Made by a program: the position numbers and the translations under genes. DNA of 47,499 nucleotides, taken from Lachnospiraceae bacterium. Lineage in GTDB: Bacteria; Bacillota; Clostridia; Lachnospirales; Lachnospiraceae. The notes beneath the pieces are model-generated. The model saw only the letters and a list, made by a program, of their open reading frames with translations. It made no database searches and was not told the DNA's origin. This document shows, piece after piece, positions 1 to 47,499 of the stretch. The DNA lies in contig JAGAIZ010000084.1 of assembly GCA_017626325.1 (NCBI GenBank), positions 1 to 47,499 on the forward strand. Direction: 5' to 3'. Numbering within the stretch: position 1 is the stretch's first letter; the number at the start of each line of letters is the position of its first letter.

Positions 1-822
1 ATGGCTTAATCCCTTAGCATCAATTTCCAAAGGAGCATTAGAGAAATCCATAGTTCCTTCCGGTTTGATGGATGCAAGATCATCGAAATCCTTACCCATC
101 ATTGCTGCTACCAGCTTAACTCTCGGCAATTCCTCTACCGTATACTCACCAACTAAAGTTCCGTTACGAAGCACCGTGATACCATCGCACACTGCATACA
201 CCTGCTCTAAGAAGTGGGTTACAAATACGATACCTACGCCCTGGTCTCTCAACTTCTTCATCATACCGAAAAGCTTCTCAACCTCATTGTCATCCAAAGA
301 GGAAGTAGGCTCATCGAGAATCAGAACTTTACTCTCCATATCTACAGCACGGGCAATTGCGATCATCTGCTGCAATGCCAGTGAATACTCTTCCAGATTC
401 TTAGTTACCTCAATATCTAAATCTAAATCTTTCATCAGTTGTGCCGCCATCTGGTTCATCTTGCGGCGGTTAACTGTTCCAATCTTAGTAAGTGGCTCAC
501 GGCCGATATAAAGGTTCTCTGCAACCGACAGATTCGGGCAGAGGTTTACCTCCTGATAAACTGTTGAGATTCCTTTTTTCTGAGCGTCCATTGTGTCTTT
601 GTTGACGATCGGACCCTCAATGCCGTCTACATGAATCTCTCCGGCTTCGAATTTGTTGACACCCGTCAAACATTTGATCAATGTAGACTTACCTGCACCA
701 TTCTCGCCCATCAGTGCCCGGATTTCACCTTTTTTCAAAGTAAAATCTACATTGTCAAGCGCCTTGACACCCGGGAATGTCATACAGATGCCTCGCATTG
801 TTAAAGCAATATTGCTATCCAT
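1..822 (-). CDS. Sugar ABC transporter ATP-binding protein (partial)
   Basis: This is the N-terminal 274 residues of a sugar-import ATPase of the RbsA/MglA/YtfR type; the reading frame stays open to the window edge, so the C-terminal half is missing. The first ABC domain shows a Walker A (GENGAGKST), a degenerate signature region (SLALQQM) and a Walker B (ILILDEPTSSLD). The start at 822 has a GGAGG ribosome site a few bases upstream. It follows the YtfQ-like binding protein on the same strand across a 158-bp gap that contains a hairpin-plus-T-tract terminator. It should energise uptake of the sugar bound by that protein. Family members normally carry two ABC domains in about 500 residues. The general function is clear; the substrate is inferred only from the neighbour. 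Confidence 0.9.
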   Translation of the reverse strand, partial: MDSNIALTMRGICMTFPGVKALDNVDFTLKKGEIRALMGENGAGKSTLIKCLTGVNKFEAGEIHVDGIEGPIVNKDTMDAQKKGISTVYQEVNLCPNLSVAENLYIGREPLTKIGTVNRRKMNQMAAQLMKDLDLDIEVTKNLEEYSLALQQMIAIARAVDMESKVLILDEPTSSLDDNEVEKLFGMMKKLRDQGVGIVFVTHFLEQVYAVCDGITVLRNGTLVGEYTVEELPRVKLVAAMMGKDFDDLASIKPEGTMDFSNAPLEIDAKGLSH

Positions 823-828
823 ACTAAT

Positions 829-901
829 ACCTCCTACTGTCACACACTCCACTACATTTCTGCCAATTTTTTGACAATAACTCCAATACCTCTCTATTAT
901 A
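829..901 (-). promoter_or_regulatory. Possible internal promoter -10 and ribosome site upstream of the ABC ATPase
   Basis: On the minus strand a TATAAT lies at 896-901, just after the upstream terminator, but no good -35 hexamer is present at 16-18 nt. A GGAGG ribosome site lies at about 829-833. The ATPase may therefore be expressed both by read-through and from its own weak promoter. Confidence 0.3.
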
Positions 902-914
902 CACCAAATTTAAG

Positions 915-947
915 GAAAGAAAAAGGAGGGAAATACAATTTCCCTCC
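915..947 (-). terminator. Intrinsic terminator/attenuator between binding-protein and ATPase genes
   Basis: On the minus strand a perfect 10-bp stem (GGAGGGAAAT / ATTTCCCTCC, arms 925-934 and 938-947) has a 3-nt loop and is followed by TTTTTCTTTC. It sits inside the transporter operon, just after the binding-protein gene, where partial termination would keep the binding protein more abundant than the membrane parts. Confidence 0.85.
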
Positions 948-980
948 CTATTCTAATTTACTTAAATCAAATGTTAACTC

Positions 981-2099
981 TTAGTATGCACGACCATCCA
1001 GTACTTCCTGTGTCATTGTTACTGCATACTGGGATGTGATACCAGGTGCTACGAATGCTTCATCCTTAACAACTGTTACAGCATCGATTGTCTCACCAGC
1101 TTCTAACTTCTGGATAACTTCTGCTGCGAACTCAGCCTGCAGAGGGTTACACTCTACGTTACAGTTGATCTTACCGTCTAATGTGTACTGTAAGCCATCA
1201 TGTGTAGCATCGAAGGAGATGATGATTACATCGCCGTCAACACCATATGTGATACCAGCAGCATCCATAGCGTCCATTGCGCCGTATGCTTCGTTATCGT
1301 TCTGGCAAACTACTACGTTGAAATCGCTGTAGGATTTGATGAAGGACTCCATAACTTCCTGTCCGCCTGCCTGTGTGAAGTCACCAGACTGAGAATCAAG
1401 AATTTCCCACTCGCTGTGCTGTGCTGCGATGTTGTTGAAACCTTCTGTACGTCCAAGTGTTGCAGATGCACCAACTGTACCCTCAATAACAAGGATCTTA
1501 GCTTCTTCGCCATTTAAGTACTCTGCTAACCAGTTACCTGCTGTCTCACCTTCAAGAACCATGTCACAACCGATCTGTGTCTCATACAGAGAAGGATCAG
1601 CGTCTACGGAACGGTCAACGATCAGTACAGGAATACCAGCATCCTGTGCTTCCTGAAGAACTGTGTCCCAACCAGCGGTCTCGATAGGAGCGATACAGAT
1701 GTAATCCATCTCCTGCTGGATGAAAGTACGTACTGCCTCTAACTGAACTGCATTGTCGTTATCAGCGTCTACGAAGGATAACTCATATCCGTTCGCTTCA
1801 GAGAACATATCCTGATAATTCTGTGTGTTAGCTGCACGCCAATCAGACTCATGACCAACCTGTGCAAAACCAACTTTGATTGTCTCGCCGGAAGCTGCCG
1901 CTGTATCATCTGCTGCTTCTTCCTCTGCCGCTTCTTCTGCGGGCGCTTCCTCTTCTGCTGCTTCCTCAGCAGGAGCTTCCTCTGTTGTCTCCTCTGCAGG
2001 AGCTGCTGTCTCTGTAGAAGCTGCGTCAGAACCGCCGCATCCTACAAGGCTGGCCATTACCATTGTACCAGCTAATAAAACTGCTAATTTCTTTTTCAT
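981..2099 (-). CDS. YtfQ-like sugar ABC transporter substrate-binding lipoprotein
   Basis: A 372-residue lipoprotein with a type 1 periplasmic-binding fold. Residues 1-21 form a lipoprotein signal ending in a VGC lipobox, followed by a 40-residue Ala/Glu-rich linker that tethers the domain outside the membrane. The mature domain starts KVGFAQVGHESDWRAA and carries motifs close to E. coli YtfQ (galactofuranose-binding protein): DYICIAPIETAGWD, PVLIVDRSVD, SQSGDFTQAGGQEVMESF. The likely ligand is a furanose sugar such as galactofuranose or arabinofuranose; the latter would suit the adjacent AraR-type regulator, but this is inference. The start at 2099 has a GGGAGG site 8 nt upstream. A second YtfQ-like protein lies at 5236-6273. 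Confidence 0.9.
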   Translation of the reverse strand: MKKKLAVLLAGTMVMASLVGCGGSDAASTETAAPAEETTEEAPAEEAAEEEAPAEEAAEEEAADDTAAASGETIKVGFAQVGHESDWRAANTQNYQDMFSEANGYELSFVDADNDNAVQLEAVRTFIQQEMDYICIAPIETAGWDTVLQEAQDAGIPVLIVDRSVDADPSLYETQIGCDMVLEGETAGNWLAEYLNGEEAKILVIEGTVGASATLGRTEGFNNIAAQHSEWEILDSQSGDFTQAGGQEVMESFIKSYSDFNVVVCQNDNEAYGAMDAMDAAGITYGVDGDVIIISFDATHDGLQYTLDGKINCNVECNPLQAEFAAEVIQKLEAGETIDAVTVVKDEAFVAPGITSQYAVTMTQEVLDGRAY

Positions 2100-2135
2100 C
2101 TTAGTTTCCTCCCTTAAATGAAATTGATAAAATTA

Positions 2136-2165
2136 GTTCCCGGAACGAAGGGTGTTCCTTGTTCC
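2136..2165. repeat. GTTCC/GGAAC module cluster upstream of the binding-protein gene
   Basis: GTTCC occurs at 2136-2140, 2154-2158 and 2161-2165, and GGAAC at 2142-2146. Together they make an 11-bp palindrome (GTTCC-C-GGAAC) and a possible 5-bp stem. The cluster is 35-65 bp upstream of the start codon, within the leader or promoter of the transporter gene. It could be an activator site or an mRNA stem-loop. Confidence 0.35.
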
Positions 2166-2217
2166 TGAGATAACTTTACCAAATTCACCTCTTCGAATCA
2201 ATGTTAAAAAGTACAAT

Positions 2218-2243
2218 TTGTTTAATTTGGGGGAGTTAAACAA
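2218..2243. repeat. Inverted repeat TTGTTTAA-N10-TTAAACAA
   Basis: Perfect 8-bp arms (2218-2225 and 2236-2243) are separated by 10 nt. The repeat overlaps the probable -35 region of the araR-like promoter and lies where a minus-strand transporter promoter is expected, so it may be a regulator binding site. Confidence 0.45.
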
Positions 2244-2281
2244 TACAAATTATGTGTTATAATACTTTTGTATGATACAAA
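2236..2281 (+). promoter_or_regulatory. araR-like promoter with operator over the start site
   Basis: An extended -10 (TGTTATAAT, hexamer 2258-2263) has only a weak -35 (TTAAAC, 2236-2241, 16-nt spacing). Immediately downstream, over the expected transcription start, is a perfect palindrome TTTGTAT-G-ATACAAA (2267-2281); a further ATACAAA half-site lies at 2243-2249. The site resembles known Bacillus AraR operators (TTGTAC/GTACAA arms), so the regulator probably represses its own gene and perhaps the divergent transporter. Confidence 0.65.
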
Positions 2282-2523
2282 TTTGAAAAATAGGTTAAAT
2301 TTTTAATGATTTGTGCCTTTTTTTTATGATTTCAAACCAGTTAAGAAGATTTTTGAACATAAAATTATTGGCATTGTTACTACATCAATTTTCTGCAATG
2401 TTGATTTTTTCCGAAAAAGTTCATATTTTTATGAATAAAAATTGTATAGTTTATGAACAAATCATGAACAACAGGGTATTTTCTAACTTTTTCAGGATAA
2501 AAAATTATGAGAGGTGCTATTTT

Positions 2524-3603
2524 ATGAGTAAATATGAATTGCTGGCGGCAAAGCTCACGGAACAGATCGCCGAAAATCTGAAGAACGGAATTTATAAGCT
2601 TCCGACGGAAGCAGAACTGGGCAGACGTTATCAAGTCAGCAGGCAGACCGTCCGTTCCGCCCTGGCCCTGCTGCACAGTCAGGGAATCATCACGAGCAGA
2701 CAGGGAAGCGGTTCCTATGCCACAGGCTTATCCGGCTGCGATGCCTCCGACCGCATTCCGGTTCTGATCTCCAGCCATCAGGAATATATTTATCCCGGCC
2801 TGCTGACCGATATCCGCAGCCGTCTCAACGCACAGGGCTACCAGCTCCAGGTATATGATACGTTCAATCATACCTCGAAGGAGCGGGAGCATCTCTTAAA
2901 CCTGCTCGCCGCGCCGCCCCGCGCACTGATTGCGGAAGGCTGCAAGAGCGCCCTGCCCAACCCCAATCTGGACCTCTATGAGAAGCTGCGTGCAGCCGGG
3001 TGTTTCCTCCTCTTTCTCAATAATTACTATGCCGCCCTGCCGGATTCCGTCTATATCAAAGACGATAATTACTACGGCGGCTACCTGCTGGCAAATCATC
3101 TGGCTTCTCTCGGGCACAGCCGGATCTCCGGTTTATTCAAGATAGACGACCTGCAGGGACAGGAACGTTTCCTGGGCGTCGCCTCCTGTCTGCGGGATCT
3201 TGGTATGATCCTTGACGATTCCCATGTGGGGTGGTTCTCCCAACGGGACGTGGCGGCGCTGGAGACGAAGCAGGACACCCGCTTTCTTATCACATTTATT
3301 CAGGAACAGCTTGCCGGCTGTACGGCAGTCATATGCTACAATGACGAGATCGCCTACTGGCTGATGAAGGAACTGTCCTATGCCGGAAGACGCATCCCGC
3401 AGGACATCTCCGTGGTCTGCTTCGATAACAGCTATCTGAGCGATCTAAGCAATGTCCGCATCACCACACTGACCCATGCTCCTCATGAAATAGGCTTCTG
3501 TGCGGCGGAATGCGTGATAAACAAACTAAAAGGGATCCCCGTAGTATCACAGGAAATCCCCTGGCAGCTTATCCGCAAAGAAAGCGACGCGCCGCCGGCT
3601 TAA
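2524..3603 (+). CDS. araR: AraR-type transcriptional repressor (GntR HTH + LacI-like sugar domain)
   Basis: A 359-residue hybrid regulator. Residues 1-68 are a GntR winged helix (KLPTEAELGRRYQVSRQTVRSAL, then a G-SGSY wing). From about residue 78 a LacI/periplasmic-binding domain follows, matching Bacillus AraR blocks: IYPGLLTDI, GLFKIDDLQGQERFLG, ICYNDEIAYW, DISVVCFDNSYLSDLSNVRI. AraR represses arabinose genes and is released by L-arabinose; the inducer here is not proven. The start at 2524 is chosen because GAGAGGTG lies just upstream and the GntR domain begins there; the frame is open further upstream but that part has no family similarity. Its stop shares TTAA with the stop of the convergent response regulator. 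The adjacent furanose transporter is its likely target. Confidence 0.85.
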   Translation: MSKYELLAAKLTEQIAENLKNGIYKLPTEAELGRRYQVSRQTVRSALALLHSQGIITSRQGSGSYATGLSGCDASDRIPVLISSHQEYIYPGLLTDIRSRLNAQGYQLQVYDTFNHTSKEREHLLNLLAAPPRALIAEGCKSALPNPNLDLYEKLRAAGCFLLFLNNYYAALPDSVYIKDDNYYGGYLLANHLASLGHSRISGLFKIDDLQGQERFLGVASCLRDLGMILDDSHVGWFSQRDVAALETKQDTRFLITFIQEQLAGCTAVICYNDEIAYWLMKELSYAGRRIPQDISVVCFDNSYLSDLSNVRITTLTHAPHEIGFCAAECVINKLKGIPVVSQEIPWQLIRKESDAPPA

Positions 3604-5222
3604 GACTTCACGCCGGCGCGGTATTCTCTGGGCGTACATCCCTGCGTCTTCTTAAACACGAAGCTGAAATAATGCGGATCCTTATAACCTACTTCCAGCG
3701 CAATGTCGCCGGAATGCTTCTCCGTCTGGCGCAGCAGCTTCTTCGCCTTCTCCATGCGCTTCTGCGTTACGTATTCAATGAAGGTAACCTGCATCGCCTG
3801 ACTGAATATGGCGCTGAAATAATTCGCGCTGACATTCACCTCGCTGGCGACGGAATTTAACGAGAGCGTCTCCTGTGTATAATTATCTTCTATATAATCC
3901 AGCGCTTTCTTAAGCACCTTCTTACTCTGATTGTCCGATACTCTGTCGCGAAGCTCCATCGCTTTCTCCAGAATGTTCTGGATGTAGGGCGACAGCTCTT
4001 CTATGCTCAGATTTGTCTCCTGAATCTGCTCTTCTCCCAGAAGCTCCAGGAATTCCTTCTTATCACATCCGATCGCCTCCACATACGCCATGGTAACGAA
4101 ATGAATATGGAACACAAGATAATTCTGAAACAGTCTGGACTTCAGCGCTTCCTGAATACTGTACAGATAGCTGTCCACAAACTCCGCTATTTCGTCGTGG
4201 CTGCCTTTTAATAAGAAGTCTCTGATTAATTCCTGGTCTAACTTGGCCGAATCAATATCTACGATCCTGCCGCTCTCTTCCCGCGGCATATAGGCATCCG
4301 CCACTTCTCTGTTAAATATATGCCTGTCCGGCATCAGGAACCGGTAGGCGAAGAAATGATTCACCTTGCTGTAGCATTCCGCCAGCAGGCTGACTCTCTC
4401 AACCGGTTCTCCTGCCGCCGCGTACCAGTTGAAAATCTCTTCCGTAGGCTGACAGATGCGCTCCACGTTATCAAGGCTCCTCTCTGTCAGCTCCTTCATC
4501 TGCTCTGCGCCTCCCTGCAGAAGCACGCCGTATGTATTGACGTTCCACCGAAAGATAAGATACTCCGGATACCGCATGAAATAGTGCAGCAGCTCTTCCC
4601 TCTTTCTGGCAAAGTCCTCAGATTCATAGCCGCTGCCCGCGCCTTCCCGCTTGTCCTGCAGGCTGAACAGGAGCAGGTTATAGCAGGGCGCATTGATCCT
4701 GATGGACAGCTTCGAGGCCTCTTCATAGATATCCTGTGCCGGCAGACGTCCCCCGAATACCTTCATGAAGAAATTGGTACGGGAGAACTGTTCATATTCT
4801 CTCGCCTCTTCCTGAAATTTCTCCTGATAACTCTTCTGCTCCTGTTCGCTCTCAATCTTCGCACGGAGCTCCGAGAGCACCTTCTGGAGGCTGGCTCTGG
4901 TGATGGGCTTGAGCAGATACTGTTCCACTCCTACCGTAATCGCCTGTCTGGCATACTCGAAATCGTCATAGCCGCTGATAATGATGATCTTCATATCAGG
5001 GAACTCCTGATGCACAATGCGGCTTAAGGATAACCCGTCCATGAAAGGCATCTTAATATCTGTCAGCAGGACATCCGGCTTCGTCTTCTGGATCAGCGGG
5101 AGCGCCATCTCTCCGTCGCTGGCTTCTCCCACAAATTGATAACCGTACTGCTGCCATGGGATATTATCCCTTAACCCCTCTCTGACAATGCTTTCATCCT
5201 CTACCAAAAATATTTTTAACAT
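3600..5222 (-). CDS. YesN-type response regulator (REC + AraC HTH)
   Basis: A 540-residue two-component response regulator. The N-terminal receiver has the acidic pair in FLVEDE, phospho-acceptor Asp55 (LLTDIKMP) and Lys105 (LLKP). A long variable middle region is followed by an AraC-type double helix-turn-helix over about the last 100 residues, ending DPHYFSFVFKKTQGCTPREYR. Such regulators usually activate carbohydrate uptake genes. It is the last gene of an operon with a YesM-type kinase and a membrane-anchored sugar-binding protein; only 13 nt separate it from the latter. The start has an AGAGAGG ribosome site. A likely target is the adjacent YtfQ-type transporter, but no binding site is proven. 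Confidence 0.93.
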   Translation of the reverse strand: MLKIFLVEDESIVREGLRDNIPWQQYGYQFVGEASDGEMALPLIQKTKPDVLLTDIKMPFMDGLSLSRIVHQEFPDMKIIIISGYDDFEYARQAITVGVEQYLLKPITRASLQKVLSELRAKIESEQEQKSYQEKFQEEAREYEQFSRTNFFMKVFGGRLPAQDIYEEASKLSIRINAPCYNLLLFSLQDKREGAGSGYESEDFARKREELLHYFMRYPEYLIFRWNVNTYGVLLQGGAEQMKELTERSLDNVERICQPTEEIFNWYAAAGEPVERVSLLAECYSKVNHFFAYRFLMPDRHIFNREVADAYMPREESGRIVDIDSAKLDQELIRDFLLKGSHDEIAEFVDSYLYSIQEALKSRLFQNYLVFHIHFVTMAYVEAIGCDKKEFLELLGEEQIQETNLSIEELSPYIQNILEKAMELRDRVSDNQSKKVLKKALDYIEDNYTQETLSLNSVASEVNVSANYFSAIFSQAMQVTFIEYVTQKRMEKAKKLLRQTEKHSGDIALEVGYKDPHYFSFVFKKTQGCTPREYRAGVKS

Positions 5223-5235
5223 ATGTATTCCTCTC

Positions 5236-6273
5236 TTAATAAGTTCTCTCTTCCAGCAGCTCTTCCGTCACATTCTCTATCGTAAAGACATCCTCTTCCA
5301 CATAATACTCCTTCTCCACTTCCTCTCCGTTCTCCAGTCTCTGAATCACATCTGAGAGATACTCTCCCTGATTGGGATTGCATTCGATGTCCACGTTGAT
5401 CGTTCCCGCCGCAACCATCTCCAGAGCTTCCCGCACGGCGTCAAAAGAGATAATCGTGATATCGCCGTTAATCCCCACTGTCCTGCCCGATTCCCGGATC
5501 GCTTCTATTGCGCCAAAAGTCATATCGTCATTCTGGGAGACTACTACGTCAATATCGGGGTACTTCCGCAGAAAGCTCTCCATCACTTCCTTGCCCTTGG
5601 CAGACGTAAAATCCGCATACTCCTGGCCCAGTATGTTCCAATTGGCATGTTTCCCCGCAATTGCGGAGAACCCGACGCTTCGCCCGGCCTGCGCCGAAGC
5701 GCCCTGTGTCCCTTTCAAAATGACAATATTAACGGTCTCCTCCGATAAGCCCTTCTTCTCAAGATCGGCTTCCAGCCAGCGTCCCGCCTTCTCCCCCTCT
5801 TCCATGCTGTTGCTGCCTACAAGGGTCGTATACAAGCTCTTATCCGCCACATCGATGCTTCTGTCCATCAGGATTACCGGTATTCCGGCCTCCTTTGCTT
5901 CCATGAGCACCGTCTCCCAGCCGCTCTCCACTACCGGAGCGAACACAATATAATCCACCCGCCTGGAAATGAAGCTCCGAATCGCTTTAAACTGGTTCTC
6001 CTGCTTCTGTCTGGCATTATTGTAAATCATGAAATAGCCGTTATCCTTGGTAAATACGCGCTGTACCGATTCCGTATTCGCCGTTCTCCATCCCGATTCG
6101 CTCCCCAACTGGGATATTCCCACCACGATCAGGTTCTCGTCCTCACTGATATAGGTCTCATCCTCTATATCTCCGAACAAGCCGCAGCCGCCCACTATCA
6201 TAAACAGCAAAATCACAAGCAGCAATACCAATGTTATGTCTTTCGTACGTACACTGAACTTATTATGTCTCAT
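5236..6273 (-). CDS. Membrane-anchored YtfQ-like sugar-binding protein, probable sensor partner
   Basis: About 345 residues with a type 1 periplasmic-binding fold, close to YtfQ: VGISQLGSESGWRTAN, QKQENQFKAIRSFIS, VILMDRSIDVADKSLYTT, KGTQGASAQAGRSVGFSAI. The N-terminus is a basic segment, a strong hydrophobic helix and a possible VGGC lipobox, so the protein is tethered outside the membrane. It sits between the kinase and response regulator genes, not next to permease genes, so it probably presents bound sugar to the kinase. I chose Met at 6273 because GAGGAG precedes it; the frame is open to 6354, overlapping the kinase end, and the true start is not certain. This start region contains a 30-nt direct repeat. 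Confidence 0.85.
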   Translation of the reverse strand: MRHNKFSVRTKDITLVLLLVILLFMIVGGCGLFGDIEDETYISEDENLIVVGISQLGSESGWRTANTESVQRVFTKDNGYFMIYNNARQKQENQFKAIRSFISRRVDYIVFAPVVESGWETVLMEAKEAGIPVILMDRSIDVADKSLYTTLVGSNSMEEGEKAGRWLEADLEKKGLSEETVNIVILKGTQGASAQAGRSVGFSAIAGKHANWNILGQEYADFTSAKGKEVMESFLRKYPDIDVVVSQNDDMTFGAIEAIRESGRTVGINGDITIISFDAVREALEMVAAGTINVDIECNPNQGEYLSDVIQRLENGEEVEKEYYVEEDVFTIENVTEELLEERTY

Positions 6274-6280
6274 CCTGCTC

Positions 6281-6340
6281 CTCATTTCCGAGTAATTTCT
6301 CAACCTAATCCTCCATGCCGGAGTGATTTTGAACCTGATC
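6281..6340. repeat. Tandem pair of a ~30-nt dispersed repeat
   Basis: Two consecutive 30-nt units (6281-6310 and 6311-6340) share the pattern CTC-ATG-CGGAGT-ATTT, then AACCTGATC. They cover the end of the kinase gene and the start region of the sugar-binding gene. Similar units occur as a pair at 15682-15742 and singly at 42266-42290. Confidence 0.6.
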
Positions 6341-7813
6341 TCCCGTCGTCTCATAAGCCACCGCCGGTATCACGATTTCCACGCAGGTGCCCTCCCCCGG
6401 CGCCGAATCGATATGCATGCCGTACTCAAGGCCGAAATTCATACGGATACGCTCGTTGACATTGGCAAGCCCAAAGCCCTTCTCCGTATCCTTGCAGGGC
6501 TTAATAATCTCACTGCGAAGCTTCTCAAGTTCCCCCGGTTCCATACCGACGCCGGTATCCTTAACCCGGAAATGCACCTTGCCGTCTATCAACTGTCCCG
6601 ACACCAGAATCGTTCCCTTGGCACGCTTATACTTGATCCCATGATAAAGCGAATTCTCCACCAGGGGCTGCAAAGTCAGCTTCAGGATCTTATATTGGTA
6701 CAATTCCGGCGCAATCCGAATCTCATAATCCAGAATATCCTGATACCGTACCTGCTGAATCTCCAGATAACTCTTAATATGCATCTCCTCTTCCCGTATC
6801 GTAATATATTCCTTTCCCTTGCTGAGTACCAGCCGGAAGAATTCCGAGAGGGACATAACCATATTGACTGCCTTATCCGAATCATGACCCTCGATCAGCC
6901 ATACAATCGTATCTAATGTGTTGTACAGAAAATGCGGATTGATCTGCTCCTGCAGAAGCCTCAGATCGGCCCGGCGCATCTTGCGCTCGTCCTCTTTGAT
7001 CTTCTGCACAAGCTCCTCGATGCTCTCCGTCATGCTGTTGACGCTGTCTGCCAATACCTCCACCTCATCATCCGAATCCACGTGCACCCGCGCGGAGAAA
7101 TCCCCCTGGGATACCCGCTCTGTCACCTGGGACAGTTCCAGAATAGGCCTGATAATTCCTGTTACTATTCTGACCGTCAACAACATTACCAGCATCATAA
7201 GCAGCGCCAGCAGGATGCCGCAGAACAGCGTGAACAGATCGACTCTTGTATTGAGCTGTTCTGTCAGATGCCCCATACTCTTAGTCTGATAATATATGTA
7301 AGACTGAATATCATCCTGAACCAGTTCCGTCATGATATAAATATTATTATTCAGCATCTCTATATTTTCATCATAAGAATTCTCTACCTCGAGATTCTCC
7401 CTGATCTCATCTACCTTATCCTGCAGCGTATCGATATCCCGCATCAGAATCTGAAGCCACACGCGGCTTTCCCCGTCTGTCGTAATCCGCATCAGGTTAC
7501 GGAACTCGCCGCGCATCTCCGCAAGCAGCAGGTAAGGGTCCTGCAGGCTCCCGTCGTCCCCGATAGTCTCGAACGTAACCGCTCCGACCACCAGCTTATA
7601 CAGACTCTCATCCATTTCCTCCTTGAAATTCAGATTATAGCTGTTGGCAATCGTCATATTGCTCACGATTCTTCCATACGCGTTACTGTAATTATGAAGG
7701 GCATAGATCAGATAAATGACCATCACCATAAAAGGGACTGCCACCATCATCATAAGCATGATCAATTTGTTCTTGATAGAAGATTTCACTTTTCGCGATT
7801 CTTTTCCCGGCAT
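6305..7813 (-). CDS. YesM-type sensor histidine kinase
   Basis: A 502-residue membrane kinase. Transmembrane helices lie at about 17-39 and 194-222, flanking an extracellular sensor of about 150 residues, followed by a HAMP linker (about 213-265). The catalytic part has the His_kinase motif with phospho-acceptor His294 (QINPHFLYNTLD), the N-box (LQPLVENSLYHG), the G1 box (DTGVGM) and the G2 box (GFGLANVNER). This is the family pairing with YesN-type regulators. It is the first gene of the operon and has a TTGCAA-16-TACAAT promoter and a GGAAG ribosome site. The sensor probably contacts the binding protein encoded next, since no cytosolic sensory domain is visible. Confidence 0.93.
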   Translation of the reverse strand: MPGKESRKVKSSIKNKLIMLMMMVAVPFMVMVIYLIYALHNYSNAYGRIVSNMTIANSYNLNFKEEMDESLYKLVVGAVTFETIGDDGSLQDPYLLLAEMRGEFRNLMRITTDGESRVWLQILMRDIDTLQDKVDEIRENLEVENSYDENIEMLNNNIYIMTELVQDDIQSYIYYQTKSMGHLTEQLNTRVDLFTLFCGILLALLMMLVMLLTVRIVTGIIRPILELSQVTERVSQGDFSARVHVDSDDEVEVLADSVNSMTESIEELVQKIKEDERKMRRADLRLLQEQINPHFLYNTLDTIVWLIEGHDSDKAVNMVMSLSEFFRLVLSKGKEYITIREEEMHIKSYLEIQQVRYQDILDYEIRIAPELYQYKILKLTLQPLVENSLYHGIKYKRAKGTILVSGQLIDGKVHFRVKDTGVGMEPGELEKLRSEIIKPCKDTEKGFGLANVNERIRMNFGLEYGMHIDSAPGEGTCVEIVIPAVAYETTGDQVQNHSGMED

Positions 7814-7835
7814 TTTTCACACTTCCTTTATAACT

Positions 7836-7863
7836 ATTGTAACGATTTGTATATAAATTGCAA
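7836..7863 (-). promoter_or_regulatory. Promoter of the kinase/binding-protein/regulator operon
   Basis: On the minus strand, -35 TTGCAA (7858-7863) and -10 TACAAT (7836-7841) are spaced 16 nt. The region shares direct repeats with the divergent promoter: TTTGTATATA at 7846-7855 and 7891-7900, and AAATTGCAA at 7855-7863 and 7878-7886. Confidence 0.65.
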
Positions 7864-7880
7864 ATTTTTCATTGTTTAAA

Positions 7881-7926
7881 TTGCAATAAATTTGTATATA
7901 GTGTAAAATTAATATATTGTATACAA
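7881..7926 (+). promoter_or_regulatory. Promoter of the diguanylate cyclase gene with palindrome at the start site
   Basis: -35 TTGCAA (7881-7886) and -10 TAAAAT (7904-7909) are spaced 17 nt. A 10-bp palindrome TTGTATACAA lies at 7917-7926, over the expected start of transcription, followed by AAAACGCTTA, which weakly resembles a CcpA site. The direct repeats shared with the divergent kinase promoter suggest co-regulation. Confidence 0.65.
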
Positions 7927-7956
7927 AGAAAACGCTTATGAATAGAAGAACGCAAT

Positions 7957-9045
7957 ATGAATATCAAGACAAAATTATCTCATATATATCAGAATATCTG
8001 TAAGGATACCGGAGGAGAGAACGAATCACCCAAACTGATTGTAGTCGTAAGGCTTCTGACGCTTATCATGCTGGTCTATACCTTAATCGACTGCATTCTG
8101 ACGTTATACACACAGCATGCGGGCGGAAACTTTTTCTGTTTTCTTTCCCTCATTCTGTTCCTTGTTATTTTTGTGTTGTCCTATTACTGCAAGACCTTTG
8201 TCTCTTACTGTATTTTGAATCTGTATATACTTGCCTGGATTATCTCCAATGTAGTCTATTTCGGCTGGAACATCGGTGTACAGCATTTTCTCCTTACGCT
8301 GCTGGTTTTCTGCTATTTCTCCAAATATCAGCACAACGGAGCCAAAATCGCTTATTCCGTCTTTCTGGTCTTGCTTCGTATTACGTTATATTATTACTGT
8401 CACAGCCATGATCCTTATATCATGCTGAATCCGGCTGCCAACGACGCTTTCCAGATCGTCAATACGCTGGCAATCTTCATTTCCATTGCCATGATCGCCT
8501 ATGTCTTCAGCACGGATACGCAGGCGCTGGAGGGCAAGCTGATCGAGTACAACGAACGGCTGCAGAAGCAGGCGAACACCGATACGCTGACCGGGCTTTA
8601 CAACCGCCGCAAGACGATAGAATATCTGGACACTCTGCTGAAATCCACGGACAACCAGATCAGCATCTGTCTCTGCGATATCGATTTCTTTAAGAGGGTA
8701 AACGACACCTACGGGCATGACATCGGCGATGTCGTCTTAAAGACACTATCCCAGACGTTTCAGAAGGAGCTTCCCAAAGATTCCTTTATTTCCCGCTGGG
8801 GCGGCGAGGAATTCCTGTTTATCTTCCCGAAATTAAACGGCGACGAGGCCAACGCCGCACTGGAAAACCTGCGGCAGAAAATCAAGGCGATCGTGTTCGA
8901 CGGCGGCATAGAGAAATTCTCCGTATCCATGACCTTCGGCTTAGTGGAATACGATTACCACAATGACTTGAATACCATACTCAAGCAGGCGGATGAAAAA
9001 CTATATATCGGTAAAGGAAGCGGACGTGACCGGGTTGTTTATTAA
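7957..9045 (+). CDS. Membrane GGDEF diguanylate cyclase
   Basis: A 362-residue enzyme expected to make cyclic di-GMP from two GTP. About six hydrophobic segments fill residues 28-190, then a short coiled linker (LEGKLIEYNERLQKQ), then a GGDEF domain starting TDTLTGLYNRR. The catalytic loop is intact (SRWGGEEFLFIFP) with the metal-binding CDIDFFKRVNDTYGHDIGD block. No RxxD inhibitory site is seen before GGEEF, so product feedback at that site is not expected. It is divergent from the sugar-sensor operon, which suggests a link between sugar sensing and surface behaviour; this is inference. A strong terminator overlaps its stop codon. Confidence 0.93.
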   Translation: MNIKTKLSHIYQNICKDTGGENESPKLIVVVRLLTLIMLVYTLIDCILTLYTQHAGGNFFCFLSLILFLVIFVLSYYCKTFVSYCILNLYILAWIISNVVYFGWNIGVQHFLLTLLVFCYFSKYQHNGAKIAYSVFLVLLRITLYYYCHSHDPYIMLNPAANDAFQIVNTLAIFISIAMIAYVFSTDTQALEGKLIEYNERLQKQANTDTLTGLYNRRKTIEYLDTLLKSTDNQISICLCDIDFFKRVNDTYGHDIGDVVLKTLSQTFQKELPKDSFISRWGGEEFLFIFPKLNGDEANAALENLRQKIKAIVFDGGIEKFSVSMTFGLVEYDYHNDLNTILKQADEKLYIGKGSGRDRVVY

Positions 9046-9057
9046 CCCGGTCTTTCT
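9029..9057 (+). terminator. Intrinsic terminator of the diguanylate cyclase gene
   Basis: An 8-bp stem ACCGGGTT / AACCCGGT (9029-9036, 9044-9051) with a 7-nt loop is followed by CTTTCTT. The stop codon TAA lies inside the hairpin. Confidence 0.85.
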
Positions 9058-9192
9058 TATTCCCGGGCGCCGGCCTCTCCTGTCCCTTCGGAAAGCTAAT
9101 TTACTTAAGTCAGACGGCTGTAAAGAAAGTGCGAAGCATGGCGGAATCCTTCCGCTCATATATTAGTAAAAACGATCTTAGAAGGTATTCCC

Positions 9193-11040
9193 TTGAAGCA
9201 TACTCTGACCTTAAAGCAATGGGCTTTCGCCCTTCTTGTATTCACCTGCTTTACAGCCGCTACATTTTTCTATTATACACAGAACCACGCGGACGCACGT
9301 TTCGAAGCTTTTACGGAAGAATTTTTCCTGAATGAGTTAAAGGCAAACCCCATCCATTTCCACTATTCCATACAGGATCCGGCGGTATACGGGATTGATG
9401 AATCCGAACTTACGCTGCCCGTTTATCAGTCAGGAGAGGCCTGTCAGAGCGTATATGAACTGGCACAGACTGCCGCCGCGCTTGAAGCCTTCGACGAAAA
9501 CGCACTGAAGGAATCTAATCAGTATCTGTACAGGCTCTTAGATACCTACCTGGCCGCCGCTGCCCGGACCGCCTCATATCCCTATTTCTCAGAGCCCTTG
9601 TCCCCGTCCTCCGGCATTCCCTCCGAGCTGCCGGTCCTTCTTGCCGAATACCGGCTCAATACGGAAGCAGACGTTAAGCACTACCTTGCTATTCTGTCCC
9701 AGATCCCTTCTTACTTCGAGGGATTCATCCTGTATGAACAGGAAAAAGCTTCTGCCGGGCTGTTTATGTCAGACGCAAGCGCGGATAAAGTCATAGAACA
9801 GTGTATGAATTTAATGGACCCCGACGCTTTAGAGAACGGCAGCCATTTTCTGAATACTACCTTTCAAAGCCGTCTGCAGACTTTAACTGATCAGGGCATT
9901 ATCACCAGACAGCAGTCTCTTGCCTTCCAATCAGAGAACGACCGGCTCTTAACAACAGTGGTGGCTCCCGCTTACGATGCGCTTGCCGATGAGATCACTC
10001 TGTTAAAGGGTAGCGGCAAGCCTGCCGGCGGGCTGACACAATACGACGGCGGCAGAGACTACTATGAGGCCCTTGTCCGGCTGCAGACCGGTTCTGACCG
10101 CAGCATAGCGGAAATAAAGCAATTACTCTACCGTGACCTTCAGTTTAACTATGAATCTTTGATACAGCTTCTGCAGAGCGATCCTTCCTTAAAGAATATG
10201 TTCTCTGAGGAGCCTGCTTTCATGCCAGACATGTCACCCGAAGAAATACTGACATATCTGCAGACGCGGATGTCTAAGGACTACCCTTCTCTTCCGGCCC
10301 AGGGCGATGCCTCACAGATAACCTGTCATGTCAAATATATAGACGACTCCTTAGAGCCCTACAGCGCGCCGGCATTCTATCTGACGCCGCCTATTGACCA
10401 CGTCTATGACAATACGATTTATATTAACGCGCTGGATACCTCTGACGACATATCACTTTTTACGACATTGGCGCACGAAGGCTATCCCGGTCATCTCTAC
10501 CAGACAGTATACAGCCAGTTATATTGGGAACAGGCGGATATAACTCCCCTTCGCAGCGTCTTATATTACGGAGGGTTTATCGAAGGATGGGCTATGTATG
10601 TGGAGCTTTTATCCTATCAATATGCCATCGAGCTTACTGCCGCCGCACACCCTGAGGCTGCCGCATATTATCAGATATGCCGGCTGGACCGCCAAATTCA
10701 GCTCTGTCTGTACTCGCTGCTCGATATCGCCATCCATTACGACGGCGCTTCGCCTGACGACGTGCGGGAAATCTTTGCTTCCCTCGGCTCGCTGGACAAT
10801 GACAGCATACAGGCAGTCTACGAATATATTGCGGAAACCCCCGGTAATTATCTGAAATATTATCTGGGCTATCTGGAAATCATGGAATTAAAAAAACAGG
10901 CTGCCTCCGTCTGGTATCCGTCTGACCAAACGTCCTCTGCCTGTAATGATTCTGAATTCGCGTATCGTTTTCATCGTTTCCTGCTGGAGAACGGTCCCGC
11001 CGATTACCGGAATCTGACGCTGCGGCTTGCCGCGTACTGA
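9193..11040 (+). CDS. DUF885 family metallopeptidase-like protein, membrane-anchored
   Basis: A 615-residue protein with an N-terminal hydrophobic anchor (about residues 9-27, ALLVFTCFTAATFF), so the rest is extracellular. The C-terminal half has the DUF885 hallmark AHEGYPGHLYQ near residue 427, a variant zinc motif, followed by GFIEGWAMYVELLSY, which supplies a further acidic residue. DUF885 proteins are thought to be carboxypeptidase-like zinc enzymes, but activity is poorly characterised. The start is a TTG at 9193, supported by AGAAGG 7 nt upstream; no in-frame ATG before the anchor fits better. The leader has a small perfect hairpin (GCGGAA-TCC-TTCCGC). Its link to neighbours is unknown. 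Confidence 0.85.
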   Translation: MKHTLTLKQWAFALLVFTCFTAATFFYYTQNHADARFEAFTEEFFLNELKANPIHFHYSIQDPAVYGIDESELTLPVYQSGEACQSVYELAQTAAALEAFDENALKESNQYLYRLLDTYLAAAARTASYPYFSEPLSPSSGIPSELPVLLAEYRLNTEADVKHYLAILSQIPSYFEGFILYEQEKASAGLFMSDASADKVIEQCMNLMDPDALENGSHFLNTTFQSRLQTLTDQGIITRQQSLAFQSENDRLLTTVVAPAYDALADEITLLKGSGKPAGGLTQYDGGRDYYEALVRLQTGSDRSIAEIKQLLYRDLQFNYESLIQLLQSDPSLKNMFSEEPAFMPDMSPEEILTYLQTRMSKDYPSLPAQGDASQITCHVKYIDDSLEPYSAPAFYLTPPIDHVYDNTIYINALDTSDDISLFTTLAHEGYPGHLYQTVYSQLYWEQADITPLRSVLYYGGFIEGWAMYVELLSYQYAIELTAAAHPEAAAYYQICRLDRQIQLCLYSLLDIAIHYDGASPDDVREIFASLGSLDNDSIQAVYEYIAETPGNYLKYYLGYLEIMELKKQAASVWYPSDQTSSACNDSEFAYRFHRFLLENGPADYRNLTLRLAAY

Positions 11041-11125
11041 CCTGTACCTATAGGCTGCCCGCCCCAGGCAGTATCCCGCCTGTGCGTTTCCCGTACTCTG
11101 CCGCACGCATGCACACCTGCAATAT

Positions 11126-11143
11126 GCTGCCTGCGGCGGCAGC
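11126..11143. terminator. Hairpin between convergent genes, possible terminator
   Basis: A 6-bp GC stem GCTGCC / GGCAGC with a 6-nt loop lies between the DUF885 gene and fabT, which converge here. It has no T-tract on either strand, so termination is uncertain. Confidence 0.35.
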
Positions 11144-11147
11144 CTGG

Positions 11148-11585
11148 CTAATAGGTTTCCCGGAAAAAGGCATGCAGCTTAATCAGAGCTTTCTCCAAAA
11201 CCCGCTGTTCCTCTTCCGTCAATTCTGCCACGACAGCGTCAATCATATCCTCATGGAACTTCCGGTGCGCAAGAAACGCTTTTCTTCCTTTTTCAGAAAG
11301 AGAGATCAATACAACTCTTCTGTCTTCCTCGCTGCGGCTCCTGTCTACATAGCCTTTCTTTACCAGACTATTAACCGCAATCGTAAGCGTCCCCGTCGTG
11401 ACCTCCAATGTCCTGGCAACGCTGGTCATATTCTTCGCTGTCTCCAGCCCGATCGCCTCCATAACGTGCATATCGTTCATCGTGATATCCCGATGCTCTC
11501 CTTCACGGACAGCTTTCTCTTCTATTGTATTGATATTGCGGAACAGTTTAACGAGCACTTCATTCAACGTATTATTGATATCCAT
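11148..11585 (-). CDS. fabT: FabT-like MarR-family repressor of fatty acid synthesis
   Basis: A 145-residue MarR-type winged-helix regulator. Motifs match streptococcal FabT closely: NTIEEKAVREG, TMNDMHVMEAIG, VTTGTLTIAVNSLVKKGYV, RSEEDRRVVLISLSEKG. FabT represses fab genes, using acyl-ACP as co-repressor. Here fabT is about 19 kb from the fab cluster instead of beside it, but its own promoter carries the same box found upstream of acpP and fabD. The start at 11585 is chosen because GGAGAG lies upstream and the length then matches the family; the frame continues to 11648 but would run into the promoter. Autoregulation is strongly suggested. Confidence 0.88.
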   Translation of the reverse strand: MDINNTLNEVLVKLFRNINTIEEKAVREGEHRDITMNDMHVMEAIGLETAKNMTSVARTLEVTTGTLTIAVNSLVKKGYVDRSRSEEDRRVVLISLSEKGRKAFLAHRKFHEDMIDAVVAELTEEEQRVLEKALIKLHAFFRETY

Positions 11586-11619
11586 CTCTGCTCTCCAAAT
11601 TAATGCGTTATTTGGACTC

Positions 11620-11653
11620 ATTGTAGCAAAAAATAGTTTGAACGTCAAATAAT
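11620..11653 (-). promoter_or_regulatory. fabT promoter with overlapping FabT box
   Basis: Minus-strand promoter with -35 TTGACG (11643-11648), 17-nt spacer and -10 TACAAT (11620-11625). A box of the form TAGTTTGAnnnTCAAA (11633-11653 with flanks) covers the -35, the geometry of a repressor site. The same box lies at 36028-36048 and 37344-37364. Confidence 0.8.
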
Positions 11654-11674
11654 TTGATTCCGTTATTCAGGCCG

Positions 11675-12139
11675 TTATTCTTCTTCCAGCATACTGTCCA
11701 GATAGCCTCTGTCCCACAGCAGAATCCGCAGCTTCCCCGCTGCCTCTGCCGCCGGAGCCGTGAAGTACTGGTTCGTCATGACGACGCCCACCATGCGGTC
11801 GTAATAGTCTCTGCCTCCATAAGTACGAAGCACCGCTTCCACGCCCACAGGCGCATGATACCGCTTACACTGGATGGCATAGGTCACGCCATCCTTCTCC
11901 GCCAGAATGTCGACGCCGAAATCGCCGCTGCCTCTGGTCACCTCCACATCAACGAACCCTCTTTTCTCCAGAAGTTCCGCGCAGAAATATTCAAATTCGT
12001 GCCCCTCCATCTCGTCCATGGCGCTGCCCCTGCGGCCCCGCCGATAACGCCGCACTGCGACAGCGGCAGCGGTAATGAGGATAAGAACCACGAAGATGAT
12101 AAGGATTATCATGATAAAATCAGTCGTGTTTTGCTGCAT
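11675..12139 (-). CDS. Membrane-anchored Mrr-like restriction endonuclease domain protein
   Basis: A 154-residue protein. Residues 9-31 form a transmembrane helix, followed by a basic stretch (RRYRRGRRG), so the rest should be cytoplasmic. The C-terminal part is an Mrr/restriction-endonuclease-like fold: GHEFEYFCAELLEKRGF, the PD-(D/E)xK core SGDFGVDILA and AIQCKRY, then VVMTNQYFT. The catalytic Asp, Gln and Lys of the family are present. No methyltransferase or specificity gene is nearby, so it is not a classical restriction system; a role in DNA turnover or defence is possible. I cannot say which DNA it acts on. Confidence 0.8.
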   Translation of the reverse strand: MQQNTTDFIMIILIIFVVLILITAAAVAVRRYRRGRRGSAMDEMEGHEFEYFCAELLEKRGFVDVEVTRGSGDFGVDILAEKDGVTYAIQCKRYHAPVGVEAVLRTYGGRDYYDRMVGVVMTNQYFTAPAAEAAGKLRILLWDRGYLDSMLEEE

Positions 12140-12192
12140 AGTCCGGTTCCTTTAGCGTAGTATTCGTCAGGCACTGACGGCATCCTGCATAT

Positions 12193-13509
12193 TCACCGCA
12201 GATAATACGCCGCCACTCCATGGGCGGGCACCACCGCGGTAATCATACCGCCTGCGGCCTTCGTCTCGGTCTTCTCCCATATATCATACAGGATACGCTC
12301 CTCCTGCGCCATGGAAGATACGGCAGGCGATATCTCCGCAACTGATACGGAAATCTCCCTTGCCTCATCGCTTAGATTAAACAAAGCGACTGCCGGATCA
12401 CATCCGCCATCTTCATTCTTCCACACCGCCTGCTTCTCATCCCGCATGAGCTGCGTGCCCTTACGATTCTTCCCGAGCAATCGAAGAAGCGCTTCGTTAG
12501 TAAGAAGTTCTTTCGTCCAGTTATCCAACGTGGGCAAATCCGTACCGATCATCAGCGGAGAGCGGAACATGCACCACAGCGTCATCATGGTCTTTTGCTC
12601 TTCCCTGCTTAAGCGGCAGTCCCATTCCTGTCCGAAGCCTTTGCCCAATTTACCTACCGGAAGCATATCGCAGTCGGGAAAGCACCCCGGTCTGACATGA
12701 TCCTGCCAGAGCTCGCAGCGCGCAAACATATCCTTAACCAGTCTCCATTCATCCCAGAAATCATCCGTAATGCGCCACATATTCGCATATCTGCAATACT
12801 CCCACGCCCGGTCGATATGGGCTGGTCCGGGGGATAAGCTGAGTACAATCTCTCTGCCGCTTCGTTCGATGGCGCGATGCAGCATCCGCGTCTCTTCCCA
12901 GCCCGAGAAGGGCATCTGCGGAATATTCCGGTACAGCCAGCTATCGCAGATATCGTCACATTTGATAAAATCAACGCCCCATTCCGCGTACAAGGAAATG
13001 ATGGAGTCATAATAAGCCTGTCCCGCCTCCGTATGTCTGACGCCGTACATATCCGGATTCCAGCCGCAGATAGAAGACGGATCCGCAACCATATCCGCAG
13101 TCGCCGTACTCCCCAGTACCTTGCAGTGGTCATGCGCCGCCTGACGGGGAATCCCCCGCATAATATGAATTCCGAACTTCAATCCAAGACTATGGATATA
13201 ATCCGCCAGCGGCTTAAAGCCCTGTCCGCCCGCCGAGGACGGAAAACGCCCGGGCGAAGGCATAAGCCTGCCGTACTCGTCCATCTCGTCATCCCCGAAG
13301 GGAATATACTGATACTCCTGTCTTCTGGTTCCGGCGTCATTGGAATACCATGCAATATCGATCACGATATACTCCCATCCGTAATCCTTCAGATGCTTCG
13401 CCATATATTCGGCATTTGTCCTGACCTGCTCCTCTGTCACGGCGGTATCATAATAATCGTAACTGTTCCAGCCCATAGGCGGCGTCTGCGCAAATTGATT
13501 CTTATCCAT
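12193..13509 (-). CDS. GH27 family glycosidase (alpha-galactosidase-like)
   Basis: A 438-residue (beta/alpha)8 glycoside hydrolase with no signal peptide, hence cytoplasmic. The N-terminus has the GH27/clan-D motif TPPMGWNSYDYYDT, then a CxxD-type nucleophile region FIKCDDICDS (Asp185) and an acid/base region WRITDDFWDEW (Asp249 or 250). The C-terminus ends in a small beta domain. Most GH27 enzymes are alpha-galactosidases, but the family includes beta-L-arabinopyranosidases and others, so the substrate is open. It lies upstream of the Mrr-like gene and 65 bp from ppk on the same strand. It could process oligosaccharides imported by the transporters in this window. Confidence 0.88.
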   Translation of the reverse strand: MDKNQFAQTPPMGWNSYDYYDTAVTEEQVRTNAEYMAKHLKDYGWEYIVIDIAWYSNDAGTRRQEYQYIPFGDDEMDEYGRLMPSPGRFPSSAGGQGFKPLADYIHSLGLKFGIHIMRGIPRQAAHDHCKVLGSTATADMVADPSSICGWNPDMYGVRHTEAGQAYYDSIISLYAEWGVDFIKCDDICDSWLYRNIPQMPFSGWEETRMLHRAIERSGREIVLSLSPGPAHIDRAWEYCRYANMWRITDDFWDEWRLVKDMFARCELWQDHVRPGCFPDCDMLPVGKLGKGFGQEWDCRLSREEQKTMMTLWCMFRSPLMIGTDLPTLDNWTKELLTNEALLRLLGKNRKGTQLMRDEKQAVWKNEDGGCDPAVALFNLSDEAREISVSVAEISPAVSSMAQEERILYDIWEKTETKAAGGMITAVVPAHGVAAYYLR

Positions 13510-13574
13510 AACTATATTTCCGTCTCCTTTTTGTCAAGCTATAGGAAACAGTCTAACATGCTAATGCGCTAAAA

Positions 13575-15674
13575 TCAATTTATAATCTGATTTTCAGGCT
13601 CCTGTCTCTGATGACTTGCCGCTTCGTACGCCTCCTGACAGAATATCTCCTGGGAATTTACCGGCGTATCGGCCTGTTCCGGCAGTTGATAGCTTCCGTC
13701 CGGCTGCTGCACCCTGCCTTTTACATTGTCGCTCAGCATGGTGCGGAACATATTTCTCAGGCGGCGCTTAAGAGCCTCGTCATAGACGGGCGCCGCCACC
13801 TCCACTCTGCGCAGCGTGTTCCTCGTCATATAATCCGCTGAGGCAATATAGATACTGTCCCGCTCCGGCGTACCGAAGATATAGATACGGGAATGCTCCA
13901 GGAATCTTCCCACGATACTGACGACCCGGATATTGTCCGTCTCTCCCGGTATGCCGCTGCGCAGACAGTTAATGCCCCGTATAATCATATCGATTTTCAC
14001 GCCTGCACGGGAAGCTTCTATCAGCTTATCCATAATCAGCTTGTCCGTCAGGGAATTGATCTTAATGCCGATATACGCCGACTTTCCTTCCTTGGCGCAG
14101 GCAATTTCCCGCGTTATCATATCCAGCACTTTATTCTGCAGACATTTAGGCGCGACCAGCAGATGCTCGCTTTCCTCCACCACCGTTCCGAGCAAAACCG
14201 CCCGGAAGACGCGGGATGCCTCCTCGCCGATTTCCTTATTCGCCGTAATCAGCGACAAATCCGTGTAGAGTCTGGCGGTCTTCTCATTATAATTCCCGGT
14301 GCCAATCTGTGTGATATACTGGATCTCTTCTCCTTCTTTTCTGGTAATGAGGCACAGCTTGGAATGCACCTTCAGGCCGTCCACGCCATAGACAATATGG
14401 CAGCCCGCATCCTCTAACCGCCTGCTCCATTCAATATTATTTTCCTCGTCAAAACGGGCTTTCAATTCCACCAGCACATCTACCTGCTTGCCGTTCTCCG
14501 CCGCTTCTACCAGAGCCTCCACTACCTTGCTGTTTTTCGCCAGACGGTACAGCGTCATACGAATAGAGATCACCTTCGGATCCCTTGCCGCCTCCTGCAG
14601 CATGTGAAGAAACGGCCTGATGCTTTCGTAAGGATAAGACAGCAGCACGTCACGATCCAGAATCTGCGGGATAATAGGCTGATACGCATTCACCATTGCA
14701 GAGGGCTGGGGAATTCTTTTCTCATATATAAGACTTGTATCCCTGCGGAGCAGATCGCCTACCTGATAGAGAAACGATAAATCCAACGGCGCTTTGGAGC
14801 GAAATACCTGTGCCGGTTCCACCTCCGCATAAGCGCACAGCTTCTTGATAACCTCCGGTACGATCTCCCTGGTCAGTTCCAGACGCACCGGCGCCAGTTT
14901 CCGGCGCTGCTTCACAATCTGCGCCATATAATCCCTGTAATCCAAATCCTCGTCGTATGCCTTGTTCACGTCGATATCCGCATTCCGCGTCACCCGAAGC
15001 AGCGACTTCTCAAGCACCTGATATCCCTTAAATACCTTCGGCAGGAAATGCAGAATCAATTCCTCAGAAAGCATGTAGTAATCTTCCTTGCCCGGTATCT
15101 GGATCAGCCTCGGAAATACACCGCTGCTGCATGGAATAATTCCCAGCTTCCGGCTGTCCTTCTTCGTACCCAGCACGGCCAGGGCATAGATTTCCTGCCC
15201 TTTCAGAAAAGGAAAAGGCTGTTTCCTTCCCACTACCATTACCGACAGGAGAGGTACGATTTCATTCATAAAATACGATTCCAGACACGCGCTCTCGTTC
15301 CCGGACAAAGCGCGGAAATTAACAAGATGGAATCCCTTATCTTCCGCTTCTCCCATAACCGCATCATAGGTGTCGTCCTTTACCTTATTTAATTGTTTCA
15401 CACGTTCAAGAATCGCCTTGATCTGTTCCTTCGCCGTCATGCCGGTCTTGTTATCCCTGACCTGTTTAGTCAATAACTTCTGATCCTCCAGCGAGCCTAC
15501 CCGTACCATAAAAAATTCATCCAGATTACTCTGGAAAATGGACAAAAAGGACATCCGCTCGCACAAAGGCACCTGCGGATTCTGTGCTTCTTCCAGCACG
15601 CGCTCATTAAACCTGAGCCACGACAACTCCCTGTTTTCATATAAACGGATTTCTTCTTTTGTCTGTTCTTTCAT
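13575..15674 (-). CDS. ppk1: Polyphosphate kinase
   Basis: A 699-residue PPK1, the enzyme that reversibly polymerises the gamma-phosphate of ATP into polyphosphate. The start ENRELSWLRFNERVLEEA is characteristic of the N-terminal domain. The C-terminal phospholipase-D-like domains carry both key histidines: GLKVHSKLCLI (autophosphorylated His) and FLEHSRIYIFG. The length is normal. The start at 15674 follows GGAGG-ATTATT; a start at 15692 would lie in a repeat. The gene is followed by GH27 and preceded by a CorA-type transporter, which may supply the magnesium it needs, though this link is only by proximity. Two ~30-nt repeat units sit directly upstream and include its ribosome site. Confidence 0.95.
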   Translation of the reverse strand: MKEQTKEEIRLYENRELSWLRFNERVLEEAQNPQVPLCERMSFLSIFQSNLDEFFMVRVGSLEDQKLLTKQVRDNKTGMTAKEQIKAILERVKQLNKVKDDTYDAVMGEAEDKGFHLVNFRALSGNESACLESYFMNEIVPLLSVMVVGRKQPFPFLKGQEIYALAVLGTKKDSRKLGIIPCSSGVFPRLIQIPGKEDYYMLSEELILHFLPKVFKGYQVLEKSLLRVTRNADIDVNKAYDEDLDYRDYMAQIVKQRRKLAPVRLELTREIVPEVIKKLCAYAEVEPAQVFRSKAPLDLSFLYQVGDLLRRDTSLIYEKRIPQPSAMVNAYQPIIPQILDRDVLLSYPYESIRPFLHMLQEAARDPKVISIRMTLYRLAKNSKVVEALVEAAENGKQVDVLVELKARFDEENNIEWSRRLEDAGCHIVYGVDGLKVHSKLCLITRKEGEEIQYITQIGTGNYNEKTARLYTDLSLITANKEIGEEASRVFRAVLLGTVVEESEHLLVAPKCLQNKVLDMITREIACAKEGKSAYIGIKINSLTDKLIMDKLIEASRAGVKIDMIIRGINCLRSGIPGETDNIRVVSIVGRFLEHSRIYIFGTPERDSIYIASADYMTRNTLRRVEVAAPVYDEALKRRLRNMFRTMLSDNVKGRVQQPDGSYQLPEQADTPVNSQEIFCQEAYEAASHQRQEPENQIIN

Positions 15675-15681
15675 AATAATC

Positions 15682-15742
15682 CTCCATGTCAAAGTGATTT
15701 TTCAACCTGATCTTCATGTCAGAGCAATTTTTCAATCTTATC
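15682..15742. repeat. Second tandem pair of the ~30-nt dispersed repeat
   Basis: Units at 15682-15712 and 15713-15742 share CTCCATGTCA-AG-GATTTTTCAA with the pair at 6281-6340. They lie between corA and ppk1, and the first contributes the ppk1 ribosome site. Confidence 0.6.
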
Positions 15743-15766
15743 AAAGCGGTTGCCCGTGATGACCTT

Positions 15767-16681
15767 TTATATTATCTTTTTCTTACGAAAAATAATAATA
15801 CACACAACAACCACCAGAATGCTGACTCCGATTACCGCAGGATACCCGTCCCGCAGTTCCGGCATATTTTCAAAATTCATGCCATACCAGCCCGTAATCA
15901 GCGTCAGCGGGAAGAAAACAGTCGATACTACCGTCAGATATTGCATATTCCTGTTCTGTCTCGCGTCCACCTGTCCCTGGTACACATCCTTTACCTGATT
16001 GGCATAATCAATCAGATGTATTGCCCTTTGGAGAAGGCGCTCCGCGCGGTCGCTGACCGTACCGAAATATTTCAACTGCTTTCTGTGAAAAATACCGTTT
16101 TCATTCTCCTCCAGCGTCTTGCCGATCTCTGCAATCTGTTCATAATATCCCCGAAGCGTCAGCAGCTTCTTGCGTACGTCCAGCATTCTCTCTATGAAGT
16201 TCACCGGCTCCTTATGCAGCGCCTCTTCCTCCATCTGCATCAATTCCTGCTCATACTGATCTAACAGCACCGCGTCTTTCGATATGATTTCTGAGAAAAG
16301 CATGGCCAGAAACTTCTCAATCGTCTGCTCCGGCCGTATAGATTTGCGTCGAAGTCTCGTCATAAGTTCCTGCACATAGCCGTCTTCATTTACTAACACG
16401 ATCCGCTTGCGCATAACATAGAAAGCTATACGGTATCTGCTCCCCATAATATCCAGGAATCTCGGCACCGCCAGCGTACCGCTGAAATATTCCTGCTCCG
16501 CCTCCACTTTATTAAAGGAGATTTCCCGCAGGTTTAACTCGCTCTCCGCACCCGGTACAAGACGCCCCAGCATCTCTGCCGCTTCCTTCGGCTTACACAC
16601 GAACACTGCGCCTGTGCCCTCTGTCTGCAATACTTCATATTCTGTTTCTTCCAACCGCTCCCTGAGCGCATAAATCTTCAT
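15767..16681 (-). CDS. CorA-family magnesium/divalent metal transporter
   Basis: About 304 residues. The N-terminal two-thirds is a cytoplasmic alpha-beta and long-helix funnel. The C-terminus has two transmembrane helices with the family motif GMNFEN-MPEL in the loop (the usual GMN signature) and a basic tail FRKKK. CorA-type channels move Mg2+ or similar metals inward. The ATG at 16681 is taken as the start; TTG (16693) and GTG (16687) starts are also possible and the ribosome site is weak for each. It is upstream of ppk1 on the same strand, with the repeat pair in the 92-bp gap. Confidence 0.9.
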   Translation of the reverse strand: MKIYALRERLEETEYEVLQTEGTGAVFVCKPKEAAEMLGRLVPGAESELNLREISFNKVEAEQEYFSGTLAVPRFLDIMGSRYRIAFYVMRKRIVLVNEDGYVQELMTRLRRKSIRPEQTIEKFLAMLFSEIISKDAVLLDQYEQELMQMEEEALHKEPVNFIERMLDVRKKLLTLRGYYEQIAEIGKTLEENENGIFHRKQLKYFGTVSDRAERLLQRAIHLIDYANQVKDVYQGQVDARQNRNMQYLTVVSTVFFPLTLITGWYGMNFENMPELRDGYPAVIGVSILVVVVCIIIFRKKKII

Positions 16682-16864
16682 CTGCACCGCCAACTCTCTT
16701 ATCCCAAGTATATAGAAAGGGATGTAAAGTAACTATCAGCGCAATGTAAAATCAACGTGAATTATGTAAAAATTACGTATAATTTCGTAAAAACCGGATA
16801 TTATTAAATTTTTTTTATATTTTCTTTCTTTTTTCTTTCGAGTTTTGACACACCTCATTCACAT

Positions 16865-16892
16865 TTGGCATTTATAGTAATAGATGTATTAA
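16865..16892 (+). promoter_or_regulatory. Possible plus-strand promoter of the hairpin RNA
   Basis: TTGGCA (16865-16870), 16-nt spacer, TATTAA (16887-16892). A better -35 TTGACA exists at 16845-16850 but has no -10 at normal spacing. The element is near consensus only in the -35. Confidence 0.35.
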
Positions 16893-17082
16893 GGAAGTAC
16901 CCCTCAACGAACTTAATTACATACAAAGGAGTCGCCGGTGCTGCATTGGTGCCGACCGGCTTCGACTAAACATAACAGCCGCGTCCCACAGCGGACGCCC
17001 TGTTGACATATATTCGGAACAGACATTTCTATCCTTCTCACACACAGGAAACGGCGCCCCATATGGAGCGCCGTTTTCCTGT
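16893..17082 (+). ncRNA. Candidate structured small RNA
   Basis: Three hairpins follow one another with no gene on the plus strand. Hairpin 1 (16930-16967): AGTCGCCGGT pairs with ACCGG-(CTT)-CGACT, 10 bp with a 3-nt bulge. Hairpin 2 (16974-17004): AACAG and GCGTCC pair with GGACGC and CTGTT around a 2x1 internal loop, loop CACAGC. Hairpin 3 (17045-17082): a long, nearly perfect inverted repeat (CAGGAAACGGCGC with one bulge, tetraloop ATAT) that could end transcription in either direction but lacks a T-tract. A free AAAGGAG lies at 16925-16931. I do not recognise the family; it is not a tRNA or tmRNA. The right end could also serve the convergent spmB gene. Confidence 0.4.
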
Positions 17083-17103
17083 CTCTGATTTACATATTGG
17101 CTT

Positions 17104-17634
17104 CTATACCATCAGGCCTGCCAGAATAATACTGGCAATAATACCCACAAACGTAGACAGCAGAGCGCCTTTTAACGTATACCCTGTCTTCGTCACCTTT
17201 GCCGCCAGGAAATAAACGGACATCGTATAGAAAATCGTCTCTGTGCAGCTCATCATTATAGAAGTCGTCAGTCCGATCAGGGAATCCGGCCCATGATTCT
17301 TGAAAATGTCCAGCACCAGCCCTGTGGCCGCCGAGGATGAGAACATCTTAATCAGGATAAGGGGCGCCAATTCTGAGGAAACACCAATCCGTTCCGTCAC
17401 GCCGCCGAACAATCCGCCCAGAAATTCCAGGAAGCCGGACGCCCGCAGCACTCCCACCGCCACCATAAGACCAATCAATGTCGGCATAATCTGAATCACC
17501 GTATGAAAACCGTCCTTCGCTCCTTTGATAAAATCCTCATAGACATTACACCGGTTGGCAATGCCGTATGCCACGATATAGAAAATAATAACGGGAATAA
17601 TAATGTTGGAAATATTCGATAATACAGAAACCAT
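17104..17634 (-). CDS. spmB: Spore maturation protein B
   Basis: A 176-residue membrane protein of the SpmB (nucleoside-recognition/gate) family: about five hydrophobic segments, with NISNIIIPVIIFYIVAYGI at the start and SSELAPLILIKMFSSSAATGLV and SIMMSCTETIFYTMSVYF in the middle. SpmA and SpmB act together in dehydration of the spore core. The start at 17634 has a GAGGG ribosome site; the longer frame to 17856 reads across the divergent promoter region and has no family similarity. SpmA is about 10 kb away instead of adjacent. A 7-bp hairpin lies in the leader. A long inverted repeat lies downstream as possible terminator. Confidence 0.93.
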   Translation of the reverse strand: MVSVLSNISNIIIPVIIFYIVAYGIANRCNVYEDFIKGAKDGFHTVIQIMPTLIGLMVAVGVLRASGFLEFLGGLFGGVTERIGVSSELAPLILIKMFSSSAATGLVLDIFKNHGPDSLIGLTTSIMMSCTETIFYTMSVYFLAAKVTKTGYTLKGALLSTFVGIIASIILAGLMV

Positions 17635-17651
17635 ATCGCCAGCCCTCTTTG

Positions 17652-17673
17652 GGCGGCGTAAAGATGCGCCGCC
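17652..17673 (-). promoter_or_regulatory. Hairpin in the spmB leader
   Basis: A perfect 7-bp GC stem GGCGGCG / CGCCGCC with an 8-nt loop lies about 20 nt upstream of the spmB start. It has no T-tract in the spmB direction. It may be an mRNA leader stem or part of the divergent control region (17635-17854). Confidence 0.4.
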
Positions 17674-17854
17674 ATCCGCACAAGCTTCTTTATTAAAGAG
17701 TATGCGGCAGGAAGCGAAATTATTAGCATCGGACCCGCCGGCATTGCTTCTCATTGCGCGGCAGCATTCAAAGTAGTACAATATACAATAATTGCGGCAG
17801 CAGCAGATACCCGCTGCCTGTAATAACCAAATATTATAAGCAAAGGACAACGCC

Positions 17855-18976
17855 ATGGAAAACCAAAATCTGAAAACCTACCCCATAAACGAGCTTCCCC
17901 ACTACAAGGTACACGGCAGGACCGTGCCCGGCGCTTCGCCGCTTCCCCTCTTTTTCAACGGAAGCGCAATCGAAGTGAACGTATCCGGCACAGAGCTGTG
18001 GATAGAACTGACTGTAGACTACGCTGTCTTCGAACCCTGGATCACATGCGAGATCAACGGCGAACTGATCAGCCGTCAGATGCTGCTGCCCGGACACTAC
18101 ACACTCTGCCTGTTTCGCGGCATGAGTCCCGAGCCTGTCAAAAACGTCAAAGTAACCCGCGAACTGCAGGCAATGTCCGAGGACCCTTCCTGCTGTATTC
18201 TGGTAAACGGCATGAAGGCCGACGGCGCTTTCTCTCCGGTTCCTCCTAAGAAATACGCGCTGGAATTCGTAGGCGACAGCATCACCTCCGGTGAAGGCAC
18301 CTACGGCGCCAGAGAAGATATGGACTGGATTCCCATGTACATGAGCTACAGCCGCGGCTACGCCAGGACCGTGGCAGACACGCTGGACGCGGATGCCTAT
18401 ATGATATCCCAGGGCGGCTGGGGCGTGCTGTGCGGCTGGGACAATAATCCCCGCTCCAACATCCCCTCCCGCTATGAGAAGCTATGCGGTCTTAGCTGCG
18501 GCGAAGCCAACGAAAAAGCAGGCGCCTTCGCTCCGTACGACTTCACGGGAAGAAGCATCGACGCCGTGATTGTTAATCTCGGCACCAACGACGCCTCCGC
18601 TTTCGACCAGCCTGCCTGGCATGACCCCGCCACAGGCGAAACCTTCTGTCAGCGCAGAAACGCGGACGGTTCTTATAACGAAGAGGATCTGGCCCGCTTC
18701 CAACGCGCCGTCGTCGATTTTCTGAAGATGCTCAGAAGGGACAACCCGCAGGCGCATATCGTATGGTGTTACGGTATGCTTGGCTACGATTTGTCCCTTC
18801 CCATTGCAGACGCTGTCAATCAATACCGGTCAGAAACCGCCGACCGCGACGTCATGTTCCTGCAGCTTCCCGCCACCACCGATGAGACCTTCGGCTCCCG
18901 CTGCCATCCCGGCGAGCCATCCCACACGAGGGCGGCGCGGCTTCTGATTGAATATTTACGGGGATGTCTGCATTAG
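17855..18976 (+). CDS. CE2-like SGNH carbohydrate acetyl esterase
   Basis: A 373-residue two-domain esterase with no signal peptide. An N-terminal beta-sandwich (about 1-130) precedes an SGNH/GDSL hydrolase domain. Visible catalytic blocks are FVGDSITSGEG (Ser142), the oxyanion Gly-Asn block VNLGTNDAS near residue 236, and HPGEPSH near residue 355 supplying His. The domain order and GDSIT/HP-SH motifs fit carbohydrate esterase family 2, which removes acetyl groups from xylan-type sugars. The start has AAAGGA upstream. It is divergent from spmB and ends against the FAD gene with overlapping stops. With the GH3 enzyme and CUT1 transporter it could deacetylate imported xylo-oligosaccharides. Confidence 0.87.
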   Translation: MENQNLKTYPINELPHYKVHGRTVPGASPLPLFFNGSAIEVNVSGTELWIELTVDYAVFEPWITCEINGELISRQMLLPGHYTLCLFRGMSPEPVKNVKVTRELQAMSEDPSCCILVNGMKADGAFSPVPPKKYALEFVGDSITSGEGTYGAREDMDWIPMYMSYSRGYARTVADTLDADAYMISQGGWGVLCGWDNNPRSNIPSRYEKLCGLSCGEANEKAGAFAPYDFTGRSIDAVIVNLGTNDASAFDQPAWHDPATGETFCQRRNADGSYNEEDLARFQRAVVDFLKMLRRDNPQAHIVWCYGMLGYDLSLPIADAVNQYRSETADRDVMFLQLPATTDETFGSRCHPGEPSHTRAARLLIEYLRGCLH

Positions 18977-20346
18977 CGGACATCTCCGGCAATCTCTCTC
19001 GCCACATATACGCCGCTTGCCGACGCATGGGAGAGGGAATGCGTCACACCGCTGCCGTCTCCGATCATATAAAGTCCCTTATATTTCGTCTCAAGGTGAT
19101 GATCAATCTCCACTTCCATATTATAGAACTTCACTTCCACGCCATACAGCAGCGTATCGTCGTTAGCAGTACCCGGCGCAATCTTATCAAGCGCGTATAT
19201 CATCTCGATAATACCGTCCAGAATCCTCTTAGGCAGCACAAGGCTTAAATCTCCCGGCGTAGCCGACAGCGTAGGCTCCACGAGTCCTTCCTCAATCCGC
19301 TTGGCGTTACTGCGCCTTCCTCTGACCAAATCCCCGAACCGCTGTACGATAACGCCGCCTCCCAGCATATTGGACAGTCTGGCGATGCTTTCACCATAAC
19401 CGTTGCTGTCCTTAAAAGGCTCCGAGAAATGCTTCGCCACCAAAAGCGCGAAATTCGTATTGTCTGTCTGCTTCTCAGCGCCCTCATAGCTGTGCCCGTT
19501 CACTGTCACGATACCATTCGTATTCTCATTCACAACGATACCATGCGGATTCATACAGAAGGTTCTCACATTGTCCTCAAATTTCTCTGTCCGGTACACG
19601 ATCTTACTCTCATATAACTCGTCCGTCAGATGGGAGAAAATCACCGCGGGAAGCTCCACACGCACGCCGATATCCACGCGGTTCGATTTCGTGGGAATCT
19701 CCAGGTCCTGACATACCTTTTCCATCCATTTGCTGCCGCTTCGTCCTACAGATATGACACATTTGTCACAATCATAAGTCTCATCAGCCAGTACGATCCG
19801 ATAGCCATTCTCCAGCGCTTCCACCGCCTTTACCGGTGTATCGAAATAGAAGGTCACCTTATCCTTCAGCGCCGCATACAGATTCTCCAGCACAATATAA
19901 TTGATATCCGTTCCCAGATGCCGTACGGAAGCGTCCAGAAGATTCAGCTTATTCTGTAAACACACCTTCTTAAAATGGGTACCGGCGGTAGAGTACAGCT
20001 TCGTTCCCTCGCCGCCGTATTTCATATTGATATCATCCACATAGCGCATCAGTTCAATGGCCTGCTTCTTCCCCACATGCTCATGCAGCGTACCGCCGAA
20101 ATCATTCGTAATGTTATATTTTCCATCGGAAAAAGCGCCCGCACCGCCAAATCCGCTCATAATCGAACAGCTCTTACAGTTCACGCATGTCTTCACCTTG
20201 TCCCCGTCTATGGGACAATGCCGCTTCTCCAGAGAATGTCCCGCCTCAAATACCGCAAGCTTCAAATCCGGGTTCTGCTGCACCAGCTCGTAAGCCGTAA
20301 ATATACCACCCGGTCCCGCGCCGATAATAATAACGTCATATTTCAT
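18973..20346 (-). CDS. COG2509-type FAD-dependent oxidoreductase
   Basis: A 457-residue flavoprotein starting with a Rossmann FAD motif (YDVIIIGAGPGGIFTAYEL) and ending with a second FAD-contact block (GLYMIGDGSGVTHSLSHASASG). A cysteine block CPIDGDKVKTCVNCKSCSI follows near residue 55, as in the uncharacterised COG2509 dehydrogenase family. The substrate is unknown. The start at 20346 has AAGGGGG upstream; the longer frame to 20463 reads through the promoter region. It is cytoplasmic. It follows a terminated GH3 gene on the same strand, so it probably has its own promoter; a TATAAT occurs near 20430 on the minus strand without a clear -35. Confidence 0.88.
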   Translation of the reverse strand: MKYDVIIIGAGPGGIFTAYELVQQNPDLKLAVFEAGHSLEKRHCPIDGDKVKTCVNCKSCSIMSGFGGAGAFSDGKYNITNDFGGTLHEHVGKKQAIELMRYVDDINMKYGGEGTKLYSTAGTHFKKVCLQNKLNLLDASVRHLGTDINYIVLENLYAALKDKVTFYFDTPVKAVEALENGYRIVLADETYDCDKCVISVGRSGSKWMEKVCQDLEIPTKSNRVDIGVRVELPAVIFSHLTDELYESKIVYRTEKFEDNVRTFCMNPHGIVVNENTNGIVTVNGHSYEGAEKQTDNTNFALLVAKHFSEPFKDSNGYGESIARLSNMLGGGVIVQRFGDLVRGRRSNAKRIEEGLVEPTLSATPGDLSLVLPKRILDGIIEMIYALDKIAPGTANDDTLLYGVEVKFYNMEVEIDHHLETKYKGLYMIGDGSGVTHSLSHASASGVYVAREIAGDVR

Positions 20347-20463
20347 ATTTCGTCCCCCTTTTCTTTCCGATACATCGCCATCCTTCTGTTTTATGCGATA
20401 TGTCACTCCGCTTCTCATCTTACCATAATTATATCTCCGCCGCCACCATACATTTTCGGGCAT

Positions 20464-20499
20464 GAAAAGAGCGGGAAATCTGTCCGCCAGACTTTCCGC
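20464..20499 (-). terminator. Intrinsic terminator of the GH3 gene
   Basis: On the minus strand, GCGGAAAGTCTG / CAGATTTCCCGC (arms 20488-20499 and 20471-20482) forms a 12-bp stem with one mismatch and one G-T pair, followed by TCTTTTC. Confidence 0.75.
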
Positions 20500-20529
20500 C
20501 CTGTCCTGATCTTATGTTTCAACTATCGC

Positions 20530-22650
20530 TTAAAATATCACTTCCACTTTCACAGGCTCCATACCCGTCAGCTCGCTGCTGCGCGCATCCGGCTGCATCG
20601 TTCCTGCATAGATATCATAACGGCTGCCTCCCCGGATACGCTCGCCATCCTCCTTTACTACCGTAAATGCTTTTGCCCGAACGGTAAGCTCCGTCTCCAG
20701 CGTTTCCTTCGCCCTGACATGGACCCTTCTGAAAGCGCACAATGCCGGATTCTTAGGAGCATATTCGCAGTCCCTGCACTTGATATAAAGCTGCACGACA
20801 TCGTCGGTATCGAAGTCTCCCTGATTCTCCACCGTTACCCTGATCCTGACATCCGGGATACCGGAACCGTTCTCATCCCGCGCGCCAATGGCAGCCTCGG
20901 CCGCCGTAACAGCCACTTTGCCATAGGTCAGTCCGAAGCCGAAAGGATACTGCGCCTTTCCTTCCATATAGCGGTAGGTCCTTCCCTCCATATGATAGTC
21001 GGTAAATTCCGGAAACTGTGCAAGATCCTCATAAAAGGTAACCGGCAGCTTGCCGGAGGGCGAAACTTCTCCAAATAAGACATCTGCTGCGCTTCTGCCG
21101 CCCTCAGCGCCCGGATACCAAAGCTGCAGTACCGCATTAAAACGTTCTGAAGCATACCTTAAATCAATCGCGCTTCCCGCCATAAGGCAGAAAATAACCG
21201 GCTTACCGGTCTCTGCAACCGCCTGCATTAAGTCACGCTGACATTTGGGAAGCTGCAGATCCAGTTTATCGCCGGAAGCATAACTGTTGCCGGTGTCTCC
21301 TTCTTCTCCCTCCAGCGTCTCATCGAGTCCCATACACAATACTACTACATCGCTGTGCTCCGCTATGATTCTGGCCTCCGCCAGCCTGTCCCCCGCATAG
21401 GCAAGAGACTCCGTCCTATCCTCGAACAGACTGCAGCCCTCAGAGCACAGAACTCTTGCCTGGTCTTTCACATAATTTTGAATACCTTCCGCTACGGTTA
21501 TGTACCTGGAAGCGGTACCATGATAATTACCAATCAGCGCTTTCCTGCTGTTGGCATTCGGCCCGATCACGCCAATGGTTTTCAGCTTGCCAGGGTCAAG
21601 AGGCAGGATACCGTCATTTTTCAGCAGAACGATGCTTTCTTCCGCCGCCTGTCTGGCCAGTGCAAGATGCGCTTCGCATTCCACGGTCTCATAAGGAATC
21701 GCATCATATTCGTTTGCGTCAAACAGTCCCAGCAGATACCTGGTTGTAAACAGGCGGACCGCCGCCTCCGTAATCGTCTCCTCCGTTATCAGCCCCTGCT
21801 GATACGCGTTCAGCACATGAAGATACGTATTGCCGCAGTTGAGATCACAGCCGGCATTTAACGCCATCGCCGCCGATTCCGCCGCAGAGGAAGTTACCAT
21901 ATGGTGCTCATGGAAATCCCTGATCGCCCAACAGTCAGATACAAAATGTCCTTTGAAATTCCATTTCCCACGTAAAGTGTCCTGAATCAGCGTCTTGCTT
22001 CCGCAGCATGGCTCCCCGTTCACCCTATTGTAAGCGCCCATAACGGCTTCCACCTGTCCCTCTTCCACCAACGCTTCAAATGCAGGCAGATAGGTCTCTT
22101 CCATATCTTTGGCGGTGGCTTCTGCATTGAACTCATGACGCAGCGCCTCCGGTCCTGAGTGCACCGCAAAATGCTTGGCGCAGGCCGCAGCTTTCATCGT
22201 TTCCCCTTCACCCTGCAGGCCTTTGACATAAGAAACCCCCAGCCGTGAAGTCAGATACGGGTCTTCTCCGTAGGTTTCATGCCCGCGTCCCCACCTGGGG
22301 TCACGGAAAATATTAACATTAGGCGCCCAGAAGGTAAGCCCTTTATAGATATCTCTGTCCTCATGCGCGGAATACGCATTGTATTTCGCCCTGCCCTCGG
22401 TGGCAATACAGTCGCCCACCTTATTCAGAAGCTCCTCATCAAAGGTTGCCGCCATACCGATAGCCTGCGGGAATACCGTCGCCATGCCCGCTCTGGCTAC
22501 GCCGTGAAGACTCTCGCCCCACCAATTGTAAGCAGGAATCCCCAACCGTTCAATAGCCGGCGCATCATACCGCAGTTGACCGGCGCGTTCCTCCAGAGTC
22601 ATCCTGCCGACAAGCTCCTTTGCCTTTTGTCTTGCTTCTTCTCTAGTCAT
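20530..22650 (-). CDS. GH3 beta-xylosidase/beta-glucosidase
   Basis: A 706-residue GH3 enzyme without a signal peptide, so it acts in the cytoplasm on imported oligosaccharides. Residues 1-240 have the GH3 barrel: YNWWGESLHGVARAG, KGLTFWAPNVNIFRDPRWGRGHETYGEDP, and the nucleophile Asp239 in GHFVSDCWAI. The (alpha/beta)6 domain and a C-terminal fibronectin III-like domain follow (YTFNPAL-type block about 570 on, NQGDFDTDDVVQLY). The WWGESLHGVARAG block is typical of xylosidase-type GH3 members. The start has AAGGAG upstream. It is divergent from an AraC regulator, near a CE2 esterase and a CUT1 transporter, which fits xylo-oligosaccharide use. Exact specificity is inferred. Confidence 0.93.
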   Translation of the reverse strand: MTREEARQKAKELVGRMTLEERAGQLRYDAPAIERLGIPAYNWWGESLHGVARAGMATVFPQAIGMAATFDEELLNKVGDCIATEGRAKYNAYSAHEDRDIYKGLTFWAPNVNIFRDPRWGRGHETYGEDPYLTSRLGVSYVKGLQGEGETMKAAACAKHFAVHSGPEALRHEFNAEATAKDMEETYLPAFEALVEEGQVEAVMGAYNRVNGEPCCGSKTLIQDTLRGKWNFKGHFVSDCWAIRDFHEHHMVTSSAAESAAMALNAGCDLNCGNTYLHVLNAYQQGLITEETITEAAVRLFTTRYLLGLFDANEYDAIPYETVECEAHLALARQAAEESIVLLKNDGILPLDPGKLKTIGVIGPNANSRKALIGNYHGTASRYITVAEGIQNYVKDQARVLCSEGCSLFEDRTESLAYAGDRLAEARIIAEHSDVVVLCMGLDETLEGEEGDTGNSYASGDKLDLQLPKCQRDLMQAVAETGKPVIFCLMAGSAIDLRYASERFNAVLQLWYPGAEGGRSAADVLFGEVSPSGKLPVTFYEDLAQFPEFTDYHMEGRTYRYMEGKAQYPFGFGLTYGKVAVTAAEAAIGARDENGSGIPDVRIRVTVENQGDFDTDDVVQLYIKCRDCEYAPKNPALCAFRRVHVRAKETLETELTVRAKAFTVVKEDGERIRGGSRYDIYAGTMQPDARSSELTGMEPVKVEVIF

Positions 22651-22711
22651 GTCTTACGCTCTCCTTCCTCTTGTCCGCACTCCTGATATCAGTCCCCTTT
22701 ATATGCGGTAA

Positions 22712-22759
22712 TTGCTATTTTCCCGCTTATACTTTATAATAATTTTATACTTTATTATA
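22712..22759. promoter_or_regulatory. Divergent promoters of the GH3 gene and AraC regulator with direct repeats
   Basis: The plus promoter for the AraC gene is TTGCTA (22712-22717), 17 nt, TATAAT (22735-22740). The minus -10 for the GH3 gene is TATAAT (22754-22759) with a weak TTTATT -35. Two direct repeats TTATACTTTATAAT and TTATACTTTATTAT (22727-22740, 22745-22758; 18-nt offset, 13 of 14 identical) overlie the two -10 boxes. Confidence 0.65.
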
Positions 22760-22829
22760 CATGATTTCTCCGTGCAATAAACTATTTTTCCGGCAAAATC
22801 ATACAAAACAGCACGAATGGAGGGTTTCC

Positions 22830-23762
22830 ATGGATTACTGCCCTAAGCCTGCCGCCTACTACGAACAGCCCGTACTGAATTTCACGGAACGCTCTCTTGA
22901 AGGTTCGCAGGAATATGTCAATTTCATTCCCGATTCCCATCTCCGCATCTGGTACAACACCCAGACGGAAGGATATGACAGCCATTACCATAATGCCATG
23001 GAAATCATCGTCTGTATGGAAAACAGATATAAAATTTTCTCCAACAATCAGACCTATGTATTAAATATCGGTGACATTCTGATCATTCCGCCTTATATGA
23101 TACACGAACTGCTTGCTATCGACTCCGGCGCCCGTTTTATCTTCCTGATTAATACGGAGATATTAAGCTGTTTTCAGGATTTCAACCTGCTTGACACAGT
23201 TCTTATGGAGCCTTACTTGTGTACGCCCTCTACCCGCCCGGAAATCTATCAGCACATTTACCAATCCCTGATACAGATGGCGGACCTTTATTTTACCAAC
23301 GACAGCTTCTGGGAAATATCCATTTATTCTATCCTGTTAAACATTATGTCGGTTATCGGACTCAACCACTTTTATCAGAATTCCAGCAGGGAAAACGGCA
23401 CATGCAGCAGTAAACATCAGGAATACCATAAGATATTTACAGAGCTGTTAAGCTATATTGACGCTCACTATGCCGAAGACCTTACACTGGAACAGATGGC
23501 TGCCTACACCGGCTTCTCCAAGTATCATTTTACCAGGCTTTTTAAGCAGCACACCAATACTACCTTTTACAATTATCTCTGCCACAAACGGATTCAGGTG
23601 TCCCAGCAGATGCTTACCGTAAGCACGGACTCTTCCGTTACGGATATCGCTTTCCGGGTAGGCTTTAATAATCTGACTACCTTCTGCCGCTGCTTTAGAA
23701 AATATGTCCACTGTTCGCCCACCGAATACCGGAACAAATTCCGCGCGGAGGAAATTCTATAG
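22830..23762 (+). CDS. AraC-family regulator with cupin sensor domain
   Basis: A 310-residue regulator. The N-terminal part is a cupin-like ligand domain (YDSHYHNAMEIIVCMENRYKIF, NIGDILIIPPYMIHEL). The C-terminal 100 residues are the AraC double helix-turn-helix: DLTLEQMAAYTGFSKYHFTRLFKQHT and VTDIAFRVGFNNLTTFCRCFRKY, ending CSPTEYR. Sugar-responsive members activate nearby uptake or hydrolase genes. The start at 22830 has GGAGGG upstream. It is divergent from the GH3 gene and convergent with the CUT1 permeases, with only 8 bp between stops. It probably controls the GH3 gene, the transporter, or both. Confidence 0.92.
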   Translation: MDYCPKPAAYYEQPVLNFTERSLEGSQEYVNFIPDSHLRIWYNTQTEGYDSHYHNAMEIIVCMENRYKIFSNNQTYVLNIGDILIIPPYMIHELLAIDSGARFIFLINTEILSCFQDFNLLDTVLMEPYLCTPSTRPEIYQHIYQSLIQMADLYFTNDSFWEISIYSILLNIMSVIGLNHFYQNSSRENGTCSSKHQEYHKIFTELLSYIDAHYAEDLTLEQMAAYTGFSKYHFTRLFKQHTNTTFYNYLCHKRIQVSQQMLTVSTDSSVTDIAFRVGFNNLTTFCRCFRKYVHCSPTEYRNKFRAEEIL

Positions 23763-23770
23763 CGGCATAA

Positions 23771-24613
23771 TCAGCCTTTCACGCCGCCAAGCGCTACGCC
23801 CGCAATAATGTACTTGGATAAGAGCAGATACACGATGATAAGCGGCATTACCGTCAGCGTCAGTCCTAAATAAACGGAGCCGTATTCTGTCTTATAGATA
23901 TCGCCTTTCAACAGGCTGACCATAATAGGCATTGTATATCTCTTCTGATCCGTAAGAAGTACTAACGGTGTAAACAGGTTATTCCAGCTTGCCACGAAAC
24001 TGAAAATCGCCTGTGTTGCAATTGCCGGTTTCATAATCGGCAGTACGATACGGTTAAAAATCATAAACTCTCCCGCTCCGTCAATTCTCGCCGACTGCAC
24101 GATTTCCATGGAAAGCGTAGGAAGCAGATACTGCCTCATGAAAAATACCATGGTAGGAGACGCAATCGCCGGCAAAATCAACATAGACAGGTTATTCGTC
24201 ATATGAATCTGATAGACCATCTGATAAAAACCAATCATAGTTACCTGAGCAGGAATCATCATGACTACCATAATAAAGCTGAAAAACGCGTTTCTCCACT
24301 TCCAGTTATAGGCTACCTGCGCATATGCCGTCAGGGAAGAGAAATACAGCGCCAGAGCCGTTGCGCCTGTGGAAATCAACAGGGAGTTCAGAAAGCCTAC
24401 TGCCGGATTAAAGCTTTTACCTAACAGAATCTTCAGATTGCTCATCATGTAGCCGGAAGGAATCAGCGATATTGCATGCTGCTGAATCTCCGTAGTAGAT
24501 CTTGTGGCATTTACAATCATGATCCAGAAGGGCAGAATGCTCAGGATTGACAGAGAAATACATACCACGTAAATAACGATTTTCATGATGCGATTTTCTT
24601 TATTCTTCAGCAT
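23771..24613 (-). CDS. CUT1 sugar ABC transporter permease (MalG/AraQ-like)
   Basis: A 280-residue inner-membrane permease with six predicted transmembrane helices. The C-terminal half carries the EAA-type loop contacting an ATPase (EIVQSARIDGAGEFMIFNRIVLPIMKPAIATQ). The gene overlaps the upstream permease by 7 nt (ATGCTGA), so the two are translationally coupled. It is last in the operon SBP-permease-permease. No ATPase gene is in the locus, as usual for CUT1 systems that share a MsmX/MsmK-type ATPase. The substrate is unknown; xylo- or other plant oligosaccharides are likely from the GH3 and CE2 neighbours. Confidence 0.92.
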   Translation of the reverse strand: MLKNKENRIMKIVIYVVCISLSILSILPFWIMIVNATRSTTEIQQHAISLIPSGYMMSNLKILLGKSFNPAVGFLNSLLISTGATALALYFSSLTAYAQVAYNWKWRNAFFSFIMVVMMIPAQVTMIGFYQMVYQIHMTNNLSMLILPAIASPTMVFFMRQYLLPTLSMEIVQSARIDGAGEFMIFNRIVLPIMKPAIATQAIFSFVASWNNLFTPLVLLTDQKRYTMPIMVSLLKGDIYKTEYGSVYLGLTLTVMPLIIVYLLLSKYIIAGVALGGVKG

Positions 24614-25602
24614 GACGCATCCCCCTTTCCTGATTTTTGCCGCATTTTATATTCCTTTTGCTGCTGCTTAATCTGCTTTCTCTGCTCTACTTCGTCTCTA
24701 TCTCTCATAACGAAGAACATCATACCGGAAAGTACCGCGATAATGAGGAACATCATCATACTTGCTGCCGCCGCTCTGTTGTACATATAGCTGCCGCTGA
24801 ACGCCTGATTATAAATAAACAGACTGGTCGTAAGCGTTGCGTTATCGGGTCCGCCGTTCTGGAAAAGCTTCGGTATATCAAACATGTTCAAGCCGCCAAT
24901 CAGACTTGTTACGAGCGTGAAGAGCATAATCGTCTTAATATTCGGAAGCGTTATGTAGAAAAACGTCTGTACCCGGTTAGCGCCGTCCACCTCTGCCGAT
25001 TCAAAAATTTCAGGACTGAGACCCAGAATACCCGAAATCAATGTAATCATAGTAGAACCGTACCACATCCATGTCTGGATAAAGATCACAACACCCCTTG
25101 CAACCGTCTTGTTCCGCAGAAGCTCCACCGGCTTCTCCGCAAATCCGAATCTTACCAGCAAATCATTGACCGGCCCCATAGGATAGCCGAAGAATCCGCT
25201 GAACAAAATGGCAATTGTCGCCGCCGTAATGATATTGGGCATATAAAGCAATATCTTGAAGCCGCCCTGCCCCTTTACCTTGCTTCTTTTATCCGTAAAC
25301 CATGCGGCCAGCAGAAGCGCAAGCAATATCTGAGGAATGAAATTGGAAACCCACAATACTACCGTATTGCTGAATGCCTGCTGAAAAGACGGGCTTGATA
25401 ACACCGTCTTGAAATTCCGGAAAATATCGTCTGTCAGGAAATGAATGGAAGTCATTCCCAGACCCTTCAAATCAGTAAATCCAATCACTGCCGTATACAC
25501 AGTGGGATACAAGGAAAACAATAAGAATGCAACCACGAACGGAATACTGAAAATATAACCGTACTTTGCATACCTGTCATACCCCGGTTTTTTACTTTTC
25601 AT
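24607..25602 (-). CDS. CUT1 sugar ABC transporter permease (MalF/AraP-like)
   Basis: A 331-residue permease with about six transmembrane helices and an EAA-type loop (EIFESAEVDGANRVQTFFYITLPNIKTI). The cytoplasmic C-terminus is basic and Gln/Lys rich. I chose the ATG at 25602 because AAGG lies 8 nt upstream; the in-frame GTG at 25611 is too close to the ribosome site. An intrinsic terminator separates it from the binding-protein gene, so permease expression should be lower. It pairs with the AraQ-like permease to form the pore. Confidence 0.92.
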   Translation of the reverse strand: MKSKKPGYDRYAKYGYIFSIPFVVAFLLFSLYPTVYTAVIGFTDLKGLGMTSIHFLTDDIFRNFKTVLSSPSFQQAFSNTVVLWVSNFIPQILLALLLAAWFTDKRSKVKGQGGFKILLYMPNIITAATIAILFSGFFGYPMGPVNDLLVRFGFAEKPVELLRNKTVARGVVIFIQTWMWYGSTMITLISGILGLSPEIFESAEVDGANRVQTFFYITLPNIKTIMLFTLVTSLIGGLNMFDIPKLFQNGGPDNATLTTSLFIYNQAFSGSYMYNRAAAASMMMFLIIAVLSGMMFFVMRDRDEVEQRKQIKQQQKEYKMRQKSGKGDASC

Positions 25603-25628
25603 CTGATTCACCTTCCCTAAATCTCTCT

Positions 25629-25666
25629 AAAACAAAGGCGAAGCGGACGATACAGTCCGCCTCGCC
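25629..25666 (-). terminator. Intrinsic terminator between CUT1 binding protein and permeases
   Basis: On the minus strand GGCGAGGCGGAC pairs with GTCCGCTTCGCC (arms 25655-25666 and 25637-25648, one G-T pair, 6-nt loop), followed by TTTGTTTT. It likely terminates part of the transcripts after the binding-protein gene. Confidence 0.9.
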
Positions 25667-25706
25667 TGATATCATAAGTTCCTGTATTTGGCGCTTAGAG
25701 CCGGAA

Positions 25707-27128
25707 TTACTCAACGATAACGTCAAGGTTATCCGCTACCTGCTGCTTGAAGTCCGCAATTGCCTGCTCGCGGGACTTATTTCCTGCCGTATACTCACGC
25801 ACCTGATCTCTCCAGTATGTATTGATAGTCTCGTCATACTGTGTCAGATTGGTTCCCTTTGCGTACTGGTTCGCAGGTACAAATGCCTCAAACATGTTCT
25901 GTCCGCCGAGGAAATCTACGGAACCATCAGACATAGCCATTACTGTACCGCTTGCTACGGAATCCTTTGTACCGCCTTCACCATTTAATGTACCGTTAGC
26001 CCACTTATACTGTAAGCCGTCCTCTGTGCAGTCTAAGGTAATCCACTCAATGATGTCGCCTACAGCTTCCTTCTTCTCGGAATTCGTATTTGCAAGCACC
26101 CATGTGCCGCCCCAGAAGAAACCGATCGGAGGCTCGCATACAGCCCAGTCGCCATAAGTTCCCTCGCCTACGGCTTCGCCGCCGCAGTTAGGCGCCATAG
26201 TGTAGTTGATTAACCATGCGGGACCGAAGAAACCGAAAATCTCCTTTTCTCCTTCTCCCTTCATATCCGCGAACCATGCATCCTGCCAGTCCTGCGTATC
26301 ATTATGATAACCGTTATCCTTTAACTGCTTGGATAAATCAAGGAACTCTTCTCTCTTAGGATCGATATTTAACTTGCCGTCAACAATCCAGCCTGTATCA
26401 GAGCTGTTCTCAACTGCATGCCAGATATCGCCGTCGCCGGAAACAATGCCGTAACCCTTTGCCTTTAACTCGCCTGCCGCTGCGAAGAATTTATCCCAGC
26501 CAGGACCGATCTTTCCGGCAATTTCAGCCGGATCGTCTGTTCCCCAAACATCCTTTGCGATAGAACGGCGGTAAATGAATGCGCCGCCTGTTGCCTGATA
26601 GCCAAGACCTACCAGCTTGCCGTCAGGGTTAGTTCCGATATCTACGGTATACTGCGCAATATCCGCTGCCTCTAACGCCGCGTCCACATCAATTCCCAAA
26701 TCTTCGTAAGGCGCCGCGTAACCGCTGGCATCTCCCTGTGTATATTTCAAAACGAATGCTGCCTCTGCACAATAAAGGTCAGGAGCATCTGCGCCGCCTG
26801 CTGCCAAAGCCTGATCCAAAGCGGGCTGATATGCACCGTCTGTTGTCGCAATAATTGTTGTATTGATTTCATAATCAAAATCGGGATGAGCCTCTTTGTA
26901 TTTCTCAATCATCCCCGGAACCTCGTCCGTAAATGCCCATACGTTGATGGTCTTGGAAGCGTCGCCCGAGCCGCCTGTTGTATCTGCAGTATCCGCTGCC
27001 GCCGTCTCACTTCCAGCTTCTGTTGTCTGTGTCCCTTCGCTGCTTGCTGCTCCCCCGTTGCCGCCACAGCCTACTAATAAAGTAGATACCATGCAGGCAC
27101 AAAGCACACTTGCTAATAGCTTTTTCAT
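25707..27128 (-). CDS. CUT1 extracellular sugar-binding lipoprotein
   Basis: A 473-residue family 1 extracellular solute-binding protein. Residues 1-21 are a lipoprotein signal ending LLVGC, followed by a Ser/Thr/Ala linker. The mature part begins with TINVWAFTDEVPGMIEKY, typical of the family, and has a long ligand-binding body with many Trp and acidic residues. It captures an oligosaccharide for the downstream permeases. The start has AAGGAG upstream. It differs from the YtfQ-type proteins in the left part of the window: this is a CUT1 system. The promoter region carries an inverted repeat TTGTTGC-N8-GCAACAA. Confidence 0.93.
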   Translation of the reverse strand: MKKLLASVLCACMVSTLLVGCGGNGGAASSEGTQTTEAGSETAAADTADTTGGSGDASKTINVWAFTDEVPGMIEKYKEAHPDFDYEINTTIIATTDGAYQPALDQALAAGGADAPDLYCAEAAFVLKYTQGDASGYAAPYEDLGIDVDAALEAADIAQYTVDIGTNPDGKLVGLGYQATGGAFIYRRSIAKDVWGTDDPAEIAGKIGPGWDKFFAAAGELKAKGYGIVSGDGDIWHAVENSSDTGWIVDGKLNIDPKREEFLDLSKQLKDNGYHNDTQDWQDAWFADMKGEGEKEIFGFFGPAWLINYTMAPNCGGEAVGEGTYGDWAVCEPPIGFFWGGTWVLANTNSEKKEAVGDIIEWITLDCTEDGLQYKWANGTLNGEGGTKDSVASGTVMAMSDGSVDFLGGQNMFEAFVPANQYAKGTNLTQYDETINTYWRDQVREYTAGNKSREQAIADFKQQVADNLDVIVE

Positions 27129-27248
27129 AGTCTTCTCTCCTTATCCTATTGATTTTGCCGCCCCCAATGCCGAATGTCTTGCTTTCTTTCATTCGCCGTC
27201 TGACAGCTTACTATAATTTTAGCAGACGTGCTTATTTTTTCTTTACAG

Positions 27249-27270
27249 TTGTTGCCCTATCATGCAACAA
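27249..27270. promoter_or_regulatory. Inverted repeat TTGTTGC-N8-GCAACAA, possible operator
   Basis: Perfect 7-bp arms (27249-27255, 27264-27270) separated by 8 nt, about 120 bp upstream of the CUT1 binding-protein start. The size and symmetry fit a dimeric regulator site; the local AraC-type regulator usually prefers direct repeats, so another protein may bind. Confidence 0.45.
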
Positions 27271-27435
27271 TTATTGCTCTTTCTTGTGTCTAAAATTTAC
27301 GAAACACTTGCGCAATCGATTGTTCAGGCTTATTCATCTGATTGTCCATTACAAAGCGTTTTTACGCGACCAAGACGGTGTCCTGCGAAAAAAAACGAAA
27401 TTTTCACTTCTCTTTTTCATGTATGGTCACACACG

Positions 27436-27461
27436 AAAAAAAGCCGATGGCGTCCACCGAC
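27436..27461 (-). terminator. Intrinsic terminator of spmA
   Basis: On the minus strand GTCGGTGG / CCATCGGC (8 bp, two G-T pairs, 3-nt loop) is followed by TTTTTTT. Confidence 0.85.
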
Positions 27462-27488
27462 TTTCAGCAATTATTGACAAACAGGTGA

Positions 27489-28130
27489 CTATCTGTTTCC
27501 CGACTGTCCCTTTCCATGGTTCTTAATCTTACAGTAGACAACCGCCGCCAGCGTACTGCAGAAGGTCGCCGCGATCGCGGGCGCAATGATCCCCGCCGGA
27601 TTCACGCTTCCGTATTGCTGCCTGTAAGCTATCATATTAACAGGAATTAACTGCAAAGAAGAAATATTGAGTATCAGAAAAGTACACATCTCCTTACTGG
27701 CATGACAGGGCTGCTTCGCAATGCCGCCATCGCCTGCAAGGTATTCCGGATTCCCACGCTCCCGCTCAAGCTGCGCCAGCGCCTCCATGGCCTTGAGCCC
27801 CGCAGGCGTGCACGCCCAGCCAAGCCCCAGCACATTGGCGATCAGATTCGTGGCAATATACTGCCTTGCCGGATGCTCCCTCGGAATCCTTGGAAAAAGA
27901 AAGCTGATAAAAGGCTGTATTCCTCTTGTCAGCTTCTCAATCAGACCGGACTTCTGCGCGATCTCCATCAACCCCACCCACAGCGCCATCACACCGATCA
28001 TGGTAATACACAAAGATACCGCGTCGCCCGCAGAATCAAGGGCCGCGTTCGTCACCTCCGCCATCCTGCCGGTAAAAGCGCCGTACACAACCCCGATTAA
28101 AATCATAAATGCCCAGATATAATTCAGCAT
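27489..28130 (-). CDS. spmA: Spore maturation protein A
   Basis: A 213-residue membrane protein of the SpmA family. It begins MLNYIWAFMILIGVVYGAFTGRM and shows SLCITMIGVMALWVGLMEIAQKSGL, IATNLIANVLGLGWACTPAGLKAM and LNISSLQLIPVNMIAYR, the expected gate-type segments. With SpmB it helps dehydrate the spore core. The start has GAGG 5 nt upstream. spmA and spmB are usually adjacent; here a CE2, FAD protein, GH3, AraC and CUT1 block of roughly 10 kb lies between them, both on the minus strand. A strong terminator follows. Confidence 0.94.
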   Translation of the reverse strand: MLNYIWAFMILIGVVYGAFTGRMAEVTNAALDSAGDAVSLCITMIGVMALWVGLMEIAQKSGLIEKLTRGIQPFISFLFPRIPREHPARQYIATNLIANVLGLGWACTPAGLKAMEALAQLERERGNPEYLAGDGGIAKQPCHASKEMCTFLILNISSLQLIPVNMIAYRQQYGSVNPAGIIAPAIAATFCSTLAAVVYCKIKNHGKGQSGNR

Positions 28131-28207
28131 ATGAGCCTCGATAAAGTTTCTTATAATAATGTATGTTTCTGCAAGGTATTCTATGAAAGCAGCTTCCTTC
28201 GAAATAA

Positions 28208-29467
28208 TTACCTATCGGTATAATTTCTTTTTGTTATAATAGCCTTTTTCATAGCATCCACACCGTGAAACCCCTGCTCCAAAAGCGTACATTCAGCTTG
28301 ATCAAGAGCTTTTGTAAAATTATGTGCTAAATAATCAAACCGCTTCATAGCGATAGATGTTCCCAAGCCCACATTTTTAGCCTCTTCTTCAAAGGCTTTT
28401 CTGTCGATTTCATCTATGCTGTATTTCCCTGCAATACTGAGTGCCATATTTCTTGTACTGCTTTCATACACAGTGGTACTTACTATGTCATATGCGGGAG
28501 CTAATTTGATCGATCTCAAATTTTCGCTATACAGCAATGATATATTTTTAATGTGATTATCTGTATTTCCAATTAAAAAATTGAAAACACATATATCCCA
28601 TAGTTTTAGTTGGTCGGTCATGGGATCAACAGAATACTGTCGCAGTATATGAAACATCTGCTTTAAATATCCTCTCTGATCATGTTCATATTTATCTGCC
28701 GCAGCAATCCCCATAGCCTGCGCGAAATCTTCCTGATGCAGCCTTAACAGGACACCTTCTTCCGATACTTTACGGTCATATCTTTTTGTGGCAAACAGGA
28801 TATCTTCATCCCTTTGGTCTCCCATATTTATAATAAAACTTTCCGGTGTCTCAATCCCCAGATATTTAGCTGTCATTAAACACAACTGTTCATTTACAAC
28901 GATTCTATCCAACCGCACATGGCTTTGTTTTACAATATGCGTACTTGGTGCATTCCCAATAGGCAGATACCATTCCCCTTTCTTGTCATCATAATATAAT
29001 CCGACCTTACCGGACGCCCCTGTTAAAGATAAATGTGCTTTTGTCACAAGCTGTGCCGATTCTGAAACACCCTCTTTTGCCAGATTCTTTACGTCCTCAA
29101 GAGAAAGCTTTTGATAGGAGGCTTCCACCTCCGGACTATCTTCTTCCAATATCCTGACTGCGCCGATACACTCACATCCCAGTCCGGATAACAATGATAA
29201 GTAATCATTTTGGTCGATATGCATCCAGTCAGCGACACACCTTCTGGTAAATCCCTCCGGCAGCAACCCTTCAAAAAAAGTTCTTGTAGCTTTCGGCGTA
29301 TAGCTGATATTGGTAAATGGCAAACGGATAGAAACCGGCGCATTCCGAGGATTACTCATATACTCTTCACTATAACAAAAACATGCGTCCTCCTGATTAC
29401 TTCCTGCTATATTGCCTACATATACCTGCCTGCCCTCTTTTTCGATATATACTGCCAGATTTCTCAC
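28208..29467 (-). CDS. hipA: HipA-type serine/threonine kinase toxin
   Basis: A 419-residue HipA-family kinase, close to the 440 residues of E. coli HipA. The N-terminal domain ends in the loop LSLTGASGKVGLYY. The kinase core has FLIGNTDNHIKNISLL (catalytic Asp and Asn) and LAPAYDIVST (metal-binding Asp). E. coli HipA phosphorylates glutamyl-tRNA synthetase and causes dormancy; the target here is unproven. The start is a GTG at 29467 with GAGAGGAT upstream, 3 nt after the antitoxin stop, so translation is coupled. Its base composition is more AT-rich than the flanking sugar and fab genes, suggesting transfer. Confidence 0.93.
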   Translation of the reverse strand: MRNLAVYIEKEGRQVYVGNIAGSNQEDACFCYSEEYMSNPRNAPVSIRLPFTNISYTPKATRTFFEGLLPEGFTRRCVADWMHIDQNDYLSLLSGLGCECIGAVRILEEDSPEVEASYQKLSLEDVKNLAKEGVSESAQLVTKAHLSLTGASGKVGLYYDDKKGEWYLPIGNAPSTHIVKQSHVRLDRIVVNEQLCLMTAKYLGIETPESFIINMGDQRDEDILFATKRYDRKVSEEGVLLRLHQEDFAQAMGIAAADKYEHDQRGYLKQMFHILRQYSVDPMTDQLKLWDICVFNFLIGNTDNHIKNISLLYSENLRSIKLAPAYDIVSTTVYESSTRNMALSIAGKYSIDEIDRKAFEEEAKNVGLGTSIAMKRFDYLAHNFTKALDQAECTLLEQGFHGVDAMKKAIITKRNYTDR

Positions 29468-29470
29468 TGC

Positions 29471-29689
29471 TTATCCTCTCTTTTCCACATCAATATCCAT
29501 TCCCAGCATATTGATCAAGTATATTGCTTTCCCTAGTTCCGCAGTAACCTTTCCTCTTTCCAGATCGGATATAAAACTGATACTAAACCCGGTATACTCA
29601 GACAAATAAGCCTGTGTATAATGCAATTCCTTTCTTCTTTTTCTAATCAATGCTCCGAGGGATTTTGTATCTGTAATTTTCATAATCAT
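29471..29689 (-). CDS. hipB: HipB-type antitoxin (XRE helix-turn-helix)
   Basis: A 72-residue XRE-family DNA-binding protein. Residues 9-65 form the helix-turn-helix (LGALIRKRRKELHYTQAYLSEYTGFSISFISDLERGK). It should neutralise HipA and repress the operon. It lies directly upstream of hipA in the usual antitoxin-toxin order. GGTGAT precedes the first ATG (29689); a start at 29683 is also possible. Four 39-nt-spaced repeats lie upstream and may be its operators. Confidence 0.92.
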   Translation of the reverse strand: MIMKITDTKSLGALIRKRRKELHYTQAYLSEYTGFSISFISDLERGKVTAELGKAIYLINMLGMDIDVEKRG

Positions 29690-29731
29690 ATCACCATTTT
29701 CTTTGTGCTGTATAATTTATTATATATTTTT

Positions 29732-29868
29732 TATGTCGTTCGGCTTGTTTTTCAATTTATTTTAAAAATTTACGCCGTTCGGCTTATTTTATTAATTGCT
29801 TTGAAAATCTACGCCGTTCGGCTTATTTTCTAATTTTCTTTGTAAATTTATGCCGTTCGGCTCTATTT
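29732..29868. repeat. Four tandem 39-nt repeats with palindromic core upstream of hipBA
   Basis: Cores at 29732, 29771, 29810 and 29849 recur at exactly 39 nt. Two are identical over 20 nt, and the consensus is TAYGCCGTTCGGCTTATTTT. The core GCCG-TT-CGGC is a short palindrome (first copy has GTCG). The 19-nt AT-rich parts between cores are also similar, so this is one degenerate tandem repeat. The nearest core is 43 bp from the hipB start. The best guess is a multi-copy HipB operator, as E. coli hipBA also has four operators, though of different sequence and spacing. Confidence 0.85.
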
Positions 29869-30062
29869 TTATTTTATATATCTAAATACATTCTGTCAAT
29901 TATGCTTTACCGCTTATTTTATCTTATATTTTCATTAAATTACTATGACTAAGGCACTTCCTATAATTGCGAGCTTAAAGGTTTTCTCCACGCAATCAGA
30001 TACAACTTCATGATAATTTCAATAACAGCTAAAGGATCTTGAGCAGGAAGAATGAAGCAGAA

Positions 30063-30106
30063 AAATGGCAGTCAATACCGCTATATGCCGTATAATACTG
30101 CCATTT
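30063..30106. terminator. Bidirectional intrinsic terminator downstream of fabH
   Basis: A perfect 10-bp stem AAATGGCAGT / ACTGCCATTT (30063-30072, 30097-30106) with a 24-nt loop. On the minus strand it ends TTTTTCTGC, on the plus strand TTTCTTTCC. It closes the fab transcript. Confidence 0.8.
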
Positions 30107-30169
30107 CTTTCCATTCTTCTATTATTATAGATTATTTTATCAGTGCCTCATTTCCTACCAAATAATATT

Positions 30170-31135
30170 CTACCACTCCACCACAGCGGAAGCCCACGTC
30201 AGCCCGCCGCCGAAGCCGGATAAAGCAATCTTCATCCCCGGCTTCAATAAACCATTTTTGTTCATCTCATCCAACAGGATCGGCACGCTTGCCGCAGAAA
30301 TATTTCCGCAATGATCCAGGCTGATAGGGAATTTATCTTCTGACACCTTAAGACGCTTTGCCACCGACTGGATGATGCGGATATTCGCCTGATGCAGGGC
30401 GAAGTAGTCGATCTCCTCCGCAGAGATTCCGGCATCCTCCAGCACCTTGTGGAGCGATGCAGGTACTGCCGTCACTGCAAATTTATACACTTCCTGTCCA
30501 TCCATATGTACATATTGAAGCTCCTTAGAGGTCTCCACCAACGGGTTATTGTTGGTTCTGTTTAGACCCGCAAGCACCATGCCCCTTGAGCCGTCAGACC
30601 CCAGATCAAAAGCCAGAAAACCCGTATTCTCATCGGCGCGCACCACCGCCGCGCCTGCGCCGTCCCCGAAGAGCACACAGGTGCTTCTGTCGTTCCAATC
30701 CATAATCTTAGACAACGTCTCCGCTCCGATGATAAGCGCCGTCCGGTAAATACCCGACTGTATATAGGCATTGGCAATATGTAGCGCAAACATAAAACCA
30801 GAGCATGCCGCGTTGATATCAAATGCCACAGCATTCTTTGCACCGATCGCCGCCTGCACCTCACAGGCACAGGACGGCGTCACATAATCTGCCGACACCG
30901 TTCCCAGAATGATCAGGTCAATTTCCTCTGCTGTCACTCCCGCATTTTCCATGGCACGCTTCGCCGCCTCGACAGACATGCTTGCTGTTGTCTCTTCTTT
31001 GGCCAAATGGCGCTCTCTGATTCCGGTTCTGGAACTGATCCATTCGTCAGAAGTATCCATGATTTTGGACAAATCGTCATTTGTCACTACGTTTGCCGGA
31101 AGGCAGCTTCCGGTTCCTATAATTCTCGTTTTCAT
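30170..31135 (-). CDS. fabH: Beta-ketoacyl-ACP synthase III
   Basis: A 321-residue FabH, which condenses acetyl-CoA with malonyl-ACP to start fatty acid synthesis. The catalytic triad is visible: Cys111 in INAACSGFMFAL, His in FALHQANIRII near residue 247 and Asn in HCGNISAAS near residue 277. Length is typical. It is the last gene of the cluster and lies 25 bp after the FabK-like gene. Clusters in streptococci place fabH near fabT at the front; here it is at the end. Confidence 0.95.
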   Translation of the reverse strand: MKTRIIGTGSCLPANVVTNDDLSKIMDTSDEWISSRTGIRERHLAKEETTASMSVEAAKRAMENAGVTAEEIDLIILGTVSADYVTPSCACEVQAAIGAKNAVAFDINAACSGFMFALHIANAYIQSGIYRTALIIGAETLSKIMDWNDRSTCVLFGDGAGAAVVRADENTGFLAFDLGSDGSRGMVLAGLNRTNNNPLVETSKELQYVHMDGQEVYKFAVTAVPASLHKVLEDAGISAEEIDYFALHQANIRIIQSVAKRLKVSEDKFPISLDHCGNISAASVPILLDEMNKNGLLKPGMKIALSGFGGGLTWASAVVEW

Positions 31136-31160
31136 CTATATTAAACCTTTCTTTGCCCAA

Positions 31161-32228
31161 TCAGCTTGCACTTGGGCGAAATTCATCCATAATATCCTTC
31201 ACATGCTCTAATTTTGTGGCACGATAAGCATTCGCACCGCAGAAAAGAAGCGCGTCATCCACTTTTCCGGTTACCGCATTTATCAGTGCCTCCGTAATAC
31301 AGTAGGGCGTCTCTGCCGGCCTGCAGGTACTGATGCACAGATGGCATTTTCCATGAGGAATCTGCCCTTCCTTCGCCTTTTTCATAAAAGGATTTAAGAT
31401 AGCGCGTCCCGGCATACCCACGGGACTGTTGACAATCACGATATCCTCTTTCTTTGCGTTGATATAACTCTGCTTATATGCATCGGCAGCATCACATTCA
31501 TAGGTCGTTACGAAGCGGGTCGCCATCTGCACGCCGCTTGCTCCCATTTCCATATAATGCTCCATATCCTCACGGGTATAGACGCCGCCCGCCACGATGA
31601 CAGGAATCTCCGCTTCGTGCTCTGCCGCCATGGTATTGACATGCTCGATAATGGCTTTGACCTCATCGTCATAATGCAGACTGCCGATATCGTCAAGCTG
31701 TTCTCTGTGAAACCCCAGATGTCCGCCGGCAAGCGGCCCTTCTATCACCACAGCGTCAGGGAGTCTGTTGTATTTCTTCCACCAGTAACGCATGATCACC
31801 TGAGCCGATTTCACACTGGATACGATTGGCGCAAGCTTTGTTTTCGCCGCCCCGACTATCTTCGGCAGTTCCATAGGCAGTCCCGCGCCGGATATGATCA
31901 GGTCGATGCCTGCTGCCACCGCCGCCCTGACGTACTCCTCATATTTTCTGGTCGCCACCATAATATTGACTCCCAAAACACCGTCTTTGGCACGCTCCCG
32001 CGCCTTGCAGATCTCTGACCGGATCGCTCTTAAGTTTGCACCGATAGGATCCGTATCGAAATCGGGTTCTCTGTATCCGATCTGTGCCGTGGAGATCACG
32101 CCGATTCCCCCTTCTGCCGCTACCGCGCCGGCTAAAGATGACAGGCTCACACCGACTCCCATACCGCCCTGTATGACGGGTACTTTTGCAACCAATTCTC
32201 CTATTTTTAATGGTTTGATCATAACCAT
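31161..32228 (-). CDS. FabK-like / nitronate monooxygenase-family FMN oxidoreductase
   Basis: A 355-residue FMN TIM-barrel oxidoreductase. It starts PVIQGGMGVGVSLSSLAGAVAAEGGIGVIS, has SGAGLPMELP, VVIEGPLAGGHLGFH and VIVAGGVYTREDM, and a late block GKCHLCISTCRPAETPYC with four cysteines. It resembles FabK and the nitronate monooxygenase family and differs from the FabK at 36130-37053 (longer, Cys-rich C-terminus). It may be a second enoyl-ACP reductase or another flavin enzyme acting on lipids. The start has GAGG 9 nt upstream. It sits between fabZ and fabH in the fab unit; a 167-bp gap separates it from fabZ. Confidence 0.8.
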   Translation of the reverse strand: MVMIKPLKIGELVAKVPVIQGGMGVGVSLSSLAGAVAAEGGIGVISTAQIGYREPDFDTDPIGANLRAIRSEICKARERAKDGVLGVNIMVATRKYEEYVRAAVAAGIDLIISGAGLPMELPKIVGAAKTKLAPIVSSVKSAQVIMRYWWKKYNRLPDAVVIEGPLAGGHLGFHREQLDDIGSLHYDDEVKAIIEHVNTMAAEHEAEIPVIVAGGVYTREDMEHYMEMGASGVQMATRFVTTYECDAADAYKQSYINAKKEDIVIVNSPVGMPGRAILNPFMKKAKEGQIPHGKCHLCISTCRPAETPYCITEALINAVTGKVDDALLFCGANAYRATKLEHVKDIMDEFRPSAS

Positions 32229-32395
32229 ATGTCTATGCCTCTATCTTTCCGCACACCGCCGCGCACGCTTCCTGTCAGGGTCTCTTCCTTCTGCGCGCCT
32301 CCCTCGGTATACTTACACGCCGTCTGCCGCCGGACTCTCAGCATCTACCTAAGAATCTCAGCACCCGGCTGTCTGCCGCCACTGCGATTTCTTTC

Positions 32396-32830
32396 TCAGG
32401 CCTGCCCAATCGCGAACGTAAGCTCAGCCTGGGTCACCAACTTGCCGTCCACATATGCTTTGCCTGCTCCTACGCCGATAGGTCCTTTTATCTTAATGAT
32501 CTCCGTCTCCAGCATCAGCACATCGCCGGGTACTACCTTTCCTTTAAACTTCACATTATTAAGCGCCGCAAAATACGCCGTCTTGCCTTTAAATTCCGGC
32601 TGGCTTAAGATCGCTACCGCGCCCGCCTGCGCTAGGGCTTCCACAATCAGTACCCCCGGCATGACCGGCTCCTGCGGAAAATGCCCTGCAAAGAACGGCT
32701 CATTATAGGATACGCATTTCTTAGCAACGATACGCTTTCCTTCCTCTAATTCCTCAATCGTATCGATCAGCATAAAAGGCTGTCTGTGAGGAATGATCTC
32801 CATAATTTCTTTTGCTGTCATAAGCGACAT
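32396..32830 (-). CDS. fabZ: 3-hydroxyacyl-ACP dehydratase
   Basis: A 144-residue hotdog-fold dehydratase that makes trans-2-enoyl-ACP in chain elongation. It has the FabZ motif IPHRQPFMLID and the active-site helix GHFPQEPVMPGVLIVEALAQAG with catalytic His and Glu. Length is as expected. AGAGAGG lies 8 nt before the start. It follows fabF by 26 bp. Confidence 0.95.
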   Translation of the reverse strand: MSLMTAKEIMEIIPHRQPFMLIDTIEELEEGKRIVAKKCVSYNEPFFAGHFPQEPVMPGVLIVEALAQAGAVAILSQPEFKGKTAYFAALNNVKFKGKVVPGDVLMLETEIIKIKGPIGVGAGKAYVDGKLVTQAELTFAIGQA

Positions 32831-32856
32831 ATCTGTATCCTCTCTTTCCGACTACA

Positions 32857-34092
32857 TTATTCCGTATATTTTTTTACTAAAATACTTGCATTGTGTCCGC
32901 CGAATCCCAAAGAGTTGGATAATGCGTACTCAAATTCCTCTGTATATGGCTCTTTACAGTAATTCAGATCGCACTCTTCATCCGGCACCTGATAGCCTAC
33001 CGTCTGATGAATATAACCTTCCTGAAGCTCCTTCACACAAGTGACAAATTCGATCGCGCCTGCGGCGCCCAGTAAATGTCCTACCATAGACTTGGTAGAG
33101 TTGATCTTGATATCCTTAGCGTGGTCACCGAACGCTAATTTGATCGCTCTTGTCTCGAAAAGGTCATTGTGATGTGTACTTGTACCATGTGCGTTAATAT
33201 AGGTGATGTCATCCGTAGAAATACCCGCATCTTTTACGGCATACTCCATAGCTTTCGCTGCACCTGCGCCATCTTCTGCAGGGGATGTAATATGGTATGC
33301 ATCGGAGCTGCAGCCATAGCCGACTACCTCAGCATAGATCTTCGCGCCTCTTGCTTTTGCATGTTCTAACTCTTCCAACACGACTATAGCGGAACCTTCA
33401 CCCATGACGAAACCGCTTCTCTCCTTATCAAACGGAATGGAGCATCTCTTCGGATCCTCAGATGTCGTCAACGCTGTCAGTGCGGAGAAACCGCCGATGC
33501 CGATCGGACATACGCTGCCTTCCGTACCGCCTGCGACCATCACTTCTGCATCGCCGTACTGAATGGTACGGAATGCCTCACCGATGGAGTTCGTTCCGGT
33601 TGCACATGCTGTTACTACGTTAATGCTCTTACCCTTCAGACCAAACTGAATGGATACATTGCCTGCTGCCATATTAGAAATAGTAAGGGGTACAAATAAA
33701 GGCTCAATTTTGCCGGGACCTTTCTCCACCAGTCTGGTATGAGAACGCTCCATTGCCTGTAAGGAACCTGTACCGGAACCTACTGACACACCTACGCGAT
33801 ACGGATCTTCTTTCTCCATATCAATTCCTGCATCTTCCATAGCCTCTCTTGTCGCCGCTACCGCATACTGGGAAAACAGTTCCATTCTCTTAGCCGCCTT
33901 GAAGTCCATATAATTCTTGCCCTCGAAGCCTTTGACTTCAGCGGCAAGCTTACACTTATAATCCGTAGTGTCAAATCTGGTGATCGGCGCAAATCCTGTC
34001 TTTCCTTCTTTTACGCCTGCCCAAAATTTCTCTACGCTCAAACCGATGGGAGTGATCGCCCCCATACCTGTTACTACTACTCTTCTGCTCAT
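32857..34092 (-). CDS. fabF: Beta-ketoacyl-ACP synthase II
   Basis: A 411-residue condensing enzyme. The Cys-His-His triad is seen: VVTACATGTN (Cys163), NAHGTSTHHND and STKSMVGHLLGAAGA. It elongates acyl-ACP with malonyl-ACP. I chose the ATG at 34092 because GGAG lies 7 nt upstream; the frame also has an ATG at 34098 directly next to the ribosome site. It is in the fabD-fabG-fabF-fabZ order. Confidence 0.95.
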   Translation of the reverse strand: MSRRVVVTGMGAITPIGLSVEKFWAGVKEGKTGFAPITRFDTTDYKCKLAAEVKGFEGKNYMDFKAAKRMELFSQYAVAATREAMEDAGIDMEKEDPYRVGVSVGSGTGSLQAMERSHTRLVEKGPGKIEPLFVPLTISNMAAGNVSIQFGLKGKSINVVTACATGTNSIGEAFRTIQYGDAEVMVAGGTEGSVCPIGIGGFSALTALTTSEDPKRCSIPFDKERSGFVMGEGSAIVVLEELEHAKARGAKIYAEVVGYGCSSDAYHITSPAEDGAGAAKAMEYAVKDAGISTDDITYINAHGTSTHHNDLFETRAIKLAFGDHAKDIKINSTKSMVGHLLGAAGAIEFVTCVKELQEGYIHQTVGYQVPDEECDLNYCKEPYTEEFEYALSNSLGFGGHNASILVKKYTE

Positions 34093-34187
34093 ACTCATTC
34101 TCCATTTCTTTATACTATATTACTGCCCGCTTCCTTAAGCTTACCCAAGATGTCCGAATAATACGCCGTCATCCTGTTATCGTTCCT

Positions 34188-34928
34188 CTAAATCGCCATG
34201 CCGCCGTCTACGGAAATTACCTGTCCTGTGATATAAGATGCTTTATCGCTGGCAAGAAACGCCACGGTCTCCGCAATATCCTTGGGCGTTCCCACGCGTT
34301 TTAACGGGATCTGCGCTACAGTCGCTTCTTTGGCTGCCTCCGTCATTGCCTGAGTCATGTCAGTATCAATGAATCCGGGAGCCACCGCATTGACCGTAAT
34401 GCTTCTGCTTGCCAGCTCTCTCGCCATAGACTTGGTAAGTCCGATCACGCCTGCCTTGGATGCAGAATAATTCGCCTGTCCCGCATTGCCCAGCACGCCG
34501 GATACAGAAGATAAATTGATGATCCTCCCGGCCTTCTGCTTTAAGAAAGGACGGTACATATGCTTGATCGTGTTAAACGTTCCCTTCAGGTTCGTATCAA
34601 TGACCGCGTCGAAATCCTCTTCCGTCATTTTAATTACTAAATTATCTCTCGTAATGCCCGCGTTATTGACTAAGATATCAATATGTCCGAAAGCAGCGAG
34701 CATGTCCGTGATCATCTTACCGCATGCTTCATAATCTGCCACGCTGCACTGTACGGCCACAGCCCTGCGCCCCATTTCCTCTATCTTCGCAACTACCTCT
34801 TCCGCTCTTTCCTTAGAACCGTTATAATTCACGATCACATCCGCGCCATACTCCGCCAGCGTCAGCGCGATTTCTCTTCCGATTCCACGACCCGCGCCTG
34901 TTACCAGCGCAACCTTACCTGTCAGCAT
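34188..34928 (-). CDS. fabG: 3-oxoacyl-ACP reductase
   Basis: A 246-residue short-chain dehydrogenase. The NADPH motif is GAGRGIG (residues 11-17) and the active site has Ser (INLSSVSG) and Tyr-x-x-x-Lys ([11 protein letters not shown]). It reduces 3-oxoacyl-ACP. The start at 34928 has AGGAAGG upstream; the longer frame to 34970 has no family similarity. It lies between fabD and fabF. Confidence 0.94.
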
Positions 34929-35023
34929 TCTCTGCCTTCCTTTCCGCACCGCTCCCTGTCTTCTTCGCAATCACTGTGCGAGCGGTACTCCTGCACAATT
35001 TTGCTCATCTTTTTGTCCGCTGC

Positions 35024-35941
35024 CTACAGCAGTTCGTCCAGCTTCTGCAGATCTTCTGCTTTCTCTACATTAATTACCTTCATATTCTTATTAATCTTAC
35101 GCATGAAGCCCGACAATGTCTTACCCGGTCCGATTTCCACGAAAATATCCACGCCGTCAGCGATCATACGCTCGATTGTCTGCTGCCACTTTACGGAAGA
35201 AGACACCTGCTTCTCAAGAAGCGGCTTCACCTCCGACTTATCCTTCACATAGTCCGCTGTCACATTGGCGATATAAGGTATCTGAATATCATGAATTTCT
35301 ACGTTCTCTAACTCTCTCGCCAGTTTCTCGCCAGCGCCCACTAACAAAGGAGAGTGGAACGGACCACTGACCTTCAATGTCACACATCTCTTAGCGCCTG
35401 CCGCCGTCAGCTTCTCTACCGCCGCCTGTGCCGCGCCTTCTTCGCCTGTGATTACGATCTGTCCCGGACAATTATAGTTGGCAATCGTCACCATACCCGG
35501 CGTCTCCTCACAAATCTGCTCGATGACTGCGGTATCTAATCCAAGCACAGCCACCATAGCGCCGCCCTGCGGTACCGCCTCCTGCATATAGATGCCGCGC
35601 TTACGCACTACCTTGAAGACATCCTCCGGGCTCATAACGCCGCTTGCCACCAGCGCACCGTATTCGCCCAGACTCAAGCCCCCTGTCACATCGGGCTTTA
35701 ATCCCTTTTCTTCTATTGCTTTCAACATTGCTACCTCTGTCGCCAGCATAGCAATCTGTGTATACTCTGTAATATTAATCTGCTCGTTTTCCTCGAAACA
35801 GAGCTTTACCACGTCCAGTCCGCTGGCCTTGCCCGCCAGTTCAAACATCTCCTTACAGACCGGAATCTGTTCATAGAAATCTTTCCCCATTCCTACGTAC
35901 TGCGCTCCCTGTCCCGGGAACATAAATGCTATCTTACCCAT
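35024..35941 (-). CDS. fabD: Malonyl-CoA:ACP transacylase
   Basis: A 305-residue transacylase that loads malonyl groups onto ACP. It starts FMFPGQGAQYVGMG, with the catalytic Ser90 in GGLSLGEYGAL and His in SGPFHSPLL. The start at 35941 has AGGAG 7 nt upstream; the longer frame to 36004 reads through the leader hairpin. It begins the second transcription unit of the fab cluster, behind a FabT-type box at 36028-36048. Confidence 0.95.
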   Translation of the reverse strand: MGKIAFMFPGQGAQYVGMGKDFYEQIPVCKEMFELAGKASGLDVVKLCFEENEQINITEYTQIAMLATEVAMLKAIEEKGLKPDVTGGLSLGEYGALVASGVMSPEDVFKVVRKRGIYMQEAVPQGGAMVAVLGLDTAVIEQICEETPGMVTIANYNCPGQIVITGEEGAAQAAVEKLTAAGAKRCVTLKVSGPFHSPLLVGAGEKLARELENVEIHDIQIPYIANVTADYVKDKSEVKPLLEKQVSSSVKWQQTIERMIADGVDIFVEIGPGKTLSGFMRKINKNMKVINVEKAEDLQKLDELL

Positions 35942-35970
35942 AACCATACTCCTTTCCAAAGTCCGGAGAC

Positions 35971-35988
35971 TTTGTGCGTCAGCACAAA
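35971..35988 (-). promoter_or_regulatory. Hairpin in the fabD leader
   Basis: A perfect 7-bp stem TTTGTGC / GCACAAA with the tetraloop GTCA (plus-strand reading) lies about 30 nt upstream of the fabD start, between the FabT box and the ribosome site. It has no T-tract close behind it, so it is not an obvious terminator. Confidence 0.4.
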
Positions 35989-36027
35989 TCTCTCTTTTCT
36001 GCATCCCGCCGTGTCATATCCCTATTG

Positions 36028-36048
36028 ATAGTTTGATATTCAAAGTAT
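36028..36048 (-). promoter_or_regulatory. FabT-type box upstream of fabD
   Basis: The box fits TAGTTTGAnnnTCAAA with flanking AT. On the minus strand it overlaps a possible but weak promoter (TTGAAT, 17 nt, GATATG). It lies between the fabK terminator and fabD, so the second fab unit likely starts here and is repressed by FabT. Confidence 0.75.
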
Positions 36049-36056
36049 TTGCCTGT

Positions 36057-36088
36057 AAAAAAAAGAGTTGGCCCGGCAGTCAACTCTT
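36057..36088 (-). terminator. Intrinsic terminator after fabK
   Basis: On the minus strand AAGAGTTG / CAACTCTT (8 bp, 10-nt loop) is followed by a run of T (about 8), at 36057-36088. It ends or attenuates the acpP-fabK transcript. Confidence 0.9.
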
Positions 36089-36129
36089 CTTCTCAACTGC
36101 GATTACAGTTTTGGAACGCTCTCTTTATG

Positions 36130-37053
36130 TTAGATTTTAAGAAGCTTCTCTGCTTCTTCCATAATCTCTGCAATCATCTCCGCACAAGTCTGCTCTTTAC
36201 CGACCATACCCGCAATCTGGCCCGCCATAATCGTGCCGTTTACCACATCGCCTTCTACTACCGCTTTGCGCAGAGAACCAAGGGTCAGCTTCTCCATCTC
36301 TTCTAAAGACGCGCCTTCCTTCTCAAGCTGCAAGTAGTCTCTTGTCAGTTTGTTGCGAATCTGACGAACCGGATGACCGTTGCTCATACCGGTAACCGCA
36401 GAGTCAATATCTTTCGCAGCGATAACCTTCTGCTTATAATTATCATGTACGGTACATTCCTTCGCCACCAGAAACCGGGTGCCCATCTGCACGGCTTCCG
36501 CGCCCAGCATCATAGCAGCCGCAAAACCTCTGCCGTCCGCAATACCGCCCGCCGCAATTACAGGAATCGTAACCGCGTCCACTACCTGCGGCACCAGCGT
36601 CATTGTCGTAGCGGAACCGATATGTCCACCGGACTCTGTACCTTCCGCCACTACGGCGTCCGCACCGGCGCGTTCCATCATTTTCGCAAGCCCTACGCTT
36701 GCCACAACAGGAATCACCTTAATACCGGCTTCTTTCCACATTGTCATATACTTCGCCGGATTACCCGCTCCGGTAGTAACTACTTTGACGCCTTCTTCCG
36801 CGACTACCTTAGCGATTTCGTCCGCTTCCGGGTTCATGAGCATTACATTTACGCCGAAAGGCTTCTTCGTCAGTTCTTTCGCCTTCTGAATCTGCTCTCT
36901 GACAAAAGACGCCGGAGCGCCGCCCGCTCCGATAATACCCAAGCCGCCGGCTTCGGATACCGCCGCTGCCAGATGGTATTCAGCCACCCATGCCATGCCG
37001 CCCTGAATCACCGGATACTCAATTCCCAGAAGTTCTGTTATTTTTGTTTTCAT
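36130..37053 (-). CDS. fabK: Enoyl-ACP reductase II
   Basis: A 307-residue FMN enzyme that reduces enoyl-ACP, the last step of each elongation cycle. It shows TELLGIEYPVIQGGMAWVAE, GFGVNVM-like KPFGVNVMLM, VVAEGTESGGHIG and GGIADGRGFAAAMMLGAEAVQMGTRF. Length is near streptococcal FabK. The start at 37053 is an ATG after GGG; a TTG at 37074 is possible. It follows acpP and precedes a terminator. FabK-type reductases are not FabI-type and so are triclosan-insensitive by family knowledge. Confidence 0.93.
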   Translation of the reverse strand: MKTKITELLGIEYPVIQGGMAWVAEYHLAAAVSEAGGLGIIGAGGAPASFVREQIQKAKELTKKPFGVNVMLMNPEADEIAKVVAEEGVKVVTTGAGNPAKYMTMWKEAGIKVIPVVASVGLAKMMERAGADAVVAEGTESGGHIGSATTMTLVPQVVDAVTIPVIAAGGIADGRGFAAAMMLGAEAVQMGTRFLVAKECTVHDNYKQKVIAAKDIDSAVTGMSNGHPVRQIRNKLTRDYLQLEKEGASLEEMEKLTLGSLRKAVVEGDVVNGTIMAGQIAGMVGKEQTCAEMIAEIMEEAEKLLKI

Positions 37054-37082
37054 ATTAATACCCGTTTCCCGCAAGGTCCCTA

Positions 37083-37316
37083 TTACGCTTCTACACCCTT
37101 ATTCTTCATATACTCAACAACAGCGCCAACCGTTGTAATCTGCTCCAGATCCTCAGAAGGAATCTCTACGCCATACTCTTCTTCGAAAGCCATAACCAGC
37201 TCGAATAAGTCTAAGGAGTCTGCGCCCAGATCATCTTTGAAAGAAGAATCCTCTGTGATCTCTACTCCATCTAAGTTTAACTGCTCCTGAATAATCTCGA
37301 TAACTCTCTCTAACAT
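37083..37316 (-). CDS. acpP: Acyl carrier protein
   Basis: A 77-residue acidic helical carrier protein with the phosphopantetheine attachment Ser34 in [10 protein letters not shown]. It carries the growing acyl chain. It is the first gene of the fab cluster with tandem promoters and a FabT box upstream. A GGAG ribosome site precedes the start. The length and motif are typical. Confidence 0.97.
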
Positions 37317-37343
37317 TTTCTAATCTCCTTTTCGCCGTTATAA

Positions 37344-37421
37344 ATAGTTTGACACTCAAAGTATATTATCTGACCCTATATTTGTCAATCTTAATTTTAC
37401 GGATTCCTGCACTTTTGTCAA
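37344..37421 (-). promoter_or_regulatory. Tandem acpP promoters with FabT-type box
   Basis: The proximal promoter is near consensus: TTGACA (37383-37388), 17 nt, TATACT (37360-37365). A second is TTGACA (37416-37421), 16 nt, TAAAAT (37394-37399). A FabT box TAGTTTGAnnnTCAAA (37344-37364) overlaps the proximal -10 and start site. This geometry would let FabT block the proximal promoter fully. Confidence 0.85.
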
Positions 37422-38264
37422 TCAGTTTGACAATAAATATTGATAAATCTCTCTTTTTGATACGCCCCGGTCCTTTGCAACCTGCTTCATGGCGCTCTTT
37501 TGATCCATTCCCTCCTTCTCATAATATGCCATGTGCTCTTCAATGCTCATGCTCTGCCATGCGGCTCTTTCCTCTTCCTTTTTCTGCTTTATGCTTTTGC
37601 CTTCTATGACCAGCACATATTCTCCCCGGGGTTCCTCCGTCTCATACTTAAGAAGCGCGTCCTCTATCGAAGTGGGAAGTACTGTCTCGAATTTCTTCGT
37701 CAGTTCCCGGCATAAGGTCAGCCTCCTGTTTCCCAGCGCTTCTTTGAGCTCGCCCAGGGTCTTTACCAGATGATGAGGCGCTTCATAGAGAATGATCGTC
37801 CGGGATTCCTCTTGCAGCTCCTCCAGAATCTGCGCCCGCTCCTTCTTGTCGGCAGGCAGAAACGCCTCGAAACAGAATCGTCTGGTACTCAGTCCCGACA
37901 GCGTCAGCGCCGTAATACAAGCCGCCGCTCCCGGCAGCGACGTTACCGGAATACCCGCCTCATGGCATTTGGCCACAAGCACCTCTCCCGGGTCGGAAAT
38001 CGCCGGCGTCCCCGCATCCGTAATAAGCGCCACGTTCCTGCCCTGCTTCATCTGTCCGATCAGGTAGTCCGCTTTTTCTACTTTATTATATTCATGGTAA
38101 CTGGTCATAGAAGTCCTGATGTTAAAATGGTTCAATAATTTCATACTGTTGCGCGTATCCTCCGCCGCAATGATATCCACACTGCCAAGCGTCTCCACCA
38201 CGCGGGGCGTCATATCGCCCAGATTACCGATAGGCGTAGCGCACAAATACAGCATGCCCGACAT
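37422..38264 (-). CDS. rsmI: 16S rRNA 2'-O-ribose C1402 methyltransferase
   Basis: A 280-residue SAM-dependent tetrapyrrole-methylase-fold enzyme that methylates C1402 of 16S rRNA. It starts LYLCATPIGNLGDMTPR, has AEDTRNS, ITDAGTPAISDPGE and SLPGAAACITALTLSGL, and the late EAPHHLVKTL block. The start has AAGGG upstream. It ends the Bacillus-like yaaO-to-yabC block (yabC is rsmI). A tandem acpP promoter begins right after it. Confidence 0.95.
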   Translation of the reverse strand: MSGMLYLCATPIGNLGDMTPRVVETLGSVDIIAAEDTRNSMKLLNHFNIRTSMTSYHEYNKVEKADYLIGQMKQGRNVALITDAGTPAISDPGEVLVAKCHEAGIPVTSLPGAAACITALTLSGLSTRRFCFEAFLPADKKERAQILEELQEESRTIILYEAPHHLVKTLGELKEALGNRRLTLCRELTKKFETVLPTSIEDALLKYETEEPRGEYVLVIEGKSIKQKKEEERAAWQSMSIEEHMAYYEKEGMDQKSAMKQVAKDRGVSKREIYQYLLSN

Positions 38265-38293
38265 ACGAATCCCTTCCTTTCTCCGATTGGACC

Positions 38294-39043
38294 TTAATAC
38301 CCGTATATATCATAAATCTCCGGCATATACACTCCCGGCTCGCGGTATACGATTAACGGTTTTTCCACCGTCATGCGCGGCCTGCCTCCCCGGTTTGCCT
38401 CAATCAGCACCATATTGGGCTCTTTGTCCACAAACGGATATACTAGCCGCATACGCTTCGGCTCCAGCTTATATGCCGTAAGAACTGTCATGATCTCAGC
38501 CAGACGAAACGGTCTGTGCACCATAAAGAAATTCCCGCCCGGCTTCAATAATCTGGCCGTCTGGGATACTACGTCCTCCAGCGTACAGAGGATTTCATGT
38601 CTGGCAATCGCCTTAGCGTCCCCTTCATTCGCAATTCCATGCCTGCCGATCATATAAGGGGGATTACAGGTAATAACGTCAAAAGAAGCAGCGTCAAACA
38701 AACTCCCTGCCTCTTTAATATCTCCCGTCACAATATCGATTTTATGTTCCAGACCGTTTAAGCGCACGCTGCGCCTTGCCATGTCCGCGCTGTCCTCCTG
38801 GATCTCCAGACCGGTCAAGTGTGCCGCCCCGGTCTTTGCTTCCAGCAGGATCGGAATAATGCCCGTGCCGGTACCCAGATCCAATACACGCGCCCCTTCT
38901 TTGACCCTTGCGAAGCCGGACAGCAGCACCGCGTCCATTCCGAAACAGAATCGCCCGGTATCCTGAATGATATGATATCCGTTGCGTTCCAGATTGTCGA
39001 TTCTTTCATTTTCTTTCAGCACAACTTTGTTTTCCGATACCAT
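38294..39043 (-). CDS. trmN6: TrmN6-type tRNA1(Val) adenine-N6 methyltransferase
   Basis: About 249 residues, a SAM methyltransferase of the YfiC/YabB type. SAM motif: VLDLGTGTGIIPILL. Catalytic motif NPPY (CNPPYMIG) is typical of N6-adenine enzymes. By family it modifies A37 of tRNA1Val. The start is uncertain between 39043 and 39070; 39043 is used because a purine-rich GGGAAGAAGG precedes it. It corresponds to yabB in the Bacillus order. Confidence 0.88.
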   Translation of the reverse strand: MVSENKVVLKENERIDNLERNGYHIIQDTGRFCFGMDAVLLSGFARVKEGARVLDLGTGTGIIPILLEAKTGAAHLTGLEIQEDSADMARRSVRLNGLEHKIDIVTGDIKEAGSLFDAASFDVITCNPPYMIGRHGIANEGDAKAIARHEILCTLEDVVSQTARLLKPGGNFFMVHRPFRLAEIMTVLTAYKLEPKRMRLVYPFVDKEPNMVLIEANRGGRPRMTVEKPLIVYREPGVYMPEIYDIYGY

Positions 39044-39107
39044 ATCCTTCTTCCCTGCACATCTGCACATTTCCCGCAGCGCTTTGCCATCCGGACTGCA
39101 GCCGCTC

Positions 39108-40022
39108 TTAATTATCGTCCAGCTTCGATTTGTTGGAATCCTGCTTTTCCAGCTTCTCTAATTCCTTCAATTCCGCGTCATTGACGTCTACCTTATGATT
39201 CTTATTATGCTTCCTCTTAAAACGAAGCTGGTCTACCCTGTACTCCTGAATCTCTTTCTCGTCATCCACGTCCACAACGACCTTCACCAACTGCCGCAGA
39301 ACGTTGACGCTGTGCACTTCGCCCTTTAAGCCGTCGTCTGTGGTTACGAAATCCCCCACGTTGGGAAGCCTTCTGTTGAGTTCCTCATAGGTTTCCTCTT
39401 CATTCTTAAGACAGCACATCAGTCTGCCGCAGACGCCGGATATCTTTGTCGGATTTAAGGACAGGTTCTGTTCCTTCGCCATCTTAATAGATACCGGTAC
39501 GAACTCGGACAAATGAGTATGACAGCACAGCGGCCTGCCGCAGATACCGATTCCTCCCACGATCTTTGTCTCGTCTCTTACGCCGATCTGACGAAGCTCG
39601 ATCCTTGTCTTGAATACGGAAGCAAGATCCTTGACCAGTTCCCTGAAATCGATACGTCCGTCCGCCGTAAAATAGAACAGCACCTTATTGTTATCAAAGG
39701 TATATTCCGCATCGATAAGCTTCATCTGCAGGTTATGCTTTTTGATCTTCTCCAGGCAGATCTTATAAGCGTCCTTCTCCTTCTGCTTATTGGCGGCTTC
39801 CTGCTCGTCATCCTTCTGCGTTGCAATGCGCAGTACCGCTTTCAGCGGCTGAATGACTTTGTCATCCTCCACTTCCTTCGGGTCGCACACTACCGTGCCA
39901 TACTCTATGCCTCTTGCCGTCTCTACGATCACATGATCCTTTCTCTTGATCGGCAGTCTGCCCGGATCAAAATAATATATTTTTCCTGCGGTGCGAAACC
40001 GCACGCCTATTACTTTTGTCAT
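39108..40022 (-). CDS. ricT: RicT/YaaT (PSP1 domain) regulatory complex protein
   Basis: A 304-residue PSP1 family protein, also called YaaT. It has KVIGVRFRTAGKIYYFDPG at the start and the cysteine blocks GICGRPLCC and GVCGRLMCC, which in Bacillus bind Fe-S clusters in the Ric complex that affects mRNA processing, sporulation and biofilm. The tail is Lys/Asp rich and unstructured. GGAGG lies 10 nt before the start. It follows holB, as in Bacillus. Confidence 0.94.
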   Translation of the reverse strand: MTKVIGVRFRTAGKIYYFDPGRLPIKRKDHVIVETARGIEYGTVVCDPKEVEDDKVIQPLKAVLRIATQKDDEQEAANKQKEKDAYKICLEKIKKHNLQMKLIDAEYTFDNNKVLFYFTADGRIDFRELVKDLASVFKTRIELRQIGVRDETKIVGGIGICGRPLCCHTHLSEFVPVSIKMAKEQNLSLNPTKISGVCGRLMCCLKNEEETYEELNRRLPNVGDFVTTDDGLKGEVHSVNVLRQLVKVVVDVDDEKEIQEYRVDQLRFKRKHNKNHKVDVNDAELKELEKLEKQDSNKSKLDDN

Positions 40023-40082
40023 AATCTATCAACCTCCGTTTACTCTCCGTCCGAACCGCTTCTTCCAAAGCCTCCGGCACTG

Positions 40083-41072
40083 TTAATTCTCCTTGATCGT
40101 CAGAAGCAAAAGCTCCATCGTCAGATCAAAATTCACATTCGCTTCCAGTCTTCTCTTTGCCTGCTGCAGAGCGTTTACAATGATCTCGATTCCCTCATAC
40201 GTACTTCTGTCCGCCACTCTTCTGATCTGCGGCAGTTCATCCTTGAAGATAAGACTGTTAATATCCTTGGTCGCCTTGTAAAGCAGTACGTCCCGATACC
40301 ATACCGACAGGATGTCCAGATAATCGTTCACGTCAAATTTATACTCGTTGATCTTCTTAATCGCCTTGACGATCTCGTTGATCTCCATATCGTTGATATA
40401 TTTTACCAGCGTGATTGCCTCATCCTTGACCTTCTCAAACTCTTCGCTGCTGGCAAGCAGCTTTGCCTTACCGATATTTCCTCTGGCAAAAGCCACGCAG
40501 ATATTGGCCTTATAGTCCGGTACGCCCAGTTCTTCCATCAGATATTTCTTGACCTTGGCATCGGGCACCGGCTTCATATGAAGCACTACGCATCTGCTTA
40601 AGATCGTAGGCAGAAGCGCCTCCACATGCGTGGTAAGAATCAGAATCACCGCATATTCCGGCGGCTCCTCCAGCGTTTTGAGCAGCGCGTTCTGCGCCTG
40701 TGCCGTCATCTTCTCGCCCTCGTTCATGATGTATATTTTACGGGGACTGCTGTAGGGCTTGATACCGATATCATGATTAATCTGACTGCGGATGTCTTCC
40801 ACGCCTATGCTGTTGGGTTTCTCGTGACTCACATAGATAATATCAGGCTGGTTATTACTCAACGTCTGTTTGCAGGAATGACACTCCCCGCAGGGTTCTG
40901 TACCGCCCCTTTCACACTGAAGCGTCATTGCGAAAATACGCGCGATAAATTCCTTGCCGGAGCTGCGCTCTCCATTGATAATATACGCGTGAGAAACCTT
41001 ATTCATGGAAATCGCGTTCTGCAAATGCTCCTTTAATTGTTCCTGTCCTATGATATCCGTAAATTTTGCCAT
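40083..41072 (-). CDS. holB: DNA polymerase III subunit delta'
   Basis: A 329-residue clamp-loader AAA+ protein. It begins FTDIIGQEQLKEHLQNAI, has a P-loop-like INGERSSGKEF, a zinc knuckle CERGGTEPCGECHSCKQ and a KTLEEPPEYAVILILTT block. It helps open the beta clamp. GAGAGGGG precedes the start. It lies between yaaR and ricT in the conserved order. Confidence 0.94.
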   Translation of the reverse strand: MAKFTDIIGQEQLKEHLQNAISMNKVSHAYIINGERSSGKEFIARIFAMTLQCERGGTEPCGECHSCKQTLSNNQPDIIYVSHEKPNSIGVEDIRSQINHDIGIKPYSSPRKIYIMNEGEKMTAQAQNALLKTLEEPPEYAVILILTTHVEALLPTILSRCVVLHMKPVPDAKVKKYLMEELGVPDYKANICVAFARGNIGKAKLLASSEEFEKVKDEAITLVKYINDMEINEIVKAIKKINEYKFDVNDYLDILSVWYRDVLLYKATKDINSLIFKDELPQIRRVADRSTYEGIEIIVNALQQAKRRLEANVNFDLTMELLLLTIKEN

Positions 41073-41123
41073 TTGTACCCCTCTCCATTTCTGAAAGAAC
41101 TATAAACCCCAATCGACAGGCAA

Positions 41124-41573
41124 TTACGTAAAGATGTCCAGAAGCAGCCCTCTGATCTCTCCGATCTTATTCAGAATCGCGAGGTTATCCTGCTCCTCCT
41201 TCACAAGCTCCTGCGCCAGTTCATCGAGATTCTGGTCAACCAGACGAATAATCCCGTAGACTCTGTGACGCCCTTTTCTATCCAGGAAATTTTCTCTGGA
41301 AAAAGCATGAGACCGGTTGACTATTTCATTCATAAAATCTTTAATCAGTGCGCGATACCGCTTCATATCCTTGATATCCCGGTGCTTCGCCAGCTTGTCT
41401 CCCTGCCTGGTGATCTCTTCCAGCATACTGCCAAGGGCGTTCTGCAAATCCTGTTCCGCAATTCTGCTGACAAGCGTGAATTTGAAATTACCGTCCGTCT
41501 CCTGCTGTGCCTGCGTCTGCTCTATCGGCGCCGGCTGCTGTATCTGATTTACTTTGATATCCACCCCTGTCAC
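41124..41573 (-). CDS. yaaR: YaaR family protein (DUF327)
   Basis: A 149-residue protein of the YaaR family, helical in its main part: [40 protein letters not shown] and [23 protein letters not shown]. The N-terminal 30 residues are Gln/Pro rich. Function is unknown. The start is a GTG at 41573 with AGGAG 5 nt upstream. It lies directly upstream of holB, as in Bacillus. Confidence 0.88.
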
Positions 41574-41650
41574 CCCTTCTCCTGATAGATCTGATATTCT
41601 GAATTCCGGCTGCCCTCATTGGCCTGCCGGATCTGATTCTGTCAAAGCTG

Positions 41651-42241
41651 CTACGATAAACGCTCCTGCAGATAAGACATAATCTCTTTAAGACATCTGT
41701 CCAGATCATCATTATAAAACGTCTTTCTGATTCCCGCCAGCCGCATCTTTTCTTCTGAGAAGTCCTCCGCGTCCGCCAGAAAGCGTCTGCACATTTCCTC
41801 ATACCTGGGATGGTCCTGCGCCTTCTCTCTGTCAAGCGCCCTCTGCAGACGTACGCCGTCGTCCAACTCTATCATCACCGGTATGACCTGATCCGCGCCA
41901 TAGAACTTCTGTATCTGCGAATAGGCTTCCAGCGTTCCGATCAATATATAAGAATTCTCTTCCAGTCTGATCGACTCATCCGCCACTGTAAAATACCGCC
42001 AGATACCATAACAGGTATTATAGGCTCTGGCCTCTATGACGCTCCCCTGAGCAAGAAGCCGCTGATATCCCTCTTCATCTGTAAAATGATATTCCACGCC
42101 CTCTCTCTCTCCATCCCGTACGGGCCTGGTCGTATAAGGTACAATGGTTTTGAACGACATCTGCTTATCTTCCAATAATTTCTTGTAAATAGTATCTTTT
42201 CCCGAGGAGCTCCTCCCCATCAGGCATATAATCTTACCCAT
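41651..42241 (-). CDS. Guanylate kinase-like protein
   Basis: A 196-residue nucleotide-kinase-like protein. It starts KIICLMGRSSSGKDTIY (P-loop), then TIVPYTTRPVRDGEREGVEYHF, the guanylate-kinase GMP-binding motif, and ends in a charged helix. In Bacillus a thymidylate kinase (tmk) sits at this position between yaaO and yaaR. The protein is GMP-kinase-like, but its real substrate is not known and it may be a divergent paralog with another function. The start at 42241 has AAGGA upstream; the longer frame to 42331 crosses a repeat unit and has no similarity. Confidence 0.88.
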   Translation of the reverse strand: MGKIICLMGRSSSGKDTIYKKLLEDKQMSFKTIVPYTTRPVRDGEREGVEYHFTDEEGYQRLLAQGSVIEARAYNTCYGIWRYFTVADESIRLEENSYILIGTLEAYSQIQKFYGADQVIPVMIELDDGVRLQRALDREKAQDHPRYEEMCRRFLADAEDFSEEKMRLAGIRKTFYNDDLDRCLKEIMSYLQERLS

Positions 42242-42265
42242 AGCCAGTCCTTCTTCATGCTCATC

Positions 42266-42290
42266 CTCTATGTCAGAGCAATTTATTGCG
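42266..42290. repeat. Single copy of the ~30-nt dispersed repeat
   Basis: CTCTATGTCAGAGCAATTT matches the units at 15713-15742 closely over about 18 nt. It lies just upstream of the guanylate-kinase-like gene. Confidence 0.5.
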
Positions 42291-42301
42291 ATGGCACGCG
42301 C

Positions 42302-42320
42302 CGGAAATATCAGATTTCCG
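42302..42320. other. Hairpin upstream of the kinase-like gene
   Basis: A perfect 7-bp stem CGGAAAT / ATTTCCG with a 5-nt loop in the 138-bp gap between the decarboxylase and kinase-like genes. It has no T-tract. Confidence 0.4.
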
Positions 42321-42379
42321 ACTGCACTCAAGACAATTTAATATTCCTCAATTAATAATGCCATATTTTAATCGGAATT

Positions 42380-43966
42380 TCAACAAACAACCATAATACC
42401 GCCGTTATCTGTAATGCCGTGTACCTGCAGTCCCATTTTTCTGCTGTCTTGTACTCTGAGCAGCAATTCTTCGCTCATCACTTCCCCCGGCACGAGCAAC
42501 GGTATTCCCGGCGGATACAGAGAAATAAAATCGGCCAGCACCCGCCCTGCGGACGCTGCTAACGGTATCTCCTCCTGCAGACTGTCAAAAGCCTGCGCCG
42601 GCATCATCCGCACTTCCGGTTCTGTATCCGTCGGCTTTGCGCGTTCCGGTTCTTCATGCTCCGCCTCTATCCCCTCCGGCTTCACACATCCTGAGCCTGC
42701 GCGTTCCGATTCCGTAGCTTCCGGCTCCGTCCGGTTTCGCTCCGGCATTCCTTCCTCTTTTCTCTTCTGTATTTCTATCTTATCATCTATCTGCATGATT
42801 GCATCAGCCAATCTCTCCCAGCCTTCTCCGGTATCCATAATCGTCATCATCGCAAGCACATAGGTAGCCGCCGCCATCTCCATCTGCAGATGAAAGTCAT
42901 CCCGCAGCATATCATATAACTGCTGTCCTGTCATCGGCGTATTCTTCACAGAAATCACCAGCTTACCCATATCCCAGCCCGCCAGGGCATATTTTGCCCT
43001 CCGGGCTTCATACGCGCCGCATGAATCCGGCGTACATGCCACATCTGCCATTTTCCCCACACGGATATGCTTACAAACATCTATTCTGCGCATGAAAGCG
43101 TCATACCGCGTCTGAAATAAAGCCAAACGCTCTCTGCCCTCCGCTTCCATATAACGAACACAACAATCCATACTCGCCATCATCACGTAGGAAGGACTGC
43201 TGGTCTGCAGCATCGTCAGAAGCCTTCGCAGCTTCCTGCGGTTGACACGTTCTCCGTTTACATGCAGCAAAGCCGTCTGCGTCATTGCCGGAAGCGTCTT
43301 ATGCAGGCTATGAATCACCAGATCCGCGCCTCCTGCGACAGCCCCCTCTTTAAGATGAGCGCCATGCGCTTCATCCACGATCAGAAGCCTGCCTCTTGCA
43401 TGTACTGCTTTCGCAACCGCCTCCACATCCGACAGAATTCCTTCGTAAGTCGGCGACGTGATGACCACCGCTTTACAGCCGGGGTATTGATCCAGCAGCC
43501 TGCTGATTTCATGGACATCCACACCGTCATAGATACCGTATTCCTCTATGATCGCGGGATAGTAATAATGCAGCGTCAGCCGCTGCAGAATCGCCGCATG
43601 ATACACCGACCTGTGACAGTTACGTGCAATGAGAATCTCATCTCCCTGCTCAGTCGCTGCCATAACAGACGCCAGCACACCGCAGGTACTTCCGTTTACC
43701 AGATAATGTGTCTCCTCCGCGCCATACAGCCGCCCCGCCCTCTCCTGCGCCTCTTGCAGAATTCCTTCCGCGTGGTGCAGGTTGTCGAATCCATCTATCT
43801 CCGTAATATCCAGGCGGTAGTACTCCGCCATTTCGCCCGCCAGCGGACTGCGCTTGTGCCCCGGCATATGATATGGATAGAAATCTGTGTCCGCATATTC
43901 CTGCAGCGCCTGATACAGTCCCCGCGACGATAATCCTTCCAAATCCTTCTGCGATAATTGATTCAT
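42380..43966 (-). CDS. Orn/Lys/Arg decarboxylase-family PLP enzyme (YaaO-like)
   Basis: A 528-residue fold-type I PLP enzyme. It has YPYHMPGHKRSPLAGE, the glycine-rich HYLVNGSTCGVLASV, the aspartate contact LIVDEAHGAHL and the PLP lysine in HSLHKTLPAMTQ. Family members decarboxylate lysine, arginine or ornithine; the substrate is not visible. An insertion of about 60 residues, rich in Glu, Pro, Thr and Arg (PERNRTEPEATESERAGSG on), separates the main body from the C-terminal domain, which is unusual. The start at 43966 has AGGAG 5 nt upstream. It heads the yaaO-to-yabC-like block. Confidence 0.92.
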   Translation of the reverse strand: MNQLSQKDLEGLSSRGLYQALQEYADTDFYPYHMPGHKRSPLAGEMAEYYRLDITEIDGFDNLHHAEGILQEAQERAGRLYGAEETHYLVNGSTCGVLASVMAATEQGDEILIARNCHRSVYHAAILQRLTLHYYYPAIIEEYGIYDGVDVHEISRLLDQYPGCKAVVITSPTYEGILSDVEAVAKAVHARGRLLIVDEAHGAHLKEGAVAGGADLVIHSLHKTLPAMTQTALLHVNGERVNRRKLRRLLTMLQTSSPSYVMMASMDCCVRYMEAEGRERLALFQTRYDAFMRRIDVCKHIRVGKMADVACTPDSCGAYEARRAKYALAGWDMGKLVISVKNTPMTGQQLYDMLRDDFHLQMEMAAATYVLAMMTIMDTGEGWERLADAIMQIDDKIEIQKRKEEGMPERNRTEPEATESERAGSGCVKPEGIEAEHEEPERAKPTDTEPEVRMMPAQAFDSLQEEIPLAASAGRVLADFISLYPPGIPLLVPGEVMSEELLLRVQDSRKMGLQVHGITDNGGIMVVC

Positions 43967-43992
43967 CTCCACTCCTGTCTGCACAGCCCGCA

Positions 43993-44535
43993 TTAAACAG
44001 CCCGTTTGCCATGTCCTCTGCGCAGTCCTACCGTCTCCCGCAAAGAACAATATTTATCGGCCGCAGTGACCACCCATGCTTCGCTGCAGGTAGGCGGCAC
44101 AACGGTAAGAGGCCACATATGCTTTCTGATAATCTCCCGCTGTATATCCGACAGTTGGTACTCCTTCTCCGCATTCTCAAGCGCAGTCGCCGGATGATGG
44201 AAGCCATGCATTCTCTTTCTCTGTGACAGATATTCTTTATCATGCCAGTCATACAGGAAATAGTCATGCAGAAGAGCGCCCCTTACCAGATCATGCTTGT
44301 TACAGTGCAGGCCCAGCTTCCTGTTGATCAGCAGACTGTACCGTGCCACATCCATACAATGATTGTGCACCGTCATCGTACCATGCTGGATATGCTCTCT
44401 TGTACTTTTGAAATTCTCTGAGTCCATAATATCGGAGCCATGCTCCTTCAACAATGCCTGTATTCTCTTATGCCGCTCATACAGCTTCCGTATACGCTCT
44501 CTGCGCTTTGCTCTGCGCCATTCCAGAATCCCCAT
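43993..44535 (-). CDS. HD domain phosphohydrolase
   Basis: A 180-residue HD-superfamily protein, metal-dependent phosphohydrolase-like. Metal motifs are visible: HNHCMDVARYS (His), RGALLHDYFLYDWHD (His-Asp), HHP and AADKYCSLRET. The N-terminus is basic. The substrate is unknown. The start at 44535 has AGGGG 7 nt upstream. It lies 26 bp before the decarboxylase on the same strand, so they may be co-transcribed. Confidence 0.85.
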   Translation of the reverse strand: MGILEWRRAKRRERIRKLYERHKRIQALLKEHGSDIMDSENFKSTREHIQHGTMTVHNHCMDVARYSLLINRKLGLHCNKHDLVRGALLHDYFLYDWHDKEYLSQRKRMHGFHHPATALENAEKEYQLSDIQREIIRKHMWPLTVVPPTCSEAWVVTAADKYCSLRETVGLRRGHGKRAV

Positions 44536-44590
44536 CTTATTACCCCTCACACTATCCTTCATTCCTATGAAATCTTTGGTTACCTTCATT

Positions 44591-45769
44591 TTATTTCTCA
44601 ATCAGCTCATGAAGAACCCTGGCGCGGTGCGCCCATGTATGCGCCTTTTGCGCCATGGCATATCCCTGATCAGCGATCTTCTGCATCTTTACCGGGTCCG
44701 CCAGAAGCCCTGCCGCCATTTCCGGCAGTCTCTCCATCTGTGACAATGAATAAATGCTGCAATCCACATTATCATGCAGAATGCTGTCCAGATATACGCT
44801 GCTGTCTGTCAGACATACCGCGCCATTCAGCATCGAGTTAAAAATCCTGTCATGAGCGCCGTCCTTAAACCATGGCATTACGTTTAAAGAAAGCTTCGTC
44901 TGGCATAATTTCTTCAGACATCCTACAGAATCCAAGCTGTTCATCAAAATAAGATTTTCAGGTCTCCGGCAAGGCAGAAGCTCCCATCCGTCTCCAAATA
45001 CATGCACCTTGATGCCCGCGTCCACCAACTCTTTCACGGCCCTGCCCCTGACTGTATAACGGATATACAGATCAATAAAAGTAAGGGCCGCCATAGTCTT
45101 CTTCAATTCTTCCTCCGGCGCCTCTCCTAATTCATTCAGAAGATGGGCTTCCGCTACCGCTTCCACCGTTTGCCATGGATTGGCTAACAGATCGTCAATC
45201 ATGCCATTATAAAATGCCGTATACTCATCGTCGATTCTGGTAATATATTTCTCAAAGGTCTTCGGCGCACAGTAATTGCCGACCATGGTTACATCATACT
45301 TGCGGCATTCTATCGGCACATTAGACCTATTCGGATACAATTCCGTACCCGCCAGCGGCAGGAACATACTGCTCTCTATTTCCGGAAAAAATCTGCGCAT
45401 ATACTTCTCATGGTTCCTGTCAATGCTCAGATGATGATATCCTTCCGGCACTTTCTCCAGAAAATGGTGATAGTACATCGGATGATCCACCACGATATTG
45501 TAACTCGGAATCTTCAGGGCATCCCACATCGACCGGTCATTCTCGTCCAGAAAATATTCTTCCCCGCTCATTCCGTGAAAGTTAAAATTAATAAGAACCG
45601 TATTCCCCTGTTCAAAGAAGCTGTGAAAAAACTTCTCCGTACTGCTCCATGGCTTGCTCAGATTATAGATAAATACTTCATGTCCCAGTTCTTTCATCGC
45701 TTCTGCAATCTGAATGGAGAAGTACCCCTGTGTCTCTATATCGCCCTCAAAAAACATGACCTTTTTCAT
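44591..45769 (-). CDS. CgeB-like glycosyltransferase
   Basis: A 392-residue GT-B-like protein: N-terminal KKVMFFEGDIETQGYFSIQIAEAMKELGHEVFIYN, and a C-terminal donor domain with HVFGDGWELLPC and PWFKDGAHDRIFNSMLNGAVCLTDSSVYLD, which matches the CgeB-type Glyco_trans_1_2 domain. CgeB proteins glycosylate spore surfaces in Bacillus, but the family is broad. No signal or membrane segment is seen. The ribosome site is weak. It lies between EIIC and the HD gene on the same strand. Confidence 0.85.
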   Translation of the reverse strand: MKKVMFFEGDIETQGYFSIQIAEAMKELGHEVFIYNLSKPWSSTEKFFHSFFEQGNTVLINFNFHGMSGEEYFLDENDRSMWDALKIPSYNIVVDHPMYYHHFLEKVPEGYHHLSIDRNHEKYMRRFFPEIESSMFLPLAGTELYPNRSNVPIECRKYDVTMVGNYCAPKTFEKYITRIDDEYTAFYNGMIDDLLANPWQTVEAVAEAHLLNELGEAPEEELKKTMAALTFIDLYIRYTVRGRAVKELVDAGIKVHVFGDGWELLPCRRPENLILMNSLDSVGCLKKLCQTKLSLNVMPWFKDGAHDRIFNSMLNGAVCLTDSSVYLDSILHDNVDCSIYSLSQMERLPEMAAGLLADPVKMQKIADQGYAMAQKAHTWAHRARVLHELIEK

Positions 45770-45790
45770 AGATGTAACCGCACGCCTTTC

Positions 45791-46879
45791 TTATATCGCT
45801 TCCGCCTGGTCCCGGTAAAGCACCGCCGTGATCACAAAACTCGCTACAAAGGATACTGCCCCTACGATAATCGCCTTCACCAGATTATAAGGCTCTTCCG
45901 CACTGTAAAACATCAGAATAGACGGTATACTGGGAAATGTATAAATAAAGCAGTGCACTGTAATAAGTCCCTGCACAACGCCCGCTATCATACATCCCAA
46001 AATATTGCCGACCGCCGGGGTTTTTTCTTTAAAACAAATACCGAAAATGGACGGCTCCGCAATTCCGGGAATCAACGCCGTAACCATAGCGCTAAGCGAC
46101 ATGGATTTCAACTCCGGTTTCCTCGTTCTCACGAATACACCCAGATCACAGCCCGCAAGGGAAATATTAGAAATAAACAAAGCCGGCATAATACCATAAT
46201 CAACACCCGTCAGACCAATCTGCGTAATCGCCAATGTCATAAAAATCCAATGCATGCCCGTAGACACGAGCACAAGCGTTAATGCCGCAAAGATTCCCCA
46301 TGCCAAAACCGGCACTTCTGTCTGCATGACATTAAGCCCTTCTGCCAGTGCATTACTGATAACGCTCACTGCCGGATCAATCGCCAAGATGCCCAGTAAG
46401 GAAGTAATCAGAATAGCGCATACCGCCAGAAAATAAGGCTGCAGGCTCTCTCTAATGACTTTTTTCAGGAAACGAATAACATGCGACATGCAATATATTA
46501 ACAAAATCACAGGAATAACGCTGTATGCATATGTCGCAGAAATCACCGGAATACCGGCGAACGTAACCTTCTCGCCGCTCTCCATAAGCGCTCCAAAATC
46601 AGGCAGCAGCATAACGCACACGCTGATAATCGCAATCAGAGGATCCGTATCGAAATGCTTCGCCGCAGAATACGCTACCATAACCGGCAGGAAATAAAAG
46701 GGCGCTGTGGCAATGGCCGACATAATCGTCTCTGTCGTTCCTGTTAAAATATGCACGCTGCCAAGAAGCAGCACAATCATCTTAAGGATTCCGCCCGCCA
46801 AAAGAATCGGTATAATAGGCGCCATACACTCGCTGATATGATCAAATACTGCTGATAGACATTTCTTAATCTTTTTCAC
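45791..46879 (-). CDS. Orphan PTS EIIC permease (glucose/beta-glucoside family)
   Basis: A 362-residue membrane protein with about ten hydrophobic segments, starting CLSAVFDHISECMAPIIPILLAGGILKMIV. EIIC motifs are GMHWIFMT and IPGIAEPSIFGICFKEK, the loop that binds the sugar in the glucose superfamily. No EIIA or EIIB domain is fused or adjacent, so it must use partners elsewhere or has a different role. The start is GTG at 46879 with AAAGGAG upstream. Its leader has a purine-rich tandem repeat. The sugar is unknown. Confidence 0.88.
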   Translation of the reverse strand: MKKIKKCLSAVFDHISECMAPIIPILLAGGILKMIVLLLGSVHILTGTTETIMSAIATAPFYFLPVMVAYSAAKHFDTDPLIAIISVCVMLLPDFGALMESGEKVTFAGIPVISATYAYSVIPVILLIYCMSHVIRFLKKVIRESLQPYFLAVCAILITSLLGILAIDPAVSVISNALAEGLNVMQTEVPVLAWGIFAALTLVLVSTGMHWIFMTLAITQIGLTGVDYGIMPALFISNISLAGCDLGVFVRTRKPELKSMSLSAMVTALIPGIAEPSIFGICFKEKTPAVGNILGCMIAGVVQGLITVHCFIYTFPSIPSILMFYSAEEPYNLVKAIIVGAVSFVASFVITAVLYRDQAEAI

Positions 46880-46950
46880 GTTTACTCCTTTATTGCTGCC
46901 TGATCTTACTGTTTGTTTTATGCATTAATCTTGTATGCTCTTTTAGTTTG

Positions 46951-47049
46951 GTTTTTCTCTTACTCTATGATTCTTATATTTATCTTATGGTTCTTGTATT
47001 TACTCTATGTTCTTATCTGTACTCTACGGTCTTATATTTACTCTTTATA
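46951..47049 (-). repeat. Degenerate ~20-nt tandem repeat (about five units) in the EIIC leader
   Basis: Units start at 46951, 46971, 46991, 47010 and 47030, with the common pattern TTCTTATATTTACTCTATG on the plus strand. On the EIIC mRNA the repeats are purine-rich (CATAGAGTAAATA-AAGAA). Confidence 0.75.
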
Positions 47050-47285
47050 TCGGCCAAATTCATTTTCCTGATTATCCCTGAACTTTCTGATAGCTATTTA
47101 CTCTTAAATGAATTTCTGAATCTTGGATTTCAAAATTCCTAAAGCTATTAACTTGTCATCAAATAAGAAATACCCGCCTTTTATAGTAGCATATTTTATC
47201 CTAAAATGATATGGCTTTGATAAAAACGATATTTACGAAAACGATATTACCAGACTAAACAATACTGCAAGCGATATTGCAATTA

Positions 47286-47312
47286 AAACTTTGGAATTGA
47301 AACTTTGGAATT
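47286..47312. repeat. Direct repeat AAACTTTGGAATT
   Basis: Two identical 13-bp copies (47286-47298 and 47300-47312) 14 bp apart in an intergenic AT-rich stretch. ACGATATT also recurs just before it. Confidence 0.5.
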
Positions 47313-47377
47313 AAATCAGTTAATAGATCTATAGAAGCAACAGCACAGCCAATAAATAAAATTATTGCTAATTAAAT

Positions 47378-47414
47378 ATGCCGGTAAACACGCGATATAC
47401 GTATTCACCGGCAT
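47378..47414 (-). terminator. Intrinsic terminator of the tRNA-Lys transcript
   Basis: On the minus strand ATGCCGGTGAATACG pairs with CGTGTTTACCGGCAT (15 bp, two G-T pairs) around TATATCG, then ATTTAATT. It lies just downstream of the tRNA. Confidence 0.75.
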
Positions 47415-47442
47415 CACTATTCGTCTCTTCCACATCTTTGCG

Positions 47443-47499
47443 TGAAGCACGGGGGATTCGAACCCCCGACAACCTGATTAAAAGTCAGGTGCTCTACCG
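47443..47499 (-). tRNA. tRNA-Lys (UUU), partial
   Basis: The minus strand reads CGGTAGAGCACCTGACTT, then TTAATCAGG: an anticodon stem CTGA/TCAG with anticodon TTT (Lys). It continues with the T-arm GGGGGTTCGAATCCCCC and the acceptor strand GTGCTTC plus discriminator A. The 5' part lies beyond the window edge. CCA is not encoded. Confidence 0.92.

Follow-up and report, generated by a model that had tools for sequence, protein, structure and literature searches.

Four short palindromic repeats, placed at an exact 39-nt period immediately upstream of a hipBA operon, raise the question of what such a regular array does and which protein reads it. The array was noticed in the window, i.e., the whole stretch of 47,499 nucleotides of a Lachnospiraceae bacterium contig (JAGAIZ010000084.1) that was analysed here, and the sequence-only reading had suggested that it could be a multi-operator switch controlling hipBA.

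Structure of the repeat array

The four cores started at plus-strand positions 29735, 29774, 29813 and 29852, with a spacing of 39, 39 and 39 nt. The exact 39-nt period first read from the letters was therefore upheld, while the cores had been placed 3 nt too low and the first copy, taken as exact, carried one mismatch. On the plus strand, this copy at 29735 read GTCGTTCGGC, and those at 29774, 29813 and 29852 were exact GCCGTTCGGC. Numbered along the minus strand, core 1 (29852..29861) is promoter-proximal, at about the predicted transcription start, and reads GCCGAACGGC on the coding strand, as do core 2 (29813..29822) and core 3 (29774..29783), and core 4 (29735..29744), the nearest to hipB, reads GCCGAACGAC, in which the mismatch is found. 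Tandem Repeats Finder delimited the whole 39-bp-period array, without strand, at 29730..29870 (period 39, 3.6 copies, score 173). Relative to the hipB start (29689), the cores are placed 46-172 nt upstream, and the three 29-nt spacers are mutually 69-76% identical, which looks like the trace of a recent duplication of the unit.

Six matches to the core with at most one mismatch were found in the window, four of them in the array, against 2.59 expected. Since 9 of 100 shuffles also reached six such matches, the core count alone is a weak signal, and it is the regular spacing that stands out. In the host genome (3.11 Mb, 92% complete), exact GCCGNNCGGC cores paired at a distance of 38-40 nt were found in the window array only, and the reversed-pattern control returned 0. 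Seven more GCCGWWCGGC sites were found in this genome, each on a separate contig; a wider HipB regulon was considered and rejected, as all seven were single and six were inside open frames of at least 100 aa, the seventh being near a contig end and in none.

The hipBA operon and its predicted promoter

On the minus strand, the order of elements was the predicted promoter (29899-29871), the four sites, hipB (29689-29471) and hipA (29467-28208), in which hipB is upstream of and adjacent to hipA, on the same strand and with a 3-nt gap, as in a hipB-hipA operon. The hipB gene (29471..29689, minus strand) encodes a Cro/HTH_3 repressor-antitoxin of 72 aa (70 aa from an inner ATG at 29683). The product was recognised as a Cro-like HTH protein by Pfam HTH_3 (1.5e-8) and matched NCBIfam couple_hipB at 4.7e-16 with 58.5 bits, under the cut-off of 71.65. 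The HipB profile matched solved HipB chains weakly and amid other XRE proteins (8ezt, HipB(Lp), 7.2e-6; 4z5h, E. coli HipB, 0.0097). HipB was 69-73 aa long in 94 of 97 members of the clade and 76, 81 and 81 aa in the rest, and sequence comparison found in the clade no counterpart of the C-terminal 16-residue tail of E. coli HipB.

The hipA gene (28208..29467, minus strand) encodes a HipA kinase of 419 aa, in which the Couple_hipA N-terminal domain (Pfam, 7.3e-18) and the HipA_C kinase domain (4.2e-50) are found in a single chain. A HipA profile of 30 relatives matched solved E. coli HipA chains (2wiu, 4e-50; 4yg7, 4.1e-49). Residues S147, D303, N308 and D327 of the window HipA were the same in all 31 aligned sequences and are equivalent to S150, D309, N314 and D332 of E. 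coli HipA (residue numbering counted on the sequence), which we take to be the catalytic and P-loop autophosphorylation positions. The positions of E. coli G22, the hipA7 site, and D88 were not conserved in the alignment (positions counted by hand), and therefore HipA-HipA bridging of the E. coli type is unsupported by sequence.

A sigma-70-type promoter of hipBA was predicted at 29871..29899 on the minus strand (TTGACA-17-TAAAAT, 11 of 12 consensus matches), which stands as a prediction only, the region holding seven such matches against 3.9 in shuffles. With this promoter, the first core of the window falls just downstream of the predicted -10 and overlaps the predicted transcription start. 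The window array thus sits 3' of the predicted -10, unlike about two thirds of the related loci, where the first site was found between -35-like (TTGA-type) and -10-like hexamers (66 of 98), most commonly spaced 18 nt apart. Only 3 of 97 second sites were so placed, as were 742 of 25357 background positions (2.9%), and in 48 of 98 related loci the last site lay 22-28 nt 5' of the start codon. Between the fabH end and the hipBA promoter, it was also observed that the window holds, at 30049-30120, an inverted repeat with 24-nt arms of 75% complementarity, together with a terminator-like stem; these could represent the terminator of the fab operon or belong to an inserted stretch.

Conservation across related hipBA loci

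When the core was looked for around other hipBA loci, as the sequence-only reading had proposed, at least two GCCGWWCGGC-type sites 38-40 nt apart were found upstream of hipB in 97 of 98 evaluable related loci. This set was assembled from 30 plus 80 loci (110), the 30 coming from the family genomes and the 80 being the best of 322 relatives in a GTDB genome scan, mostly from Lachnospiraceae and other Clostridia. Removed from it were nine duplicates, L046 and L092, in which hipB was not found, and L106, whose contig begins inside hipB; the 98 loci are not independent, as near-identical pairs remain, some more than 98% identical. Two copies were counted in 16 loci, three in 63, four in 16 and five in 2, and the 198 intervals between sites were 39 nt in 155 cases, 38 in 27 and 40 in 16. 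The fuller consensus of the site is TTAGCCGWWCGGCTAA. These counts rely on a chain allowing up to three mismatches, which admits a few doubtful sites (e.g., in L062), so that some loci may be credited with one copy too many. A stricter scan (at most two mismatches, A/T centre) found the array in 95 of 99 loci and in none of 1980 dinucleotide shuffles; one locus had no copy by this rule, 3 had one, 28 had two, 56 had three, 10 had four and one had five.

The sequence-only reading had also proposed that copy number could vary between strains; between species it ranged from 2 to 5, and it was equal in 10 of 13 locus pairs of at least 90% DNA identity; among the three unequal pairs, two involved the truncated locus L082 and one was a case of three versus two copies. 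L190 and L192, which have hipB without an intact hipA, retained a single site each, and L082 consisted of hipB remnants with no array. In a class-wide search for HipB, 5 of 291 genomes matched. Two of these, the host genome and G358, also belong to the family set; a third, from a different family, matched strongly (G639, 4.7e-34), and the matches of the last two were weak. Farther from the clade, a strict de novo scan for dyad pairs was applied to 29 distant HipA loci and found none in the 28 that could be evaluated (L027 was without an open frame), which is a weak negative; the same scan did recover the pairs already known from E. coli, L007 and L061.

Linkage of the array to hipB

The association of the array with hipB was evaluated in 397 genomes of the family with the pattern GCCGWWCGGC-N28-30-GCCGWWCGGC, in which both cores were exact. 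It was found in 25 genomes, at 29 places, against 2 genomes for the reversed control, and 26 of the 29 places were, by coordinates, followed by a hipB match no more than 91 nt downstream. HipB of the array clade was present in 44 of the 397 genomes, a number that includes partial matches in G219 and G364, the latter doubtful on inspection, and in 24 of the 25 array genomes (Fisher p 2e-25). HipA matched in 41 of the 397 genomes at E<=1e-15, from which 34 strong matches (E below about 1e-37, fragments included) were counted as clade HipA and the 7 weaker ones left out; 19 of the 25 array genomes had HipA. Among the 363 genomes without HipA, HipB was found in five of six array genomes (p 3e-8).

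Individual loci displayed the same association. In G342, G303, G349 and G132, the array was placed directly before hipB with no hipA, and in G417 it preceded hipB with a truncated hipA. In G423, hipA and hipB have come to lie on separate contigs, and each is preceded by two sites that share the variant TTCGAACGGC and are 39-40 nt apart (L046, 447-495; L193, about 2930-2985). As a separate observation, the two-site ladder and hipB of G132 (L178, 4265-7265) are followed by a gene for a 906-aa ResIII/DEAD helicase instead of hipA, and this hipB-helicase locus had no PADLOC match.

Three of the 29 exact-core arrays were away from clade hipB, i.e., that of G250, the second of G321 and the third of G165. 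The G250 array precedes a hexapeptide acetyltransferase gene in a genome without a close HipB, and the third array of G165, at C28:185938, had no hipB beside it. A two-site ladder within a TTGACT/TATAAT promoter was also found before an amidohydrolase gene in G504, of the same genus, again without a close HipB (L182, 4667-4715). The arrays of G250 and G504 are most readily taken as remnants of hipBA loci since lost, and all four arrays without clade hipB (G250, G504, G165 and G321) would be accounted for if they were relics, or copies, of hipBA promoters. A search of 77 genomes of the genus with a looser centre also matched G059 and G014, with G+C-rich fillers, which look like chance matches. 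The sequence-only reading had named repeats dispersed away from hipBA as the observation that would speak against it. Such repeats do exist, in the three family arrays, in G504 and before the orphan hipA of G423, but since those away from hipB are few, the earlier operator idea is not refuted.

Duplications were observed in two of these genomes. In G165 (L185, C28 3619-7044), a ladder and hipB are duplicated about 3 kb apart, with hipA beside one copy only. In G321 (L183, 6695-6742), some 4 kb separate the second ladder from the first, and the 156-aa gene next to the first ladder has been duplicated, with a copy in front of the second as well. The second ladder precedes a different HTH gene (112 aa) and a HipA-like gene of 413 aa, the likeness being judged by eye.

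Proposed operator function and alternative explanations

The 39-bp array is very probably the autoregulatory operator of the hipBA operon, bound by HipB or HipBA. The proposal of a multi-operator switch of hipBA gained strong support from comparison, namely from the 97 of 98 promoters, the linkage to hipB and not to hipA, and the E. coli precedent. That the sites are bound by HipB, cooperatively and with repression of the operon as the outcome, and that HipA participates, is inferred from the sequence comparisons. Each GCCGWWCGGC would be a dyad site for a HipB dimer, and HipB, probably with HipA as co-repressor, would fill two to five sites between promoter and start codon, leading to repression of hipBA; in the window, the array spans both the predicted transcription start and the leader. 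Selection seems to maintain the fixed 39-bp step, and the simplest reason would be that cooperative binding requires contact between HipB(A) complexes at adjacent sites.

The regularity of the array could also be a by-product of tandem duplication, in which case the spacing would be unselected and only one or two sites would be real operators. The spacers of the window array (69-76% identical) and those of L100 (83-86%) and L147 (72-76%) are what such an origin predicts. However, over 65 adjacent pairs of 29-nt spacers within one array, mean identity was just 48%, against 40% between loci and 33% in shuffled sequences, so that the 39-bp step is kept while spacer sequence drifts and the cores are conserved. 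Moreover, unrestricted site-to-site distances peaked at 39 nt (137 pairs), followed by 78 (55) and 38 (23), with 14 pairs at 40. Unselected spacing is therefore an improbable explanation, even though the somewhat greater likeness of spacers within an array than between loci indicates that tandem duplication contributes too; L100, L147 and the window may be recently duplicated exceptions that illustrate how rungs are gained. The binding of the cores by a transcription factor other than HipB would account for the arrays of G504 and G250, placed before amidohydrolase and hexapeptide acetyltransferase genes in genomes without a close HipB, but it is hard to reconcile with the presence of HipB in 24 of 25 array genomes of the family, including five of the six without HipA, and with the split of hipB and hipA in G423, which leaves sites with both genes; another factor is thus very improbable. 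It was also considered whether the array acts in the leader RNA, as an attenuator, a riboswitch-like element or an sRNA target, instead of as DNA operators, considering that the window sites lie downstream of the predicted -10 and are hence probably transcribed. In about two thirds of the relatives, however, the first site lies between the -35-like and -10-like hexamers and is probably not transcribed, for which an RNA element was rejected, and each core, as judged from its letters without folding, allows just a hairpin with a 2-nt loop. Rfam at gathering thresholds gave nothing at the array and one tRNA elsewhere in the window, and action in the leader RNA can be regarded as extremely improbable.

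Starting from the reading of the array as the HipB(A) operator, a broader and rather unlikely scenario would join the observations on copy number and on neighbouring genes. HipB(A) complexes would align along the DNA at the 39-bp pitch, and duplication of the 39-bp unit would change how many rungs there are (2-5). The number of rungs would in turn set the steepness or threshold of hipBA repression and, consequently, the frequency of dormancy switching. HipB and its ladder would then outlive hipA as a free-standing cassette, recruited to other neighbours, such as the helicase of G132 and the HTH/HipA-like pair of G321, with the ladders before the G504 amidohydrolase and the G250 acetyltransferase as further instances.

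Genomic setting and mobility

The hipBA-bearing stretch of the window (28132..30167, approximate limits) was absent from the relative G029, in which spmA adjoins fabH. Homology between the window and G029 ends at 28131 and resumes at 30168, so that the window has some 2 kb, hipBA included, that G029 lacks. Among the 19 relatives examined around fabH, spmA adjoined fabH in six, and hipBA was beside fabH in none. A phage or plasmid origin was considered and rejected. In IMG/VR, one of 37 stretches with the pattern encoded a relative (L203), with three sites 38 nt apart. Among plasmids, 126 records matched HipA at 1e-30, the best being a Treponema saccharophilum plasmid gene with 50% identity, whose locus carries three cores at -103, -65 and -26, and the other nine matches listed were 30-36% identical. 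Elsewhere in the window, two more short tandem arrays, of period 19 at 46960-47044 and of period 14 at 47277-47315, were observed close to the contig end and to a partial tRNA.

Comparison with known systems

In E. coli K-12 MG1655, the TATCCN8GGATA operators start at -134, -106, -67 and -39 of hipB, with intervals of 28, 39 and 28 nt. The -67 site lies just before TATAAT, between it and TTGACT; these hexamers are 23 nt apart, which is too far for a standard spacer, and the site overlaps the promoter region. The intervals of 28 and 39 differ by 11 bp, which would correspond to about one helical turn. The window locus shares with the E. coli O1-O4 arrangement four dyad sites at fixed steps before hipB and at the hipBA promoter, a 39-bp middle interval, an HTH_3 HipB, the hipB-hipA order, and one site overlapping the promoter region. 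It differs in the core, a 10-bp GCCGWWCGGC here versus the 18-bp TATCCN8GGATA, in the step, which is uniformly 39 instead of 28-39-28, in a HipB of 70-72 aa without the C-terminal tail, and in a HipA that is 29% identical to that of E. coli. The earlier expectation of operators of another sequence was thus borne out, whereas that of another spacing held for the outer intervals (28) and failed for the middle one, which is also exactly 39.

E. coli HipB is reported to bind its four sites cooperatively (PMC3920265, PMC3376134), with HipA as co-repressor (PMC3920265). The C-terminal 16-residue tail of E. coli HipB is described as needed for Lon degradation, whereas binding to the operators and to HipA does not require it (PMC3376134). 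With a HipB that lacks this tail, the present clade may depend less on degradation by Lon through a C-terminal degron for its control. In Caulobacter crescentus, which belongs to a different phylum from the window host, the promoters of hipBA1 and hipBA2 are reported to carry serial inverted repeats at intervals consistent with the higher-order complexes of E. coli (PMC7029023). A limited literature search found no description of the present 39-bp HipB array.

A second, unrelated hipBA in the host genome (L201 405-614, G000:C20) offers another comparison, with TGTCAN4TGACA-type dyads before hipB in two pairs, 405/446 and 560/601, of 41 nt each. It has in common with the window locus the repeated dyads before hipB at a fixed step, and it differs in the core, in the 41-nt step, in the HipA/HipB subfamily and in a HipB open frame of 124 aa. 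These dyads are weaker evidence, because in the strict de novo scan their best pair was not above the best of 30 shuffles.

Altogether, the kind of multi-operator hipBA switch was already known from E. coli, and what is new is the core sequence, the uniform 39-bp ladder, the HipB without the E. coli C-terminal tail, and the breadth of the arrangement. The site consensus provides a sequence handle for finding such hipBA loci and their relics, and with so regular a ladder the question of why HipB operators come as phased multiples becomes directly testable, through the number of rungs and their pitch. In this way, the multi-operator hipBA switch of E. coli is extended to a clade found mainly in Lachnospiraceae, in the form of a simple and very regular array.
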